Shown: piece after piece, positions 1-64,000 of the stretch | Numbering within the stretch: position 1 is the stretch's first letter | Layout of the letters: every line of letters starts with the position of its first letter | Source: Marinomonas sargassi | Lineage (GTDB): Bacteria; Pseudomonadota; Gammaproteobacteria; Pseudomonadales; Marinomonadaceae | Reading direction: 5' to 3' | DNA length: 64,000 bases | Assembly (NCBI RefSeq): GCF_025716875.1 | Contig: NZ_JAOVZB010000001.1 | Location: forward strand, 124,001 to 188,000 | Notes under the pieces: model-generated | Database searches by the model: none | Seen by the model: the letters and a program-made list of their open reading frames with translations, nothing else | What the model was told of the DNA's origin: nothing | Made by a program: the position numbers and the translations under genes

Positions 1-4
1 TCCA

Positions 5-1069
5 TTAGCCAACCTCGCGTACTATACGCTCACCGATATGCTCTAGATCGATAATATCATCGGCCAAATTCGCTTTCTCTACAGCCATAGGCATGCCATA
101 AATAACACAAGATTCTTCACTCTGAATCCATACTTTTGACCCTGAGTTCTTTAGCATTCGGGCGCCTTCTCTACCATCAGCCCCCATACCTGTCATCACA
201 ATTGATAAAACTTTTCCTGGGTAACTTTTAGACGCGGATCCAAATGTCACATCAACCGATGGTTTATAATTTAGTCTTTCGTCACCGTCTAATATTTTGA
301 CACAGCCGCCATTTCTCGGATCGACCATCATTTGCTTACCACCTGGTGCTAACAAAGCCACACCCGCCTCTAAGCGATCACCATTTTTTGCTTCTCGGAC
401 AGTGATTTGACAAATATTATTTAGGCGCTCAGCAAAGGCGCCAGTAAACGCAGCTGGCATATGCTGAACTAAAACCAAAGGGGCTGAAAAGTCACTGGGA
501 AGTTGGCTTAGTACGGCTTGAAGAGCCATAGGACCACCAGTAGAAGTACCAATTGCAACTAAACCTACTCTTTTCCTGACTCGAGGTATTATTACACCTT
601 TAGCCGTAACAATAGGTTTAGGAGCTTTACGTGGAGCAAGCGGTTCAACAGGAGCACGACTTCCCGCTAAACGAGTTCTTGCTACTGCTAGAACCCTATC
701 AATAAGCGCTTTCTTAACAACTGCAGAGTCCCTTGAAATATCTTCAAAGTTCTTCGGCATAAAGTCCGCCGCTCCAGCATCCAAAGCATCTAAAGTAACC
801 TTAGCTCCTTCATGAGTTAATGAAGAGAACATCAAAACTGGCGTCGGTTTAAGCTTCATGATATTTACTACAGCAGCAATACCGTCAAGAACAGGCATCT
901 CATAGTCCATAGTCACAACATCTGGAGATAATGACTGAACTTTTTCTATCGCTTCTTTTCCATTGGTAGCTGTGCCTACGACTTTAAGCCTAGGATCTGA
1001 CTCAAATATTTCTACAAGACGGCGACGAAAAAAACCTGAGTCATCGACCACCAGAACCTTCACTGGCAT
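5..1069 (-). CDS. cheB: CheB, chemotaxis receptor methylesterase / response regulator
   Basis: Demethylates (and deamidates) glutamates on chemoreceptors during adaptation; cytoplasmic. The 354 residues show an N-terminal receiver with the acidic pair in VVDD, phospho-acceptor D55 (MDYEMP) and the conserved Lys in MPKNF. A linker of about 30 residues leads to the methylesterase domain, whose catalytic triad is visible as S176 (GTSTGG), H203 (QHMP) and D298 (GMGADG). It is the last gene of the cheYZAB run in the window, 33 bases after cheA, so probably the same transcript. No cheR is visible here. The identification is certain from motifs and context. Confidence 0.97.
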   Translation of the reverse strand: MPVKVLVVDDSGFFRRRLVEIFESDPRLKVVGTATNGKEAIEKVQSLSPDVVTMDYEMPVLDGIAAVVNIMKLKPTPVLMFSSLTHEGAKVTLDALDAGAADFMPKNFEDISRDSAVVKKALIDRVLAVARTRLAGSRAPVEPLAPRKAPKPIVTAKGVIIPRVRKRVGLVAIGTSTGGPMALQAVLSQLPSDFSAPLVLVQHMPAAFTGAFAERLNNICQITVREAKNGDRLEAGVALLAPGGKQMMVDPRNGGCVKILDGDERLNYKPSVDVTFGSASKSYPGKVLSIVMTGMGADGREGARMLKNSGSKVWIQSEESCVIYGMPMAVEKANLADDIIDLEHIGERIVREVG

Positions 1070-1102
1070 AAAACATCCCCTAAACCTAAGCCGTATCTAT
1101 TA

Positions 1103-3229
1103 TTATCTTGTTGAAGCATAGCCTTTCAGCATACTAGGAACATCAAGGATCAAAGCAATACGGCCATCTCCAGTAATGGTTGCACCAGACATACCCACAG
1201 TACCCTGTAGCATTTTCCCTAGAGGTTTAATAACAACTTCTTCTTGACCAACTAACTGATCAACAACAAAACCAACCTCATTTATACCGACTTGAACTAC
1301 AACGACATGAGCTTCCGCAGGCAACTCCCTACCGCCATTTTTCACAAGCCAGCTCTTAAGGTGGAAAATAGGTAATGTTTTCCCTCGAATAACAACAACC
1401 TGTTGACCATCAACTATATTGGTCTTCTTAAGATCTAGGTGGAATATTTCATTAACACTTGCTAACGGGAAGGCAAATGCCTGATCTGCAAGGGTAACCA
1501 TCAATGTAGGCATAATTGCTAACGTTAATGGAACCTTGATAATGAAGCGAGACCCCTGCCCCAATACAGACTTAATGTCTAATGAGCCATTAAGCTGTGA
1601 TATTTTGGTTTTTACCACATCCATTCCGACACCACGGCCAGAAACGTCTGTAATTTCAACTTTCGTTGAGAAGCCTGGAGCAAAGATCAAATTAAATGCT
1701 TCGCTGTCAGTCAAACGGTCAGCAGCATCTGCATCCATTAAACCTTTTTCGACGGCTTTCCCTCGAAGCAAATTAGCGTCCATACCTGCACCATCATCTT
1801 CAATAGACAATAGGATATGATCGCCTTCTTGCTCCGCAGATAAAATAACCGTACCGACTCTTGGCTTACCTTTCGCTTCACGAGCATCAGGGCCTTCTAC
1901 ACCGTGGTCTACTGAGTTTCGCACCAAGTGAACTAGAGGGTCAGCTAGGGCTTCTACAAGGTTTTTATCTAAATCTGTTTCTTCACCACGAAGAACAAGG
2001 TTTACTTCCTTCTTCATGTTACGCGCTAGATCTCGAACTACTCGAGGAAAGCGCCCAAATACCTTTTTAATTGGCTGCATTCGCGTCTTCATTACTGCAT
2101 TTTGAAGATCGCCCGTAACAACATCGAGGTTTGCTACCGCTTTACCCATAGACTCATCTTCACTCTGAAGACCAAGTCGAACTAAACGGTTTCGAACAAG
2201 TACCAGCTCACCTACCATGTTCATGATGTCATCTAGACGTTTAGTGTCTACACGAACGGTTGCTTCTTGAGCAACTGGAGCATTTGGAGCCTTATCTTTA
2301 GTAGCAGCTTTAGGCTTAGCTGCCGCTTTAGCTGGGGCAGCCTCAACCTTAGGTTTCTCTGCTGCCTTTGGTTTTGGCTCAACTTTAGGTTTCTCTGCTG
2401 CCTTAGGTGCAACTTTGGCTTTTTCAGTAGAATCAGCTGGTGAAGAAGAGTCATTACCTTGTAAACTATCTAAAAGTGATTCGAACTCATCTTCTGTAAT
2501 GAGATCGCTATCTTCAGCCGCTGCACTACTTACTGCAGGTTTGGCCTTTTCTTCTTTTTCTGGTGCTGAGGAGTCTATACCTGGAGCACCACCATGAAGC
2601 TGGTCTAGTAATGCATCAAACTCATCTTCAGTAATATCATCGGAATCTGATGCCTCAACAGGTGGTTTTTCTGCATCTTTTCCTGCCTCCGCCTTCTCAC
2701 CTAGAGCATCAAGCAGAGATTCAAACTCATCATCTGTAATATCAACAGATTCACCTTCAGACGATTCAACCACAGGATCTTCAACAGGCTCCTCAACTGC
2801 TGGTTCAGGCTCAGCCTCCTCTGCAACTTCATCCGCACTAGGTGGCTTAGCATACTTACTTAGAGCTAAAATCAATTCAGGGTCTGCAGGCTCTGGATCA
2901 CCACCAGAGCGCACTGTTTCGAACATTTCATTAACTGCATCAAGGGCCTGCAGTACGATATCCATTAAATCGGCATCAATATCTCTTTGCCCATTTCTCA
3001 AAATATCGAAAACATTCTCTGCGTAATGACAACAATCAACTAACGCCGTTAATTGCAAGAACCCCGCACCACCTTTAACGGTGTGGAAGCCTCGAAATAT
3101 AGCGTTGAGCAATGGATTATCGTTTGGGTTGTTTTCCAAATCTACTAACTGTTCGGAAAGCTGCTCTAGAATTTCACCAGCTTCAACCAAAAAATCTTGT
3201 AGAATTTCATCATCGACTTCGAAACTCAT
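1103..3229 (-). CDS. cheA: CheA, chemotaxis sensor histidine kinase
   Basis: Central chemotaxis kinase that autophosphorylates and passes phosphate to CheY and CheB. The 708 residues contain an HPt domain with phospho-His H49 (FHTVKGGAG), a dimerisation/H-box region near 335-350, the ATPase N-box (HLVRNSVDHG, about 434-443), glycine boxes near 478-483 and 531-536, and a C-terminal CheW-like domain from about 570. The region between HPt and dimerisation domains is unusual: three acidic copies of an ITxDEFxxLLD motif (about 164-174, 199-209, 244-254), then a Lys/Ala/Pro-rich linker (about 265-320). Related motifs occur in other polar-flagellate CheA proteins. It lies between cheZ and cheB. Confidence 0.97.
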   Translation of the reverse strand: MSFEVDDEILQDFLVEAGEILEQLSEQLVDLENNPNDNPLLNAIFRGFHTVKGGAGFLQLTALVDCCHYAENVFDILRNGQRDIDADLMDIVLQALDAVNEMFETVRSGGDPEPADPELILALSKYAKPPSADEVAEEAEPEPAVEEPVEDPVVESSEGESVDITDDEFESLLDALGEKAEAGKDAEKPPVEASDSDDITEDEFDALLDQLHGGAPGIDSSAPEKEEKAKPAVSSAAAEDSDLITEDEFESLLDSLQGNDSSSPADSTEKAKVAPKAAEKPKVEPKPKAAEKPKVEAAPAKAAAKPKAATKDKAPNAPVAQEATVRVDTKRLDDIMNMVGELVLVRNRLVRLGLQSEDESMGKAVANLDVVTGDLQNAVMKTRMQPIKKVFGRFPRVVRDLARNMKKEVNLVLRGEETDLDKNLVEALADPLVHLVRNSVDHGVEGPDAREAKGKPRVGTVILSAEQEGDHILLSIEDDGAGMDANLLRGKAVEKGLMDADAADRLTDSEAFNLIFAPGFSTKVEITDVSGRGVGMDVVKTKISQLNGSLDIKSVLGQGSRFIIKVPLTLAIMPTLMVTLADQAFAFPLASVNEIFHLDLKKTNIVDGQQVVVIRGKTLPIFHLKSWLVKNGGRELPAEAHVVVVQVGINEVGFVVDQLVGQEEVVIKPLGKMLQGTVGMSGATITGDGRIALILDVPSMLKGYASTR

Positions 3230-3241
3230 CCTCAGCTCCTT

Positions 3242-4033
3242 CTAGAAACCAAGACTTGATAGCAAGTCGTCTACGTCGTCTTGGCTATTCAGTACTTCAG
3301 GGTTGTTTTGTTTATTAATAGCTGGGCCATGTCCACGATCATCATCATGCTCTGCCACTTTTTTATCTTGGTGCTTAACACCAGAAATACTATCAACTCG
3401 TCCAGCAACAGCAACGAGATGCACAAGCTTTTCTTCTACATCACGAATTAAATCATTCACTCTAGTAATTACCTGACCAGTAAGGTCTTGGTAACCTTGC
3501 TCTAGAAGAATTGTGTTGAGGTTTGAATGCAAGGTAGTAGCACTATCATCAGCATAAGCTAAGAATGTATCAATACGCTTATACAGCTCTCGAAATTCTT
3601 GCGGTGTTAAATCTCTTTGTATTAGACGCCCCCAGTCTTTACGTAATTCCTTGGCTCTTTGCTGCAGTTCACTAGACACTGGAACACTTTCATCAACCAT
3701 ATCCATGGTTTTATTTGCTGCCGCACTCGTTGTTTCAATGACATAATTCAATCGATCAGAAGCGTCCGCTATTTTTGACGTAGCCTCCCCTTCTTGTTGA
3801 CTTGAAGAAGAGCCAATAGATTCAATTTGAAAATCACGAATTGCATCATGAAGGCTTCTTGTTAAGCTTCCAACTTCGTTGTAAAAGCTTTTATGCCTTG
3901 CTTCACTGAGATCTTGAATAACATTAAAAGCACCGCTGAAATCACCTTTTTCAAGGTACTCTAGAAGTTCTGGGCTACTTTGCTTTACCAGAGCGCCAAA
4001 GTCTTCTAAATCAGACTCTAATACATTTGACAT
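3242..4033 (-). CDS. cheZ: CheZ, CheY-P phosphatase
   Basis: Stimulates dephosphorylation of CheY-P to end the motor-switching signal. The 263-residue protein is largely helical and carries the diagnostic DxxxQ active-site pattern in QDLTGQVI on the long hairpin, followed by an acidic/His-rich linker and a C-terminal peptide with DDVDDLLSSLGF, which fits the known CheY-binding tail of the family. It starts at an ATG behind a GGGAG-type ribosome site, 9 bases after cheY, and is followed 12 bases later by cheA. The usual length is about 215-265 residues. Confidence 0.95.
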   Translation of the reverse strand: MSNVLESDLEDFGALVKQSSPELLEYLEKGDFSGAFNVIQDLSEARHKSFYNEVGSLTRSLHDAIRDFQIESIGSSSSQQEGEATSKIADASDRLNYVIETTSAAANKTMDMVDESVPVSSELQQRAKELRKDWGRLIQRDLTPQEFRELYKRIDTFLAYADDSATTLHSNLNTILLEQGYQDLTGQVITRVNDLIRDVEEKLVHLVAVAGRVDSISGVKHQDKKVAEHDDDRGHGPAINKQNNPEVLNSQDDVDDLLSSLGF

Positions 4034-4042
4034 TTAAACTCC

Positions 4043-4435
4043 CTATTTAGCAGCGTCTATTCGTTCGAATATCTTCTCAATTTTTTCTTTGAGAGCCACT
4101 GCTGTAAATGGCTTAACAACATAACCATTTACGCCTGCTTGCGCCGCAGAGATGATTTGGTCACGTTTTGCTTCCGCCGTCACCATAAGGACAGGGATTG
4201 TCTTAAGTTTACTATCCGCTCGAACTGCCCTAAGCAGCTCAATACCGGTCATACCTGGCATATTCCAATCCGTCACAAGAAAGTCTATTGTGCCTCCTTG
4301 AAGTATTGGTAATGCTGTCACACCATCATCGGCTTCAACCGTATTGGTAAACCCCAAATCCCGCAGCAAGTTTTTAATGATTCGTCTCATTGTCGAGAAA
4401 TCATCAACAATCAGGATCTTCATGTTTTTATCCAA
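4043..4435 (-). CDS. cheY: CheY, chemotaxis response regulator
   Basis: Single-domain receiver that carries the signal from CheA to FliM/FliN at the motor switch. About 130 residues with the acidic pair in VDDFSTMRR, phospho-Asp in [10 protein letters not shown], Thr in MVTAEA and Lys in VVKPF, closely matching polar-flagellum CheY proteins. Start choice: a GGAGG sits 5 bases upstream of a TTG that gives [10 protein letters not shown]. An in-frame GTG four codons earlier overlaps that GGAGG, and an ATG lies four codons later. I prefer the TTG, but the start remains uncertain by a few residues. Confidence 0.96.
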
Positions 4436-4478
4436 TGCAACCTCCACACCTCAAAGGTAAAATTCCGTATTTCATAAT

Positions 4479-5216
4479 TTATTCTCGCCAACTACTTAAT
4501 CTTGCTCGCAAACGCACAGCTGCTTGACTATGTATTTGGCTTACTCTTGATTCACTTACACCTAAGATAGCACCTATTTCTTTTAAGTTAAGCTCTTCAT
4601 TGTAATATAAGGACAATACTAGCTTTTCTTTCTCAGGCAAATTTTCTATTTCTGCAGCTAAATGGGTTTGAAAACCGCCTTCTTCTACCAATGAATAAGG
4701 CGAATTATCGTGTCCAGCATCAGCAGTGTCTAAACTATTTGTATCAGAGTCTAGCATTTCTTCATAGCTAAAAAGCTGGGTAGACATAGATGAATGTATA
4801 ATTTCATGGTATTCGTCAATAGCTATCCCCATATGTGAAGACACTTCTAAATCGGAAGCTTCACGACCCAGTTTAGCTTCAAGCTCTTTAATGGCTGCTG
4901 TAACCGCTCTACCATTACGGCGAACGGAACGAGGCGCCCAGTCCGCTTTACGAACCTCATCCATCATTGAGCCACGGATACGGATACCCGCATAAGTTTC
5001 AAAACTAGCCCCTTTAGAAGAATCAAAGCGCTTATATGCTTCTATCAACCCCATCATGCCAGTTTGAGTCAAATCATCGACATCCACACTATCCGGCAAA
5101 CGAGCCAGTAAATGATAAGCAATCTTTTTAACTAAATGGCCATATTGATCGACGATAGCATCAATAGATACTGCCGTTTTTTTAGAGTATGTACTATATC
5201 CGTTTTTGGTCTGCAT
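4479..5216 (-). CDS. fliA: FliA, sigma-28 flagellar sigma factor
   Basis: RNA polymerase sigma factor for late flagellar, flagellin and chemotaxis genes. Sigma-70 region 2 is evident (LVKKIAYHLLARLPDSVDVDDLTQTGMMGLIEA in the first third), then region 3 and a C-terminal region 4 helix-turn-helix (LKEIGAILGVSESRVSQIHSQA, split here by family knowledge). I chose the ATG at 5216, giving 245 residues and an N-terminus like other FliA proteins. An upstream in-frame TTG at 5264 has no ribosome site. The leader before fliA directly follows flhF; the expected flhG gene is not there (see findings). cheY follows. Confidence 0.95.
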   Translation of the reverse strand: MQTKNGYSTYSKKTAVSIDAIVDQYGHLVKKIAYHLLARLPDSVDVDDLTQTGMMGLIEAYKRFDSSKGASFETYAGIRIRGSMMDEVRKADWAPRSVRRNGRAVTAAIKELEAKLGREASDLEVSSHMGIAIDEYHEIIHSSMSTQLFSYEEMLDSDTNSLDTADAGHDNSPYSLVEEGGFQTHLAAEIENLPEKEKLVLSLYYNEELNLKEIGAILGVSESRVSQIHSQAAVRLRARLSSWRE

Positions 5217-5308
5217 AAAATATTCTAAGCAACCTTCACCATTAAAGTTAATCGCATTAATCAACCATACTATAATAGAGCATGATATAACATTTCCAGC
5301 AACGTATA

Positions 5309-6577
5309 TTAACTACCGTATTTTAGCTGTCCATACAGTTGACTATAGTGCTCTGCCGTATAAACAACCCTACTAATAAGATTATGAGCCCTTGCTGCCT
5401 GAATATCGTCCGGTATACGCTGACCATCTGCAATATATGCAACTGGCAAACCCTCTTCAACAACAACACTAACAGCTTCACCAAGCGAGGCTGACTCATC
5501 TAACTTACTTAACACACAACCATCTAAGCCCACTTGAGAATAGACATCCACAACCGACTTTAACACTTGCCTTTGACTAGTGCAGGGCAACACCAACATT
5601 TTCTTTAAATTAGCTCGTGCTCGTTTCATCATGAGCAACTGACGCTCAAGGTTTGAATCTCTCGGATTCATACCAGCCGTATCAACCAATACCAACGAAT
5701 AATCTGCGTATTTATCTAATACATCATTGAGATCTGTATATTCATTAACCACTTCAACAGGAACATTTAAGATACGACCAAATGTTCGCAGCTGTTCATG
5801 GGCAGCAATACGATAAGTGTCCGTAGTGATCAAGACAACGCCACCCGTGCCATATTTTAAAACATGCTGCGCTGCGATCTTGCCTATCGAAGTCGTTTTG
5901 CCTACACCAGTAGGCCCCATAAACGCAATACAGCCTCTGAGCTCATCAGAACTAGATGCTACAGGAATGGTTTCAGCCAATCGAGCCAAAAGACGATTCC
6001 AATCATCCTCTCGACCATTCAGCGTAACCTCACGCATCAACTGAGCAACAATAGCATCAGACAAACCCAAGCCCTGAAGCTTTCTTTCCGTTCGACTAGA
6101 GTTCTCATCAACAGCCGATCGTTTCAGCCCTTCATTGCGACCTGACCGCTCGAGCATTGCCTTAACATTTTTCAGTTCTAGCTCCATATCATGAAGCTGT
6201 TTAACACTTTCAGGATTATTTACCGCAGAAGTCGTCTCATTTTTAACAGGGCGACGAGATTCAACTGCTGGAGACTCAAGCTCAGACTCCCTAGCACCTT
6301 TCCCATAGGCAGGTTCAGCCTGTTTGGCCTCTTCTATTCGACCAAGATAATCAGAACTAAGCTCACTTTGATATTTTGAAGAGAAGGAAGGTTTATCTTT
6401 TGGTTTTGAAGAAATATTGGTGGGCATAGAACCGTCATAATCTAAAGCGGCAACTATTTCAATTTCACCTGTAGGCAATCGCTGATTAGACAGGATAACG
6501 GCGTCAGGGCCTACTGCATCGCGTACCTTTCGTATCGCTTGCCGCATGTCTGGTGCTCGGAACCGCCTAATTTGCAT
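5309..6577 (-). CDS. flhF: FlhF, SRP-type GTPase for flagellar placement
   Basis: Signal-recognition-particle-like GTPase that fixes the site of polar flagellum assembly by recruiting FliF. The 422 residues comprise a basic N-terminal region (1-45), a low-complexity linker (about 50-160), an N domain, and a GTPase domain with P-loop GPTGVGKTTS (221-230), TTDTYRIAA (251-259) and G3 DTAG (299-302). The usual partner FlhG/FleN, which stimulates its GTPase, is absent downstream: fliA begins 92 bases after the flhF stop. A leader of 101 bases separates it from flhA. Confidence 0.96.
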   Translation of the reverse strand: MQIRRFRAPDMRQAIRKVRDAVGPDAVILSNQRLPTGEIEIVAALDYDGSMPTNISSKPKDKPSFSSKYQSELSSDYLGRIEEAKQAEPAYGKGARESELESPAVESRRPVKNETTSAVNNPESVKQLHDMELELKNVKAMLERSGRNEGLKRSAVDENSSRTERKLQGLGLSDAIVAQLMREVTLNGREDDWNRLLARLAETIPVASSSDELRGCIAFMGPTGVGKTTSIGKIAAQHVLKYGTGGVVLITTDTYRIAAHEQLRTFGRILNVPVEVVNEYTDLNDVLDKYADYSLVLVDTAGMNPRDSNLERQLLMMKRARANLKKMLVLPCTSQRQVLKSVVDVYSQVGLDGCVLSKLDESASLGEAVSVVVEEGLPVAYIADGQRIPDDIQAARAHNLISRVVYTAEHYSQLYGQLKYGS

Positions 6578-6678
6578 GAATAACCTAATCCTTTCAATGT
6601 ATTTTGCTTACAAATCCATAGCTTACCCGAAAGAAACACATAAATATAGACTCAATAACGGCCTTATTTACATAGCAA

Positions 6679-8802
6679 CTATTGACCAATAACACCAACA
6701 ACAGTAATACGTTTATGATCAGGAACCTCTTGGTATGAGAGAACCGACATATTAACCATTCCATAACGCATAAAGCGCGCCAACATAGGACGAATCGGCG
6801 CAGAAACTACCAAAATTGGTGCATTTCCCATTGCCTCTTGCTGCTCAGCAGATTGCTTAAGCGATGACTGCAATTGCTCTGCCATTTGTGGCTCAAGAAT
6901 TAAAGCCTCTTCATTTTTAACACCAGACTGCTGACTCTGCTGCACTGTCTGCATTAACATTTTTTCAAGCTGCGGCTCTAGCGTAAGAACAGGTATTTCT
7001 TCAACACCATCCGCTAACGTTTGAATAATAAGCCTCGATAAGGAAGTTCGAACCGCTGCCGTTAATATCATCGGATCTTGCGTCTTCGGCTGAACCCCCA
7101 TAATAGACTCGGCAATAGTCCGCATATCACGCAAAGGCACACCTTCGATCAACAAGTTCTGCAACACTTTCAACAACACACTTAAAGGCACAGTATTTGG
7201 CACTAACTCTTCAGCTAACTTAGGGTTATATTGCTTCAAGAGACTCAGCAATTGCTGCACTTCATCATGACCTATGAGCTCATACGCATGCTTATGCATA
7301 ATCTGATTGATATGTGTGGCCACTACCGTACTCACATCAACCACAGTATATCCATAAGTTTGAGCCTGATCTCTACTTTTAGGGTCAATCCACACCGCAT
7401 CAAGACCAAATGAAGGGTCTTTACCTGCAATACCATCAATCGCACCAAACACTTGTCCCGGATCAATAGCCAAGTCCTTATCAGGGTGCACCTCAGCTTC
7501 AGCCAAACTCACCCCCATCAAGGTGACTCTATAGGCATTCGGCATTAAATCTAGATTATCTCGAATGTGCACACTCGGCACCAAAAAGCCCAAATCTTGA
7601 GAAAGCTTCCTACGTACACCTTTAATTCTCGCCAACAATTCTCCACCTTGGCTTTTATCCACCAAAGGTATCAAACGGTAACCGACCTCTAAGCCCAACA
7701 TATCTACAGGAGCAACATCGTCCCAACTAAGGTCCTTAGCTTCCGCAGGCACCTCACTACGCCCTTCAGCCCCCGGTTTACTAACAGAACCTTGCTTTTG
7801 CTTGGGCTTTTGTTTTTTTCGATATTCCAAGAAGAAAGCTAAGCCACCTAAGCAAGCCGCTAGAGAAAGAAAAGAAAAGTGAGGCATACCTGGCACTACA
7901 CCCATAATAGTCATAACGCCAGCAGCAACATACAAGACCTTGGAAGAACCAAACATTTGGCTCATAACCTGAGAGCCCATATCACCACTTTCATTAACTC
8001 GAGTAACCATAATGGCTGCTGCAGTAGACAGCATTAATGATGGCAACTGTGCGACTAGACCATCACCTATTGTTAAAAGCGAGTAACTCTCAACCGCTTC
8101 ATTAAATGAAAGGTCATGCTGAGCTATACCTACCGATAAGCCACCAATAATATTGATCCCTAGAATCAACAAACCCGCAATGGCATCGCCCTTCACGAAT
8201 TTTGAAGCACCATCCATAGACCCGTAAAATTCTGCTTCAGATGCTATTTCCATTCGACGTGTTTTAGCCTGTTCCGCATCTATCATGCCGGCATTCAAGT
8301 CCGCATCGATGGCCATTTGCTTCCCCGGCATTGCATCTAGCGTAAAACGGGCACTTACTTCAGATATACGGCCAGCACCCTTGGTTACTACGGCAAAATT
8401 GATAATCATCAATATGCCAAACACCACAAAACCAACAACGTAATTACCACCGATAACCACTTCACCAAAGGCCTGAATTACCTTACCTGCGGCATCACCA
8501 CCCTCGTGTCCATCTAAAAGCACCACACGCGTTGAAGCCACATTCAACGCCAGACGCATCAATGTAGAGACAAGAAGAACAGTAGGAAAAACGGCAAAAT
8601 CTAGAGGACGTAATGAATAGATAGCGACTAGTAACACAACGATTGCGAGAGCAATATTGAAAGTAAAAAGAACGTCTAACAAAAATGATGGAATCGGCAA
8701 AATCATCATCGCAAGAAGCGATAATAACAGCACAGGAATACCTAGGCTTCCCCTGAATATACCTTGAGCTTGCCCTGCAAGTCGACTACGGTCAAAATTC
8801 AC
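6679..8802 (-). CDS. flhA: FlhA, flagellar export apparatus membrane protein
   Basis: Inner-membrane ring of the flagellar type III export gate, using proton-motive force and docking chaperone-substrate complexes through its cytoplasmic domain. The 707 residues show about eight hydrophobic segments in the first 330, including the conserved FHIPEP-region equivalent (RFTLDAMPGKQMAIDADLN region, about 150-170), then a Lys/Gln linker and a soluble C-terminal domain. The start is a GTG with AGGA about 10 bases upstream, right after flhB. Length is standard (about 700). Confidence 0.97.
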   Translation of the reverse strand: MNFDRSRLAGQAQGIFRGSLGIPVLLLSLLAMMILPIPSFLLDVLFTFNIALAIVVLLVAIYSLRPLDFAVFPTVLLVSTLMRLALNVASTRVVLLDGHEGGDAAGKVIQAFGEVVIGGNYVVGFVVFGILMIINFAVVTKGAGRISEVSARFTLDAMPGKQMAIDADLNAGMIDAEQAKTRRMEIASEAEFYGSMDGASKFVKGDAIAGLLILGINIIGGLSVGIAQHDLSFNEAVESYSLLTIGDGLVAQLPSLMLSTAAAIMVTRVNESGDMGSQVMSQMFGSSKVLYVAAGVMTIMGVVPGMPHFSFLSLAACLGGLAFFLEYRKKQKPKQKQGSVSKPGAEGRSEVPAEAKDLSWDDVAPVDMLGLEVGYRLIPLVDKSQGGELLARIKGVRRKLSQDLGFLVPSVHIRDNLDLMPNAYRVTLMGVSLAEAEVHPDKDLAIDPGQVFGAIDGIAGKDPSFGLDAVWIDPKSRDQAQTYGYTVVDVSTVVATHINQIMHKHAYELIGHDEVQQLLSLLKQYNPKLAEELVPNTVPLSVLLKVLQNLLIEGVPLRDMRTIAESIMGVQPKTQDPMILTAAVRTSLSRLIIQTLADGVEEIPVLTLEPQLEKMLMQTVQQSQQSGVKNEEALILEPQMAEQLQSSLKQSAEQQEAMGNAPILVVSAPIRPMLARFMRYGMVNMSVLSYQEVPDHKRITVVGVIGQ

Positions 8803-8835
8803 ACTAAATTCCTATAAACAAACAGTACAGTATGA

Positions 8836-9975
8836 TTATTCACCATCCCACCTAAACTCATCAGGCACGTCCAATGTAGGCATAGGGTCAGGCATTGGAG
8901 CACCAGTACGGGCATTACGCAGCTGATAAACATAAGCCAGCAACTGCGCAACCACTTTAAACAAACCTTGCGGTATTTCATCACCAATTTCAGTATGGCG
9001 GTAAATTGCACGCGCTAATTCAGGCGATTGTATCACAGGGATATCGTAGTGATTGCCAATTTCACGTATTTTCAGGGCAATAAAGTCTCCACCTTTGGCT
9101 ATCATAATTGGCGCAGCACTTCCTCCCGTTTGATCATATTTAAGGGCAACAGAGAAATGGGTCGGGTTGGTAATAATCACATCTGCCTCTGGCACATCAG
9201 ACATCATTCTATTCATTGCTGCTTGGCGCTGTAATTGACGGATCCTGCCCCTAACCTGAGGATCACCTTCTTGCTGTTTAAATTCGTCTTTTACTTCTTG
9301 TTTAGTCATCTTTAGCTTTTCTTTATGTGACCAGATCTGAAAGGGCACATCAATCGCAGCGATCAAAACCAATGCAAGAGTCACAAAAACAAACGACCAA
9401 ACAACAATATCAATGCCATGAGCAACCGACAGCTCTATTGCTTGAAATGTCAGCGCCAAGGTCTCAGGAAGAAAATAATTGATAACCAGAACAGCAACCA
9501 AACCAACAAGCGACACTTTAGCAATAGACTTCAATAGCTCAACCAAAGATTGCATTGAAAACATACGCTTAATGCCTGCGATAGGACTCATTTTACTCAA
9601 CTTGGGCAGAAGAGGTTCCCAAGAAAAGTTCAATCCCCCCAAAGCAATACTGCCAATTATCCCAGCCGCCGCCAATACACTCATCAACAAAATCATAGAG
9701 TCCATCATAGCGACAACAGACTCATACAAATGAAAAACCATTCGACTTAAATCAAATATATCTTTTCGTTCAACAATGAAATTGAAATTAAACAAGACAG
9801 ATAAGTCACGAACCAAAAGCGTTCCGGTACCATATATTGTTACCGCAGCAACAATCAGTAAAAGCGCCGAACTTAAGTCCTTCGAGCGAGGTAAATTACC
9901 CTTGGCTCTGGCATCCTGTAGCTTTTTGCTACTGGCACTTTCGGTTTTTTCACTACCGTCTTCGTTCTCAGCCAT
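8836..9975 (-). CDS. flhB: FlhB, export specificity switch protein
   Basis: Membrane protein of the flagellar export gate that switches substrate class after autocleavage. The 379 residues contain four hydrophobic segments (about 35-57, 90-113, 150-170, 185-210) and a cytoplasmic domain with the NPTH autocleavage motif at 270-273 (VIITNPTHFS). The N-terminus EDGSEKTESASSKKLQDARAKG is the typical charged FlhB start. Its first codons overlap the end of fliR by 8 bases, indicating translational coupling. Confidence 0.97.
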   Translation of the reverse strand: MAENEDGSEKTESASSKKLQDARAKGNLPRSKDLSSALLLIVAAVTIYGTGTLLVRDLSVLFNFNFIVERKDIFDLSRMVFHLYESVVAMMDSMILLMSVLAAAGIIGSIALGGLNFSWEPLLPKLSKMSPIAGIKRMFSMQSLVELLKSIAKVSLVGLVAVLVINYFLPETLALTFQAIELSVAHGIDIVVWSFVFVTLALVLIAAIDVPFQIWSHKEKLKMTKQEVKDEFKQQEGDPQVRGRIRQLQRQAAMNRMMSDVPEADVIITNPTHFSVALKYDQTGGSAAPIMIAKGGDFIALKIREIGNHYDIPVIQSPELARAIYRHTEIGDEIPQGLFKVVAQLLAYVYQLRNARTGAPMPDPMPTLDVPDEFRWDGE

Positions 9976-10750
9976 CCAGCTGAATCCCCCATGTTACTTT
10001 TAGCCAGTCTATAATTTCCCTAAAAAACAGCAAGTAGATATCCAGAAAATCATCCAACATAATCCAGAAGAAATAGAGAGAGAACAACATAATTATTGGG
10101 AAACCCAAGGCAAAAATATTTAACTGGGGCGACGCCTTTGCAACAACACCAAAAGACAAGTTGATGATTAATACTGCTATTCCCAGCGGCATCACTATCA
10201 GCAAAGCTTTTTCAAACATCCAGCCGCCGAGAAGCACCAACTGCCAATAGCGCTGATGATCAAAACCACCCCCTATAGGCCAATAATTAAAACTCTCAGC
10301 AAGATACTCTATCATCACTAAGTGTCCATCTGTACCAAGAAAGGCCAAAGCCACCATAGACAAGTAGTATTGTCCCATTGTCGCAACAGAAATACCGTTA
10401 GCAGGGTCATTAGACATAGCAAAACCCAAACCTGCCTTCATTGCGGCCAACTGACCCGCTAAAGAAAACAACTGAAATAGCACGGTAACAACAAACCCCA
10501 AAACAAAACCAATTATCAATTGCTCTGCAATTAACACAATATAAGCAGGAGAGACAGGGTCATAATCTGGGGTTTCAATGACTGGGGTAACCACAACAGC
10601 CACTAAAAAAGAAAATGCAATACGTATACGGGTGTTAACAAGACGACTCCCAATTAAAGGAAGAGCCATAAAGAATGCGCCAATACGAAAAAAAGGCAAA
10701 AGAAAGCTAATAGTAAGATTTAAAACTTGATCAGGGTTAAGCTCTAACAT
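9968..10750 (-). CDS. fliR: FliR, export gate membrane protein
   Basis: Component of the FliPQR export pore. The 260 residues are almost wholly hydrophobic with about six membrane segments, and RIGAFFMALPLIGSR near the N-terminus is typical of the family. Its ATG shares a base with the fliQ stop (TGATG) and its 3' end overlaps flhB by 8 bases, as expected in the fliP-Q-R-flhB run. Usual length is about 260. Confidence 0.95.
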   Translation of the reverse strand: MLELNPDQVLNLTISFLLPFFRIGAFFMALPLIGSRLVNTRIRIAFSFLVAVVVTPVIETPDYDPVSPAYIVLIAEQLIIGFVLGFVVTVLFQLFSLAGQLAAMKAGLGFAMSNDPANGISVATMGQYYLSMVALAFLGTDGHLVMIEYLAESFNYWPIGGGFDHQRYWQLVLLGGWMFEKALLIVMPLGIAVLIINLSFGVVAKASPQLNIFALGFPIIMLFSLYFFWIMLDDFLDIYLLFFREIIDWLKVTWGIQLDG

Positions 10751-11019
10751 CAGCCTATTATCATAGGAATATTAATAAATAAGTTATTTGTGAAATCCAT
10801 AAGTTTAGTCAAAATCCATGGACCCAATTGCATTATGACCAAAATAGTCACAATCAACCTTGGAAGAAAAGAAAGCGTCTGCTCATTAATTTGTGTCGCT
10901 GCTTGAAAGATACTAACAATTAGACCAACTAACAAGCTGGGCAACATAACAACACCCACAATCAATACGATCAGGTAGAAGCCCTGCCCATATAAATCTA
11001 AAACCACTTGAGGGTTCAT
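10750..11019 (-). CDS. fliQ: FliQ, export gate small membrane protein
   Basis: Small two-helix subunit of the FliPQR export pore. Starting at the ATG at 11019 gives 89 residues (MNPQVVLDLYGQGFY...), the standard FliQ length, and places the gene two bases after the fliP stop. A longer frame opening inside fliP is possible but gives an untypical N-terminus. The central ATQINEQTLSFLPR stretch between the two hydrophobic helices is family-diagnostic. Confidence 0.95.
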   Translation of the reverse strand: MNPQVVLDLYGQGFYLIVLIVGVVMLPSLLVGLIVSIFQAATQINEQTLSFLPRLIVTILVIMQLGPWILTKLMDFTNNLFINIPMIIG

Positions 11020-11021
11020 CG

Positions 11022-11759
11022 CTAAATCCCAAAGCTTGCGGCTAAAGTACCCATAATCATTGCCCAACCATCAACCATTACAAAGAGCATTATTTTAAAA
11101 GGCAAAGAGATAATAATCGGAGACAACATCATCATACCCATGGCCATCAATACACTAGCAACCACCATATCGACAATCAAGAAAGGAATAAAGATCATAA
11201 AACCGATTTGGAAAGCGGTTTTTAATTCGCTAGTCACAAAAGCAGGCATCAAGATAGTAAAGGGCAAGTCTTCCATTGACTGTATTGTCCCCTCTTTGCC
11301 CGCCAACTTAACGAACAAAGCAATATCATCCTCCCTTGTTTGTGCCAGCATAAAGTCCCTCATAGGAACCGATGCCGCCTCAACAGCCTGTACAGAAGTC
11401 AGAGTTTCATTTAGATAAGGCTGAAGGGCAACCTCATTAACCTTATCCAAAGTGGGCGTCATGATAAACAAAGTTAAAAAGAGCGCCATACCAATCATAA
11501 CTTGGTTAGAAGGCGTTTGCTGTAAACCGATCGCCTGACGCAAAATCGCAAAAACAATCACAATTCGAGTAAAAGATGTCATCATCATTAACGCCGCAGG
11601 CAGCAGCGTTAATGCCGTCATAATGAAGAGAATCTGCAGAGATACAGAGTAATCCTGACTACCATCAGGATTAGTTACTACAGTCACTGCCGGCAAGCCG
11701 CTTTCAGCAAATGTAAAACTAGGCAAAAGAAACATTAAAAACAACAAGGCAATTCTCAT
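11022..11759 (-). CDS. fliP: FliP, export gate membrane protein with signal peptide
   Basis: Core subunit of the flagellar export pore. The ATG at 11759 overlaps the fliO stop (ATGA) and gives 245 residues beginning with a cleavable-looking signal sequence ([18 protein letters not shown]). Conserved segments include [26 protein letters not shown] (split here from the family pattern), [13 protein letters not shown] and the last membrane helices. A start ten codons earlier would lie inside fliO and disrupt the signal peptide. Confidence 0.96.
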
Positions 11760-12193
11760 TTTTTTGCCTCTTGTAATATAGACGTACATTCCGATGATTC
11801 TTGCCCCTCAATATCAACATCTTCTAAAACAGAGGCGAAACTTTTCTTCTGAGAGGGAATATCTTTGAGGTGAGTAATATTATGAGGAGTAACGCCAATC
11901 AATATTTTTTCCCCTTCTACCTCAACCAGCATTAGCTTTTCTTTTGTTCCCAATGATTGAACATTAAGCACTTTAATATCAGATTGCCCTAATTTCATTT
12001 GAGCCAGTTGAAAACGCTTCACCAACCAAAGACAAGCTGGAATAAAAACAACAATAAAAACTAAAGAAAGAACAATTTTCCAGATGGAGAAAGTTGGAGT
12101 AGGTGATGTTTGATAATCAACAGCATAAAGAAGAGAAGCAGCCATAACTGATATGACTGCCAATATAAAACTAAGCAAGCGATGAAAAGTCAA
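11756..12193 (-). CDS. fliO: FliO, export apparatus assembly protein
   Basis: Bitopic membrane protein that helps assemble the FliP ring. The 145 residues have an N-terminal hydrophobic signal-like segment (about 8-24), a second membrane segment (about 38-58) and a cytoplasmic FliO domain ([32 protein letters not shown] region, about 75-105). It sits 5 bases after fliN and overlaps fliP by 4 bases. FliO is poorly conserved, so the call rests on both domain pattern and position. Confidence 0.9.
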
Positions 12194-12198
12194 TGACG

Positions 12199-12714
12199 TT
12201 ATTTCAACCGTTTTAAGCGTTCACTTGGACTCACAACATCAGTCAAGCGAATACCATATCTATCATTTACCACCACAACCTCACCATGAGCAATTAAAGT
12301 ACCATTAACCAGAACATCTAAAGGCTCCCCTGCATAACGATCAAGCTCAACAACAGAGCCCTGAGTAAGCTGCATTAGGGTTCGTATGGCAATCTCAGTA
12401 CTACCAAGTTCCATGGACAAATTGACAGGGATATCCATAATAAGGTCAAGATCAGAACCAATACTACCAACAGGAACGGTTGCCCCTGAAAGCTCATCCA
12501 GCTTTACAGGCGTCACCTCTTCCTGTTCGCTCATAGCAGCGGCCCAATCATCGCCACCACCAGCATCACCAGACTCTTCCATGGCAGCAGCCCACTCATC
12601 TGCTAGACCATCGCCATCGCCTTCGTTGTCACCAGACTCTTCCATCGCAGCAGCCCATTCATCGGCTAAACCTTCGTCCATACCTGCTTGATCAGGAGAT
12701 TCTTCATTCGCCAT
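12199..12714 (-). CDS. fliN: FliN, motor switch protein with repeated N-terminal motif
   Basis: C-ring switch protein; binds FliM and CheY-P and helps dock FliH. The C-terminal SpoA domain is typical (about 88-168: LIMDIPVNLSMELG ... VVVVNDRYGIRLTDV). The N-terminal 65 residues are odd: the segment LADEWAAAMEESGD occurs twice (16-29 and 37-50), with a third shortened copy DDWAAAM (55-61). Other FliN proteins usually carry one such D-x-W-A-x-A motif. The duplication is also visible at the DNA level. The protein is 171 residues. It follows fliM by one base. Confidence 0.95.
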   Translation of the reverse strand: MANEESPDQAGMDEGLADEWAAAMEESGDNEGDGDGLADEWAAAMEESGDAGGGDDWAAAMSEQEEVTPVKLDELSGATVPVGSIGSDLDLIMDIPVNLSMELGSTEIAIRTLMQLTQGSVVELDRYAGEPLDVLVNGTLIAHGEVVVVNDRYGIRLTDVVSPSERLKRLK

Positions 12715-12715
12715 T

Positions 12716-13699
12716 TTACTTAGCTACCTTATCTTTATTCATTTTAAAACTTTCAACCATTTGTACCGAGTAGCGGTCATTACTCATACCTAATTTCCCT
12801 TTGAAAGAAGGGTAATCATTAGCTCGGACAGTCACAAACTCTGGCATTTCAATTGGGATGACATCCCCAGCTTTAAACTTCAACACCTCACCTAGAGATA
12901 TTTTTCGGTTCGCCACACCGACGGACAAGTTAACACTAATATCCTGAATATCTTGCTCAAGTGATTTACCCCAGCGATCGTCTTTTTCATCGACATCACT
13001 TTGGACACCTGCATCAAGCAATTCCCGAACTGGCTCAATCATAGAATAAGGCAAGGTAATATGAAGTTCGCCGCCACCGCCATCCAATTCAATATGGAAA
13101 GTAGACACAACAACCACTTCACTAGGGCTAACGATATTGGCCATCGCTGGATTTACTTCTGAACTGATATATTCTAAATCAAGTTTGAGGACGGGAGCCC
13201 AGGCTTCAGTTAAATCAACAAATACCTGTTCCAACATCAACTGAACAATACGAATTTCTGTAGGTGTAAATTCACGCCCTTCTATCTTGGCATGGCGACC
13301 GTCACCACCAAAAAAGTTATCAACTAATTTAAAGACTAACTTCGCATCCAAAATAAAGAGCGCGGTGCTTCTCAAAGGTCGGAACTTAACCAGATTCAAA
13401 CTAGTAGGAACATAGAGTGTATGAACATACTCTCCGAACTTCATAACTTGAAGGCCACCAGAGGACACATCAGCAGTTCGTCGGAGCATATTAAATAAGC
13501 TTATACGTGTATAACGTGCAAAACGCTCATTAATCATTTCTAGTGTAGGCATTCGCCCACGAACTATACGTTCTTGACTCGTAATATCGTAAGATGCCAC
13601 ACCATTGGCATCTCGTGTATCTTCCTCTTCAGGCTTTTCATCTGCCCCATGCAAGAGGGCATCAATTTCATCCTGAGATAATAAGTCTTGAGCGGACAT
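12716..13699 (-). CDS. fliM: FliM, motor switch protein
   Basis: C-ring switch protein that binds CheY-P and reverses rotation. The 327 residues start with the CheY-binding peptide (LLSQDEIDALLHG), then the central CheC-like domain (GG pair near the ERIVRGRMPTLEMIN region, about 43-57) and a C-terminal SpoA domain (about 250-318, ending in SNDRYSVQMVESF). It lies between fliL (5 bases) and fliN (1 base), the standard order. Confidence 0.97.
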   Translation of the reverse strand: MSAQDLLSQDEIDALLHGADEKPEEEDTRDANGVASYDITSQERIVRGRMPTLEMINERFARYTRISLFNMLRRTADVSSGGLQVMKFGEYVHTLYVPTSLNLVKFRPLRSTALFILDAKLVFKLVDNFFGGDGRHAKIEGREFTPTEIRIVQLMLEQVFVDLTEAWAPVLKLDLEYISSEVNPAMANIVSPSEVVVVSTFHIELDGGGGELHITLPYSMIEPVRELLDAGVQSDVDEKDDRWGKSLEQDIQDISVNLSVGVANRKISLGEVLKFKAGDVIPIEMPEFVTVRANDYPSFKGKLGMSNDRYSVQMVESFKMNKDKVAK

Positions 13700-13704
13700 A
13701 ATGA

Positions 13705-14223
13705 TTATTGCATCACAAAGTTAGTAAACAGAACATTATCTATGCCACCCATTCCAGTCTCTTGCTGCAAAATACCATTGATGGCATCTACAGAAGCTTC
13801 TTTTAATGCTGTTTTTCCTGCTTGGGTTTGTAAATCAGTAAAGGACTGGCTAGCAAACAATAGTAGTAGGCTGTTTCTTATCAATGGCATATGAAGAGTC
13901 AACGCATTAATTTGCCCCGCATCTTTAGACTGTACCGTTAAACTCAGCTGAACATAACGCTGCTTACCATCTACCATATAATCCACAATGAAAGCCGGAT
14001 CTAATGCCAAGAACATGGATGGCATTTGAATATCAACCATCTCTTCCATTGGAGCTTCACCACCCTCCTCTTCAACAGGCTCATCTGAACCACTAAAGAA
14101 AAGAAAAAAAGCTGCGGCTCCGCCACCCAATAAAACAACAACAAGAGCAATGATGATTATCAGCTTTTTTTTACCACCAGAGGACTCTTCTTCACCACCA
14201 ATGTCTAAATCGTCGTCAGCCAT
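13705..14223 (-). CDS. fliL: FliL, stator-associated basal body protein
   Basis: Membrane protein around the stator that supports torque. The 172 residues have an acidic/Lys-rich N-terminus, one membrane helix (about 20-45, LIIIIALVVVLLGGGAAAFFLFF) and a periplasmic FliL domain. The 116-base leader separating it from fliK contains a TATAAT at 14254-14259 on the minus strand; I could not pair it with a good -35, so an independent promoter is only suggested. It is the first gene of fliLMNOPQR-flhB. Confidence 0.95.
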   Translation of the reverse strand: MADDDLDIGGEEESSGGKKKLIIIIALVVVLLGGGAAAFFLFFSGSDEPVEEEGGEAPMEEMVDIQMPSMFLALDPAFIVDYMVDGKQRYVQLSLTVQSKDAGQINALTLHMPLIRNSLLLLFASQSFTDLQTQAGKTALKEASVDAINGILQQETGMGGIDNVLFTNFVMQ

Positions 14224-14339
14224 TATTTACAAACCTTACTTAATATAAAAATTCCTATTATAGAGCACATAGACACTCTAACGTAACTGCCCCTCTATTC
14301 TACAAAGAATCCAACATAGCACCATCAATTTTTATGACT

Positions 14340-16391
14340 TTATGCATAGTAATCCACCCCGCTGGCTGAAACATAGGAGGTATTACTTGAAATTAACCCA
14401 TCATCTGACTCTTCACTAAAAGCAACACCTTGACCGTTCGAATTCGTATCGTCCTGCTCTCTTTGCGTTTGAGAGGCATCTTGTTGAGAAACATCAACAT
14501 CGGCCTTACTCAAATCCATACCTTGCTGTGCCAACATATCTCTTAATCGGTTCATTTGACTTTCCAGCAAATCTCTAGCCTGTGGCGTTGCAGCAACGAA
14601 ACTTACTTGGGTCGTTGCATCGTTATCAACAGACACTTTTACGGTCAAACTCCCCAATTCTGGCGGATCCAAACGGATATGTGCCGTATGCCCCCCTTCG
14701 CGCGCTACCCAACTAACCTTCTGTGTTATTTCATTTGCCCAATTAGGGTGTTCAGGCGGTACTGTCATGGTTAAATTAGGTTGCTGTGCTGCTATTGAAG
14801 GAGAAGCGGAACGAACAGCACTAACACCCTGCAAAGAACTATTCAAACCACCAGCTGGCAAATCTCCGGTCTCTTTACCTTCCGATTGAATAGCTATACG
14901 CCCTAGCATTGTTTCCAGTTCTTTTTTCCTAAGTTCAATAGGCTCATCGACAACAACATTATCTTCCCCAGCCAACGCATCATCAAGACTAATATCCACT
15001 TCTCCCGATAGGAGATCATCAGTCAATTCTTCAGACAATATGTTAGCCGACTCACTAACCTGATCAGTTATAAGAGAGCTTGGTGCCCCCCCCTCCTTAC
15101 TTAAACCAGATACAGCAGAAGCGAAAGTATTTATAGGAACAACCTTACCGTTACTTTTATCCATCTGAGACAGAACCCAAGACAGTTCCTCGGCACTTTC
15201 ATCACCAACCTGCAATTGAGCGCCCCCTCCTTCAGAAAGCAATGATTTATCCAAAAGCAACGCTTCTTTTGAAGGCTGAACCTGTTTTTCCATAGACTCA
15301 GTATTTAAACTATTGTGAGTTGCATTTTTCTGAAAAGCATTAGATTGAACAAGGGCCAACAACGAGGCTAATTTATCCGATGATTGGCTTGCAGATTCTA
15401 CAGAAGTTTTTTCCAAATCAGTTTCAGTGTTAAGAGGATCATTGGTATCTAACTCTGAGTTCTGAATTTTAGATACAGATCCCACGCTTGGTGTAATTAA
15501 TGACTCATCCTCAATAACAACTTCTTTAACAGCTGCGCTATTCAGAGAATTTTCAGGTAATGGAGCTGCATCAGTTAACAGCACTTCCCCCTGAACAATA
15601 GAGTCTTCGTTAACTCTTATAGGACCTTGTCCAGCAATTGACGTTACATTATCGCTAGCATCAGATGGATCGTCGATCGTTGTATTTGCATCGACAATAG
15701 AATCACCTACTTCAAAGGTGCCTATGCGCTGTGCTACTTCAGGAACTATAGACGGATCCTTTAAAATATTATCTTGGGTATTATGCGCAACCTTTTTAGA
15801 ACTAATTGGTGTTTCTAGGGAGTCATACTCAGCGACTTTGAGAGTTTCTACATCTAATTCACTCAGGGAGAGGGAGGATTGCGCAGACTTAAGATGTTCA
15901 TCATTCACTGCAAGGTCAGTAGTAACTGCATCATTAAAAGATTGATTGAGCGCGACAATTTCTTCTTTGGAAAGAGGTATATCAACCTTTTTAACCACAG
16001 TGGCTGGTGGCTCCACTTTTACGCCACTCATATCAGATGGGTCTAATGGTAAGCCACTTACGAGAACTTCTTTACCTTCAGGCTGCAAAACATTGCCATC
16101 TTTATCAACCACAACTTCCGCTGTAGTAGACATATCAACTTGATTAGAATTCGGCTTACTTGAAGTAGCAACACCAGTATCAGTTGCTCCGCCCACAACT
16201 CCAACTGAAGCCTCATGGCTTTCAGGAGAACTAGAAGAGCTCGCTTGCTTTGGTGAGTAACCGGCTTGTTTCGCGATATTAAGTTCGCTTTCAAAAGCCT
16301 CTCCTTGACTGCTGGGAGACTTCGACACTTTCGTGGTTTTAGTCGGATTATCTAATGATAAAGACAATACCGTATTTGAATCTGCGCGCAT
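14340..16391 (-). CDS. fliK: FliK, hook-length control protein
   Basis: Secreted molecular ruler that measures the hook and triggers FlhB switching. The ATG at 16391 follows GGAGG closely and gives 683 residues; an in-frame TTG four codons earlier is part of that ribosome site. The long N-terminal part (to about 540) is Ser/Asp/Glu-rich and low complexity. The C-terminal hook-control domain is recognisable (HTAHIRLDPPELGSLTVKV ... LLESQMNRLRDMLAQQG, about 580-640). It is longer than typical FliK (about 400-450), owing to the ruler region. Confidence 0.92.
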   Translation of the reverse strand: MRADSNTVLSLSLDNPTKTTKVSKSPSSQGEAFESELNIAKQAGYSPKQASSSSSPESHEASVGVVGGATDTGVATSSKPNSNQVDMSTTAEVVVDKDGNVLQPEGKEVLVSGLPLDPSDMSGVKVEPPATVVKKVDIPLSKEEIVALNQSFNDAVTTDLAVNDEHLKSAQSSLSLSELDVETLKVAEYDSLETPISSKKVAHNTQDNILKDPSIVPEVAQRIGTFEVGDSIVDANTTIDDPSDASDNVTSIAGQGPIRVNEDSIVQGEVLLTDAAPLPENSLNSAAVKEVVIEDESLITPSVGSVSKIQNSELDTNDPLNTETDLEKTSVESASQSSDKLASLLALVQSNAFQKNATHNSLNTESMEKQVQPSKEALLLDKSLLSEGGGAQLQVGDESAEELSWVLSQMDKSNGKVVPINTFASAVSGLSKEGGAPSSLITDQVSESANILSEELTDDLLSGEVDISLDDALAGEDNVVVDEPIELRKKELETMLGRIAIQSEGKETGDLPAGGLNSSLQGVSAVRSASPSIAAQQPNLTMTVPPEHPNWANEITQKVSWVAREGGHTAHIRLDPPELGSLTVKVSVDNDATTQVSFVAATPQARDLLESQMNRLRDMLAQQGMDLSKADVDVSQQDASQTQREQDDTNSNGQGVAFSEESDDGLISSNTSYVSASGVDYYA

Positions 16392-16439
16392 AACTTCCTC
16401 CAACGATATTGAAAGCTATGCAATTGGGAGGCCAATTTA

Positions 16440-17393
16440 TTAAAGTGGAGAAGTAGACCAATCATAGTAAGCTGAAACAGCTCTGCCTCCTTTCGAAAAC
16501 TCTATTTTCGAACATAGTCCTTTCACTAATGCCAGACCACGGTTATACAGTAACTCTTCATTAGGCAATTCGTAACTAACTTCATTAAAGTCAAAGCCTT
16601 TCCCACTGTCTTCAACATATAAAATCAGGTTTCTTTCATTGCAATGGGAAACCACTTTAACGGAAATTTTCACGTACCCTTCAGTCAACTGCTTTAGCTT
16701 TTTTTGCCGTTCTTCATAATAGACAGAGAAACCATCAACAGAATGCTTACTATTAGAATCTAGGTTGAGAACGCCATGTTCGAGCGCATTCGAATACAGC
16801 TCTGATAAAATCATAAATATCTGACGAGACAGTACACTTCCACCAGGTAAAGAAGTAATTACGTTTAAAACATAGGGCAAAGGATCACTATTTCGAAGTG
16901 AGTCAGCATTTAATACATATTCGAAAGACAAATCGACTGGAATATCATCAGCTGCAGCCAGTTGTGGAGAGTTCTCATAATCTAGGTCGAATTGCCCTTT
17001 CGATACCCCTTGAAGAACAAACAACTGCACAATAGAGTTCAATTTGGCAACAACAAAGTAGGGGCTATAAGGTTTAGAAATAAAACCAACGCCACCCACT
17101 CGCAAAAAGTTAGCAGGCGCTACGGTGGGAGCTTCTTTTGAAGAAAAAACAATCGGAGTAAAGTTATCTCCAGCTTTCGCCTGAATTTCAAGCGCCGTAT
17201 CCCAGCCACTTTTACTGGGTACACTCGTCCCTAAACAGACTAGATGAATGCTTGACGGATCATACTTATTAACTGCATCTTGCCCATCTTCAGCTAAGAT
17301 CACATTATAACCAAAGCGGTCCAGTATCTCTTTTAATAAAAGTCGATCTGAAGGGTCATCATCTGCAACCAATACGGTCAACACTTTCTTCAT
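16440..17393 (-). CDS. Degenerate receiver fused to HATPase (anti-sigma-type) domain
   Basis: 317 residues from the ATG at 17393 (an in-frame GTG lies three codons upstream). Residues 1-120 form a receiver with acidic residues D11-D13 and Lys107 (ISKPY), but the phospho-acceptor position is Gly55 (LVCLGTSVP), so phosphorylation at the usual site looks impossible. Residues about 185-310 form a GHKL ATPase of the RsbW/SpoIIAB class: N-box ELYSNALEHG (198-207), G1 EDSGKG (261-266), G2 RGLALVKGL (285-293). From memory, pseudomonads have a receiver-PP2C-HATPase protein at the same place between fliJ and fliK; the PP2C middle domain is absent here. Function unknown; partner-switching without phosphorylation is an inference. 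Confidence 0.8.
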   Translation of the reverse strand: MKKVLTVLVADDDPSDRLLLKEILDRFGYNVILAEDGQDAVNKYDPSSIHLVCLGTSVPSKSGWDTALEIQAKAGDNFTPIVFSSKEAPTVAPANFLRVGGVGFISKPYSPYFVVAKLNSIVQLFVLQGVSKGQFDLDYENSPQLAAADDIPVDLSFEYVLNADSLRNSDPLPYVLNVITSLPGGSVLSRQIFMILSELYSNALEHGVLNLDSNSKHSVDGFSVYYEERQKKLKQLTEGYVKISVKVVSHCNERNLILYVEDSGKGFDFNEVSYELPNEELLYNRGLALVKGLCSKIEFSKGGRAVSAYYDWSTSPL

Positions 17394-17446
17394 TGGAATC
17401 ACTCAAAAAAATAAAATAACTCACGGTAAAAGATCACCGTGTTTTT

Positions 17447-19312
17447 TTATTCCCCTCTCGATCCTTCAAGAAGCTGCAGACTATCGCCCTCAACTTGGGG
17501 AGTTGTTTTATCCATTATTTCTTGTACTTTATCGACCATCTCATTGATCGACTCACGTGCTAAATCCAGTCTTTCCGAACCTATAGTACGATCAGACTGT
17601 AGCGAAGACAAACTAGACTCAGCAACAGCTCTCATTTCTTCAATTTGGGTCTGAACCTTGCTAATGTCATGCTCTAGATCTACAGAGAAACGACGCCTAA
17701 CATTAGCACTTTCACCTTCTGTCGCCGAAAGACTAGACAATACACCAACACGGACCTCATTAAGCCAACGCTCTACATCATTCAGAAGTACAACATCAGA
17801 AGACAAATCCTTCTCTACTAGTTGCAGTCTCTTAAGAACAAGCTCATACCCCAGCAACAAAGAATCCCGAACTTGCTCTGATACATCTGCCACACTATTT
17901 AACTCGGGATGAATATCCTGACAGACAACCAGGGCATCACTTTGAGGAATCAGCTCGTCATCAAGACCTTCAGTTTGGTAGATTTTCTGAGACATTAAAA
18001 AAGGGATTTGTTGTAGTTTAGTAACTTCTTCAATATTGTCGTCGCCAAGTACATTATTCACTTCTTCAAACAGCTCAACCACATTTCTACGTATAGACTC
18101 TAAGGACTGTGAAAAACTTACATAGGGTGAATCCGACCTTAATATTCGAATTGGCGCAGTCCAAATATCTTTTTCAATGAGTTGAAGACTATTATGTAAA
18201 ATCTTCAACTCAGCTTCCTCAGACTTAGACTCCAAAACAATGATACTTCTTAGACTCTCTTCTTCTGAGTCAGGCGCACCACTAAGGCGATTAACTTTTA
18301 CCCCATACACTCCAGATGACAATTTAACTATGGTTTCTTTATCAGATAAAAGAACCGAGTCAACCACACGTTCTCCAACTGGAGTATCTACGCCTGAGTA
18401 GATACCAAGAACAGGCTCAAATGCAGCAGAGTTAGAAATCCATAGTCGCTCGGCGCCGGCACTCATCCATGCAACATCACCAACATCATTGGTAACAAAA
18501 AATGGCTCTTCGATACTAGAGAAAACTATCTCTAAAAGTTTTAAGTTCGCTGCAGTTAATGCAAGATCAAAACCTTGAGTTTCTAGCTCATTGTCCAACA
18601 TGTACCCCAAGTGGGTAAATTCATCAATACAACTACGATGTGCCCCGACTATGGAATGCTTATGTCTATCAACAATATTATGTAAATCAGCAATACCTGA
18701 GCGCATTTGCCTTACATAACTTGCTGCCCAATAGACGATAAAGAAGGCTAACAACGCAAAGGCTCCAATAGGCCACCATATTAACTTTTCAACAAATACT
18801 TGGCGCTCGTACTCATAAATAACACTCATTTCGGAAAGCTCATCACCTAAACGTTCCAACACCTCAATCGCATAATAAATGGAGGTTCGATCATCTTCAG
18901 AGAGAGGCAAGAGAAATTTATGGGATAAGCTATCTAAAAGCACCTTGGCACCAGCTATTTCGTCACCAGACAATGATTCAAACATCATTAAGTCTTGCTC
19001 GATTAACTGATATTCCCCAGTTAGTACTTGATGTAAATGACTCGATGAATGCCCTAAACTGCCTTCATCGTATAGTTGCCTATCTTCAATGAGCAACCAT
19101 TCAAGCCAATGCTCCTCCGCATGGTGTACTACCGACACTAAATCATTAAGCTTTGTCTGTTGGATTTTATGCTTTTCAATTGTCGAGTTCATCACAAAAA
19201 ACAAACCGACAAACGACAACAGCAAAAGAAACAACAAGCCAAATACACCTTTCTGTAATCGACCAACAAGCTCTTTTCTCGGCAACTCAGGGGAAACATT
19301 TTGTGTATTCAT
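17447..19312 (-). CDS. Membrane PAS-domain protein without recognisable output, flagellar locus
   Basis: I do not recognise a named family. The ATG at 19312, one base after the preceding stop, gives 621 residues. Visible layout: membrane helix 22-41, a helical periplasmic segment of about 135 residues, membrane helix 177-199, a PAS-like domain about 255-363 (SSIEEPFFVTNDVGDVAWMS start), then a long helical, probably coiled-coil tail (365-621). The architecture is that of a chemoreceptor or sensor kinase, but there is no kinase H-box, no GGDEF/EAL, and no chemoreceptor hairpin tip. It sits between a 627-residue orphan and the receiver-HATPase gene. Probably a sensor for that module; inference only. 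Confidence 0.7.
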   Translation of the reverse strand: MNTQNVSPELPRKELVGRLQKGVFGLLFLLLLSFVGLFFVMNSTIEKHKIQQTKLNDLVSVVHHAEEHWLEWLLIEDRQLYDEGSLGHSSSHLHQVLTGEYQLIEQDLMMFESLSGDEIAGAKVLLDSLSHKFLLPLSEDDRTSIYYAIEVLERLGDELSEMSVIYEYERQVFVEKLIWWPIGAFALLAFFIVYWAASYVRQMRSGIADLHNIVDRHKHSIVGAHRSCIDEFTHLGYMLDNELETQGFDLALTAANLKLLEIVFSSIEEPFFVTNDVGDVAWMSAGAERLWISNSAAFEPVLGIYSGVDTPVGERVVDSVLLSDKETIVKLSSGVYGVKVNRLSGAPDSEEESLRSIIVLESKSEEAELKILHNSLQLIEKDIWTAPIRILRSDSPYVSFSQSLESIRRNVVELFEEVNNVLGDDNIEEVTKLQQIPFLMSQKIYQTEGLDDELIPQSDALVVCQDIHPELNSVADVSEQVRDSLLLGYELVLKRLQLVEKDLSSDVVLLNDVERWLNEVRVGVLSSLSATEGESANVRRRFSVDLEHDISKVQTQIEEMRAVAESSLSSLQSDRTIGSERLDLARESINEMVDKVQEIMDKTTPQVEGDSLQLLEGSRGE

Positions 19313-19313
19313 G

Positions 19314-21197
19314 CTAGCCTTTCTTTTCAATAGACAATGAAGGTGGCCAGATACCACCCACTAAAGATGTAAAATTATTCTTATTTATAACAACAAACTC
19401 TTCTTGTATGGAGGAAAAAACTTCCTCTATCATTCTACCGTTTTCAGTAGAGGGCACAAAAAAATCTTGCGTATCATAGCCAAACGGTAAAGAAGCATAC
19501 CAATTACAAGCTTGAAAGAACAAAATAACTGACTGGTTTCGCCACTCCAATATCACTGAAAAGCCTTTACTTGGCTTATCTTGTAAAGTTTTTGCTCCTA
19601 ATAACACTTGATCAAAACACTGCCCTTCATAAACAACAAATGGTGGAATAGCCTCATTTCCATCAAAAGAGTCAAAAAAATGAACATCTAAACATGGTGT
19701 TAGAACCCTTATTAAGGACGCTTCAACCCAGACATCTTTGCCGAACAGCTGACCTGCGTAATAACCACTTTTCCCTGCAGATTGCGAAGAACCTTGAAAC
19801 ACCTCCACTGCAGGCAAACAAGATAAATATGAAAGGGACTTATACTCAAATAACCATGGTTCTAAAAAAGCATCATTATTCTTAGATAACCAAACATTTT
19901 TGAACCAAGTTTTAGGCACTGCCATAAAGGCAGGCACAGCCTCGATATCACGCTTAGATAAATAAGGTAAAGCAAAACACTCTCCAACCTGCTCAATTAG
20001 CGCAATATTAAACGAATCGGACACTGAAGCTTGCTCTATATACTCCAGAACATTGCTTCCGAAAACATGGGTAACTAATGGGACTTTTTGCTCATTTGAA
20101 AGCACGATAAAAGCCAAATTAGATTCGTCACTTTTTTCTATATCGACAAATAAGGCTGTGTCTAATCTCAAACACTCCCCACAATCAAATACTACTTTAG
20201 ATTCACCGACATCAAATTCAAATAAGAACGAAGATAAGTAATCCCGACCTAAACATTGGCGATATTGAACTTCACTTCGACCATTTCCTACATCCATAGC
20301 ACCTAGATAAAATGCACCACCATGACGAACTGGAAAACCGCCATCACTTATTTCATCTGGCAATACTGTATCAAAACACGGGACAAGACGAGAGTACCTT
20401 TTATCTGTCACGCGAGCGACATGGTCAGGAAGCGTCAGCTCAAACTCTTGATAAAAGCTCCCTTTCAATTGAGTTTCATATTTTGTTAGAAGCTTGTTTC
20501 GAGTACTAACCTCTAGCCCATCATGCTGAAACAAAGGCAGATAACTTGACTCACACAGTTCTCGCAAATCAATGCTTTTCTCAACAAAAACCAATTGCCA
20601 ATCTAACACTCGATAATGTGCTTTCAACCATGCCAGAGTCTGCACAGTTTCCAATACAAGACGCCCTATTATCGTATTATCATTCGCAGAGGTAACTTGA
20701 AAAGACACAGAACCAAGACGACTAAGCCGCTCAAGCAAAGCTTCAAATTCAAAACCTATCTTCTTGAGGTCAAAGTGCGCCTCGTAGCTTTTTAAATCTG
20801 GCAATTGAGCAGAATAATCGACAATACTCTTTAAGCTATGCCAACAACTTCGATCATTAGACAGAAGAAAAACCAGTTGATCGATACGCTCTTCACTTAT
20901 TTGAGCGGCATAAATAATCTGAAAGACTGCGTCAAACGCAGATAAAAAAGAATGGTGAAAGTCAGCGGAATAAGGAGAGCTTGAAAGAATCAGTCGGTCT
21001 ATTGCCCCCTCTATAGAGCTCATTTTCTGAGACAATAGACTATCTTCTAAGTTAGGGGGCTGATGTTTATTTAAATAAAGCAAAGCAGTCCGTAGCTTTT
21101 TCAAGCCAGACTGGGGTGCTAGTTCATACTCACACAATGCTTTTTCTACTTCTTCAGAAAGTAAAGGCATATCAAGCAAATTACCTTGCTTACTCAT
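19314..21197 (-). CDS. Hypothetical protein of 627 residues, flagellar locus
   Basis: No family recognised. The protein looks soluble: no signal peptide or membrane helix. Residues 1-240 are mostly helical (LKKLRTALLYLNKHQPPN, FEALLERLSRLGSV), and the rest appears rich in beta strands and aromatic residues, with a Cys pair in VVFDCGECLRLD near 340. The C-terminal segment with a strand pattern (FSVILEWRNQSVILFFQACNWY, about 555-575) could be CheW-like, but I cannot show it. It is the first of three co-oriented genes between fliJ and fliK, with one base to the next gene, so likely translated together. The ATG at 21197 is the only good start. Confidence 0.65.
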   Translation of the reverse strand: MSKQGNLLDMPLLSEEVEKALCEYELAPQSGLKKLRTALLYLNKHQPPNLEDSLLSQKMSSIEGAIDRLILSSSPYSADFHHSFLSAFDAVFQIIYAAQISEERIDQLVFLLSNDRSCWHSLKSIVDYSAQLPDLKSYEAHFDLKKIGFEFEALLERLSRLGSVSFQVTSANDNTIIGRLVLETVQTLAWLKAHYRVLDWQLVFVEKSIDLRELCESSYLPLFQHDGLEVSTRNKLLTKYETQLKGSFYQEFELTLPDHVARVTDKRYSRLVPCFDTVLPDEISDGGFPVRHGGAFYLGAMDVGNGRSEVQYRQCLGRDYLSSFLFEFDVGESKVVFDCGECLRLDTALFVDIEKSDESNLAFIVLSNEQKVPLVTHVFGSNVLEYIEQASVSDSFNIALIEQVGECFALPYLSKRDIEAVPAFMAVPKTWFKNVWLSKNNDAFLEPWLFEYKSLSYLSCLPAVEVFQGSSQSAGKSGYYAGQLFGKDVWVEASLIRVLTPCLDVHFFDSFDGNEAIPPFVVYEGQCFDQVLLGAKTLQDKPSKGFSVILEWRNQSVILFFQACNWYASLPFGYDTQDFFVPSTENGRMIEEVFSSIQEEFVVINKNNFTSLVGGIWPPSLSIEKKG

Positions 21198-21245
21198 ATT
21201 ACTCCAGACTACCCAACCTTTACCTTTAAAAGCTCAGAGTTAAAA

Positions 21246-21680
21246 CTAATGGCTAGTATCCCAAAAACGCCTCATAGCAAACTCATCACTACCTACTTGC
21301 TCTTGCTTGCTCTCAATAAGTTGTTCGGCTTTATGATTCTTTTCTTTTAGCCAATCCATGCTTTGGGTTTTTGATCGCTCCTGCAACCATAATCGCATAC
21401 TCATACCAGCCTGCTGCTCAGCTCTGACAACAGCGGCTTCTTGTTGAACAATCGCCTGTTTAACCCTATCAACAAAGTGCTGGTAATTAGTCGTCAGATA
21501 AGGACTCAAACCTAACAAATTTCGCTCAGATTCATATTGCTCTGAGTATTCTTTTAGCTCTTGTAGTTTCGAAACGCTTGCTTCTACCAAAGCCTTATCT
21601 TGAGCAAATTTTTGCGCAGCAGCATCCTCCTTGCGTTTTGCAAGATCCACAAGTGTTTGAATACGGAGTGATTTTTTCAT
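21246..21680 (-). CDS. fliJ: FliJ, flagellar export stalk protein
   Basis: Coiled-coil central stalk that couples the FliI ATPase to FlhA. The 144 residues are almost continuously helical and charged (KSLRIQTLVDLAKRKEDAAAQKFAQ at the N-terminus is the usual FliJ opening, quoted in part from the family pattern). It lies 55 bases after fliI. FliJ sequences diverge strongly; length, coiled-coil character and position carry the call. Confidence 0.9.
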   Translation of the reverse strand: MKKSLRIQTLVDLAKRKEDAAAQKFAQDKALVEASVSKLQELKEYSEQYESERNLLGLSPYLTTNYQHFVDRVKQAIVQQEAAVVRAEQQAGMSMRLWLQERSKTQSMDWLKEKNHKAEQLIESKQEQVGSDEFAMRRFWDTSH

Positions 21681-21735
21681 GCTCTATCCATCTCAGACAA
21701 TAGATTTGATATTAGACGTTTTTATATGCAGTAGT

Positions 21736-23067
21736 CTACTGTGCTTTGGTCATCGCGGCGACCAATGCTTCTAAACTTTGGTCAATAGAAAAACTTTCTG
21801 TTAACGACTGCTGAAGAAAACCTCTTATTTCAGGCATTTGTACAATCGCCTGATCCAAATCTGGATCACTCCCCTTACTGTAAGCACCTATTGATACAAG
21901 GTCTTGGTTTTGCTGAAACTTAGAATAAAGTTGCTTAACTCTCATGGCACCAAGCAAATGATCTTCACTGACGATATGAGGCATCGCCCTTGATATAGAA
22001 GCTTCTATATCAATCGCAGGATAATGCCCTTCTTCCGCTAGGCGGCGCGATAATACAATATGGCCATCCAAAATAGCTCGCGAAGCATCCGCAATAGGGT
22101 CTTGTTGATCATCACCTTCTGTAAGAACGGTATAGAATGCTGTGATTGAACCACCACCTTCTCGGCCGTTTCCTGCTCTCTCAACGAGCTGAGGCAGTTT
22201 GGAAAAAACCGAAGGGGGATAACCTTTTGTCGCTGGGGGTTCACCAACGGACAAGGCAATTTCTCGCTGAGCCTGTGCATAACGAGTTAAGGAGTCCATC
22301 AGCAATAAAACACTTTTCCCTTGGTCTCGATAATATTCAGCAATTCGTGTTACCAGCATAGCAGCACGCAGTCGCATTAAAGCAGAATCGTCAGCAGGAG
22401 AGGCAACCACAACAGAACGAGAAAGACCTTCTTCACCTAAAATCTGATCAATAAATTCCTTTACTTCTCGACCCCGCTCGCCGATTAGCCCAACTATCGT
22501 GATATCGGCTTCTGTAAACTTAGTCATCATCCCTAGCAACATACTCTTACCGACACCGCTACCAGCAAAAAGACCTAAACGCTGGCCTTTTCCGACTGTT
22601 AGCAAGCTATTTATCGACTTAATGCCAACATCTAGCGTCTCGCTAATTGGCTTACGTTGCAGCGGATTAATGACATCGCCATGCAAGCTCACCATATCCT
22701 TGGCTTTTATTGGCCCTTTCCCATCCAAGGGTTTACCTAAACCATTTACCACTCTACCTAACAGTTCATCACCAACAGGCATCTGACTGTCACCCAGCAA
22801 TGGTCTAACACGAGCCCCTGGGGATATACCATCTATCGCTTCGGTTGGCATAAGATAAGTAAGATCACCGGTAAAGCCAACTACCTCAGACTCCACCCAA
22901 CGATCTTTTCTAACTTGAACAGAACAACGATCACCCAACGCTACGACACAACCAACAGCTTCCATAGTCAATCCCACCATACGAGTCACTTTTCCCTCAA
23001 TACGTGGCGTTAAAAGCTCAGTGGATACATGGCTAAGTTTATTTAAGCGATCTTGGAGAGTAGGCAA
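21736..23067 (-). CDS. fliI: FliI, flagellar export ATPase
   Basis: F1-like hexameric ATPase that powers or primes export substrate delivery. The 443 residues carry Walker A ([13 protein letters not shown]), Walker B ([20 protein letters not shown] region) and the type III ATPase signature around [17 protein letters not shown]. The first 90 residues are the N-terminal oligomerisation domain. It is two bases after fliH and upstream of fliJ. Length matches the family. Confidence 0.97.
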
Positions 23068-23069
23068 AA

Positions 23070-23879
23070 CTATTCACCTGATTCGGAAGCGGGGAGATTA
23101 CGTATTTCATCAAAAACTGCGGCTAATCTTTGCTCGATACGCCCATCAATATGAAAAGACTTAGAATCCAATACAAAACTACCTTTAACAAGAAGATCGT
23201 CAGTTTCAACTTTTAGGTTCAACCTAGAGATCACATCAAGTTCACTTAAAACAGCGACATCATCGGAGTTCAGTCGTATCTTAATGCTACCTTCATACTC
23301 ACCAATCTCTTCGAAGACTCTAGTGAGTTGGCTTTTAAGCTCCTGACTTGCCTCTTGTGTCATTGAGGTGAGGCAGATATTTTCGACCATTCTAGTCATT
23401 GATTCGTAAAGAATAGCTTCTACTGCAGCGCGACTATTTTCTAATGGAGATACTATTTCAGATACGGCGCTTTGTAAAAGCGTTTCAATCGCCTCAAGCT
23501 TAACCTTCGCATCTTCTTTTGCTTCCAAAAGGCCTTTTTCTAGCCCCGCCTCGTAACCTTCTAAATGACCTTTTTCAAACCCTTCTGCTTCACCCTTGAG
23601 TGAACCATCGGCATAACCTCTTTCATGCCCTTCTTTTTCGCCTTGAATAAAGCCTTCATCATAAGCAGCAGAACGTATTTCTTCTAATTGAGAGGCAGTT
23701 AGTGGCTCGTATACCAAAGACTCTTGGTCAACCTCCTCTGAAGTAACCACAGTTTCTTTGCGAACTAAAATGGCAGGACCTGAATCAACGACAGCCTCAC
23801 CACCATCAAGATGAGGAAGCTCCCAGCGTTCATAAGCAGTTAATTTACGAACATCTTTATCTGAATTGTCAGCAGACAT
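23070..23879 (-). CDS. fliH: FliH, negative regulator and tether of FliI
   Basis: Peripheral stator-like dimer that ties FliI to the C-ring via FliN. The 269 residues include a central run of GxxxG-type repeats, seen in [17 protein letters not shown] and several further copies (about 94-130), the hallmark of FliH, followed by the V-ATPase-E-like C-terminal domain. It follows fliG after 7 bases and precedes fliI by 2. N-terminal 60 residues are variable, as usual. Confidence 0.94.
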
Positions 23880-23886
23880 AACTTAT

Positions 23887-24900
23887 TTAAACCATCTGCT
23901 CACCGCCACCACCGAGAACGATTTCACCGCTATCAGCTAGGCGTCTGGCTACAGCCAGTATTTCTTTTTGAGCAACTTCCACTTCACTCACACGAACCGG
24001 CCCTTGGGCCTCAAGATCATCTTTCAACATATCTGCAGCACGAGATGACATATTCTTAAATACTTTTTCTTGCATATCTGGGTCAGCACCTTTCAGCGCC
24101 AAAATCAATGTCTCAGACTCAACTTCACGTAAGATAACCTGTATTCCACGGTCATCCACATCGATCAAGTTATCAAATACAAACATCAAGTCTTGGATAG
24201 TATTCGCCAAATCTTCATCGGCATCGCGAATCGACTCCATAAGCTCCGCTTCAACAGAGCTATCAATGAAGTTCATGATATTCGCAGCGGTACGCACGCC
24301 ACCAATAGTGGTTGATTGAGTCGCTTGGTTACCAGAGAACTGTCGTTCAAGAATATTGTTCAGCTCCATTAACGCAGCAGGCTGTACAGTTTCCAATGCA
24401 GCGACACGCAGCAATATATCCAAACGTACGCGTTCATCGAAGTTAGCTAAAATACCTGCAGCTTGGTCGGATTCTAAATATGAGATTACGATGGCTTGAA
24501 TCTGCGGGTGTTCATAACGGATAACATCAGCAACAGCACGGGATTCCATCCACTTTAAGGTGTCTAGTCCAGTAGTGTTACCGCCAAGTAGAATTCGATC
24601 GATCAAACTGCCAGCTTTCTCATCACCAAGCGCCTGTCTTAGCATGTTACGAATATAGCCATCCGCCCCAAGACCAAGGCCTGTTTGATCGCCCACTAGC
24701 ACTAGAAAATCATCCAATACTTTTTCAACTTGATGGCGCTGAACGTTTGACATGTTAGCCATCATGGAACCTATCTTTTGAACTTCTTTAGGCCCCATAT
24801 GCTTCAGTATTTGAGCGGCATCTTTCTCACCAAGAGACATCAGTAAAACAGCTGCCTTTTCGATGGAACTTAAATCTGAAGCTTGACCTGCATCACTCAT
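23887..24900 (-). CDS. fliG: FliG, motor switch/torque ring protein
   Basis: C-ring protein that contacts the stator and FliF. The 337 residues have an N-terminal FliF-binding domain (SIEKAAVLLMSLGEKDAAQILKH region), a middle domain with the conserved EHPQ motif (RYEHPQIQAIV) and a C-terminal domain with the charged torque helix (about 285-310). It follows fliF by 6 bases. Length and motif order are standard. Confidence 0.97.
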   Translation of the reverse strand: MSDAGQASDLSSIEKAAVLLMSLGEKDAAQILKHMGPKEVQKIGSMMANMSNVQRHQVEKVLDDFLVLVGDQTGLGLGADGYIRNMLRQALGDEKAGSLIDRILLGGNTTGLDTLKWMESRAVADVIRYEHPQIQAIVISYLESDQAAGILANFDERVRLDILLRVAALETVQPAALMELNNILERQFSGNQATQSTTIGGVRTAANIMNFIDSSVEAELMESIRDADEDLANTIQDLMFVFDNLIDVDDRGIQVILREVESETLILALKGADPDMQEKVFKNMSSRAADMLKDDLEAQGPVRVSEVEVAQKEILAVARRLADSGEIVLGGGGEQMV

Positions 24901-24906
24901 GGTTAA

Positions 24907-26571
24907 TTACTCACCTACCCATTGTTTAACAACCTGAGCCACTCGCTCTGGCTCTTCGGCGATTAAGCCTCGGATTGCATTCAACTGACGATCAATCTTC
25001 TCAGGAGAACCTGGCACCATAATATCTTCTGCGCTGACTAGTGACACCTGATCATCTGCAATTTCATCTGTCTCATCTGAGAAAATCGCCGCTTCGGTAT
25101 CTTCTGCAACCGCAATTTTACTCTGCTCACTAAGCGTTTTCAGTACAGGGCGAACAACGACAAGTAATAAAATCAGTACAAATATACCTACGAGTGTGGG
25201 CTGTAATAAATCCAAGAACCAAGATTGCTTATAGAAAGGTACCTCAACCGGAGGTTCCACTGGATCAGGAACTGCGAATGGCGAGTTAATGACACTGACA
25301 CTATCACCACGGGATGGATCATACCCAACCGCATCACGCACCAGCAAAGTCAAACGACCTAACTCATCATCATTCCAAGGTGTTCTAATAAGAGCCGATG
25401 TTTCACTATCTAGGCTAACTAAATCATCAACCACAACTGCAACAGAAAGTCGCCTAACGGTGCCTTGCTGACGTTTGGTATAACTTATACTTCGATCTAG
25501 CTCGAAATTACGAGTAGTTTCTTCTCGTGACTGTCCGGAAGTACCACCTCCACCAATGGGCGAACCGCTTTCATCAGCGGTTTCAGGCGCAGTTACCACA
25601 CCTGGTGGTTGATTGGTTAGTGCTCCTGGAATACCACCACTTCCGGCGCCATTCGCTCTGTTCTCTCTTAATGTTTGCTCACTACGTAATGCAAGTAAGT
25701 CAGGGTTATATTGCTCATCCGTTTGCTCAATCGCGGTAAAGTCAACATCTGCTGAGACCTCTGCCATAAAGCGACCTTGACCAACAACAGGCCCAAGAAT
25801 GTTATTCACACGCTGTAATAAAACATCTTCAACTTTACGTGTGTAGTCAAACTGCTTACCAGCAACGGATAACTCAGAGTCAGTATTTTTCTCTGTGAGT
25901 AGAGTTCCCCTTTGGTCGACTACCGTGACATCTTTATCGCTTAATTGAGAAATACTTGAGGCAACTAGATTAACAATGGCATCAACTTGGCTCGTATCTA
26001 AACGCCTACCAGGGTAGAGCTCAAGAAATACAGAAGCGGAGGGTTTACGAGTATCGCGAACAAATACAGACTCTTTTGGGATAGCAAGATGAACTCGAGC
26101 ACTTTTGATACTTTGCAAGCTAGTTATGGTTCTACTCAGCTCACCTTCTAAGCCTCGACGATATCGAGTCGACTCGACAAACTGAGAAGTGCCCAAGCCT
26201 TGCTCTTGGTCCATGATTTCAAGACCGACAATATTATCTGAAACAATACCAGAGCCTGCGAGCTTCAATCGCGCTTGATGATAAAAGTCAGACTCTACAA
26301 GTAGAGCACCTGTATTTTCATCTAGTTTGAAGGGGATGTTATTGATACTTAGAATTTCAACAATTTGGTCGGCGTTGTAGTCCGTAATACTACTAAGAAC
26401 AGGCTTGTAGTCTGGTCCATTACTCCATAAAACCGCAGATAGGCCAATGGCGATAGAGGCAGCCAGACCGACCATTAATGCTAACTGACGAATCACTGTC
26501 AGTTTATTAAAGCCTGTAACTAATTCTAAATAGAGCTTTTGCTCTGATTGTTCAGCAGGAACATTATCCAT
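24907..26571 (-). CDS. fliF: FliF, MS-ring protein
   Basis: Forms the membrane/supramembrane ring on which the flagellum is built. The 554 residues have a first membrane helix (about 29-49), the periplasmic ring-building domains (including LEGELSRTITSLQSIKSARVHLAIP, about 135-160, here named by family knowledge), a second membrane helix (about 455-473) and the C-terminal FliG-binding tail. It is 27 bases after fliE. Confidence 0.97.
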   Translation of the reverse strand: MDNVPAEQSEQKLYLELVTGFNKLTVIRQLALMVGLAASIAIGLSAVLWSNGPDYKPVLSSITDYNADQIVEILSINNIPFKLDENTGALLVESDFYHQARLKLAGSGIVSDNIVGLEIMDQEQGLGTSQFVESTRYRRGLEGELSRTITSLQSIKSARVHLAIPKESVFVRDTRKPSASVFLELYPGRRLDTSQVDAIVNLVASSISQLSDKDVTVVDQRGTLLTEKNTDSELSVAGKQFDYTRKVEDVLLQRVNNILGPVVGQGRFMAEVSADVDFTAIEQTDEQYNPDLLALRSEQTLRENRANGAGSGGIPGALTNQPPGVVTAPETADESGSPIGGGGTSGQSREETTRNFELDRSISYTKRQQGTVRRLSVAVVVDDLVSLDSETSALIRTPWNDDELGRLTLLVRDAVGYDPSRGDSVSVINSPFAVPDPVEPPVEVPFYKQSWFLDLLQPTLVGIFVLILLLVVVRPVLKTLSEQSKIAVAEDTEAAIFSDETDEIADDQVSLVSAEDIMVPGSPEKIDRQLNAIRGLIAEEPERVAQVVKQWVGE

Positions 26572-26598
26572 TAAAAAGCGCCAAGCGGTTTATTGTGC

Positions 26599-26955
26599 CT
26601 AGATAGGCATATTCATAATTTTTTCGTACGCGTCCACAAGCTTATTGCGAACTTGCGTCATTGCTTCAAAGGATACGCTGGACTTTTGCAAGCCAATCAT
26701 AACTTCAGGAAGGTCAACACCTTCGTCACCACGTTCATAAGCCTGAGCAAGTTGAGTGGCATCTTTTTGCAAAGTATTCACATTATCAACTGCTGCTTTT
26801 AGCATTTCCGCAAAATCAGCCCGTTCAACACCCTGAACTTCCTCACCATTACCTAAACCAACATCAGGCACTGAGGATTTCGGAGCTTGAACCTGCGATT
26901 GCATCTCCCTCATTTGGGACAACACTTGATTAATGTCTGGCCGACCAGTAACCAT
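26599..26955 (-). CDS. fliE: FliE, MS-ring/rod junction protein
   Basis: Adapter between the MS ring and the rod, and the first substrate of the export system. The ATG at 26955 has AAGGTGAG about 6 bases upstream and gives 118 residues; an in-frame GTG three codons earlier overlaps that ribosome site. The C-terminal half is conserved (LQKSSVSFEAMTQVRNKLVDAYEKIMNMPI, split family motif). It leads the fliE-F-G-H-I-J run. No -24/-12 sigma54 element is visible in the 67 bases between its start and the fleR stop. Confidence 0.95.
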   Translation of the reverse strand: MVTGRPDINQVLSQMREMQSQVQAPKSSVPDVGLGNGEEVQGVERADFAEMLKAAVDNVNTLQKDATQLAQAYERGDEGVDLPEVMIGLQKSSVSFEAMTQVRNKLVDAYEKIMNMPI

Positions 26956-27022
26956 GCTACTCACCTTTAAAAAACACTTATATCTAGCTTATCATAAAGC
27001 GAATGAAAACAAGATACAAAAA

Positions 27023-28369
27023 TCAATCAACATCTATACCACTTTCTCGCATTTTAGCAATTTTATAACGTAATGTTCGAGGACTAATACCTAATTTATC
27101 AGCGACCACTTTACGCTTACCATTCGCATCGATCAAAGCTTGAGCAATAATTCTAAATTCGTGCTGCTGAACACCCTTGCCAAGGATAGAGGCTGCGCTA
27201 TCTTCATCCACTTCAGGTTCAGCGTCTGCTGGCGACAGACTCATCATATCAAATGCAATATGATCATCATGAATCTGACCATTGGCACTTAATATCAAAG
27301 CCCGCTGAATGACATTATCCAACTCTCGAACGTTACCGGGCCAAGGGTGAGATTCTAATTTACTTTGTGCTGATGGTTTAAAAGTCGCCGATGTCATACG
27401 CATTTTAGCCGCATGTTTAGCAAGAAGGTGCTGAGCAATAGGAAGTATATCTCCCTTGCGCTCGCGGATCGGCAGCCAGCGCAGAGGAAAAACATTCAAA
27501 CGGTAATACAAGTCTTCCCTAAAACCACCTTCACGAACATACTCAGCCAAATCCCGGTTCGTTGTCGCAATAATACGTACATCAAGAGGAATGGATTTTT
27601 TACCACCTAAACGCTCAACTTCCTGCTCCTGTAGCACTCGCAGCAGCTTGGCCTGCAAGCCAACATCCATTTCAGTAATTTCATCAAGAAGCAAGGTTCC
27701 ACCATTAGCTTGCTCAAATTTACCAGCTTGGGAAGACACCGCTCCAGTGTACGCACCTTTTTCATAACCAAAGAGAATGGCTTCCAACATATTTTCTGGA
27801 ATGGCAGCACAGTTAATAGCAACAAATGGTGCATTGGGGCGACTTGAATTCTGATGGATATAGTGAGCCAACACTTCCTTACCCGTACCACTTTCACCAC
27901 AAATCAATACGGTAGAATCTGTTACAGCCACTCTTTTAGCCAATTCTAATAGGGACACACTGGCAGGGTCTTTAGCGATCGGTTGACCATTCGTTGATGG
28001 CGCAACTTTCACCGTATATTTAGCAATGGCATCCAGTAATTCTTCTTCTTTGAAGGGCTTCAATAAATAATCAACAGCGCCGTCTCGCATAGCTTCCACC
28101 GCGTGCGCTATATCACCGTAAGCCGTCATCAACATAATGGGAAGTTCAGGGTAATATTCGACCACATGCTGAAGTAAACCATAACCATCCATACCAGGAA
28201 GGTTGACGTCAGAAACAACCATATCAAAAGGGTTATGCTTTAAGGCAACCACAGCTTCTTCTGCACTGTAAGCCATTTTACATTGATATCCAGCCAACAT
28301 TAGCGTGTCTTCTAACGCCTCGGCCAAACCTTTATCATCTTCAACAATCAATAATTTTACATCGGACAT
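27023..28369 (-). CDS. fleR: FleR/FlrC, sigma54-dependent flagellar response regulator
   Basis: NtrC-type activator for mid-class flagellar genes with sigma54. The 448 residues have a receiver with phospho-Asp D54 (VVSDVNLPGMDG) and Lys in LLKPF, an AAA+ domain with Walker A CGESGTGKE, the sigma54-contact loop GAYTGA (a variant of GAFTGA) and R-finger region, and a Fis-type C-terminal helix-turn-helix (VVADKLGISPRTLRYKIAKM). It follows fleS by one base. So sigma54-dependent activation capacity is retained here, unlike in the gene two upstream. Confidence 0.96.
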   Translation of the reverse strand: MSDVKLLIVEDDKGLAEALEDTLMLAGYQCKMAYSAEEAVVALKHNPFDMVVSDVNLPGMDGYGLLQHVVEYYPELPIMLMTAYGDIAHAVEAMRDGAVDYLLKPFKEEELLDAIAKYTVKVAPSTNGQPIAKDPASVSLLELAKRVAVTDSTVLICGESGTGKEVLAHYIHQNSSRPNAPFVAINCAAIPENMLEAILFGYEKGAYTGAVSSQAGKFEQANGGTLLLDEITEMDVGLQAKLLRVLQEQEVERLGGKKSIPLDVRIIATTNRDLAEYVREGGFREDLYYRLNVFPLRWLPIRERKGDILPIAQHLLAKHAAKMRMTSATFKPSAQSKLESHPWPGNVRELDNVIQRALILSANGQIHDDHIAFDMMSLSPADAEPEVDEDSAASILGKGVQQHEFRIIAQALIDANGKRKVVADKLGISPRTLRYKIAKMRESGIDVD

Positions 28370-28370
28370 G

Positions 28371-29525
28371 TCATACCCTTATGAGAGGAATTGAAAAACT
28401 CGCTGTTGTCCCAGCGCCCTCTATGCTATCTATTTCAAAATGCCCATGATGAGCTCTGGCAATCGCCTTAACCACCATCAAACCCAATCCTGTTCCGTGC
28501 TGTTTTGTTGTCACAAAACCATCCTGAACATGCTCTAAGTGCTCTTTAGACATGCCCACACCCCGATCCTTAAAGATCAGTTTTAAATTACCTGCCTCAA
28601 TATGGCAATACAAGCGAACTAGCTCGCCATCATCTTGTGCATCTATTGCATTATTTAACAAGTTTAACAAGGCACCTAGCAGCGTTTCATTATTACAACG
28701 TATATAGTCTTCCGATGCAAAAGTCCCTAAATCACTCTCAAACTGCATGCTCTTTTGCTCAACTATATCTTGGCAATGCTCAACTAATTCATTAACAAAA
28801 TCTGCTACACAGACGGTATCATCCAATTTAATTTCACTACGTGAAAAAATCAGCATGTCTCGAATCTGCTTTTCAATATTAGATAAGCGGTCTACCAACT
28901 TATTCGCAAAGGTTTGCCTCATCACTGGAGCCAGCTCCGCCTTTTGAAGATGACCTGCATAAAGCGTGGCAGATGACAAAGGGGTTCTTATTTGATGCGC
29001 CAATGCGGCAACCATTTTACCCATATTTGATAAGCGTTCATGATGGTTTAGCTTTTTCTGCAAATGGTAGGCTTCCGTCAAATCTACTAAGATCACCAAC
29101 TGCCCTGGCGCATTGCCTAAAGAAGCCGTTTCAACTCGAACGCGACGTCCTGTCACCATAGTTACATCGTGACCATCATCCTCTTGCGGACGAAAGCTCA
29201 ACGGCACTATGGTTCCCCACGACTGACCAACAAGGGACAAATTAAACAGCTTCTCAGCCACAGGGTTTGCCATTACCACAACGCCAGTATCATTTAACAA
29301 TAAAACACCGACCGGCATAGACTCGAAAAGCTGCTGAAATTGCGATACTAAAACGCGATTTTTATCCTGCTCTTCTTGTTTGGCGTGCTCCGAAGCCGCT
29401 AACTGCTCTGAAAGGCGAGTTACTTCCTGCTGAAGCTCTAAGTAAGATTGAGTCAATACTTCAGACGATTCAGTAAATGCTTTAAAGGCGGCCTTCAGCT
29501 CCGCTATTTCCTCATCTTTAGTCAC
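28371..29525 (-). CDS. fleS: FleS/FlrB, flagellar sensor histidine kinase
   Basis: Cytoplasmic kinase partner of FleR. The 384 residues have an N-terminal coiled coil (1-60), a PAS domain (about 65-155, PVGVLLLNDTGVVVMANP), a HisKA domain with phospho-His in ALAHQIRTPLSSATLYAG, and an HATPase domain (N-box LLNNAIDA; GVGM; GTGLGLMVVKAIA). No membrane helix, as in P. aeruginosa FleS. It starts at a GTG that overlaps the preceding TAG by one base, so it is translationally coupled to the small FleQ-like gene. Confidence 0.95.
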   Translation of the reverse strand: MTKDEEIAELKAAFKAFTESSEVLTQSYLELQQEVTRLSEQLAASEHAKQEEQDKNRVLVSQFQQLFESMPVGVLLLNDTGVVVMANPVAEKLFNLSLVGQSWGTIVPLSFRPQEDDGHDVTMVTGRRVRVETASLGNAPGQLVILVDLTEAYHLQKKLNHHERLSNMGKMVAALAHQIRTPLSSATLYAGHLQKAELAPVMRQTFANKLVDRLSNIEKQIRDMLIFSRSEIKLDDTVCVADFVNELVEHCQDIVEQKSMQFESDLGTFASEDYIRCNNETLLGALLNLLNNAIDAQDDGELVRLYCHIEAGNLKLIFKDRGVGMSKEHLEHVQDGFVTTKQHGTGLGLMVVKAIARAHHGHFEIDSIEGAGTTASFSIPLIRV

Positions 29526-29995
29526 TAAAACTCCGACTTACTTATATTGTAGCGACGCATTTTCTCAATTAAGGTGGTGCGCTGTATCTGTAGGTTTTGA
29601 GCGGCTTTAGACACCACTCCTTGAGTAGACACTAATGCCTGACGGATCAACAGTGCCTCTAAGTGACGAACATGTAAATTCAAGTTAACGCCCGCTATTT
29701 GAGGGAAGGTTTGGCGTTGTTTTATCTCTTTGAGGATGACGGATAAATGTTGAGAACGCCAAGGTAGAGGAGCAAGCCACGTATTGTAGTTCCCCACCAC
29801 ATCTAAAGAGTCATTTAGGGAGATGACAGCGACAGCCTCATCTAATTCAAAAGTTGTTACCTCTTTGCCCAATACAACAAAGTCCGGCAATGGAAAGGCA
29901 TGTAAAAAGGCACTGTGCTCCACGCCAATATAAGTAAGAATACTGGAAACACTTGATTTCTCTTCGTCATTTAAGCCGCACAACCAAGCCTTCAC
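29525..29995 (-). CDS. Short FleQ-like regulator lacking the AAA+ domain
   Basis: 156 residues from a GTG at 29995 with AAAGGAG five to six bases upstream. Residues 101-152 match the FleQ C-terminus closely as I recall it, including LEALLIRQAL and RTTLIEKMRRYNIS, i.e. a Fis-type helix-turn-helix. Residues 1-100 look like a FleQ N-terminal receiver-like domain (ILTYIGVEH; LAPLPWRSQHLSVILKEI). The central AAA+ sigma54-interacting domain of about 230 residues is missing: no Walker A, no GAFTGA. The position directly upstream of fleS is that of fleQ/flrA. It is an intact frame overlapping fleS, so probably a functional protein. It could bind DNA but not remodel sigma54 polymerase. A full fleQ elsewhere is not excluded. 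Confidence 0.85.
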   Translation of the reverse strand: MKAWLCGLNDEEKSSVSSILTYIGVEHSAFLHAFPLPDFVVLGKEVTTFELDEAVAVISLNDSLDVVGNYNTWLAPLPWRSQHLSVILKEIKQRQTFPQIAGVNLNLHVRHLEALLIRQALVSTQGVVSKAAQNLQIQRTTLIEKMRRYNISKSEF

Positions 29996-30077
29996 ATCAT
30001 CTCCTTTCTATTAAAAACACCTTAACTTACTGTATATATTGTGTTTTTACTCACTTTTTTCAAGGACTAATTTCACT

Positions 30078-30758
30078 TTATAACGCTTCAAGGATGCGAT
30101 CAAACTCAAGATTCAGCTTTTCAGACTCAGTACACCAAGGTAATTCGGACAATAATGGCGCAGGCAAAATCGCCTTAAGCGTTGCTAAGTTCTCATCATA
30201 ACAAGACATTTTTTGCAGATCACCGTTATTGGCAACCCAACCCGCTATTTTCAAACTATCACGGGCGATAGACTCAGCCGTTAAAATAGCGTGATTTAAA
30301 CAACCTAACTTCATATTTACAACCAAAATAACAGGTAGATCTAACGCCTTAACGAGGTCAGACAAAAGCTCCCTATCATTTAAAGGCACGCGCCAGCCAC
30401 CAGCACCTTCCACTAAAGCAAAGTCATGGGGCGTTAACATAGCGCCTTTTATATAACCCTCTAATCGAGATACTGTCACTAGCTTATTGGCTTGCTGAGA
30501 AGCAATATGAGGCGCAATGGCTGGTTCAAAGACAATTGGATTCACCTGAGAATAATGCATTTTAACGCTACAAGCCTGCTGAATCTGTAACGCATCATCA
30601 TTCTTAAGCTCACCATCTATCAAGCTCGCACCTGCGGAGACAGGCTTTAACCCCATGGTTCTAAGACCAGCTCGCTTCGCTGCCTCTAACAGTCCCACTG
30701 TTACAAATGTTTTACCAGCATCTGTATCTGTTCCAGTAACAAAAAAACGTTTTTTCAA
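30078..30758 (-). CDS. bioD: BioD, dethiobiotin synthetase
   Basis: ATP-dependent carboxylation of 7,8-diaminopelargonate to dethiobiotin. The 226 residues begin with the P-loop GTDTDAGKT, and VEGAGGWRVPL is the conserved second motif. Last gene of the bioBFHCD run. The 82 bases after it lead to the FleQ-like gene on the same strand with no clear terminator, so read-through is possible. Length is standard (about 225). Confidence 0.96.
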   Translation of the reverse strand: MKKRFFVTGTDTDAGKTFVTVGLLEAAKRAGLRTMGLKPVSAGASLIDGELKNDDALQIQQACSVKMHYSQVNPIVFEPAIAPHIASQQANKLVTVSRLEGYIKGAMLTPHDFALVEGAGGWRVPLNDRELLSDLVKALDLPVILVVNMKLGCLNHAILTAESIARDSLKIAGWVANNGDLQKMSCYDENLATLKAILPAPLLSELPWCTESEKLNLEFDRILEAL

Positions 30759-30788
30759 AAATAACTCCTAACCCATTTTTAAGAATAA

Positions 30789-31595
30789 CTAATAGGGTTT
30801 CTGAACTACAACGAAGGCAACTTGATAGCTTAGAGGTATACCCTCTTCGCTGCGTTGCCTTTCATACTCTTTTATAAAAGCTTTCCATTTGCTTGGCGAA
30901 ACAGTGTTATGCTCATCAGAACGAATCAAACTAGCCCCAACTTTTTTCAAGGAGTTAATCGCACTCTCAGGAGAATCAAATTGCATAGCAATTTTCGACT
31001 TATAAAGAGAAAGAACCTTAAAATTCGCCTCTTCAAGTTGACCACTTAAGACGTTTGAAGATACATACCGATGAACGTGATTAGGGCTTCCTATCGCCGA
31101 CCACGCACCTTCTATCTCTGGCATAGAGTTTTCTAAAAGTGTGGAAAACACAAAATAACCACCGGGCTTAAGCACCTGAAATAGACCGTCAAATAACGCC
31201 TCAGGCGAGAGGCTCCATTGAATCGCCAAACTCGAAAAAGCCAGATCCAAACTACCATTGGCAAGAGGCAGCGACTCAGCGTCTGCGCAAAGATAATGCA
31301 CCTCATCCAATTCAGGGAAACGACTCTGAGCGACGGACAACATTTGGCAGGATAAATCCAATGCTAAACAAAAAGAAGGCTGTGTTTTTTGAATTAAGTC
31401 AGATAAGGCTTGCCCTGTACCAGCTCCTAAGTCCAACACTCGGTCATAAGAACCACTAGGGAGCATGGGCAAAAGGCGGTCTAAAACAACTCGTTGGAAC
31501 TCGGCATACGTATCATAGGACAGAGAGGCGCGGTCAAAGTGCTTAACCAACTGACGTTTATAATTAAGCACTTCAGGGTGTTCATTTATTAGCAT
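30789..31595 (-). CDS. bioC: BioC, malonyl-ACP O-methyltransferase
   Basis: Methylates malonyl-ACP to start pimeloyl synthesis. The 268 residues have a class I SAM-binding motif VLDLGAGTGQALS (about 56-68), and the N-terminal HFDRASLSYDTYAEFQ is the typical BioC opening. Its 5' end overlaps bioH by 14 bases. It sits between bioH and bioD. Confidence 0.95.
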   Translation of the reverse strand: MLINEHPEVLNYKRQLVKHFDRASLSYDTYAEFQRVVLDRLLPMLPSGSYDRVLDLGAGTGQALSDLIQKTQPSFCLALDLSCQMLSVAQSRFPELDEVHYLCADAESLPLANGSLDLAFSSLAIQWSLSPEALFDGLFQVLKPGGYFVFSTLLENSMPEIEGAWSAIGSPNHVHRYVSSNVLSGQLEEANFKVLSLYKSKIAMQFDSPESAINSLKKVGASLIRSDEHNTVSPSKWKAFIKEYERQRSEEGIPLSYQVAFVVVQKPY

Positions 31596-32382
31596 CGATA
31601 AAAGTTTCTATTTGGTGCACGCACTCTTCTTGATATTCTAAAAAGGGCTGATGGGCACAATTGGGGAAAACATAACAATGTTGAAAAGGGTTCGCTATTT
31701 TATCTAACTCAGCCACTTTTGCTGAAACTAGACCATCCTTTTCGCCTAACAAATGTAAGTTAGGCATATCCAAAAGCGACCATTCACGACGTACATCTAG
31801 ATTTTTAAGTAACCGCAGCCCCCCAATCAAAGCAGGGCTATTTAACGTTTTCATGGGCAATAGAGACTGCAGAGAGCGGACTAACTCACGCTCTTTTTCA
31901 GCTCCTTTAGCCTGTAACATAACAAAGCGTTTTAAACCTTGCTCTGGCTTACTTTCCACCAAAGCAGAAAACACATCAAAATCCGTCAAAGGCATACCAT
32001 GAGGCCAATCATCCCTTTGCACAAAACTAGGCGAAGTGGATAAGGTAATCACACCTTGAACACAACTAGAGCGACGAGCAGCAACATAGACGGATATCAT
32101 CCCTCCTAACGACCAACCCAGCCACCAAGCTCCTTTCGGGGCCGCTTCGATAAGTTGCTCAGTTAGAGCATCAATATCATAGTTAGTGCCGATACGAGAG
32201 CGAGCAATCCAACCTTCGCTCAAGGAAATTCCGGGCAAGTTCGCAACTACTACATAAAAACGTTTCTTTAAAGCGTTAGCAAAACCATGCATAACTTCCT
32301 TTGGCATAGCCCAACCAGACACCATAAATATGGCCGGATTAGATGCGTCTCCAAATGATTCCGTTTCGATTCTTGCTCGCAT
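31582..32382 (-). CDS. bioH: BioH, pimeloyl-ACP methyl ester esterase
   Basis: Alpha/beta hydrolase that removes the methyl group from pimeloyl-ACP methyl ester, ending the BioC-initiated cycle. The ATG at 32382 (GAGAAG six bases upstream) gives 266 residues; an in-frame TTG two codons earlier is less likely. The nucleophile elbow GWSLGG and the final catalytic His in NCAHQPF are visible, as is Asp in LLGEKDGLV. Overlap with bioC indicates one transcript. Confidence 0.94.
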   Translation of the reverse strand: MRARIETESFGDASNPAIFMVSGWAMPKEVMHGFANALKKRFYVVVANLPGISLSEGWIARSRIGTNYDIDALTEQLIEAAPKGAWWLGWSLGGMISVYVAARRSSCVQGVITLSTSPSFVQRDDWPHGMPLTDFDVFSALVESKPEQGLKRFVMLQAKGAEKERELVRSLQSLLPMKTLNSPALIGGLRLLKNLDVRREWSLLDMPNLHLLGEKDGLVSAKVAELDKIANPFQHCYVFPNCAHQPFLEYQEECVHQIETFIDANK

Positions 32383-32395
32383 ACTCAACTTCTCG

Positions 32396-33577
32396 CTATT
32401 TTGCTGTTAAAACTTGCTCAAGTGAGTCACATAGTAGCATTAAATCTGCCTGTGAGTGGTCAGCAGATAAGGTAATTCTTAACCTAGCGGAGCCAACTGG
32501 TACAGTCGGAGGACGAATAGCAGTGCACAAGATACCGAGAGACCTTAATGACTCACTAATTTGCATCGCCTTTGCACTATCGCCAATCACAATAGGCTGA
32601 ATAGCTGTGGTCGATTCCATCAATTCTACAGGCAAAGATGCAAGCCTTTTACGTAGATAAGCAATATTTTCAGCCAATGTCGCACGCCTACTTTCACCTT
32701 CACCCGAACAAATAATATTGAGTGATGTTAGAGTGGCATGAGCCATCGCTGGAGACATAGAAGTCGTATAAACATATGGACGAGCAAACTGAGTTAGGTA
32801 CTCAGCATATTCATGGGATGTCGCAACAAAAGCCCCCGAAGTCCCGAAGGCCTTACCGAATGTCCCCATTAAGATAGGCAAAGATTGAGAATCCAAGCCT
32901 GCAAGAGATAAAGAGCCTCTCCCCAAATCACCTAAACAGCCGACACCGTGAGCATCATCAACCATGAACATCCACTGGTAGCGGGAAGCCAATTCGGAAA
33001 GCTCAGCAAGGGGGGCGATATCTCCATCCATACTGAAAACGCCATCCGTCACTAATAACCCTTTATTTGTCGCCTTAGATAAAAGTTTTTCTGCACTAGC
33101 CACATCAGCATGTAAGTAACGACGTAATGTTGCTTGCGCTAAAACAGCCCCATCAATCAAAGACGCATGATTCAACTTATCCTGCACTACTGGACGGGAT
33201 TTATTCGCCAATGCCGAAATCACCCCAAGATTAGCCATGTAGCCAGTACTGAATAACATTACTCGCTCATAACCTAACCACTCAGCAAGCGCTTCCTCTA
33301 AAGCTTGATGGGGAGATAAATGACCACAAACCAAATGGGAGGAACCACCGCCAACACCATACTGATCAGCACCTTCTTGTAATGCTTTTATCAGACTTGG
33401 GTGATTGGCAAGACCAAGATAATCATTCGAACAAAAAGCGGTATATTCTTGCCCATTAATAGAAGTACGAGGAGTTTGAGGACTATTTAAAGTAACTGTT
33501 TTGCGCATAAGGTTCTGCTGACGCCTTTCATCAAGCGCTGACAGAACCCAGTCAGGTGTGTTAGACGCTTGCTTCAT
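32396..33577 (-). CDS. bioF: BioF, 8-amino-7-oxononanoate synthase
   Basis: PLP enzyme condensing pimeloyl-ACP and L-alanine. The 393 residues include the glycine-rich N-terminal region ([13 protein letters not shown]), the cofactor-binding DDAHGVG and the PLP lysine in [11 protein letters not shown] (about 242). Its ATG overlaps the bioB end by 17 bases. Standard length (about 385-395). Confidence 0.97.
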
Positions 33578-34616
33578 AAAACATCTTTGATTCTTCTTGT
33601 TTTACAGCTTGCGCAGCGATGGCTTCAGCCACAGCTTCATCAGAATGTTCTTCACGCTCTTCTGGCACTATGCCTAAATTTTTAAACAGAGCCATATCTT
33701 TATCAGCTTCAGGGTTACCTGTCGTCAACAGTTTCTCTCCATAGAAAATGGAGTTAGCACCCGCCATAAAACATAAGGCTTGGGTTTGTTCATTCATACC
33801 TTGACGACCAGCTGATAGACGCACATGGGACTTAGGCATAATGATGCGGGCAACCGCTATCGTACGAATAAACTCAAAAGTGTCTAAATCTTCAACGCTA
33901 TCAAGGGGAGTACCTTCCACTTTAACCAGCATGTTAATTGGCACACTCTCTGGATGAGGCGACATTTGAGATAATTGGCGCAATAAACCCACGCGGTCTT
34001 TTTGCTCTTCACCCATACCCATGATGCCACCACAACACAGCTTGATTCCAGAATCACGAACACGAGAAAGTGTGTCTAAACGATCTTGATAAGTACGAGT
34101 GGTAATGATGCTGTCATAGTATTCCGCTGATGTATCAAGGTTATGGTTGTAATAATCCAAACCCACTTCAGACAAACGCTGTGCCTGATCGTCATTAAGC
34201 GTACCCAAAGTCACACAAGACTCTAAACCTAATTCTTTAACACCTTTAATCATTTCCAAAACGTAAGGAAAGTCTTTTTCTGAAGGCTTTTTCCATGCCG
34301 CTCCCATACAAAAACGACTCGCACCTTTTTCTTTCGCCAATGCCGCTTCTTCAAGCACTTTGCGTACTTCCATCATTTTTTCTTTTTCAAGTTCAGTATT
34401 GTAATGGCCACTTTGTGGGCAGTACTTACAATCTTCTGGGCAAGCACCTGTTTTGATCGATAACAAGGTACTAACCTGAACTTCGTTAGGCGTAAAGTTC
34501 TCGCGGTGAACCGTTTGTGCACGGAACATTAGATCCATAAAAGGCAAATCAAAAAGCGCTTTAACTTCGGCATGAGACCAATCAAAACGTGGCTCACTGG
34601 CATTAGCTACAGGCAT
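33561..34616 (-). CDS. bioB: BioB, biotin synthase
   Basis: Radical SAM enzyme inserting sulfur into dethiobiotin. The 351 residues show the radical SAM cysteines C59, C63 and C66 ([12 protein letters not shown]), and the conserved [2Fe-2S]-cluster region including NHNLDTS. The start ATG has GAGGA about 5 bases upstream. It is the first gene of the bioBFHCD operon. A sigma70-type promoter and a candidate BirA operator lie just upstream, inside the 5' end of the divergent comF. Confidence 0.98.
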
Positions 34617-34649
34617 GCTATCCTCAAATTTAAAGAAATGAATGGAGCA

Positions 34650-34702
34650 ATACTAATGGACTGGATAGATCTGTCAACAATAAAAATAAAGAAGGTTTAC
34701 AG
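34650..34702 (-). promoter_or_regulatory. Candidate bioB promoter with BirA operator
   Basis: On the minus strand a perfect TTGACA (34672-34677) lies 16 bases from TAGTAT (34650-34655), placing a transcript start about 25-30 bases before bioB. Overlapping it on the plus strand is CTGTCAACA (34671-34679), 14 bases, then GGTTTACAG (34694-34702). The BirA consensus as I know it is TTGTAAACC-N14/15-GGTTTACAA; the halves match 6/9 and 8/9 with the right spacing. The operator lies within the first codons of comF on the other strand. Confidence 0.6.
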
Positions 34703-35426
34703 GAGATTGTTATTTAATCGATGTTTTATATGCTACTCCAAAAGCCCATTTCCCTTATGCGAGCATTGCCAACTTGGCTTTCAGATTAACTCTCCAAGTT
34801 GCCAGCGTTGTCAAATACCTCTTAATGCTACAGACCTACTCTGTGGACAATGCCAAACATCACCACCCCTTTATCAAGAGTGTATTGCACCCTACCGCTT
34901 TGAAGGTATTATGAAAAACCTCATCCACAGAATAAAATTCCAGCAAGAAAATCACTTCATTCGGCCTATCACCTTTCTACTCAGCAAACACTTGATCGAC
35001 TTCTACTCAGGTAAAACTTGGCCCGAACAAGTCATCTACGTCCCTAGCCATCCAGACAGAATTAGAGAAAGAGGTTTTTGCCAAACACAAATCATGACCA
35101 CTCACCTAATCCAGTATATCAATGAGCTTTCGGGTGATACTCTACTTTCAAATAGCCACTCCAACCAAATCAGGAAAAACATAAATACTCACGCCCAGCA
35201 TACACTTACTAAAAAAGAGAGACAGAAATCCCCTATTAATACCTATGAGGTTATCCACCCAATATCTCAACATGTCGCACTCTTTGATGATGTCATGACG
35301 ACTGGCAGCACCATCAATGCATGCTGCAGGCTATTACAAAAGCACGGCGCAAAAAAAATCGACATTTGGACACTTGCCAGAACACCTGACCATGAAAACA
35401 AACTCGACAACACCCCATTGAACTGA
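34656..35426 (+). CDS. comF: ComF family phosphoribosyltransferase-like protein
   Basis: ComF-type protein linked to DNA uptake in competent bacteria. The ATG at 34656 has GGAG 8 bases upstream and gives 256 residues; longer starts run into bioB on the other strand. The N-terminus holds zinc-finger-like Cys clusters (CFICYSK, CEHC, CQRC, CGQC) and the C-terminus the PRPP-binding loop VALFDDVMTTGSTI. It stands between bioB and bioA, as in many gammaproteobacteria. Its first codons contain the bioB control region. Confidence 0.93.
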   Translation: MDWIDLSTIKIKKVYRRLLFNRCFICYSKSPFPLCEHCQLGFQINSPSCQRCQIPLNATDLLCGQCQTSPPLYQECIAPYRFEGIMKNLIHRIKFQQENHFIRPITFLLSKHLIDFYSGKTWPEQVIYVPSHPDRIRERGFCQTQIMTTHLIQYINELSGDTLLSNSHSNQIRKNINTHAQHTLTKKERQKSPINTYEVIHPISQHVALFDDVMTTGSTINACCRLLQKHGAKKIDIWTLARTPDHENKLDNTPLN

Positions 35427-35492
35427 GGCATCGACTAGCCATGCGACACTTTTTTGTTTTAGTATGCTGCCAACAAATAAAGAGTGTGATTG

Positions 35493-36776
35493 ATGAAAAC
35501 CACCCAAGACTACGTACAATTAGACAAGCAACTCCTTTGGCACCCCTACACTTCCATGAGCAATCCTACACCCCACTTTCTGGTTGAGAGTGCACAAGGT
35601 TGTGAAATAACACTGAGTGATGGGCGAACGCTAATTGATGGCATGTCATCTTGGTGGAGTGTTATCCATGGTTACAATCACCCAGTTATTAATGCGTCAA
35701 TAACACAGCAGCTCGAAAACTTCTCACACGTTATGTTTGGCGGATTTACTCACAAACCAGCCATTGAACTAGCAGAACAGCTCATCAAGATCACACCCGA
35801 CGATTTACAACGAGTATTTTTCTCCGACTCGGGCTCAGTCTCGGTAGAAGTGGCATTAAAAATGGCCATTCAATATTGGAACACACAGGGAAACCCCAAG
35901 AAACAACACTTTGTTACTCCTAAAAGTGGCTACCACGGTGACACCTTTGCCGCCATGTCGGTTTGTGATCCTGAGAATGGCATGCACAACCTCTTCAATA
36001 AGGCGCTTACTCAGCAATTTTTTGTATCACCGCCACCTACTGGCATAGACAAACCAGTACAAGCTAATTATCTGAATGAAATACGCCAAACTTTCGAACA
36101 ACATCATCAAGAGATAGCAGGCTTTATTATTGAGCCTGTTGTTCAAAATGCAGGTGGCATGCGTTTCTATAACCCAGATTACTTAAACCATATCCGAGCC
36201 ATGTGTGATGAATTTGATATTTTGTTAATTTTTGACGAAATCGCCACTGGGTTTGGAAGAACAGGTAAAACATTCGCCACTGAACACAGCAATATCTGCC
36301 CTGACATCATGTGCGTGGGCAAAGCACTCACCGGTGGCTATATGACGCTAGCAGCGACCATCACCAATGATAGAGTGGCACTTGGTATTAGCGAGAAAGG
36401 AGGTGTTTTTATGCACGGCCCGACTTTCATGGCAAACCCACTCGCTTGTTCAGCGGCAAACGCCAGTTTAAAATTATTAACAAAATACAATATTCCAGTA
36501 AAAGTGGGTCAATTAGAGAATTGGCTTCAAGAATTTCTGAGCCCCTGCTCATCATTAAAGCAAGTGAAAGATGTCAGATGCCTAGGAGGAATTGGAGTTG
36601 TTGAACTGCACTCACCAGTAAACTTACATGAGATCCAGCCGAAGTTTGTTGACCTAGGCGTTTGGGTCAGACCTTTTGGCAAACTCATCTATTTAATGCC
36701 ACCTTACATTATAGAAAAGAACCAAATAGAAAAACTTGGACAAGCTATTTATCAAGTCGTTAAAAACCTAGAATAA
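35493..36776 (+). CDS. bioA: BioA, adenosylmethionine-8-amino-7-oxononanoate aminotransferase
   Basis: PLP aminotransferase using SAM as amino donor to make 7,8-diaminopelargonate. The ATG at 35493 gives 427 residues (a TTG just before is in frame). Diagnostic stretches are LLWHPYTSM at the N-terminus, GMSSWW, the cofactor Asp in LLIFDEIATGFGRTG, and the PLP Lys in VGKALTGGYMT. It is separated from the bioBFHCD operon by comF and read on the plus strand. I found no convincing BirA site in its 66-base leader. Confidence 0.96.
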   Translation: MKTTQDYVQLDKQLLWHPYTSMSNPTPHFLVESAQGCEITLSDGRTLIDGMSSWWSVIHGYNHPVINASITQQLENFSHVMFGGFTHKPAIELAEQLIKITPDDLQRVFFSDSGSVSVEVALKMAIQYWNTQGNPKKQHFVTPKSGYHGDTFAAMSVCDPENGMHNLFNKALTQQFFVSPPPTGIDKPVQANYLNEIRQTFEQHHQEIAGFIIEPVVQNAGGMRFYNPDYLNHIRAMCDEFDILLIFDEIATGFGRTGKTFATEHSNICPDIMCVGKALTGGYMTLAATITNDRVALGISEKGGVFMHGPTFMANPLACSAANASLKLLTKYNIPVKVGQLENWLQEFLSPCSSLKQVKDVRCLGGIGVVELHSPVNLHEIQPKFVDLGVWVRPFGKLIYLMPPYIIEKNQIEKLGQAIYQVVKNLE

Positions 36777-36781
36777 CAGCA

Positions 36782-36809
36782 ATAAAAAAGCCCCTTTTAT
36801 AAAGGGGCT
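36782..36809 (-). terminator. Rho-independent terminator of the chemoreceptor gene
   Basis: AGCCCCTTT (36789-36797), a three-base loop TAT, and AAAGGGGCT (36801-36809) form a perfect 9-bp stem. On the minus strand the stem is followed by TTTTTTATT, so it ends the transcript of the gene at 36863. It may also act weakly for bioA, which converges from the other side. Confidence 0.88.
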
Positions 36810-36862
36810 GCTAAGTCAAGAAAATAGCCTATTCTAACTATCTATATAGATCATGAGATAGC

Positions 36863-38425
36863 TTACTGTTTAATGCGCTCAGCTAAATTACGCTGCTGGA
36901 TGGCTTCCTCTTCAATATGAGAAATATTGGCCACAATCTTTTCAGCACTCTCGATACTGCTACCACTTAACTCATCCACTTCATGCATTTTATGATTGAG
37001 GTCATTCGCAACTTTTGCTTGTTCCTCAGAAGAAACGTTAATTTGCGCGGTCATTTCAACGATTTTATCGATAGCGGATTCAATATTAGCCATTTTATCT
37101 GCCACTTGATTCACTTTATCAACGCCCTCAGATACAACCAACGCTCCCTTATCAATTACTGAACTTACATGGTCTGTATTGTTTTTTAATTCATCTGTTA
37201 TGGCGTTAATATTTTGTGTCGCAGTTTGTGTCCGAATAGCCAATGCCCTTACTTCGTCAGCGACCACAGCAAAACCTCTGCCAGCCTCACCAGCCCGAGC
37301 AGACTCAATCGCCGCATTCAATGCTAAAAGGTTAGTTTGTTCTGCAATATCACTAATAGAGTTCACCGTCTCATTAATTTTATCGCTACGCTCTGCCAAC
37401 GCTGCAACTACTTGCTTCGCATCTGCAATATCACTATAAGCCTGCTTGACCGTTTCACCTGTCTTAATTGCCAGTTTTCGGCTTTCAGACGTTAACTCAC
37501 CCACAGATTCTGTTGCCTCGACAGCCACACCAACATGGGTAGATATTTGATTTACTCCAGATAACAGTAGTGAGCTGTCCTCCATTACTTTCTGAAAGGT
37601 GTTACGCTGTAAGTGTGAATTAGATAAGTTCACCTCTACCTCAATTTGGGCTTCTGACGCCCTACTCTGCAATTCCTTTGCTCCCTCTTTCAAACGATAG
37701 CGAAAAGTATTCGCTGCTGCATCTTGATGAATTTTTGCAAATTTAATCGCCGCTTTAGCACCTACAAAACGACAATATAAATACTGCCCAATTAGATTGC
37801 CAGACTCCTTAGGTAAAGTGGAGATTGCGGCACCTAATGATTTAGCTTGACTATAAACAAGCCACAATCCAAGCAGGGCAATAATAGGTGACACAACTTG
37901 TAACGACGGAATATTTGATAATAGAGAGACACAAGTTAACAAAACAAAAAGCACACCCAATGGCCAAGAGGCGTTCATAAAGTAAGATGAGACTTTGACA
38001 GACCAAGGTAGCAAACCTTTCTGACCATTAATTCGATCATAAATAGACTGAGCATGCTGAATTTCTAAACGAGTTGCTTTGCGCCTAACCGATTCGTAAC
38101 CAACAACTTTGCCACCATCTAGTAGTGGACTAACATGCGCACTAACCCAGTAATGGTCACCACTTTTACAGCGGTTTTTCACCAACCCCATCCAGCTATT
38201 ACCAGCTTTAAGGTTAGACCACATATCAGCAAAAACGGCAGCAGGCACATCAGGGTGACGAATCATATTATGAGGAGAACCTATTAGCTCTTCCCTGTCA
38301 TAACCAGCTACTGTACAGAAGTCATCATTAACAAATTTAATTCTGCCTTTTACATCAGTACTCGAGACTAAAACTAAACTGCCTGAAAAATCATTTTCTC
38401 TATTCGTTACTTGCACATTACGCAT
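36863..38425 (-). CDS. Aer-type PAS-domain methyl-accepting chemotaxis protein
   Basis: Aerotaxis/energy-taxis receptor. The 520 residues have an N-terminal cytoplasmic PAS domain (about 15-118) with the Aer-type elements [29 protein letters not shown] (family pattern, residues 31-59), two membrane helices (about 153-170 and 176-192) with almost no periplasmic loop, and the chemoreceptor signalling domain whose tip (362-392, [20 protein letters not shown]) is intact. It is a single gene between convergent bioA and dnaB. PAS position and lack of a periplasmic domain support redox sensing by a bound flavin, which I infer from the family. Confidence 0.93.
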
Positions 38426-38505
38426 AGTAATTAGACTTCCTTATTTACTGATTACTTACCACCGAGAATTATATTTTCTCGAAAACATACAGCTAAATAT
38501 TTTGC

Positions 38506-39882
38506 TTACTCATCATCAAAATCTTGATATGCCCCAGGCGCTAAATCTTCGAAGCGAGTATATTTTCCTACGAAGGCCAATCGGCATGTACCGATTGGAC
38601 CGTTACGCTGCTTACCAATAATGATTTCAGCGATACCTTTGTGAGGAGTGTCTTCGTGATAAACCTCATCACGGTAAACAAAGGAAATAACATCAGCATC
38701 CTGCTCGATGGCACCAGATTCACGTAAGTCTGAGTTTACTGGGCGTTTATTAGGTCTATTCTCCAAACTACGGTTCAGCTGAGACAGGGCGACAACTGGG
38801 CATTCCATCTCTTTTGCAATCGCCTTCAAGGATCGTGAAATCTCTGAGATTTCGTTCGTCCTACCTTCACTGTACCCCGGAATCTGCATCAGCTGAAGGT
38901 AATCGACCATGATCATAGCAACACCACCATGCTCTCGGGCAATACGGCGAACGCGTGAGCGCATTTCTGTTGGGCTAATACCAGCAGTATCATCGATAAA
39001 CAGCTTACGGTCTTTTAGCATTTTCACAGCCGACATCAGCTTATCCCAGTCTTCTTGAATCAATTGACCTGAGCGCATGCGAGTTTGGTCAATTCTGCCA
39101 AGAGAAGAAAGCATACGCATCATCAATTGTTCAGAAGGCATCTCCAAACTGAAAACAACAACCGCCTTATCAGTAATCATGGCAGCGTTTTCAACTAGGT
39201 TCATGGCAAATGTCGTTTTACCCATAGATGGTCGACCGGCCACTATCACCAGATCTGATTTCTGCAAACCCGCCGTCATACCATCTAAGTCTGTAAAACC
39301 TGTACTTAACCCTGTAATAGAACCTTCTTGATGATACAACTCATCAATTTTATCTACCGTGGCACTCAGAATGTCTGAAGCAATTCGAGGACCGCCTTTC
39401 TTCTCGCCACCCTCGGCAATTTGGAAAATCTTTCGTTCAGCTTCATCTAAGACTTCTGCCGCTGTCATACCTTCTGGTCGAAAAGCTCTAGCCGAAATAT
39501 CATTCGTGGTCGCGATCAAACGTCGTAAAACGGATCTTTCGCGTACGATATCAGCGTAAGAAGCAATATTTGAAGAACTAGGTGTTGCCTCTGCAACTTC
39601 AATCAAATAGGCCATACCACCTATTTCTTCTAAATCGCCTCGCTTATCTAATTTCTCACCAATCGTTACCACATCAATAGGTTCAGACTCATCCGCTAAG
39701 CGAGCAATTACGGCAAAAATCAACCTATGTTCAGGACGATAAAAGTCATCCGCAATAACCAGTTCAGATACTTTTTCCCATGCCTGTGGGTCAAGCATTA
39801 GACCACCGACCACAGAGCGCTCGGCCTCAATTGAATATGGGGGTAACTTTATTGAAGCGATTTCAGAATCATCTAATTGCAC
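38506..39882 (-). CDS. dnaB: DnaB, replicative DNA helicase
   Basis: Hexameric 5'-3' helicase of the replication fork. I place the start at the GTG at 39882, with GGAAG about 6 bases upstream, giving 458 residues and an N-terminus (QLDDSEIASIKLPPYSIEAE) aligned with other DnaB proteins. A frame extended upstream would run through a terminator hairpin and encode an untypical Cys/Phe-rich leader. Motifs: Walker A GRPSMGKTTF, Walker B MIMVDYLQLM, and the C-terminal LSQLNR..R. No intein or insertion is seen. Confidence 0.97.
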   Translation of the reverse strand: MQLDDSEIASIKLPPYSIEAERSVVGGLMLDPQAWEKVSELVIADDFYRPEHRLIFAVIARLADESEPIDVVTIGEKLDKRGDLEEIGGMAYLIEVAEATPSSSNIASYADIVRERSVLRRLIATTNDISARAFRPEGMTAAEVLDEAERKIFQIAEGGEKKGGPRIASDILSATVDKIDELYHQEGSITGLSTGFTDLDGMTAGLQKSDLVIVAGRPSMGKTTFAMNLVENAAMITDKAVVVFSLEMPSEQLMMRMLSSLGRIDQTRMRSGQLIQEDWDKLMSAVKMLKDRKLFIDDTAGISPTEMRSRVRRIAREHGGVAMIMVDYLQLMQIPGYSEGRTNEISEISRSLKAIAKEMECPVVALSQLNRSLENRPNKRPVNSDLRESGAIEQDADVISFVYRDEVYHEDTPHKGIAEIIIGKQRNGPIGTCRLAFVGKYTRFEDLAPGAYQDFDDE

Positions 39883-39937
39883 AAAAAACTTCCAGATAGG
39901 GACATAAAAAAACAGAATTGCTAGCTTAGCATGGCAA

Positions 39938-39978
39938 TAAAAAAAGGGCATCTTGCAATCTGCAAGACACCCTTTTTT
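39938..39978 (-). terminator. Terminator after rplI (bidirectional form)
   Basis: GGGCATCTTGCA (39946-39957), loop ATC, TGCAAGACACCC (39961-39972) form a 12-bp stem with two G-U-type pairs on RNA. The plus side is followed by six T and the minus side (after transcription of rplI) by seven T. It lies 25 bases past the rplI stop and before the dnaB start, so it separates the ribosomal operon from dnaB. Confidence 0.88.
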
Positions 39979-40002
39979 ATACAAATAATTCGCTTTCGTG
40001 AA

Positions 40003-40446
40003 TTACTCAGCAACGATATCCAAAGTTACTGTTGCAGATACTTCAGCATGCAAATGGATGCTTAGTTCTACAGAACCTGTTGTGCGAATTGCACCTTCAG
40101 GAAGACGAACTTCTGCTTTAGAAACTTCAACTTCAGCAGAAATAGCTTCAGCGATGTCACGTGCACCAATAGAACCGAAAAGCTTACCACCTTCGCCAGC
40201 GTTAGCTGTAAGAGTGAAAGTTTTGCCGTCTAATGTTTCTGCACGAGCTTCTGCTGCTGCTTTACGCTCAGCTGCTTTAGCTTCAAGTTCTGCACGACGT
40301 TCTTCAAAAGTAGCTAAGTTAGCTTTTGTAGCCATCACAGCATTTTTGTTTGGAATCAAAAAGTTACGAGCGTAGCCTGGTTTAACGGAAACAGTGTCAC
40401 CGATACCGCCTAGCTTGTTTACTTTGTCGAGTAGAATAACTTCCAT
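40003..40446 (-). CDS. rplI: Ribosomal protein L9
   Basis: Large-subunit protein binding 23S rRNA. The ATG at 40446, behind AGAGGTG, gives 147 residues starting [13 protein letters not shown], with the L9 signature [17 protein letters not shown] (about 13-30), a long connecting helix (about 45-73) and the C-terminal domain. A start three codons earlier has no better ribosome site. It is last in rpsF-rpsR-DUF2232-rplI. Confidence 0.98.
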
Positions 40447-40468
40447 CTCGATCACCTCTAATTAATCA

Positions 40469-41329
40469 TCAATCATTACTTGAGTCGGACGATTTCTTTT
40501 TTATTCTGGAACGGATATCTACAAAACTGTCGATTACGCTAAGCACAACCAAAATATTGAAGAAGTATGCCGTTAGAACAAAAAAACCTGCAAGATAAAA
40601 TGCGATCAGTCCAACTACCCCAATTTCTTTGTTTGCAAAAATACCATGTACTAGTGCCAAGCCAGTCACCACCAAAGCAGGAACTGCGGCTAAAGTCAGA
40701 ATAGTAAAGGAACCGCCTAAGCTCTCCCCTAAAACAACCATTCCACCTAAAGTTAAACTAAAGGGCACTGGCAACCTTAATTGATGAAACTCGCTACGCA
40801 ATCCACCAGGATTATAGAGCCCTGCTTGCCATTTTCTGGCCAAAAATACTGACATTACTGCCACCGCTGCTTGGAAAACAGATATCACCATTACAGCTTG
40901 ATCAAAGATCGCACTTTTTTCAGGAACTTCGCCACCCTCTGACTTCATCACTTCTTGAACTAAGCCAACAGCTAAATCCAAAACAGTTTGCATCAAAAGA
41001 GGCTGAAGTAGTGTACTTATTACCGCAATAAAACTTGCCGATAACAGTACCCAACTCCATGACATGGTTGACCTAAGTACATAGCTCAACAACATCACGT
41101 TCGTTAATACCAACAAAGTTGTCGCATCGCCTTGGACAATCAACAGCACAATGGCCGGCAATAAACCCCAAGCAAATACAGGTATTCCTTCTTTTACACC
41201 TTTACGAAGCATCACCAAGCCAAGAATGGCTGCGGCTAACCAAAAAAGCATAGGTATGAATGAGAAAACTACAACACCAATAATGGCGTTCAAACGTTTC
41301 TCCATAACCCATTTAGCTAAACCGCTCAT
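40469..41329 (-). CDS. DUF2232-type membrane protein in ribosomal operon
   Basis: 286 residues with about eight hydrophobic segments and little else; the last 20 residues are charged (VDIRSRIKKKSSDSSND). The position between rpsR and rplI and the general pattern match the DUF2232/YybS-like membrane protein found there in pseudomonads and relatives. Function unknown. The gene begins 17 bases after the rpsR stop, so it is in the operon. Confidence 0.8.
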   Translation of the reverse strand: MSGLAKWVMEKRLNAIIGVVVFSFIPMLFWLAAAILGLVMLRKGVKEGIPVFAWGLLPAIVLLIVQGDATTLLVLTNVMLLSYVLRSTMSWSWVLLSASFIAVISTLLQPLLMQTVLDLAVGLVQEVMKSEGGEVPEKSAIFDQAVMVISVFQAAVAVMSVFLARKWQAGLYNPGGLRSEFHQLRLPVPFSLTLGGMVVLGESLGGSFTILTLAAVPALVVTGLALVHGIFANKEIGVVGLIAFYLAGFFVLTAYFFNILVVLSVIDSFVDIRSRIKKKSSDSSND

Positions 41330-41346
41330 ATGACGCTTCTAGCCTA

Positions 41347-41577
41347 TTAATTAAAGTGGCTGTCAGTGTAAGGAAGTAAAGCAATATAGCGAGCGCGTTT
41401 GATAGCAGTCGCTAACTGACGCTGGTAACGTGCCTTAGTGCCAGTAATACGGCTAGGTACAATTTTACCAGTTTCAGTGATGTAACCTTTAAGTGTTTCT
41501 AGATCTTTGTAATCGATCTCTTTAACGCCTTCTGCAGTGAAACGGCAGAATTTACGACGACGGAAAAAACGAGCCAT
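41347..41577 (-). CDS. rpsR: Ribosomal protein S18
   Basis: Small-subunit protein that pairs with S6 on the platform. The ATG at 41577 with AGGAGA upstream gives 76 residues ([14 protein letters not shown]...), the usual length; an in-frame start two codons earlier is less likely. It contains the S18 signature [17 protein letters not shown]. It lies 22 bases after rpsF, with no priB between them. Confidence 0.98.
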
Positions 41578-41599
41578 AACCATCTCCTAATAATAAAAA

Positions 41600-42019
41600 T
41601 TAATCTTCAGATTCTGCAGCGGCTTCAGGAGCAGCAGCAGGAGCTTCAGTTTCGCGAGTCTCACGCTCTTCACGACGAGGAGCACGACGATCTTCACGGC
41701 TTTCAGAAGCCTTAATAGGAGAAACGTCAGTTACCGCATCTTTGCGACGAATTACCAAGTTACGGATAATCGCATCGTTGTAGCGGAATGTGTCGTTTAA
41801 TTCAGCCAAAACACCATCAGTACACTCAATGTTCATAAGAACATAGTGTGCTTTGTGAATTTTGTTAATTGGGTAAGCAAGTTGACGACGACCCCAATCT
41901 TCTAAACGGTGAACTTGTCCACCATCTTCAGTGATTAGGTTAGTGTAACGCTCTACCATTGCTGGTACTTGCTCGCTTTGATCTGGATGAACCAGAAAGA
42001 CGATTTCATAATGACGCAT
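41600..42019 (-). CDS. rpsF: Ribosomal protein S6 with acidic/Arg-rich tail
   Basis: Small-subunit protein S6. The core (1-95: [19 protein letters not shown] ... [15 protein letters not shown]) is canonical. The tail from about 96 ([35 protein letters not shown], partly quoted) is of low complexity, as in other gammaproteobacterial S6 proteins whose C-terminal Glu residues can be extended by RimK. 139 residues. It has a strong AAGGAG ribosome site and opens the operon. Confidence 0.97.
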
Positions 42020-42046
42020 TTAAGCTCCTTATGGGTTCTTAGTCTC

Positions 42047-42072
42047 CACGCTTCCCCTGTGATGAAGCTGTG
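42047..42072 (-). other. Hairpin in rpsF leader
   Basis: CACGCTTC (42047-42054) and GAAGCTGTG (42064-42072) pair over 8 bp with one bulged base in the 5' leader of rpsF mRNA, with a 9-base loop. Leaders of rpsF in many bacteria hold an S6:S18-binding hairpin for autoregulation. The CCG-type bulge I associate with that motif is not evident here, so the role is open. Confidence 0.35.
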
Positions 42073-42103
42073 AGACAAGGAGTATTAATTAACAGGGACG
42101 CGC

Positions 42104-42109
42104 ATTATA
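42104..42109 (-). promoter_or_regulatory. -10 element of the rpsF promoter
   Basis: TATAAT on the minus strand, followed by GCGCG, a GC-rich discriminator typical of stringently controlled ribosomal promoters. The -35 region at the proper distance is poor (TTACTT). The leader is about 80 bases. In the rest of the 42020-42342 interval before the EamA gene (about 230 bases) I see no gene or convincing signal. Confidence 0.65.
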
Positions 42110-42342
42110 CAGCACAGCTGACCAATAAGTAAACGAAATACGCCTAATAAGAATGAAAGGACAGAATTAGTTTTCAACTATACAAAGCACCCTATAAATA
42201 AGGGCCATCGCCTTAACCAAAAACATGTTCACAGGATGAATAAAGACTTACGAATAAAGTAAGAGCACTATAGAATTCCAGTCATCAACGCTCATAAATA
42301 TTAGCCCTATTCAGGGTTATCCGAACGAAGGGTTAAACACGG

Positions 42343-43236
42343 ATGAAAGCTCTAACCAATAATATACAAGCAACTTTGTTTGGACTCAGTGCTGTTCTAC
42401 TCTGGTCTACTGTGGCGACTGCATTTTCAATATCCCTTAAATACTTATCCCCCACTCAATTACTCCTTATTGCTAATCTTGTGTCTCTCGGATTTTTAGT
42501 GACGTTAATTACATTTAAAGGGGATGCTAAAGAGCTTTTCACGTTCGCCAAACGATCGTGGAAGACATCCCTATTCTTCGGCGCCATCAACCCTTTTATC
42601 TATTACTTAATTTTGCTTCAAGCCTATGACATGCTCCCTGCCCAGGAAGCTCAAGCCATCAACTACACATGGGCCATAATGTTAAGCTTTATGGCTGTCC
42701 CTATTTTAAAACAACGGCTAAAGCCTACTGACTATATTGCTGCGGCAATGTGCTATTTTGGCGTAATTTATATTTCTACTCGGGGTCAAGTTACATCTCT
42801 GGAGTTTTCTAATGGCATTGGCGTAGTATTTGCCCTACTAAGCACTGTGATATGGGCTTTGTATTGGCTACTCAATACAAAAGATAAACGACCTAGCTTG
42901 ATTGGTTTAACACTAAATTTTGCTTTCGCGTTGCCCCTAATAACACTATATGCTGCACTGACAGGTGAACTCACTCACTGGAACAAAGAGGGGCTATGGG
43001 GCGCTGTTTATATTGGTGTATTCGAGATGGGTCTTAGTTTCGTATTATGGAATCAAGCTCTCAAGTTAACATCTAGTGCAAGTCGAGTTGCCAACCTGAT
43101 TTTCTTGTCACCTTTACTGTCCATTTTTTGGTTATCTCAATTTGCTGGAGAGCCGATTCTACAATCCACTTTAGTTGGATTGGCCTGCATCCTAATGGGT
43201 TTGTTTGTTCAAAACTGGGCTAAAAAAGCAAAATAG
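42343..43236 (+). CDS. EamA/DMT-family transporter
   Basis: Inner-membrane drug/metabolite-type transporter, substrate unknown. The 297 residues give about ten hydrophobic segments arranged as two EamA repeats (roughly 10-140 and 155-290). The usual end of the second repeat is visible (LSPLLSIFWLSQFAGEP). It is followed after 12 bases by a second member, so the two form a unit and may be a heteromeric or duplicated pair. Confidence 0.88.
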   Translation: MKALTNNIQATLFGLSAVLLWSTVATAFSISLKYLSPTQLLLIANLVSLGFLVTLITFKGDAKELFTFAKRSWKTSLFFGAINPFIYYLILLQAYDMLPAQEAQAINYTWAIMLSFMAVPILKQRLKPTDYIAAAMCYFGVIYISTRGQVTSLEFSNGIGVVFALLSTVIWALYWLLNTKDKRPSLIGLTLNFAFALPLITLYAALTGELTHWNKEGLWGAVYIGVFEMGLSFVLWNQALKLTSSASRVANLIFLSPLLSIFWLSQFAGEPILQSTLVGLACILMGLFVQNWAKKAK

Positions 43237-43248
43237 CAAGGGGCATCG

Positions 43249-44130
43249 ATGCCAGCTTTTATCTATCTATTACTTCCCATTGCCTTTTGGTCAGGAAACT
43301 ACATTTTAGGGCGTTTATCTGTTTCTAATGGCATAGATCCTTATACCATCTCATTTCTCCGGTGGAGCGGAGCCTGCCTAATCATGCTACCGTTCGCCTA
43401 TAAAAAACTCTGGTTAGAACGCAAGGTCATCGCAGAAAACTGGCCACTACTCACACTTTTCGGCTGGCTTGGCATCTGCAACTACAATTTATTTTTATAC
43501 ATTGGGCTCACTTCGACGACCGTTACCAATGCAGTACTGCTTAATTCAATTATGCCAGTGATGATTCTTATTACAGCGAGGATATTATTGGGGAGCAGAA
43601 CGTCAAAACTTCAAAATTTAGGAATTCTAGTTTCTACTATTGGTGCCATTGTCATTGTTAGTCGTGGAAGTTTAGACACCTTCATACATCTAACCATTTC
43701 AACAGGCGATTTATGGATTATTGCTGCAGCGGTAAGTTGGGCGGTTTATTCCGTCTTAATTGCAAAAAGGCCGAAAGACATGTCTTTAATTGGCTTCTTC
43801 ACCAGCACAGCCATCATAGGGTTGATCTTTCAGGCCCCTCTCTTTTTCTTATTCGGCGAGACACAACTCAAGAATTTAACTTTAGGAAATCTAAGTACTA
43901 TTTTATACATGGCGCTCTTCGCATCCATTGGCGCATTCTTATGCTGGAATATAGGAATTCAAAAATTGGGAGCTGCCACTGCTGGGCAATTCATTCACCT
44001 ACTTCCTGTTTTTAGTATTGGGCTGTCAGTTATCTTCCTGGGGGAAAGCCTATTTAGTTTTCACTACTTCGGCATTGTGCTTATATTTTCAGGTATTTTT
44101 GTGGCAACGATACTGCACAGCAAACACTAG
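43249..44130 (+). CDS. EamA/DMT-family transporter, second of pair
   Basis: 293 residues, about ten membrane helices in two EamA repeats (PIAFWSGNYILGRL at the start; LLPVFSIGLSVIFLGES near the end, both family-typical). Has AAGGGG about 8 bases before its ATG. It differs clearly from its upstream neighbour, so this is not a recent duplication. It converges on thiQ with 21 bases between stops. Substrate unknown. Confidence 0.88.
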   Translation: MPAFIYLLLPIAFWSGNYILGRLSVSNGIDPYTISFLRWSGACLIMLPFAYKKLWLERKVIAENWPLLTLFGWLGICNYNLFLYIGLTSTTVTNAVLLNSIMPVMILITARILLGSRTSKLQNLGILVSTIGAIVIVSRGSLDTFIHLTISTGDLWIIAAAVSWAVYSVLIAKRPKDMSLIGFFTSTAIIGLIFQAPLFFLFGETQLKNLTLGNLSTILYMALFASIGAFLCWNIGIQKLGAATAGQFIHLLPVFSIGLSVIFLGESLFSFHYFGIVLIFSGIFVATILHSKH

Positions 44131-44151
44131 CAAGCAACTTAAGGTTCACCT

Positions 44152-44859
44152 TTATAATGACTTGCTAGTCGAGGCACCAAAATAATCCGCAAATAGAGGG
44201 GGCAAAGAAGCCTGCTTTAAAATAGTAGCTTCTTCATGGGCAAGTACTCTTCCACCTTTTATCAAAAGAACTCTCCCACCAACCAAACTCGCCTCTTGTG
44301 GCAAATGAGTAACAAGCAGAGTCGTTAGCGAAAATTCATTAGTGACGTCATTCACAAGGTAGAGCATCTCTTCACGCAATGCTGGGTCCAATGCGCTAAA
44401 AGGCTCATCCAATAGCAGAATTGGCTTATTTCTAACTAAGGCACGGGCAATGGCAACACGCTGAGCTTGTCCACCCGATAGTTCTTGTGGAAAACGTCCC
44501 GCTTTATCAACAAGCTGAGTTTTTTCAAGAGCCCATATCACTTTATCTTTTTCACTTTCACTCAAACGTAAAGATGGCGACAAACCGATAGCAACATTTT
44601 TCCACACGTTTAACTGAGGGAATAAATTATCACTCTGAAACAATGTCGATATGGGGCGTTCATAAGGGGCCATTTTACTAAAGTCTTGACCATCAAAAGA
44701 GAGCTGGCCTTTTCCATCTAAGAAGCCACCCAACAACTGCAACAGGGTACTTTTTCCTTCACCACTGCCACCCAGTAAACTGGTGATACCGGGCTGAACA
44801 TCGACTTGATAATGGGCAGAAAAAGCATCCCACTGATACTGCAAATCAACTTTCAACAT
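44152..44859 (-). CDS. thiQ: ThiQ, thiamine ABC transporter ATPase
   Basis: ATP-binding subunit of the ThiBPQ thiamine/TPP importer. The ATG at 44859 has GGAGGG about 9 bases upstream and gives 235 residues beginning MLKVDLQYQW, like known ThiQ; an ATG five codons earlier lies within the ribosome site. Walker A GGSGEGKST, signature LSGGQAQRVAIARAL and Walker B ILLLDEPFSALDP are present. Overlaps thiP by 14 bases. Confidence 0.95.
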   Translation of the reverse strand: MLKVDLQYQWDAFSAHYQVDVQPGITSLLGGSGEGKSTLLQLLGGFLDGKGQLSFDGQDFSKMAPYERPISTLFQSDNLFPQLNVWKNVAIGLSPSLRLSESEKDKVIWALEKTQLVDKAGRFPQELSGGQAQRVAIARALVRNKPILLLDEPFSALDPALREEMLYLVNDVTNEFSLTTLLVTHLPQEASLVGGRVLLIKGGRVLAHEEATILKQASLPPLFADYFGASTSKSL

Positions 44860-46435
44860 TTGCTTTCCCTCCAATCAACCTCGATGAGGCGTAGAACAAC
44901 ACTAGGCAAAGCGTCAATAACACCACAGCCACACACGCTCCTTCCTCTAGCCGATAAGAACCGATCAACTGAAAAAGGTACAATGGCAAAGACACTAAAC
45001 CTTGACTGCCAAACAGTGCAATTACCCCCATATCACCAAGGGATAAAAGAACAGCATAACCAAACGCCTGAGCAAGACTTTTTCTTATATGAGGCCACTC
45101 CAAGCACCACCTAGCCCAAGACCGAATCCCCAGACTTAAATACACATTTCTAAAGCGTCTTTCTTGCTGATATAAAATTGGCATCAGAGCACGTAAAACA
45201 AAAGGCAGCGCCATGACAGCATTAACCCAAACAACAACCCAATAACTGGATTCAAGCCCAATACCTAAATCTCGTAAAAACAAAAACATACCAGTGGCGA
45301 TGACTAAGCCCGGCATCATCAAAATCAAGCTTCCAAGGTGTTCAATTTTATGCGGCAGCATACAAAGATACTTTCTCTCCATACAATATCGAGCCAGCAC
45401 ACCAAAACAAATCGCTAAAAGCACACTTATTACACCGGCTGGAAGCGCCACTTTTATTGATACAAAAGTAGCTTTCCACAAGCCTGATGACATTAACGTT
45501 TCAATAAAGACCGAAGAGAACACAGGCTCAAATATGGCTAAAAAGGGCGGAATAACCAAGATAAAAACACAAAATAATGAGATAACATCTGCACCCTTTG
45601 CCCATACGGAGTCCTTTAATTGAAACTGCTTAGTTTTCAACAAACTCGCATCTTGTCTATTTTTTGGAGCAAAGCGATAAACAAAAACAGCGAATAGGGT
45701 ACAGATCACTACCTGCAGCAGGGACAAAAAGCTGGCTTTATTAAGATCAAACTCAAATCTAAGCGCTTGATAAATGGCTACTTCTAAGGTGCTCGACTTT
45801 GGCCCTCCCCCTAAACTGAGAACCACAGCAAAACTGGAAAAGCACAACATAAAGATAAGTAAGAAAGTACCGGGCAGCACTTTTTTAACATAGTGACATT
45901 CAATAAATCGAAATGCAGACCAACGGGAAAAACCCAACTGAGAAGCCTGTCGCCATTGTCCAGAAGGGATTAAATCGTAGCCTTGTAAAAGCAACCTAAC
46001 CGCCAGCGGCATATTAAAAAACACATGCGCCAATAAAATTCCAACTAAACCATATAAAGGGATTTGAATACCAAACAATTGGTTCAGCCAACCCGAACGC
46101 CCATACACAACCACCAGCCCGAGTATGGCCACAATGGTTGGTACTACCATAGACACTGAGAAAAGTTGCAATAGAGATGAACGTCCAAAAAATCTTCGAT
46201 GCGTCAGGCAAGAGGCAACAGGAATGGCAATAATGAGACTTAACCCACTACTCAGCAAAGCCTGCCACAAAGAGAACTTTATAATTCGCCAAAGGTAAGC
46301 TTGGGAAAGATAACTTCCCCACTCACTTATATCGCCATAACGTAAAAGAGCCGCCAAACTGGCAGCTCCTAATAGGATAAAAAACATCACTCCAAGCAGA
46401 GCTGGGAAAAGAGTTTTTAATGGCGATAGCAACAT
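44846..46435 (-). CDS. thiP: ThiP, thiamine ABC transporter permease
   Basis: Two-domain inner-membrane permease for thiamine. The 529 residues hold about twelve hydrophobic segments and two copies of the EAA-loop region (QLGFSRWSAFRFIECHYV about 175-192 and LGIRSWARWCLEWPHI about 435-450). Length matches ThiP (about 530). It lies 9 bases after thiB, in the riboswitch-controlled operon. Confidence 0.94.
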   Translation of the reverse strand: MLLSPLKTLFPALLGVMFFILLGAASLAALLRYGDISEWGSYLSQAYLWRIIKFSLWQALLSSGLSLIIAIPVASCLTHRRFFGRSSLLQLFSVSMVVPTIVAILGLVVVYGRSGWLNQLFGIQIPLYGLVGILLAHVFFNMPLAVRLLLQGYDLIPSGQWRQASQLGFSRWSAFRFIECHYVKKVLPGTFLLIFMLCFSSFAVVLSLGGGPKSSTLEVAIYQALRFEFDLNKASFLSLLQVVICTLFAVFVYRFAPKNRQDASLLKTKQFQLKDSVWAKGADVISLFCVFILVIPPFLAIFEPVFSSVFIETLMSSGLWKATFVSIKVALPAGVISVLLAICFGVLARYCMERKYLCMLPHKIEHLGSLILMMPGLVIATGMFLFLRDLGIGLESSYWVVVWVNAVMALPFVLRALMPILYQQERRFRNVYLSLGIRSWARWCLEWPHIRKSLAQAFGYAVLLSLGDMGVIALFGSQGLVSLPLYLFQLIGSYRLEEGACVAVVLLTLCLVLFYASSRLIGGKANVES

Positions 46436-46444
46436 AAAAGCAGG

Positions 46445-47449
46445 CTATCGAGTTGTTGCTTCAAGCCACTCATTCACCCAAGCTTTACGATCCTTCGCAA
46501 CACTCTCTGCTGGCAACACAAGGTTCGTGACAGGCTGAAGTGCCGTATCAAAAGCAGCAGGAAGCGGCTCTGTTGTCTCAACAACTGGCAACATCCAATT
46601 ACCTGTTGCAATAGTGGATTGGAACCCCGGCTCTAAGATGAAATTCATAAAGCGCTTCGCCAGTTCTGCATTAGGTGCATTTTTCATAAGGGCTGCGACT
46701 TCCACTTGAGGGTATAAACCTTCACTTGCTGGGGCGGCTTTATATTTGTGCTCACCTTCGGCAACAATATGGTAAGCAGGGGATGTTGTGTAACTTAACA
46801 CTACATCTGCTTCACCTTTAAGGAACAAGCTATAAGCGTCATACCAACCTTTAGTCACTGTCACAGTATGTTTAGCTAGGCTTTCCCAAGCATCAGCCGC
46901 TTCATCACCATAAACAGACTTCACCCATAACAGTAAACCTAAACCAGGCGTACTGGTTCTTGGGTCCTGATAAATAACGCGAAGATCTTGATTATCAACA
47001 ATCTCTTTTAAGCTTTTTGGTGGTGTTGGCATCGTCTCAGAGTTATAAATAAAGGCGAAATGACCATGATCAAATGGTACAAAGTGATCGTCACTCCAGC
47101 CACCATCAAGCGTAACAGCAGAAGTATCTACTGAATGAGTAGCAAGCAGTCCCGTTTCCTTTGCTGCTTTCATTAAGTTCAGATCAAGGCCTAATAAGAC
47201 ATCTGCAGTAGACCCCTTATCTTCTAGTTGAACACGGGACAAAATTCCAACAGAAGAATCCAAAGCTACAAAATTTAATGTACAGCCACACTCTTTCTCA
47301 AAGTTTTTTTTGATTTTTGGACCCGGGCCCCAATCCGACGAGAACGAATCATAGGTATATACATTCAAAGTTTCTGCATTAGAAAAAGGTGAAATAAGGG
47401 CTATCATAGCAACAAGAATGGCAGCAGTAGAAGTAATCAGGTAATTCAA
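46445..47449 (-). CDS. thiB: ThiB, thiamine-binding periplasmic protein
   Basis: Periplasmic binding protein for thiamine and its phosphates. The start is a TTG at 47449 with AGGAG about 6 bases upstream, giving 334 residues with a signal peptide ending near FSNA-ETLNVYTYDSF. Family features: GPGPKIKKNFEKECGC and later GLGLLLWVKSVYG. The TPP riboswitch lies 80 bases upstream. The TTG start may lower translation further, an inference. Confidence 0.94.
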   Translation of the reverse strand: MNYLITSTAAILVAMIALISPFSNAETLNVYTYDSFSSDWGPGPKIKKNFEKECGCTLNFVALDSSVGILSRVQLEDKGSTADVLLGLDLNLMKAAKETGLLATHSVDTSAVTLDGGWSDDHFVPFDHGHFAFIYNSETMPTPPKSLKEIVDNQDLRVIYQDPRTSTPGLGLLLWVKSVYGDEAADAWESLAKHTVTVTKGWYDAYSLFLKGEADVVLSYTTSPAYHIVAEGEHKYKAAPASEGLYPQVEVAALMKNAPNAELAKRFMNFILEPGFQSTIATGNWMLPVVETTEPLPAAFDTALQPVTNLVLPAESVAKDRKAWVNEWLEATTR

Positions 47450-47530
47450 AGTGCGCTCCTAAAAATAAGTGAGCGGCGTGGGCAAGACAAGCAAATCACC
47501 AGGTAAGTTTCATGATAATTTGCGAACTCA

Positions 47531-47622
47531 ATTCCTACGCCAGCATAATCTGGATCAGGTTCAATGGGTTAGCGAAAATCCTGCTTCTCAGTTTTAGTCG
47601 CAAAGACTAAAACACCCCATGA
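47531..47622 (-). ncRNA. TPP riboswitch (THI element)
   Basis: On the minus strand the order is ATGGGGTG, a stem (TTTTAGTC...GACTAAAA), CTGAGA, then ACCC, TTGAACCTGATC, a CCAGATTATGCTGG hairpin and CGTAGGAA: all the conserved TPP-aptamer blocks. It lies upstream of thiB, so it should switch off thiBPQ when TPP is abundant. I could not confirm a terminator or anti-SD structure in the remaining 80 bases. Confidence 0.96.
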
Positions 47623-47649
47623 GTATCGACGCTATTGTAATAGAGTTAC

Positions 47650-48876
47650 CTAGTGGAAGTCTATTTGATCTATCACTCTAGAAACGGCCCCTTGGTTTCT
47701 TAATGCAAACTCTTGAGCAGCTGTACCGGTTTCATCTTGCACAGACTTATCTCTAGCCAAGATTTCAAGCTGCGTAATTAAGTTGAGTTCATCTGAGCAA
47801 CGAATAGCACCACCAGCCTCAATAAGTTGATTGGTAATATCCAAAAAGTTGAAGGTATGTGCCCCCACCAGAACTGGTCGAGCCAGTAGTGCTGGCTCTA
47901 TTGGGTTGTGCCCACCTCGCTCTATTAGGCTACCACCCACGAAGGCAACATCAGAGGCTTGGTAGTAATGCATCATTTCACCCATTGAGTCGCCGACAAC
48001 AACTTGCAAGTTTTGCCATTCTTCTAAAGGTGTTTCACTACGAAGCGCTACAGAGTTAAACTCTTTTTTGGCTAAATCAAAGACACTACTAAAACGTTCG
48101 GGGTGTCGGGGAACAAGTATTAACAGTGAATCAGGTTTGTTTTTCAGCAAAGCAGCATGAGCACGCAGTAATACCTCATCCTCTCCTTCATGGGTACTTG
48201 CTCCTATCCAAACAAAGCGACCACCCAACTGCTGACGCCAATCATCGACCAACACAGCCTGAGGCACACTTAAGTCAAACTTAATATTGCCAGTCACAGA
48301 AACATCTTTCGCACCGAGCTGTTTGATTCTGTTTGCATCCGCCTCGGCGTGTGAAAAAAAATGATTTGGTAGTAAAAACAACGTCGAAGATAAAGTCGAA
48401 ATTTTTTGATAGCGCAGAAAAGAACGCTCACTTAAACGCGCATTAATAATATCTACACGTAAACCATGCAACTTTGCCTGTTTGAGTAAGTTGGGCCAAA
48501 GCTCTGTTTCTACGATTAGTAAGTGCTTACATTGCAATCGCTTCAACGCTATTCGTAGACAAAGGGTATAATCAAGAGGAAGGTATTTATGGTCAGCAAA
48601 AGGAAAAAGCTTTGTAGCCTGCTCAGCACCAGTTGGTGTCATCGTAGTAATTAGTACTGCATGTTGAGGATACTTTCTTCGCCACTCATCCAATAGCGGG
48701 CGAACTGCCAATACCTCTCCAACCGAAGCACAATGAATCCAAATATCCGCTTGCTGTTCAGGCCAGAAGCCAAAAGCTTCTTTCATTCGATAGTTTGAAT
48801 ATTTCCTTTTAAAGCTCCACGCCTTCCACAATAAGAAAGGCGTAACTAGAAATAATAGAAAAGAGTACAACCACAT
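47650..48876 (-). CDS. waaA: WaaA, Kdo transferase
   Basis: Adds Kdo from CMP-Kdo to lipid A precursor at the inner face of the cytoplasmic membrane. The 408 residues begin with a short membrane anchor (4-20), then HCASVGE, TTMTPTG, ETELWPNL and the C-terminal FVGGSLIERGGHNPIEPA motif, all as in E. coli WaaA. Two bases separate it from msbA, so it is co-transcribed. Confidence 0.96.
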   Translation of the reverse strand: MWLYSFLLFLVTPFLLWKAWSFKRKYSNYRMKEAFGFWPEQQADIWIHCASVGEVLAVRPLLDEWRRKYPQHAVLITTMTPTGAEQATKLFPFADHKYLPLDYTLCLRIALKRLQCKHLLIVETELWPNLLKQAKLHGLRVDIINARLSERSFLRYQKISTLSSTLFLLPNHFFSHAEADANRIKQLGAKDVSVTGNIKFDLSVPQAVLVDDWRQQLGGRFVWIGASTHEGEDEVLLRAHAALLKNKPDSLLILVPRHPERFSSVFDLAKKEFNSVALRSETPLEEWQNLQVVVGDSMGEMMHYYQASDVAFVGGSLIERGGHNPIEPALLARPVLVGAHTFNFLDITNQLIEAGGAIRCSDELNLITQLEILARDKSVQDETGTAAQEFALRNQGAVSRVIDQIDFH

Positions 48877-48878
48877 AA

Positions 48879-50660
48879 TTAGTCTGTTGGCTCACTAAAC
48901 TGCTGACTATGCAGTTGAGCATAAGCACCATTTTTAGCGAGCAATTCGCTATGGGAACCTTGTTCAATAATTTCGCCTTTATCAACTACTGCTATAATAT
49001 CTGCATTTTCTATGGTTGAGAGGCGGTGGGCTATCGCAATGGTAGTGCGATTCTGCATTAAACCATCCAAAGCCGTCTGTATCGCCCTTTCGGATTCTGT
49101 ATCTAAAGCAGAAGTCGCCTCATCCAAAATAAGAATTGGGGCATTCTTCAAAATTGCTCTTGCAATAGCAATACGTTGTCTTTGACCTCCAGATAGCAGC
49201 ACACCATTTTCGCCAACCATGGTATTTAAACCATCATCTAAGTCCTGAATAAAGTCCCACGCATTAGCGGCTTTTGCCGCTGCAATCACTTCTTCATCTG
49301 TACTTTCTCTCAAGTACCCATAGGCTATATTTTCGCGAATCGTACCATTAAACAGCACAACTTGCTGATTCACTAAGGCGATATTCGATCGTAAGGAAGC
49401 CAGCTCATAATTTTCTATCTGCAAGTCGTCAATTCGTATCTCACCAGATTCAATGTTATAAAATCTAGGTATCAAGTTCGCCATAGTGGACTTACCACCA
49501 CCAGAACGCCCCACCAAAGCAAGCGTTTTACCTGCTGGGAGCTTTAGACTAATATTCTTTAGGGTTAGGCTCTCCGACTCTGGGTATTTGAATGACATAT
49601 TGCGCAGTTCAATATCCCCCTTTAAGTGATTTGTTTTAACTGATCCAGTGTTTTCTTCTTCCTTCATATCAAGGAATTCAAAAATACTGTATGAAGCAGC
49701 AATACCCTTTTGCAGAGTGCTATTCACGTCAGTTAATTGGCGGATCGGTTTCCCTAACATGCCCGCCGCAGTTAAGAAGGCTATAAAATCACCTGAAGTC
49801 ATATGAGCGCTAATTGTTGGGCTCAACGCGAACCAAATCAAAATAGACATAGATATCGCAAGAAGGAATTGCACAATAGGAACATTCAAGAACTTTGTCT
49901 TTTCCATCTTTAATTGTGACCGCTGATTCTCTTCAGCTGCTAAGCGAAAACGCTCTATTTCATATTCAGTACCGCCAAAAATTTTTACTACTTCTTGGCC
50001 TTTAATCGCCTCAGAAGCAACATCAGTAACCCCGCCCATTGCGTTTTGGATACGCGTGCTTAGCTTACGGAAACGTTTAGATGCATAAGAAACAACAAGC
50101 CCAATTATAGGCACAACCAATAAAAACAAAATTGATAAGCGCCAGTTCATATAGAGCATATAACCTAACAAACCTATCACTGTCAGGCCCTCTCGTAGCA
50201 ATACACGGGCAGCCTGAGTAATAGATCCTATAACTTGTTCGGTATCATACGTTAACTTCGCTAATAACCGACCTGTAGGGATAGAGTTAAAGTAACTAGA
50301 TGGCAGTAAAACCAGTTTGTCAAACATACTCGTACGAAGGTCAAACACCACTTTATTAGCCACTTTGGCCATAAAATAGCCACCTAAAAATGTCCCGATT
50401 CCACGCACAATAAAAATAGCCAAGATAGCAAGGGGGATTAGTGTACGACTGTCCGTTATTTGACCTTCGGATACGACATCAACTATATGCTTCAACAAAG
50501 CGGCTAATGCCGGTTCCATGGCTGCGTAAAGTAAGTAGCCGATGATACTAAGTAATAAATATACCCATGAAGAGCCCACATAACGAAGAAGACGAAAATA
50601 GATTTTCATACCAGAAGGTTTCGTAGTTGTTTCTTCAACTTTAGCTATATCGCCTTGCAT
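48879..50660 (-). CDS. msbA: MsbA, lipid A-core flippase
   Basis: ABC exporter that flips lipid A-core across the inner membrane. The 593 residues comprise a six-helix membrane domain (about 30-320) and an ATPase domain with Walker A LVGRSGGGKSTM, signature LLSGGQRQRIAIARA and Walker B LILDEATSALDTESE. Position between hldE and waaA fits LPS export. The ATG directly follows the hldE stop. Confidence 0.95.
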   Translation of the reverse strand: MQGDIAKVEETTTKPSGMKIYFRLLRYVGSSWVYLLLSIIGYLLYAAMEPALAALLKHIVDVVSEGQITDSRTLIPLAILAIFIVRGIGTFLGGYFMAKVANKVVFDLRTSMFDKLVLLPSSYFNSIPTGRLLAKLTYDTEQVIGSITQAARVLLREGLTVIGLLGYMLYMNWRLSILFLLVVPIIGLVVSYASKRFRKLSTRIQNAMGGVTDVASEAIKGQEVVKIFGGTEYEIERFRLAAEENQRSQLKMEKTKFLNVPIVQFLLAISMSILIWFALSPTISAHMTSGDFIAFLTAAGMLGKPIRQLTDVNSTLQKGIAASYSIFEFLDMKEEENTGSVKTNHLKGDIELRNMSFKYPESESLTLKNISLKLPAGKTLALVGRSGGGKSTMANLIPRFYNIESGEIRIDDLQIENYELASLRSNIALVNQQVVLFNGTIRENIAYGYLRESTDEEVIAAAKAANAWDFIQDLDDGLNTMVGENGVLLSGGQRQRIAIARAILKNAPILILDEATSALDTESERAIQTALDGLMQNRTTIAIAHRLSTIENADIIAVVDKGEIIEQGSHSELLAKNGAYAQLHSQQFSEPTD

Positions 50661-52094
50661 TTAAAGGTTCGCCTTTTTAATTATTGACGTTGTGGAATAG
50701 CCATCAACAAAAGATAGAACTTTCACATCACCGCCCTGCTTAAGCACATGCTCGGCGCCGACTATTGTATCGATACTATAGTCTCCACCCTTAACTAATA
50801 TATCAGGAGATAAAGCTTCAATAATTTCTTGTGGCGTATCTTCATCAAACCAAGTTACCCAGTCGATTGCTCCCATACCTTCAAGTACTGCCATTCTATG
50901 AGTCAGGTCATTAATAGGGCGTTTTTCACCTTTTAATCGCTTGACCGAAGCATCCGTGTTCACTGCCACAATCAAACGATCACCTAACGCTTTCGCCTGT
51001 TTCATATAAGTGACATGCCCTGGGTGTAAAATATCGAAGCAACCGTTTGTAAAAACCACTTTTTCGCCATTCATTTGAGCAAACTTAATTTGTTCTAGAA
51101 GTCCATTCGGAGATAAAACACCAAAATTTGCAGAATGCGAGCGTTGATACATAATCGCCTCAAGCTGGTCTGCCAAAATAGATGCTGTTCCTAACTTCCC
51201 AACAACAAAACCGGCTGCCTGATTCGCATACTCCACTGCATCACAGAAACGTTTGCTCGTCACATAAACAGCTGTCAGAACAGCAACAACCGTATCACCA
51301 GCGCCAGTCACATCAAAAACCTCCCTTGCCGCTGTAGCAAGAGAGAACGGTGCCTTGCCGTCTTCAAAAAGCACAAGACCATCTTCGCCACGAGTTACCA
51401 ACAAAGCCTGCCAATCATGCTTTTCTCGAAGCTCATTCGCTTTTTCTTCCAGCTCTTTGAAAGAACCACAAACACCGACGATGTTTTCAAACTCCAGTAA
51501 ATTAGGCTTTACTAGCGTTGCCCCCTGATAAATAGAAAAATCATTACCCTTAGGGTCAACGAGGCTTGGAACTTGAGCGTCATTAGAGGCTTGAATAAGC
51601 CTTTGTACATCAGCCAAGCAACCTTTTGCATAATCTGAATAAATGACTGCATCAACGTCTTTCAAGCAGGCTTCAACTTGTTTAAAAACCGCTTCATTTT
51701 GCGACAAGCTATCAACACGCTCTTCAAAATCCAGACGAATCAATTGTTGATGGCGACTCATCACTCTTAACTTGGTAATAGTTGGTAAATCCGGAGAAGA
51801 TACAAACTGACAGCTGACACCCTCTTTCTCTAGGCACTTCTGGAGTACATTGGCATTTTCATCATTACCAACAACACCAACCAAGGTGACTGACACACCC
51901 AACTTAGCCAACCCTAGAGCGACATTGGCCGCGCCACCAGGCCTATCTTCAATGTCAGATACTTTTACTACTTGGACCGGAGCTTCTGGAGAAATACGTG
52001 AAGTACCACCATGCCAGTAACGATCTAGCATCACATCCCCAACAACAAGAATGTGCTTATCCTTAAAATTCAAATATGAAGAGTTCATAACCAT
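50661..52094 (-). CDS. hldE: HldE, bifunctional heptose kinase/adenylyltransferase
   Basis: Makes ADP-heptose precursors for the LPS inner core. The 477 residues contain an N-terminal PfkB-type kinase (1-320; DRYWHGGTSRISPEAPV and DVTGAGDTV) and a C-terminal nucleotidyltransferase (TNGCFDILHPGHV, about 350-362). The ATG at 52094 is followed two codons later by another in-frame ATG; neither has a strong ribosome site. It opens the hldE-msbA-waaA run. Confidence 0.96.
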   Translation of the reverse strand: MVMNSSYLNFKDKHILVVGDVMLDRYWHGGTSRISPEAPVQVVKVSDIEDRPGGAANVALGLAKLGVSVTLVGVVGNDENANVLQKCLEKEGVSCQFVSSPDLPTITKLRVMSRHQQLIRLDFEERVDSLSQNEAVFKQVEACLKDVDAVIYSDYAKGCLADVQRLIQASNDAQVPSLVDPKGNDFSIYQGATLVKPNLLEFENIVGVCGSFKELEEKANELREKHDWQALLVTRGEDGLVLFEDGKAPFSLATAAREVFDVTGAGDTVVAVLTAVYVTSKRFCDAVEYANQAAGFVVGKLGTASILADQLEAIMYQRSHSANFGVLSPNGLLEQIKFAQMNGEKVVFTNGCFDILHPGHVTYMKQAKALGDRLIVAVNTDASVKRLKGEKRPINDLTHRMAVLEGMGAIDWVTWFDEDTPQEIIEALSPDILVKGGDYSIDTIVGAEHVLKQGGDVKVLSFVDGYSTTSIIKKANL

Positions 52095-52185
52095 ATAATC
52101 GTCGATTTTTTAAAGCCGCCATCTTATCATACTCATCAATCAAGTTGGACATACCAATAACACATGAAATAAGGCTATTTATATT

Positions 52186-53331
52186 ATGCTGAGCTCTTCT
52201 CTTCCAAAGTGCGAAGACTTCCTATTCGAACAATTACTGGAAAACTGGCACAAGTATGGAATAGATAAAGATCAAGGATTTAGTTACGAAAGTTTAAACC
52301 ATGATTTAAGCCGTAATCGAGTCGGGCGCATTCGCCTACTGACACAATGTCGACAGCTGTATACTTTTAGCCATGCTGTAGCGGTTAAAAACAAAAAACA
52401 CTGGGAAGCAAGTTTACAACCTTTATTTGAATTCATTATCACTCATTATTTCCAAGATAATAGGTGGATATTTTCATTAGATGACGAGCTCAATGTACAA
52501 GACACTCAGTCTGACGCCTATGCACTCGCGTTTGTTCTGCTATCGTTCAGTCACTATTATCAAGTAACGAAAGATGCTAGAGCTCTTTCTTACATAACAA
52601 AGACTCATCGTTTTCTGATCGACCATATGCAAGCAGATACGGGTGGATTCTATGAGGCCTACCCTATTAATAATTCGCAAATACGTCGACAAAACCCTCA
52701 CATGCATCTATTGGAGGGCTATATTGCAGCTTATGAAACCACGCAAGAGGAAGGCTATAAAACAGTCATTAATTCGCTGCTTGAATTAGCACTTAGCCAT
52801 TTCTATGACAGTAAAAGTAAGACCTTAATAGAGTTTTTCCATCACGACTGGACAGTTCACAATGAGATAGGCCATCAAATAGAACCGGGACACCATTTCG
52901 AATGGGTATGGCTACTTCATCAGGCTTATAAAATCGAAGCCAATCCAGAATACCTAGAGCTTGCGCACCATTTGTGGGGTACGGCCATTAAACATGGCCT
53001 ATCAGAAAAAGGTGGAATTTATAATCAAATCAGTAACCTAGACTATCAGGTATTAGACAGGGAAAAGCGCATCTGGCCTATTACGGAATACTTAAAAGCA
53101 ATTACTGTCCTACCCATAGGCAAAGAGGAAAAGCAACATAGAATAGAAGTCGCTTTTACCTTCATCAAAGAATATTATTTCTTAGATGAAGGCCGATGGA
53201 ACGAATATTTAACCGAGGATAACCAAGCCAAAGACTACCCCTTACCAGGCACTAGCACCTATCATATTTTTCTCGGCCTTACGGAAGTGATAACATGGGC
53301 AAAATTGAATTCACAGGCTTCCAAACCATAG
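52186..53331 (+). CDS. AGE-family (N-acylglucosamine 2-epimerase/isomerase) sugar enzyme
   Basis: Alpha/alpha-barrel sugar 2-epimerase or aldose-ketose isomerase family. The 381 residues include family-typical CRQLYTFSHAV (about 62-72), a central HMHLLEGY and EPGHHFEWVWLL (about 233-244), and the end KDYPLPGTSTYHIF. These His/Arg/Glu-containing segments form the AGE active site. The substrate cannot be told; location between hldE and hldD suggests a role in surface sugar supply. Transcribed divergently from hldE, with a 91-base gap. Confidence 0.85.
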   Translation: MLSSSLPKCEDFLFEQLLENWHKYGIDKDQGFSYESLNHDLSRNRVGRIRLLTQCRQLYTFSHAVAVKNKKHWEASLQPLFEFIITHYFQDNRWIFSLDDELNVQDTQSDAYALAFVLLSFSHYYQVTKDARALSYITKTHRFLIDHMQADTGGFYEAYPINNSQIRRQNPHMHLLEGYIAAYETTQEEGYKTVINSLLELALSHFYDSKSKTLIEFFHHDWTVHNEIGHQIEPGHHFEWVWLLHQAYKIEANPEYLELAHHLWGTAIKHGLSEKGGIYNQISNLDYQVLDREKRIWPITEYLKAITVLPIGKEEKQHRIEVAFTFIKEYYFLDEGRWNEYLTEDNQAKDYPLPGTSTYHIFLGLTEVITWAKLNSQASKP

Positions 53332-53409
53332 GTTGGTATATAGAAGCAGACAGGGCTAAGTCGCTAGTTTAAAGTACTTTAGCAGCCCTCCAATACAGGA
53401 CAATACATT

Positions 53410-54357
53410 ATGTATATCGTGACAGGCGGAGCCGGATTCATCGGCAGTAATATTATTAAGGCTCTTAATGATAAAGGGATCAGCAATATTCTTTTGGTGG
53501 ATGATCTTACCGATGGAAAAAAATGTTTAAACCTTTCTGACTTAAACATTGCTGATTACATGGATATGTACGACTTTCTGGACGCCATACAGAATGATAC
53601 TTTAGACATAACACCTACCGCTGTTTTCCATGAAGGTGCCTGTTCAGCAACCACTGAATGGAATGGTAAATATGTCATGGATGTTAATTATCAATATTCA
53701 AAAGCCGTGTTAGCCTTTTGCCTCTCTCATAAAGTGCCATTTTCCTATGCTTCTTCTGCTTCTGTTTATGGCTCAGGTCCAATTTTTGAAGAATCTCGCC
53801 AACATGAAAAACCGCTGAACATGTACGCTTATTCAAAGTTTCAATTTGATCAATACGTACGCAATATTTTACCTACTGCAAAAAGCCAAATCGTTGGTTT
53901 TCGTTATTTCAATGTATATGGTCCAAGAGAGCAACACAAAGGCAGCATGGCAAGCGTTGCCTTCCACCTAAGAAACCAAGTCTTAGCAGACGAAAATCCA
54001 AAACTTTTTGGTGCATACGATGGTTACGAAGCTGGCGGGCAAAGTCGTGATTTCATATATGTTGAAGACCTTGTGAATACCAAACTTTGGTTTTTAGAAA
54101 ATTCAGATAAAAGTGGTATTTTCAATCTAGGAACAGGGAGTGCTGAACCTTTTAGGACCATAGCAGAAACGGTAATAAACCATTATAAAAAAGGGGAAAT
54201 CGAATACATTCCATTTCCTGAACATTTAAAAGGTGCCTACCAAAGCTTTACGCAAGCCGATATTACCAAACTACGTCAAAGTGGTTACGATGGGCATTTT
54301 CGAGGCCTAGCCCAAGGTGTTCAAGATTATTTAAACTGGTTAGATAATCATGGCTAA
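53410..54357 (+). CDS. hldD: HldD, ADP-L-glycero-D-manno-heptose 6-epimerase
   Basis: Epimerises ADP-D,D-heptose to the L,D form used in LPS core. The 315 residues show the NAD-binding GGAGFIGSN at the N-terminus, catalytic YAYSK (about 140), and the family segment [22 protein letters not shown] (partly quoted). The last 8 bases overlap waaF. Confidence 0.97.
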
Positions 54358-55378
54358 ATATTTACTCGTTGGTCCATCTTGGGTTGGTGATATGGTGATG
54401 GCTCAAAGCCTATTCATAACCATAAAAAATCAAGATAAAGACGCCATCATTGATGTGATTGGACCAAATTGGTCATTACCTATTTTAGCTCGTATGCCAC
54501 AAGTGCGTAATGCTATTGCGCTACCTACCGCTCATGGTGAGTGGAGCTTGAAGACTCGAAAAGCATTAGGCGCATCCCTGCAAAACGAACACTATGATCA
54601 ATCGATTGTGTTACCACGATCATGGAAAAGTGCTCTTGTTCCATTTTTTGCCAAGATAAAACATCGTATCGGGTTTCATGGTGAGCAAAGATACTTTTTG
54701 CTTAATGAACGTCGAAAACTAGACAAGTCCATTCTTAACCAGACCGTTAAACGATTCGTTTCTCTTGGCGTAAATAAATCAGAAGCTTATCCACCTAAGC
54801 AACTTCCTGATCCAAGCCTACAAGTGGATACTGAAAACCAAGCAGAACTCTACAAAAAGTTAGAGTTAAGTCAAAGGCCTGCCATCGCCATGATGCCAGG
54901 AGCCGAATTTGGCCCTTCTAAACAATGGCCATTAAGTCATTTCAGAGAAACAGCCCAGCACTTCATTCAAGAAGGCTATCAGGTCTGGGTGTTAGGGGGT
55001 CCAAAAGATATCGAAGAAGGTAATGAAATCACAAAGAATCTTGGTGAATTTGCATTTAATCTTTGTGGAAAAACACAACTCATTGATACCGTCGACCTAT
55101 TAGCGGCCGCAGAAAAAGCAATCAGTAATGACTCAGGGCTTATGCACATTGCAGCCGCTGTTGGCACCCACGTCCATGCAATATACGGTTCAACCAGCGA
55201 ATTATTCACTCCTCCTTTGACAGAAAAAAGTACCATTCACAACCTTCACTTGGAGTGCTCTCCTTGTTTTAAACGGCAATGCCCTTTGGGTCATACTAAC
55301 TGCCAAAATAACCTATTACCTAAAGACGTCATTACCGCCGTATCAAACCCGAAAACTAGGATCAATCCAAGTGATTAG
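54350..55378 (+). CDS. waaF: WaaF, ADP-heptose:LPS heptosyltransferase II
   Basis: GT9-family transferase adding the second core heptose. The 342 residues open with [18 protein letters not shown] and contain the C-terminal [15 protein letters not shown] and PLGHTNC. Coupled to hldD and to the next gene by 8-base overlaps on each side. No waaC (heptosyltransferase I) is visible in the window. Confidence 0.95.
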
Positions 55379-56174
55379 TATCATTACTGCCATACACAAC
55401 CAGATAGGAATGAATAAAATATTCCTTGAATATCTCAAGAAAAACACGAAAAGTGAATTTGAGCTTATTATTATTGATAATAAGTCTACCGATGAAAGCG
55501 CTGATTTTTTTGAAAAGCACGGCGCTACTGTTATTAGAAATGATGGAAACTATTCATATCCCTATTCTCAAAACCAAGGGATTAAAGCTTCCTCAGGCGA
55601 ATACATGTGCTTTTTAAATAATGACATTATCGTTGGAAAGCACTGGGATGAGACCTTAATTCAAAGTATGGAAAGCAATGGGCTAGAAGTTGCTACTAGC
55701 TGTGGCGTTGAGAGAATCGAGGATGAAGTTCAAAGCAAAAAGCTAAAAAGACGCTGGAAAAAAATCAAGAATACGCTATCCATATTTGGAACTCATGAAA
55801 AAAACCTCAGAAGAATGCATAAAATCATGTATAAAAACTGGGATAGATTTACCGATGAACGCAGAAACAAGTTTCAAGGTAAAGTAATAGAAGGTTTTGT
55901 AGGAAACACCGTTGTGATCAAGCGCTCTGCGCTTGATAAAATAGGTTTATGGGACGAAAGAATTCAAGGCGCAGACTTTGACCTTTCGATGCGAGTAAAA
56001 AAACGTAGCATTGAACATGGTGATATAAAACCTATCCATATTGCATTAGACGCTTTCAATCATCACTATATTAGATTAACCATCAAAACAAAATTCCCTC
56101 CATTCAAAGATAGAGATAATCTAATCAGCGTGGAAGAAAAATGGGGGGAAGAGGCTATGTCTAAATATCTCTAA
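55371..56174 (+). CDS. Glycosyltransferase family 2
   Basis: Predicted LPS core or surface-glycan transferase. The 267 residues have a GT-A fold: N-terminal [30 protein letters not shown], and the acidic metal-binding motif LNNDIIVG near 83-90; WDERIQGADFDLSMRVKKR (about 202-220) is the usual acceptor-side ED-type motif. Overlaps waaF by 8 bases. The base composition looks richer in AT than hldD/waaF, common in LPS loci. Confidence 0.85.
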   Translation: MISIITAIHNQIGMNKIFLEYLKKNTKSEFELIIIDNKSTDESADFFEKHGATVIRNDGNYSYPYSQNQGIKASSGEYMCFLNNDIIVGKHWDETLIQSMESNGLEVATSCGVERIEDEVQSKKLKRRWKKIKNTLSIFGTHEKNLRRMHKIMYKNWDRFTDERRNKFQGKVIEGFVGNTVVIKRSALDKIGLWDERIQGADFDLSMRVKKRSIEHGDIKPIHIALDAFNHHYIRLTIKTKFPPFKDRDNLISVEEKWGEEAMSKYL

Positions 56175-56302
56175 CGATAAGGCACCAAATAATTATAGAG
56201 GCAAGACCATTTTATAATTATGGAAAAATGGATATATAGACAGCTTTTTGACCAAAGCTATCACTACAAATAAATTCGAATATGCGTTAAAAGTGAGAAA
56301 CG

Positions 56303-57169
56303 ATGAAGATCAGTGCATTTACATTTATAAAAAATGGGCAATTACTCGGCTACCCCTTCCTACAAAGCATAGAGTCAGTTTTGGACTTGGTAGACGAGTT
56401 TGTAATCAGCGTTGGTGATGGTGAAGACAATACCCTAGAAGCACTAAAATCTCTTAACAATGACAAAATACGCATTATAGAGACAAACTGGAACGATAAA
56501 ATGCGCTCTCGTGGATATGTTTATGGCCAGCAGAAAATGATTGCACAATTTAACTGTACAGGTGATTGGGCTTTCTATTTAGAAGCCGATGAAATAGTCC
56601 ATGAAGAGGACATTGAAAAAATCCGTTCTGTTTGTCAAAAATACCTGAACGACCCTGAAGTTGAAGGCATTGCCTTCGATTATATCCATTTCTGGGGAAA
56701 CGAGAACACTTATATAGACTCATCACACTGGTACCGCTCTGAAGTTAGGATCATACGTAACTCAATCAGAACCTATGCACCTGACGGCCTATATTGGATT
56801 GTCCTCGATGGTAGAAAGGGTCGAAGATACCCAAAAGCCATTCGACCTGGAATTAAGATGTACCATTATGGTTGGACAAGAACGATTGACCAATTAGAGA
56901 AAAAAGATGAAAAGGTAAGTCAGTACTGGAATAGAAGTGCAGAAAAAGTCAGCTATGATCAAATAGATCCATTAATTATGCGACATTTTACAGGGAAGCA
57001 TCCAAAGGTCATGCAATCTATTTTTAACAGCGGCTCTAATGGAATGTTTATACCAAAGCCTAAGAACGGTATACCAAAAGAATACAAACGCTATCGTTTG
57101 AAAGATAAAATAGAAAAAATCTTTAACGTCGATCTCAGCAAAAAGCATTATAAGCTAGTTAAAAATTAA
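56303..57169 (+). CDS. Glycosyltransferase family 2-like protein
   Basis: 288 residues with a GT-A start (ISAFTFIKNGQLLGYPFLQSI), the nucleotide-binding Asp in FVISVGDGEDNT, and the DxD-like WAFYLEADEIVHEED (about 93-107). Later segments (FWGNENTYIDSSHWYRSEVRI) resemble other large LPS/carbohydrate GT2-like proteins, not a named one. The preceding 128 bases hold no gene I can support. Its end faces a large inverted repeat. AT-rich; substrate unknown. Confidence 0.8.
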   Translation: MKISAFTFIKNGQLLGYPFLQSIESVLDLVDEFVISVGDGEDNTLEALKSLNNDKIRIIETNWNDKMRSRGYVYGQQKMIAQFNCTGDWAFYLEADEIVHEEDIEKIRSVCQKYLNDPEVEGIAFDYIHFWGNENTYIDSSHWYRSEVRIIRNSIRTYAPDGLYWIVLDGRKGRRYPKAIRPGIKMYHYGWTRTIDQLEKKDEKVSQYWNRSAEKVSYDQIDPLIMRHFTGKHPKVMQSIFNSGSNGMFIPKPKNGIPKEYKRYRLKDKIEKIFNVDLSKKHYKLVKN

Positions 57170-57176
57170 TAGAATC

Positions 57177-57220
57177 GATGTAGGCTTCTTTACAAGATAT
57201 AATATTAAAAAGCCTACATC
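57177..57220. repeat. 11-bp perfect inverted repeat between convergent genes
   Basis: GATGTAGGCTT (57177-57187) and AAGCCTACATC (57210-57220) pair perfectly, with a 22-base AT-rich loop. It lies between the stops of the glycosyltransferase genes at 57169 (+) and 57241 (-). There is no T tract after the stem on either strand, so it is not a standard terminator, though it may act as a shared transcription end or RNA-stability hairpin. Confidence 0.6.
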
Positions 57221-57240
57221 ATTCACTCTCTATCTGTAGA

Positions 57241-58131
57241 TTAAAACATCTCTTCTAATAGGTGGTTAAAGGTATACTGCTTTTTATCGATATCACTAAT
57301 CGGTTGTACCGGAGATAAAATAAACGCTTCTAGAGACCTATCTTCATAGCCATACAAATAGACATTCTCTGGCCTATACCCCTTTAGCTTTTTCACATTC
57401 AAATTAGTAGTAATTAACTTTTTATTCTCAAACATAGCCTCTATTACACGTAAGGTTATACCGTCCTGATCGCCTTGAGCTATATCAACTAAAATATCGC
57501 TACGCTTCACCTCAGACAGATATTCGTCAAAGCTTAAATACTTATCTGTGGTAATTTCTATTTCTTGCGAATTATATTCCTTGCTTTTCTCTCGAACCAC
57601 ATGAAAATATACATCAACAGCAAGTGTTTTTAGCTTTTTTTCGATAGTACGTAACGTGCCTAAACGGCCTTTATCCACACCAGAGAAAAAAACCCTTTTC
57701 TTGTTATTTTGCTTTATTTCATTATTAATTAAAGATGAAGAATGAATTTGATTATGAAAAATAAAGCCATATTTATCGACATCCTGGCGATCAAAAGTCC
57801 ATACCTCAATTGACTTCCTACGAACATACGACAAAAATAGCTTCCTATTTTTTGAAGTCATTGATGAAATTGGATTCCATAACCAAACTTTAGGTTTACC
57901 AATTTCACGATATATCTGATCTAAGAGGATGATATCTTCAATAGCGAAGGCTAAAACTGAGTTATGGTTACCAGCAGAAAAAGGTAAGAAAGCTTTAAAT
58001 CTCTCCCAAGTTTTATTCTTAGGCGAAACGTAAAATTGATTTTCAAAAATCACATCAAAGTGATCAGGGTTGACGTCCCGCATCAAAAAATGAGAGATAT
58101 AAAACTCATTAGAAACAATACAAGCTTTCAT
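57241..58131 (-). CDS. Putative glycosyltransferase (GT-B-like), LPS locus
   Basis: 296 residues, no named family recognised. It starts MKACIVSNEFYISHFLM; a KRVFFSGVDKGRLGTLRTIEK stretch (about 147-167, partly quoted) is followed by DILVDIAQGDQDGITLRVIEAMFENKKLITTN (about 213-244), the pattern of the nucleotide-sugar side of GT-B transferases with a Glu in RVIEAM. It overlaps the neighbouring GT2 gene by one base and is the last of a minus-strand run. AT-rich. Confidence in the function is moderate. Confidence 0.65.
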   Translation of the reverse strand: MKACIVSNEFYISHFLMRDVNPDHFDVIFENQFYVSPKNKTWERFKAFLPFSAGNHNSVLAFAIEDIILLDQIYREIGKPKVWLWNPISSMTSKNRKLFLSYVRRKSIEVWTFDRQDVDKYGFIFHNQIHSSSLINNEIKQNNKKRVFFSGVDKGRLGTLRTIEKKLKTLAVDVYFHVVREKSKEYNSQEIEITTDKYLSFDEYLSEVKRSDILVDIAQGDQDGITLRVIEAMFENKKLITTNLNVKKLKGYRPENVYLYGYEDRSLEAFILSPVQPISDIDKKQYTFNHLLEEMF

Positions 58132-58913
58132 TAAAAGTATTTATCCACTCCGTTCACACAACGTACTAGCTTTTCTTCAAGGGCTTTCTGATAAATGTCA
58201 TGATTTTTATCGAGCATGTCTCGAGAATTTTCATTATGATAAATGTGATAACCGACTGCTTTAAACTTCAAATAAATACGATCTAAACCGCTGTTGAGTA
58301 AACGAATTACCATCTCACTGTCTTCTCTACCCCAGCCTTCAAAATCTTCGTTATAGCCATTTACCATGATCGCATCTTCTTTCCATAGGGCGAAGTTACA
58401 ACCCCTAGTCGACTTATCTGTGTTACGAATTTTGGTAAATAAGCTACTCAATAGATTAGAGTCAATCATATTATGGCGATTACGAATATCAGGACTGAAA
58501 AAAGAAGGGCTAAGCTTCTCCTTCAAAACCTGCTTACTTACTTCAGGGCCTAATAACACCCTACCACCCTGAACAAAACACTTATTTTTAGCAGCGTTGG
58601 CATGAGATTCAATAAAAGTTTTCGGTAAATAAAGATCACCATCAACAATCACTAAATAATCACCTTGGGCTTTAGCTATCGCTTTGTTTCGGCTCGCAGC
58701 TAAGCGAAAACCGGTATCCTCTTGCCAAGAGTGAAACAAAGTTGTTGGAAAGTCTTCCATATAACCCTGAATCATTTCTACCGTGTCAAGTTTGGAGCCA
58801 TCATCAGCGATAATTACTTCATAAGGAAGTAAAGTTTGCGCTTTAATACTATCTAACGTCACAGAAAGAGCTTCTTTCCAGTTATATGTGGTAACGATCA
58901 AACTAATTCTCAT
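58131..58913 (-). CDS. Glycosyltransferase family 2 with galactosyltransferase-type C-terminus
   Basis: 260 residues. GT-A features: SLIVTTYNWKEALSVTLDSI, EVIIADDGSKLDT (nucleotide-binding Asp), YLVIVDGDLYLP (DxD at about 92-94), and FEGWGREDSEMVIRLLNSG (about 188-206), the typical catalytic-base region of Glyco_transf_7C-containing proteins. It overlaps the upstream gene by 11 bases. Probable LPS-core hexosyltransferase; substrate unknown. Confidence 0.85.
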   Translation of the reverse strand: MRISLIVTTYNWKEALSVTLDSIKAQTLLPYEVIIADDGSKLDTVEMIQGYMEDFPTTLFHSWQEDTGFRLAASRNKAIAKAQGDYLVIVDGDLYLPKTFIESHANAAKNKCFVQGGRVLLGPEVSKQVLKEKLSPSFFSPDIRNRHNMIDSNLLSSLFTKIRNTDKSTRGCNFALWKEDAIMVNGYNEDFEGWGREDSEMVIRLLNSGLDRIYLKFKAVGYHIYHNENSRDMLDKNHDIYQKALEEKLVRCVNGVDKYF

Positions 58914-59685
58914 TTCTTTGTTCTCTTAGCCACAAATCAATGTATTTAACAAACGTAGAGTGCATACCCAACCAAGCTAGGATGAAACCATGCTTCCCAT
59001 CTAAAAATCCCAGTTTAATAAAGTACATTTTTATAAAGCACCCCCAAGCATGAATTAACGCTTTCATTAAACTGGACTTTTTCTTACCTTCTCTCTGGTC
59101 ACTCCACGCTTTAAGGTAACCTGTTGTTTTAGAAATATAGTGATGTAAGTTGTCATAAGTATCATGCAGCAACACCCCCTCAATCACTTTTTTCACATGC
59201 GCGCCATCGGGAACTAAGATCTTTTCATGAACTAAATCATCATTATATTGAGTCAAATTCCTAGGATAAAAACGAATAATCCAATCCGGACTCCAACCAG
59301 AGTGTTTAATATATTTCCCAAACGCTTTACTAAAGCGGTTCACAAGAAAGCAAGTATCTAAAGCTTCTGTATCCGCTAAACGTAACAAAGATTTTTTAAG
59401 CTCCTCAGAAACCACTTCATCAGCATCCAAAGCTAAAACCCAATCCGTTGTCATATGAGATTGAGCTATTTGCCTTTGCTTACCGAACCCGGGCCAAGGA
59501 AGGCTAGTATAAACAGACTGTGTATATGACTTTGCAATGTTAACGGTTTCATCTTCACTGCCTGAATCGACAATCACAATCTCATCAACCCACTCCACTA
59601 CTGAATCCAAACACATTTTTAGGTGAGCAGCTTCATTTTTAACTATCATTAATACGCCAATAGTCTTTTTTTCCGACGATACCAT
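58903..59685 (-). CDS. WaaE/KdtX-like LPS core glucosyltransferase
   Basis: GT2 protein of 260 residues resembling the KdtX/WaaE beta-1,4-glucosyltransferase group: GVLMIVKNEAAHLKMCLDSV, EIVIVDSGSEDETV, WPGFGKQRQIAQ, DWVLALDADEVVS and LVHEKILVPDG. In Klebsiella and relatives this group adds glucose to heptose I. Overlaps the next gene by 11 bases and is 62 bases from the end of the dehydrogenase gene. A gene symbol is withheld as the acceptor is unproven. Confidence 0.85.
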   Translation of the reverse strand: MVSSEKKTIGVLMIVKNEAAHLKMCLDSVVEWVDEIVIVDSGSEDETVNIAKSYTQSVYTSLPWPGFGKQRQIAQSHMTTDWVLALDADEVVSEELKKSLLRLADTEALDTCFLVNRFSKAFGKYIKHSGWSPDWIIRFYPRNLTQYNDDLVHEKILVPDGAHVKKVIEGVLLHDTYDNLHHYISKTTGYLKAWSDQREGKKKSSLMKALIHAWGCFIKMYFIKLGFLDGKHGFILAWLGMHSTFVKYIDLWLREQRNEN

Positions 59686-59747
59686 TCAATTAAACCCATT
59701 CAATCTTAATCAAGTTTTTCCAATAAATAATACTGTTTTTAGTTCAC

Positions 59748-60914
59748 CTATGAATCACCAAACAAATCACGGCTATAAACTTTATCTTCAACATCGAGTA
59801 CATCTTCTGTTATTCGATTCGCAACTATTACATCCGATATTTTTTTAAACTCTTCTAGGTCAGTTATAACTTTAGAGTTGTAAAAGGAATCTTCACTTAA
59901 AGCAGGCTCATAAACAACCACTTTAACGCCTTTCGCCTTAATTCGCTTCATAACCCCCTGAATAGCTGAGGCTCTAAAATTATCCGAGCCAACTTTCATT
60001 ACAAGGCGATAAATACCTACCACTTGAGGTTTCTTTTTTAGAATTGACTCAGCAACAAAGTCTTTCCTTGTTACATTGGCATCAACTATAGCTCGAACTA
60101 GATTATTAGGCACCTTGTCATAGTTAGCTAAGAGCTGTTTAGTGTCTTTTGGCAAACAATAACCACCATAACCAAAGGAGGGGTTATTGTAGTGGTTTCC
60201 AATACGAGGGTCTAAACCTACCCCACAAATAACCTGCCTGCTATTAAGGTTATGCGTCTCTGCATAACTATCTAACTCATTAAAAAAAGCTACTCTCATA
60301 GCCAAGTAAGTATTAGCAAAAAGTTTAATAGCTTCCGCTTCTGTTGAGGAAGTCAACAAAACATCCACTTCTTTTTTATTTGCTCCTTCAACTAGAAGCT
60401 CCGCAAAAACTCTAGCCCGCTCGGACTCCTCCCCGACAATAATACGAGACGGGTATAAATTATCGTGCAGAGCTTTACCCTCACGCAGAAACTCTGGGGA
60501 AAAAATTAGATTATTTGTTGAAAAACGCAACATCGCAGATTGGGTATAGCCCACAGGCACTGTGGACTTAATAATCATAATTGCATCTGGGTTAATCGAC
60601 ATTACATCCTGAATAACACTTTCAACATTACTTGTATCGAAGTAATTGGTGTCAGGATCATAGTCCGTTGGCGTTGCAATAATGACATACTCGGCACTTT
60701 GGTAAGCCCCTACCTTATCCAAGGTAGCAAGAAAGTTAAGTGGCTCTTCAGTCAGGTACCTTTCTATATCTTTATCCTCAATTGGTGATACTCCGCTATT
60801 AAGCATCTCCACTTTTTCAGGGACAATATCTAACGCTATTACTTGATTAAATTTTGCCAGTAAAATCGCATTAGAGATTCCTACATACCCTGTGCCCACA
60901 ACAGTTATTTTCAT
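59748..60914 (-). CDS. ugd: UDP-glucose 6-dehydrogenase (Ugd)
   Basis: Oxidises UDP-glucose to UDP-glucuronate for surface polysaccharide or core. The 388 residues include the NAD motif [29 protein letters not shown] and the catalytic Cys in [14 protein letters not shown]. The length matches the short Ugd class of E. coli type. SD TAGGAAA about 6 bases before the ATG. Leads the minus-strand glycan run. Confidence 0.95.
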
Positions 60915-61086
60915 AAGCTTTTCCTAATCAGTTCTCGCCAAAGACAAACTGATTTTATAGCTCATATATTACAAACAATAAGACGATAAGCTGCTCTGGA
61001 TCGCACTATTGACAGAGATTTATCGAAGAAAACGCAAAATCTATGTTTCTGAGCTAGGCTTTAAAGAAAATAATAAGGAATACAAT

Positions 61087-61401
61087 ATGAAGTTTGAGTT
61101 GGTAGATCGTCAAGGCTATATCCCCGACCTTAATTACGGTGAAGCAAATCAAGAACTCTCTTGTTTCATCCCACATAACTATTCATTCACGCAAGCAAAC
61201 TACAGCAATGGCGAAGGTATCGCCGTCGTTAGCAACCACTCTTGGCACTTCTTTTTCACTCAAGAAGGAATTGGCGTGCAACTAGTGGATGGGATCGTCA
61301 CGTTAAGAGAAGCTGAGCGTTTTTTAATGGATATCAAGCAGCATATATGGGGAGTAAACCATCAAGTACAGATATTTATAGCTGGTGTAACACCGAAATA
61401 A
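61087..61401 (+). CDS. Small hypothetical protein
   Basis: The ATG at 61087 with AAGGA about 8 bases upstream gives 104 residues; a longer frame from a TTG at 61009 has no ribosome site. No signal peptide or membrane helix. The sequence (MKFELVDRQGYIPDLNYGEANQELSCFIPHNYSF) looks like a small folded mixed alpha/beta protein with a C-terminal HIWGVNHQVQIFIAG. I recognise no family. It stands alone, followed by a good terminator. Confidence 0.6.
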   Translation: MKFELVDRQGYIPDLNYGEANQELSCFIPHNYSFTQANYSNGEGIAVVSNHSWHFFFTQEGIGVQLVDGIVTLREAERFLMDIKQHIWGVNHQVQIFIAGVTPK

Positions 61402-61432
61402 AGCTATATGCATATGCAAGCAACGCCACTTT

Positions 61433-61460
61433 AGCCCTCTATCCTTTGAGGGCTTTTTTT
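61433..61460 (+). terminator. Rho-independent terminator
   Basis: AGCCCTC (61433-61439), an 8-base loop, GAGGGCT (61448-61454), then a run of T to 61460. It ends the small gene at 61087-61401 and lies just before the end of the convergent sulfurtransferase gene at 61471. Confidence 0.88.
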
Positions 61461-61470
61461 GAAATTTGAA

Positions 61471-62298
61471 TCAAGAAGCTTCTTTAAGCAATCTTTTTGA
61501 CCACTGACTCCAAGAACCTACGTAAACCAATTTCGCAGACATTCCAGCGTAATTCAGTGCCAGCACATTATGGCATGCGGTCACACCCGAGCCACAATAA
61601 TATACATAGTCATCCCCAGTCGACATCAACCAATCTTGCCATTCAACATGAAGCTGTTCCGAAGGTTTAAAATAGCCATCCCTATCTAAGTTGTCAGCAA
61701 AAGGCCTATTAATTGCGCCAGGGATGTGTCCTGCGATTGGATCTATAGTCTCATTCTCACCATTAAATCTATCTGACGCTCTTGAATCCACTAGCTGAAA
61801 GCTTCGCTGGTCAAGATTATTGATAACTGCTTTTTCTTCAACACTCCATGGAAAAGAGACATCCAATTTAGACTCACTAGCGAGATATTGACTATTTTCA
61901 ACAGTGGTATCAAAACCTTCTTTCAACCAAGCTGGATAGCCGCCATCTAAGACTCGAACATCAATACCTTGCTGAGCAATCATCCACCATGCGCGAGCCG
62001 CTATTGCACCACCCATATCATCATAGATCACCACCTGACTGGATGAAGTAATCCCCCAAAGCTGAAGCTGTTTAGCAAAATCGGATTCTGTTGGTAACGG
62101 GTGACGACCAGACTTTTCTGTTTCCTGACCAGCGAGTTCAGTATGAAGGTCGACAAAAATAGCCCCCGGAATATGCCCTTTATCGTATTCTTTTTGGCCT
62201 TTAGAGAGATCAGTCAAATAAAATCGACTATCCAAGAGGACTAAGCTTTCTTGGCCTATCAGCTCTTTTAGTTCTGCAGCACTTATTAGCGTTTTCAT
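61471..62298 (-). CDS. sseA: 3-mercaptopyruvate/thiosulfate sulfurtransferase, two rhodanese domains
   Basis: 275 residues with two rhodanese domains (about 1-135 and 155-275). The first starts LDSRFYLTD and contains HIPGAIFVDLHTEL; the second has QLVDSRASDRFNG and the active-site Cys loop YYCGSGVTACHN. The loop CGSGVTA is of the SseA (mercaptopyruvate) type rather than the CRKGVTA thiosulfate type. Single-gene unit. Confidence 0.92.
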   Translation of the reverse strand: MKTLISAAELKELIGQESLVLLDSRFYLTDLSKGQKEYDKGHIPGAIFVDLHTELAGQETEKSGRHPLPTESDFAKQLQLWGITSSSQVVIYDDMGGAIAARAWWMIAQQGIDVRVLDGGYPAWLKEGFDTTVENSQYLASESKLDVSFPWSVEEKAVINNLDQRSFQLVDSRASDRFNGENETIDPIAGHIPGAINRPFADNLDRDGYFKPSEQLHVEWQDWLMSTGDDYVYYCGSGVTACHNVLALNYAGMSAKLVYVGSWSQWSKRLLKEAS

Positions 62299-62401
62299 CT
62301 CTTTGATTGCTCCTCAAGTATCGGCCATCAAACTAAAAGATAACCTATCGACTCTACTTAACCTTTTGTTTTTTTGTTAAAATTTATAGCTTACACCGCT
62401 C

Positions 62402-63184
62402 ATGGACAGTTTTATGTTACGCATCGATCTCATTCTAACCGAGCGCAAGCTAGCGAAGTCCCGCTCGCAGGCTCAAGCATTTATCAAAGCAAAACGCGTG
62501 TCTTATAAGCAAGATGATAAATGGCTCCTTACGAACAAACCCAGCCTTATACTCCCCTCTGATATCGAATTAAAAATTGCTCACGATGAATCTGATAAGT
62601 ACGTTTCACGCGGGGCCTTGAAACTAGAAGGCGCGCTAAAACACACTCAGCTGAATATCCAAGGGTTCCAAGTACTAGATATCGGCCAATCTACTGGAGG
62701 CTTTAGTGATTGCGCCTTACAACATGGAGCTGCGCATATTGTTGGTATTGAGGTCGGGCACGACCAGCTTGATAAAAGCCTAAGAAACAACAAACAAATC
62801 ACTTGTTTAGAGGGGGTTAATGCGCGCTCCCTCACGGCTCAGGACTTAGGCTCAAATTTTCCCGACAATGGCTTTGATCTTGCTGTGATGGATGTATCCT
62901 TCATTTCCCAAACAAAAATCCTGCCTCAGCTGCCTGATTTGCTAAGTTCAAGCGGACACCTAATCACATTAGTCAAACCGCAATTTGAAGTTGGGCCAGA
63001 ATTTATTGGTAAAGGCGGGATAGTAAAAAACACCAGGAGAGTAGAACAACTATCAAGAGATATCCAAGCCTTTGTTACAGAGCTAGGATTTACCGTTCGC
63101 ACCTATATTGAAAGCCCTATTAAGGGTGGAGATGGCAATCGCGAATATCTACTCTGGGCAAGTAAACAGCAATCTAATTATTAA
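62402..63184 (+). CDS. TlyA-family S4/FtsJ RNA methyltransferase or hemolysin-like protein
   Basis: 260 residues from the ATG at 62402; the ATG at 62414 (MLRIDLILTERK) is an equally plausible start. An S4 RNA-binding domain (about 5-65: AKSRSQAQAFIKAKRVSY) is followed by an FtsJ-like SAM methyltransferase with VLDIGQSTGGFSDCALQHGA (about 94-113, partly quoted), MDVSFIS and LVKPQFEVG. Family members methylate ribose in rRNA; the target here is unproven. Its stop overlaps that of the convergent MATE gene by three bases, so no room for a terminator. Confidence 0.9.
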   Translation: MDSFMLRIDLILTERKLAKSRSQAQAFIKAKRVSYKQDDKWLLTNKPSLILPSDIELKIAHDESDKYVSRGALKLEGALKHTQLNIQGFQVLDIGQSTGGFSDCALQHGAAHIVGIEVGHDQLDKSLRNNKQITCLEGVNARSLTAQDLGSNFPDNGFDLAVMDVSFISQTKILPQLPDLLSSSGHLITLVKPQFEVGPEFIGKGGIVKNTRRVEQLSRDIQAFVTELGFTVRTYIESPIKGGDGNREYLLWASKQQSNY

Positions 63185-64000
63185 AGAGGCTCATCATGAT
63201 TGTTCGAGCGAGAAGGGGCAATGTTTGACGCTTCTTTTTCCTCTAACGTCTCAATATATTTCCTTGCCATATAAAAACCTAAGCAACCAAATATAACTGA
63301 CCCCACAGCCTGACCAAACAAAATACCATTGGCATCCATAAACAAGGCAAAAAACGCAATGAGAGGCCAAGTTCCCAATGTTGCGCGGCCAAAGTTTAAA
63401 AGCGTTGAAACAAAAGGCTTACCCAAATTGTTGAATACAGCAATGGCGATGAAGAGGAGGCTTTGAAAAAAGAAGCTAAAAGAAACGAAAGTAGAAAAAA
63501 ACCTTATCAGTTCAGCGCTTTCCGCTGAAGCATTAAAAACTTCTACTAACCAGTCCTGTACTTGATATAAAAACACACACAATACGGCACAATAGCAAAA
63601 CGCATAAAGTACAGCACTGCTAATGGCATTATGCATTCTATCAAATCGAACAGCCCCATAGTTTTGGCCAAGCACTGGCCCAACAGCACCTGATAACGCA
63701 AAAATACCACAAAAGACCACAGGAATGACTCGCCCGATAATAGCCACAGCTGCAACAGCATCATCACCAAACGATGAGGTATATTCCATGACAATGGCAT
63801 TAGCCAAGGGAGAAGACATGTTAGTTAGCATTGCTGGCACAGCGATCAGCGAAATCCCTTTCGCGTCTTTAATGAATTCCATTAAATCAAAAGTGCCCAA
63901 CATCTTATGGATATGCATGACGCCATGATACGAAATTGCCACCATAAAGAATCGCGCTAACAAAGAAGCGATTGCCGCGCCCTGCACCCCTAATCCAAGA
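63181..64000 (-). CDS. MATE-family efflux transporter, partial
   Basis: C-terminal part only; the frame continues past position 64000. About 272 residues with hydrophobic segments spaced like MATE transporters. Recognisable features: LGVQGAAIASLLARF at the edge, AVVAIIGRVIPVVFCG region and GAVGPVLGQNYGAVRFDRM (about 80-100 from the edge). Cation-coupled drug or metabolite exporter; substrate unknown. No frame break is visible. Confidence 0.88.
   Translation of the reverse strand, partial: LGLGVQGAAIASLLARFFMVAISYHGVMHIHKMLGTFDLMEFIKDAKGISLIAVPAMLTNMSSPLANAIVMEYTSSFGDDAVAAVAIIGRVIPVVFCGIFALSGAVGPVLGQNYGAVRFDRMHNAISSAVLYAFCYCAVLCVFLYQVQDWLVEVFNASAESAELIRFFSTFVSFSFFFQSLLFIAIAVFNNLGKPFVSTLLNFGRATLGTWPLIAFFALFMDANGILFGQAVGSVIFGCLGFYMARKYIETLEEKEASNIAPSRSNNHDEPL

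Follow-up and report, generated by a model that had tools for sequence, protein, structure and literature searches.

Through its AAA+ domain and FleN, the master regulator FleQ connects flagella with c-di-GMP and with flagellar number. Excerpts from the review table in PMC8036289 place the Pseudomonas genes fliE, fliL, flhA, flhF and fleS in class II, under FleQ, and flgB and fliK in class III, under FleR. As described in parts of PMC10723142, the receiver domains of FleQ dimerise via helix alpha1, the likely targets of its helix-turn-helix (HTH), bound as a dimer, are 14-bp pseudopalindromes, and the AAA+ domain is where FleN and c-di-GMP exert their effects. A second arrangement is that of Campylobacter and Helicobacter (FlgSR with sigma54), where, by the account in excerpts from PMC7064773 and PMC3930126, rod and hook genes are under a two-component sigma54 activator and early genes apparently lie outside sigma54 control, those of C. 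jejuni and H. pylori being without a known master regulator.

Here we describe a Pseudomonas-type flagellar cluster in which the gene at the fleQ position encodes a FleQ-derived protein of 156 residues, mini-FleQ, that has no AAA+ domain. It lies in a stretch of 64,000 nucleotides (the window), and the genome is Marinomonas-like, judging from the named records of related loci.

Results

A short gene at the fleQ position

As in the FleQ/FlrA systems, for which this location is a criterion, mini-fleQ sits directly before fleSR. The features of the operon are as follows.

29525..29995, minus strand: mini-fleQ gene, 156 aa, GTG start (open reading frame, genus-wide matches, purifying selection)
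28371..29525, minus strand: fleS, sensor kinase (Pfam; one base shared between its start and the mini-fleQ stop)
27023..28369, minus strand: fleR, complete sigma54 activator with receiver, AAA+ and HTH (Pfam)
30035..30063, minus strand: candidate sigma70-type promoter of the mini-fleQ-fleS-fleR operon (by eye, consensus match only)

The GTG start is preceded by the ribosome site AAAGGAG, and the mini-fleQ stop shares a single base, at 29525, with the start of fleS; this overlap recurs in 29 of 30 named relatives, and in the remaining one the two genes abut. Both fleS and fleR are complete according to Pfam, and fleSR is now fused behind mini-fleQ in one operon. The candidate promoter combines TTGAAA (30063-30058) with AATATA (30040-30035) at a spacer of 17, and TTGAAA with a TATAAT-like sequence stands upstream of mini-fleQ in many relatives at least, among the sequences listed. 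The upstream neighbour looks like bioD by its sequence. The locus agrees with the preliminary description, which had reported an intact frame (down to its exact coordinates), a good ribosome site and an overlap with fleS. No AAA+ frame was found between mini-fleQ and its neighbours, and a frameshift or assembly error hiding such a domain is ruled out by the open short frame in 47 of 48 genus genomes together with the kept fleS overlap.

After fleR the cluster continues with fliE-fliJ, two large proteins, fliK, the fliL-R genes, flhB, flhA, flhF, fliA and cheYZAB, of which fliA, flhB, fliP, fliM, fliK, cheB, cheA and cheZ were checked with Pfam and the others named from sequence and gene order. 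The two large proteins, of 636 and 627 aa, adjoin each other between fliJ and fliK (window 17447-21197) and have no Pfam match at E 1e-5; their relatives in Marinomonas clusters show about 22-50% identity, the second being undetected in 4 of 11.

Descent of the 156-residue protein

Two parts can be distinguished in mini-FleQ.

29531..29701, minus strand: FleQ-type Fis-family helix-turn-helix, residues 99-155 (Pfam, PDB, profiles, tree, alignment)
29705..29995, minus strand: shrunken receiver-like N-terminal domain, residues 1-97 (weak by sequence; receiver-like predicted fold)

Only HTH_8 passes its Pfam cut-off (E 4.5e-10, residues 110-149), and Pfam finds no AAA+ domain (PF00158, with the Walker A and GAFTGA motifs that serve as a criterion of FleQ/FlrA) in the 156 residues, which bears out the preliminary description of a short gene without this domain at the FleQ position. 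Because the AAA+ domain was tested for and not found, mini-FleQ is not classed as FleQ, yet it is FleQ-derived. Its HTH resembles that of P. aeruginosa FleQ (WP_003086448, L077), reading QRTTLIEKMRRYN in mini-FleQ and RRTTLVEKMRKYG in FleQ. A sequence search of the PDB returned two entries for FleQ of P. aeruginosa, at E 7.5e-9 for residues 101-154 and at E 7.2e-7 for residues 101-148, with the third match at E 0.27, and profile comparison gave an HH probability of 99.6 (E 6.9e-25) against the FleQ HTH versus 90.8 against the FleR HTH. In a tree of few columns (59), in which several activators are long-branched and mini-FleQ forms no resolved clade of its own, the mini-FleQ and FleQ HTHs fall together, apart from the other included activators (support 89/82). 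Activators L004 and L007, which the motif did not pick up, are omitted from this tree and their C-termini were read separately. Search, profile and tree thus concur with the earlier assignment of the C-terminal 50 or so residues to a FleQ-like HTH.

The N-terminus, likened earlier to the FleQ receiver, is receiver-like in its predicted fold and weakly so by sequence. Pfam gives no match to the FleQ receiver (PF06490); when residues 1-97 were compared with FleQ residues 1-125, the FleQ receiver was the best of 16 profiles and in the right register, at an E of 0.0066 and an HH probability of 5.7%. The AlphaFold model (mean pLDDT 76.6, pTM 0.44) runs from a strand through a helix (9-22), three further strands and a second helix (81-92) to a Fis-type HTH. 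Modelled residues 1-81 resemble receivers, including the FleQ domain of Vibrio FlrA (8h5v, Z 6.9, rmsd 3.1, 81 residues), a match that ties with ordinary receivers and lies in the Z range where a common arrangement suffices. The C-terminus best matches DNA-bound Fis (3iv5, Z 9.1, rmsd 1.8, 52 residues), and Foldseek alone gives no match to the model below E 0.001.

Replacement of fleQ by an unrelated small Fis-family protein has to be weighed here. The missing Pfam FleQ match and the E of 0.0066 of the N-terminus would suit it. Mini-FleQ shares with Fis the HTH_8 fold and a likely nature as a DNA-bending dimer. Unlike Fis, however, it has a FleQ-specific HTH (in searches, profile comparison and tree), a receiver-like N-terminus and a place in a flagellar operon, before fleS, which is the fleQ position; it also scores 19 bits against the cut-off of 99 of the Fis family model (NF001659). 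We consider such a replacement highly improbable. The best reading is that mini-FleQ is a fleQ descendant that has lost about 300 residues, comprising the linkers and the whole AAA+ domain.

Conservation in Marinomonas and distribution outside the genus

Among 31 named loci, 29 are from Marinomonas and one, with the same short gene, from Maribrevibacterium harenarium, while L076 is an HTH-only match inside a 567-aa activator. Full-length matches occur in 47 of the 48 genus genomes (own included) as open frames of 156-199 aa without internal stops, the 48th genome being 77% complete; identity to the window gene is 45-80%, own genome excepted, and the family-level search returned the same 48 genomes. 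Residues 104-155 are mostly invariant or nearly so across 25 aligned relatives. For the 14 pairs with the least synonymous divergence, dN/dS is 0-0.095 over the whole gene, 0-0.139 in the N-terminal part and 0-0.018 in the C-terminal part. Mini-fleQ is under strong purifying selection, a maintained gene and not debris, as had been proposed, and its close relatives carry the same short form at the locus in place of a full FleQ.

The mini-FleQ profile matches 231 of 341 order genomes, the 15 Marinomonas over the full length, and 194 of 369 in a class-wide sample, where the window's genome alone is full-length in a short frame among the matches listed. No full-length match was found in the other 326 order or the other 368 class genomes among the matches listed, which cover the stronger ones, so that a very diverged short form would have escaped. 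The best order match outside Marinomonas covers residues 65-155 in a 488-aa frame, and the other listed order matches involve mainly the HTH and lie for the most part in full-FleQ frames of about 475-580 aa.

Several candidates for a short FleQ were opened and rejected: in G287 a full FleQ is interrupted by an in-frame stop, in G708, G720 and G636 a full FleQ is split over two frames, and G593 has a receiver-less FleQ of 379 aa; the frames opened leave out G586 (173 aa, at a contig start) and frames of 245-379 aa such as G104, G079 and G322. In one order member a full fleQ is broken by a single in-frame stop (L175:4413-5879). Receiver-less FleQ, with AAA+ and HTH only (about 349-427 aa), occurs in several other families (G086, G122, G140, G161, G191, G233; also L244:852-1991), and the six genomes named first each have a FleN match. 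These proteins are like mini-FleQ in having lost a domain within the FleQ lineage and are its mirror image in what they keep, AAA+ without receiver as opposed to the reverse. Among the matches listed from licensed PMC papers, none deals with a FleQ lacking AAA+ or with FleQ/FleN loss in Marinomonas.

Absence of a full FleQ and of FleN

P. aeruginosa FleQ (WP_003086448) matches 112 of 194 order genomes at 331-1008 bits (E<=1e-95) and none of the eight Marinomonas in that sample. Its best match in the 48 genus genomes reaches 278 bits, and the genus matches listed are other activators by size and coverage. None of the eight clear sigma54 activators of the window genome, listed as 99.99% complete, has a FleQ-type HTH at its C-terminus. 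The preliminary description had offered an antagonist of a full FleQ encoded elsewhere as one role for the short protein. Such a role would suit a DNA-binding fragment devoid of ATPase; no result supports it, and with a full FleQ found neither in this nearly complete genome nor in the genus, we do not regard mini-FleQ as an antagonist and give this reading next to no weight. What stands of the earlier interpretation is a maintained, DNA-binding FleQ derivative without AAA+.

FleN is likewise undetected in the eight Marinomonas of the order sample, against 123 of 194 order genomes (E<=1e-25), and the best match in the 48 genus genomes has 66 bits and 28% identity. Across the 194 order genomes both proteins occur in 108, FleN only in 15, FleQ only in 4 and neither in 67. 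In P. aeruginosa, fleN lies between flhF and fliA, a position that is vacant here; the preliminary description had overlooked this absence.

5265..5308, minus strand: flhF-fliA junction of 44 bases, the P. aeruginosa fleN position, fleN absent (gene order)

The gap between the flhF and fliA protein matches is 51-104 bases in all eight Marinomonas clusters covering it. Three weak FleN matches are left in the window genome, two of them sized like ParA and Mrp proteins; from size and score the weak matches are probably ParA-, MinD- and Mrp-like, and other species might, formally, still have a strongly diverged FleN at another locus. About 1.6 kb beyond the window start, on the cheB side, lies a ParA-like gene (PF13614; G000:C4:121864-122382) that is not FleN by score. 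Elsewhere in the order sample, fleN adjoins fleQ and is not behind flhF in family f8 (G130, G182, G205, G226), and members of family f24 (G070, G109, G167, G191, G213, G233) have two FleQ-like and two FleN-like matches each.

Sigma54 sites in the flagellar cluster

Sites were scored with a simple -24/-12 sigma54 score, for which the background 99th percentile of 200-base window stretches is 17.0. As a bare-consensus scan of the window was not above chance (36 found, 35.1 expected), positions were compared across relatives. Scores of 18-20 are seen for P. aeruginosa fleS, flhA, fliL and fliK, for the fleS of two outgroups and for the fliE of one; the P. aeruginosa flhF, fleN, fliA, flhB and cheY scores are not in this range. 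After a full fleQ, at the fleS promoter, 33 of the 39 outgroup loci that were scored reach at least 18 (31 of 37 genomes, as two are counted twice; one further locus was not scorable).

The corresponding mini-fleQ/fleS junction reaches 17.5 in none of 30 Marinomonas, and one of 30 relatives does so upstream of mini-fleQ, about chance level. Before mini-fleQ, fliE, fliF, fliJ, fliL, flhA, flhF, fliA, cheY and two unknown genes the maximum is 16.5 in the window and up to 11 further genomes (1 to 12 per gene, by alignable start). No site loss is claimed at the flhF junction, because that of P. aeruginosa scores only 15. The two options left from the preliminary description, a repressor or a simple sigma70-type regulator, would be consistent with FleQ-type promoters having no sigma54 sites, a feature that this description had no means of seeing.

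Sites persist at genes of the FleR class. The flgB genes of all 14 genomes scored are preceded by a site of 19-20, at 51-90 bases from the start, and the fliK site scores 17.5 in 11 of 11; the fliK set lies within the cluster set, with which the flgB set has two genomes in common.

16419..16434, minus strand: fliK sigma54 -24/-12 site (kept 11/11; fliK is a FleR-class gene in Pseudomonas)

From the sigma54 activators and the flgB sites we infer that rpoN is present. Persisting sites at flgB and fliK, the operon common to mini-fleQ and fleSR, and DNA-bound Fis (3iv5) as the best structural match would all fit an architectural helper, with Fis-like DNA bending by mini-FleQ at flgB and fliK helping FleR to reach sigma54. 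FleR, however, retains its own HTH, and such a helper role seems to us quite improbable.

A whole-cluster scan also returned intragenic sigma54-like sequences scoring 18.5-19, which are not consistently present, and a few singletons. One lies in the terminal part of flhA, some 300 bases ahead of flhF (window 6869-6884, minus strand; also in G001 and G026), and P. aeruginosa flhA has an 18.5 match as well; another is inside fliN (window 12289-12304, minus strand; also in G001, G028, G026 and G023). Chance resemblance in coding sequence could explain them; it is also conceivable that some are internal sigma54 promoters, most of all one for flhF.

Candidate targets of mini-FleQ

Conserved promoter-like blocks stand upstream of two early genes.

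26986..26999, minus strand: promoter-like conserved block before fliE, CTTTATGATAAGCT, at a junction without a sigma54 site
6620..6633, minus strand: conserved promoter-like block upstream of flhF, CTTTCGGGTAAGCT

Both blocks end in TAAGCT and are without a good -35, and the regions upstream of mini-fleQ, fliE and flhF were judged by eye to be of the sigma70 type. The two exact occurrences of CTTTNNKNTAAGCT in the window are those before fliE and flhF; with one mismatch this motif, chosen after seeing the data, occurs 10 times against 4.75, a modest excess reached by 3 of 100 shuffles. The FleQ box GTCAATNNATTGAC, a criterion for FleQ/FlrA, is not enriched in the window (34 found, 34.4 expected) or in the genome (11 against 8 for the control, all 11 near-matches lying inside mechanical open reading frames), and these counts give no support to canonical FleQ boxes as mini-FleQ targets. 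Between fliI and fliJ some Marinomonas species have, by eye, an inverted repeat around GTAGACG/CGTCTAC.

The want of canonical FleQ boxes at flagellar promoters would also be expected if mini-FleQ were an autoregulator or repressor only, tuning its own fleSR operon or a few others while the early promoters are constitutive. Mini-fleQ is indeed the first gene of the fleSR operon, and excerpts from PMC7064773 and PMC3930126 offer a precedent in the early genes of C. jejuni and H. pylori. Against this, a dN/dS of 0-0.018 in the HTH of the 14 closest pairs seems, in our judgement, beyond the need of a minor autoregulator, and fliE and flhF blocks without a good -35 may point to activator-dependent promoters, where this is often so. 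A role as autoregulator or repressor only appears unlikely.

Discussion

With the alpha1 region and the HTH retained, such a protein could form dimers and contact DNA, and it could not open sigma54 promoters; we therefore propose mini-FleQ as a sigma70-type regulator of early flagellar promoters. We hold it to be fairly probable that this FleQ descendant regulates non-sigma54 promoters by binding DNA without need of ATP, and that FleR is the sigma54 activator of the flagellar genes. Without AAA+, mini-FleQ is unable to hydrolyse ATP or to open a sigma54 promoter, and the region of FleQ to which FleN and c-di-GMP bind is gone. It would act as a Fis-like DNA-binding dimer on early ordinary promoters, most likely those of fliE-J and flhF and perhaps of its own operon, whether by activation or by repression. 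FleS and FleR would come from the mini-fleQ operon, whose promoter is apparently of the sigma70 type, and together with sigma54 FleR would then switch on the rod, hook and hook-length genes (flgB, fliK). For the Marinomonas lineage as a whole, we tentatively suggest, as a quite possible course of events, that a sigma54 enhancer-binding master regulator was turned into an ATP-independent regulator of ordinary promoters, that the FleQ set switched promoter class, with loss of the ATPase, FleN and the sigma54 sites, and that the FleR set stayed with sigma54. The intragenic sigma54-like sequences before flhF make this course slightly less probable.

Such a system would share features with both described arrangements. 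The likeness to FleQ/FlrA extends to the receiver-like N-terminal fold of the model; unlike in those systems, the AAA+ domain is lacking, the receiver-like part is shorter, and the window genome has no detected FleN and no sigma54 sites before fleS, fliE, fliL and flhA. As in Campylobacter and Helicobacter, to the extent covered by the excerpts cited above, the early genes are apparently outside sigma54 control and the rod and hook genes under a two-component sigma54 activator, whereas here the cluster is of the Pseudomonas type and what was once the master regulator survives as a DNA-binding piece.

The pairing of a missing AAA+ module with a strongly selected DNA-binding part makes this lineage a natural experiment, in which the ATPase role of FleQ is separated from its DNA-binding role. 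It prompts one to ask what sets flagellar number when FlhF is present and FleN is not, and the mini-FleQ lineage may show how a sigma54 cascade can be rewired.
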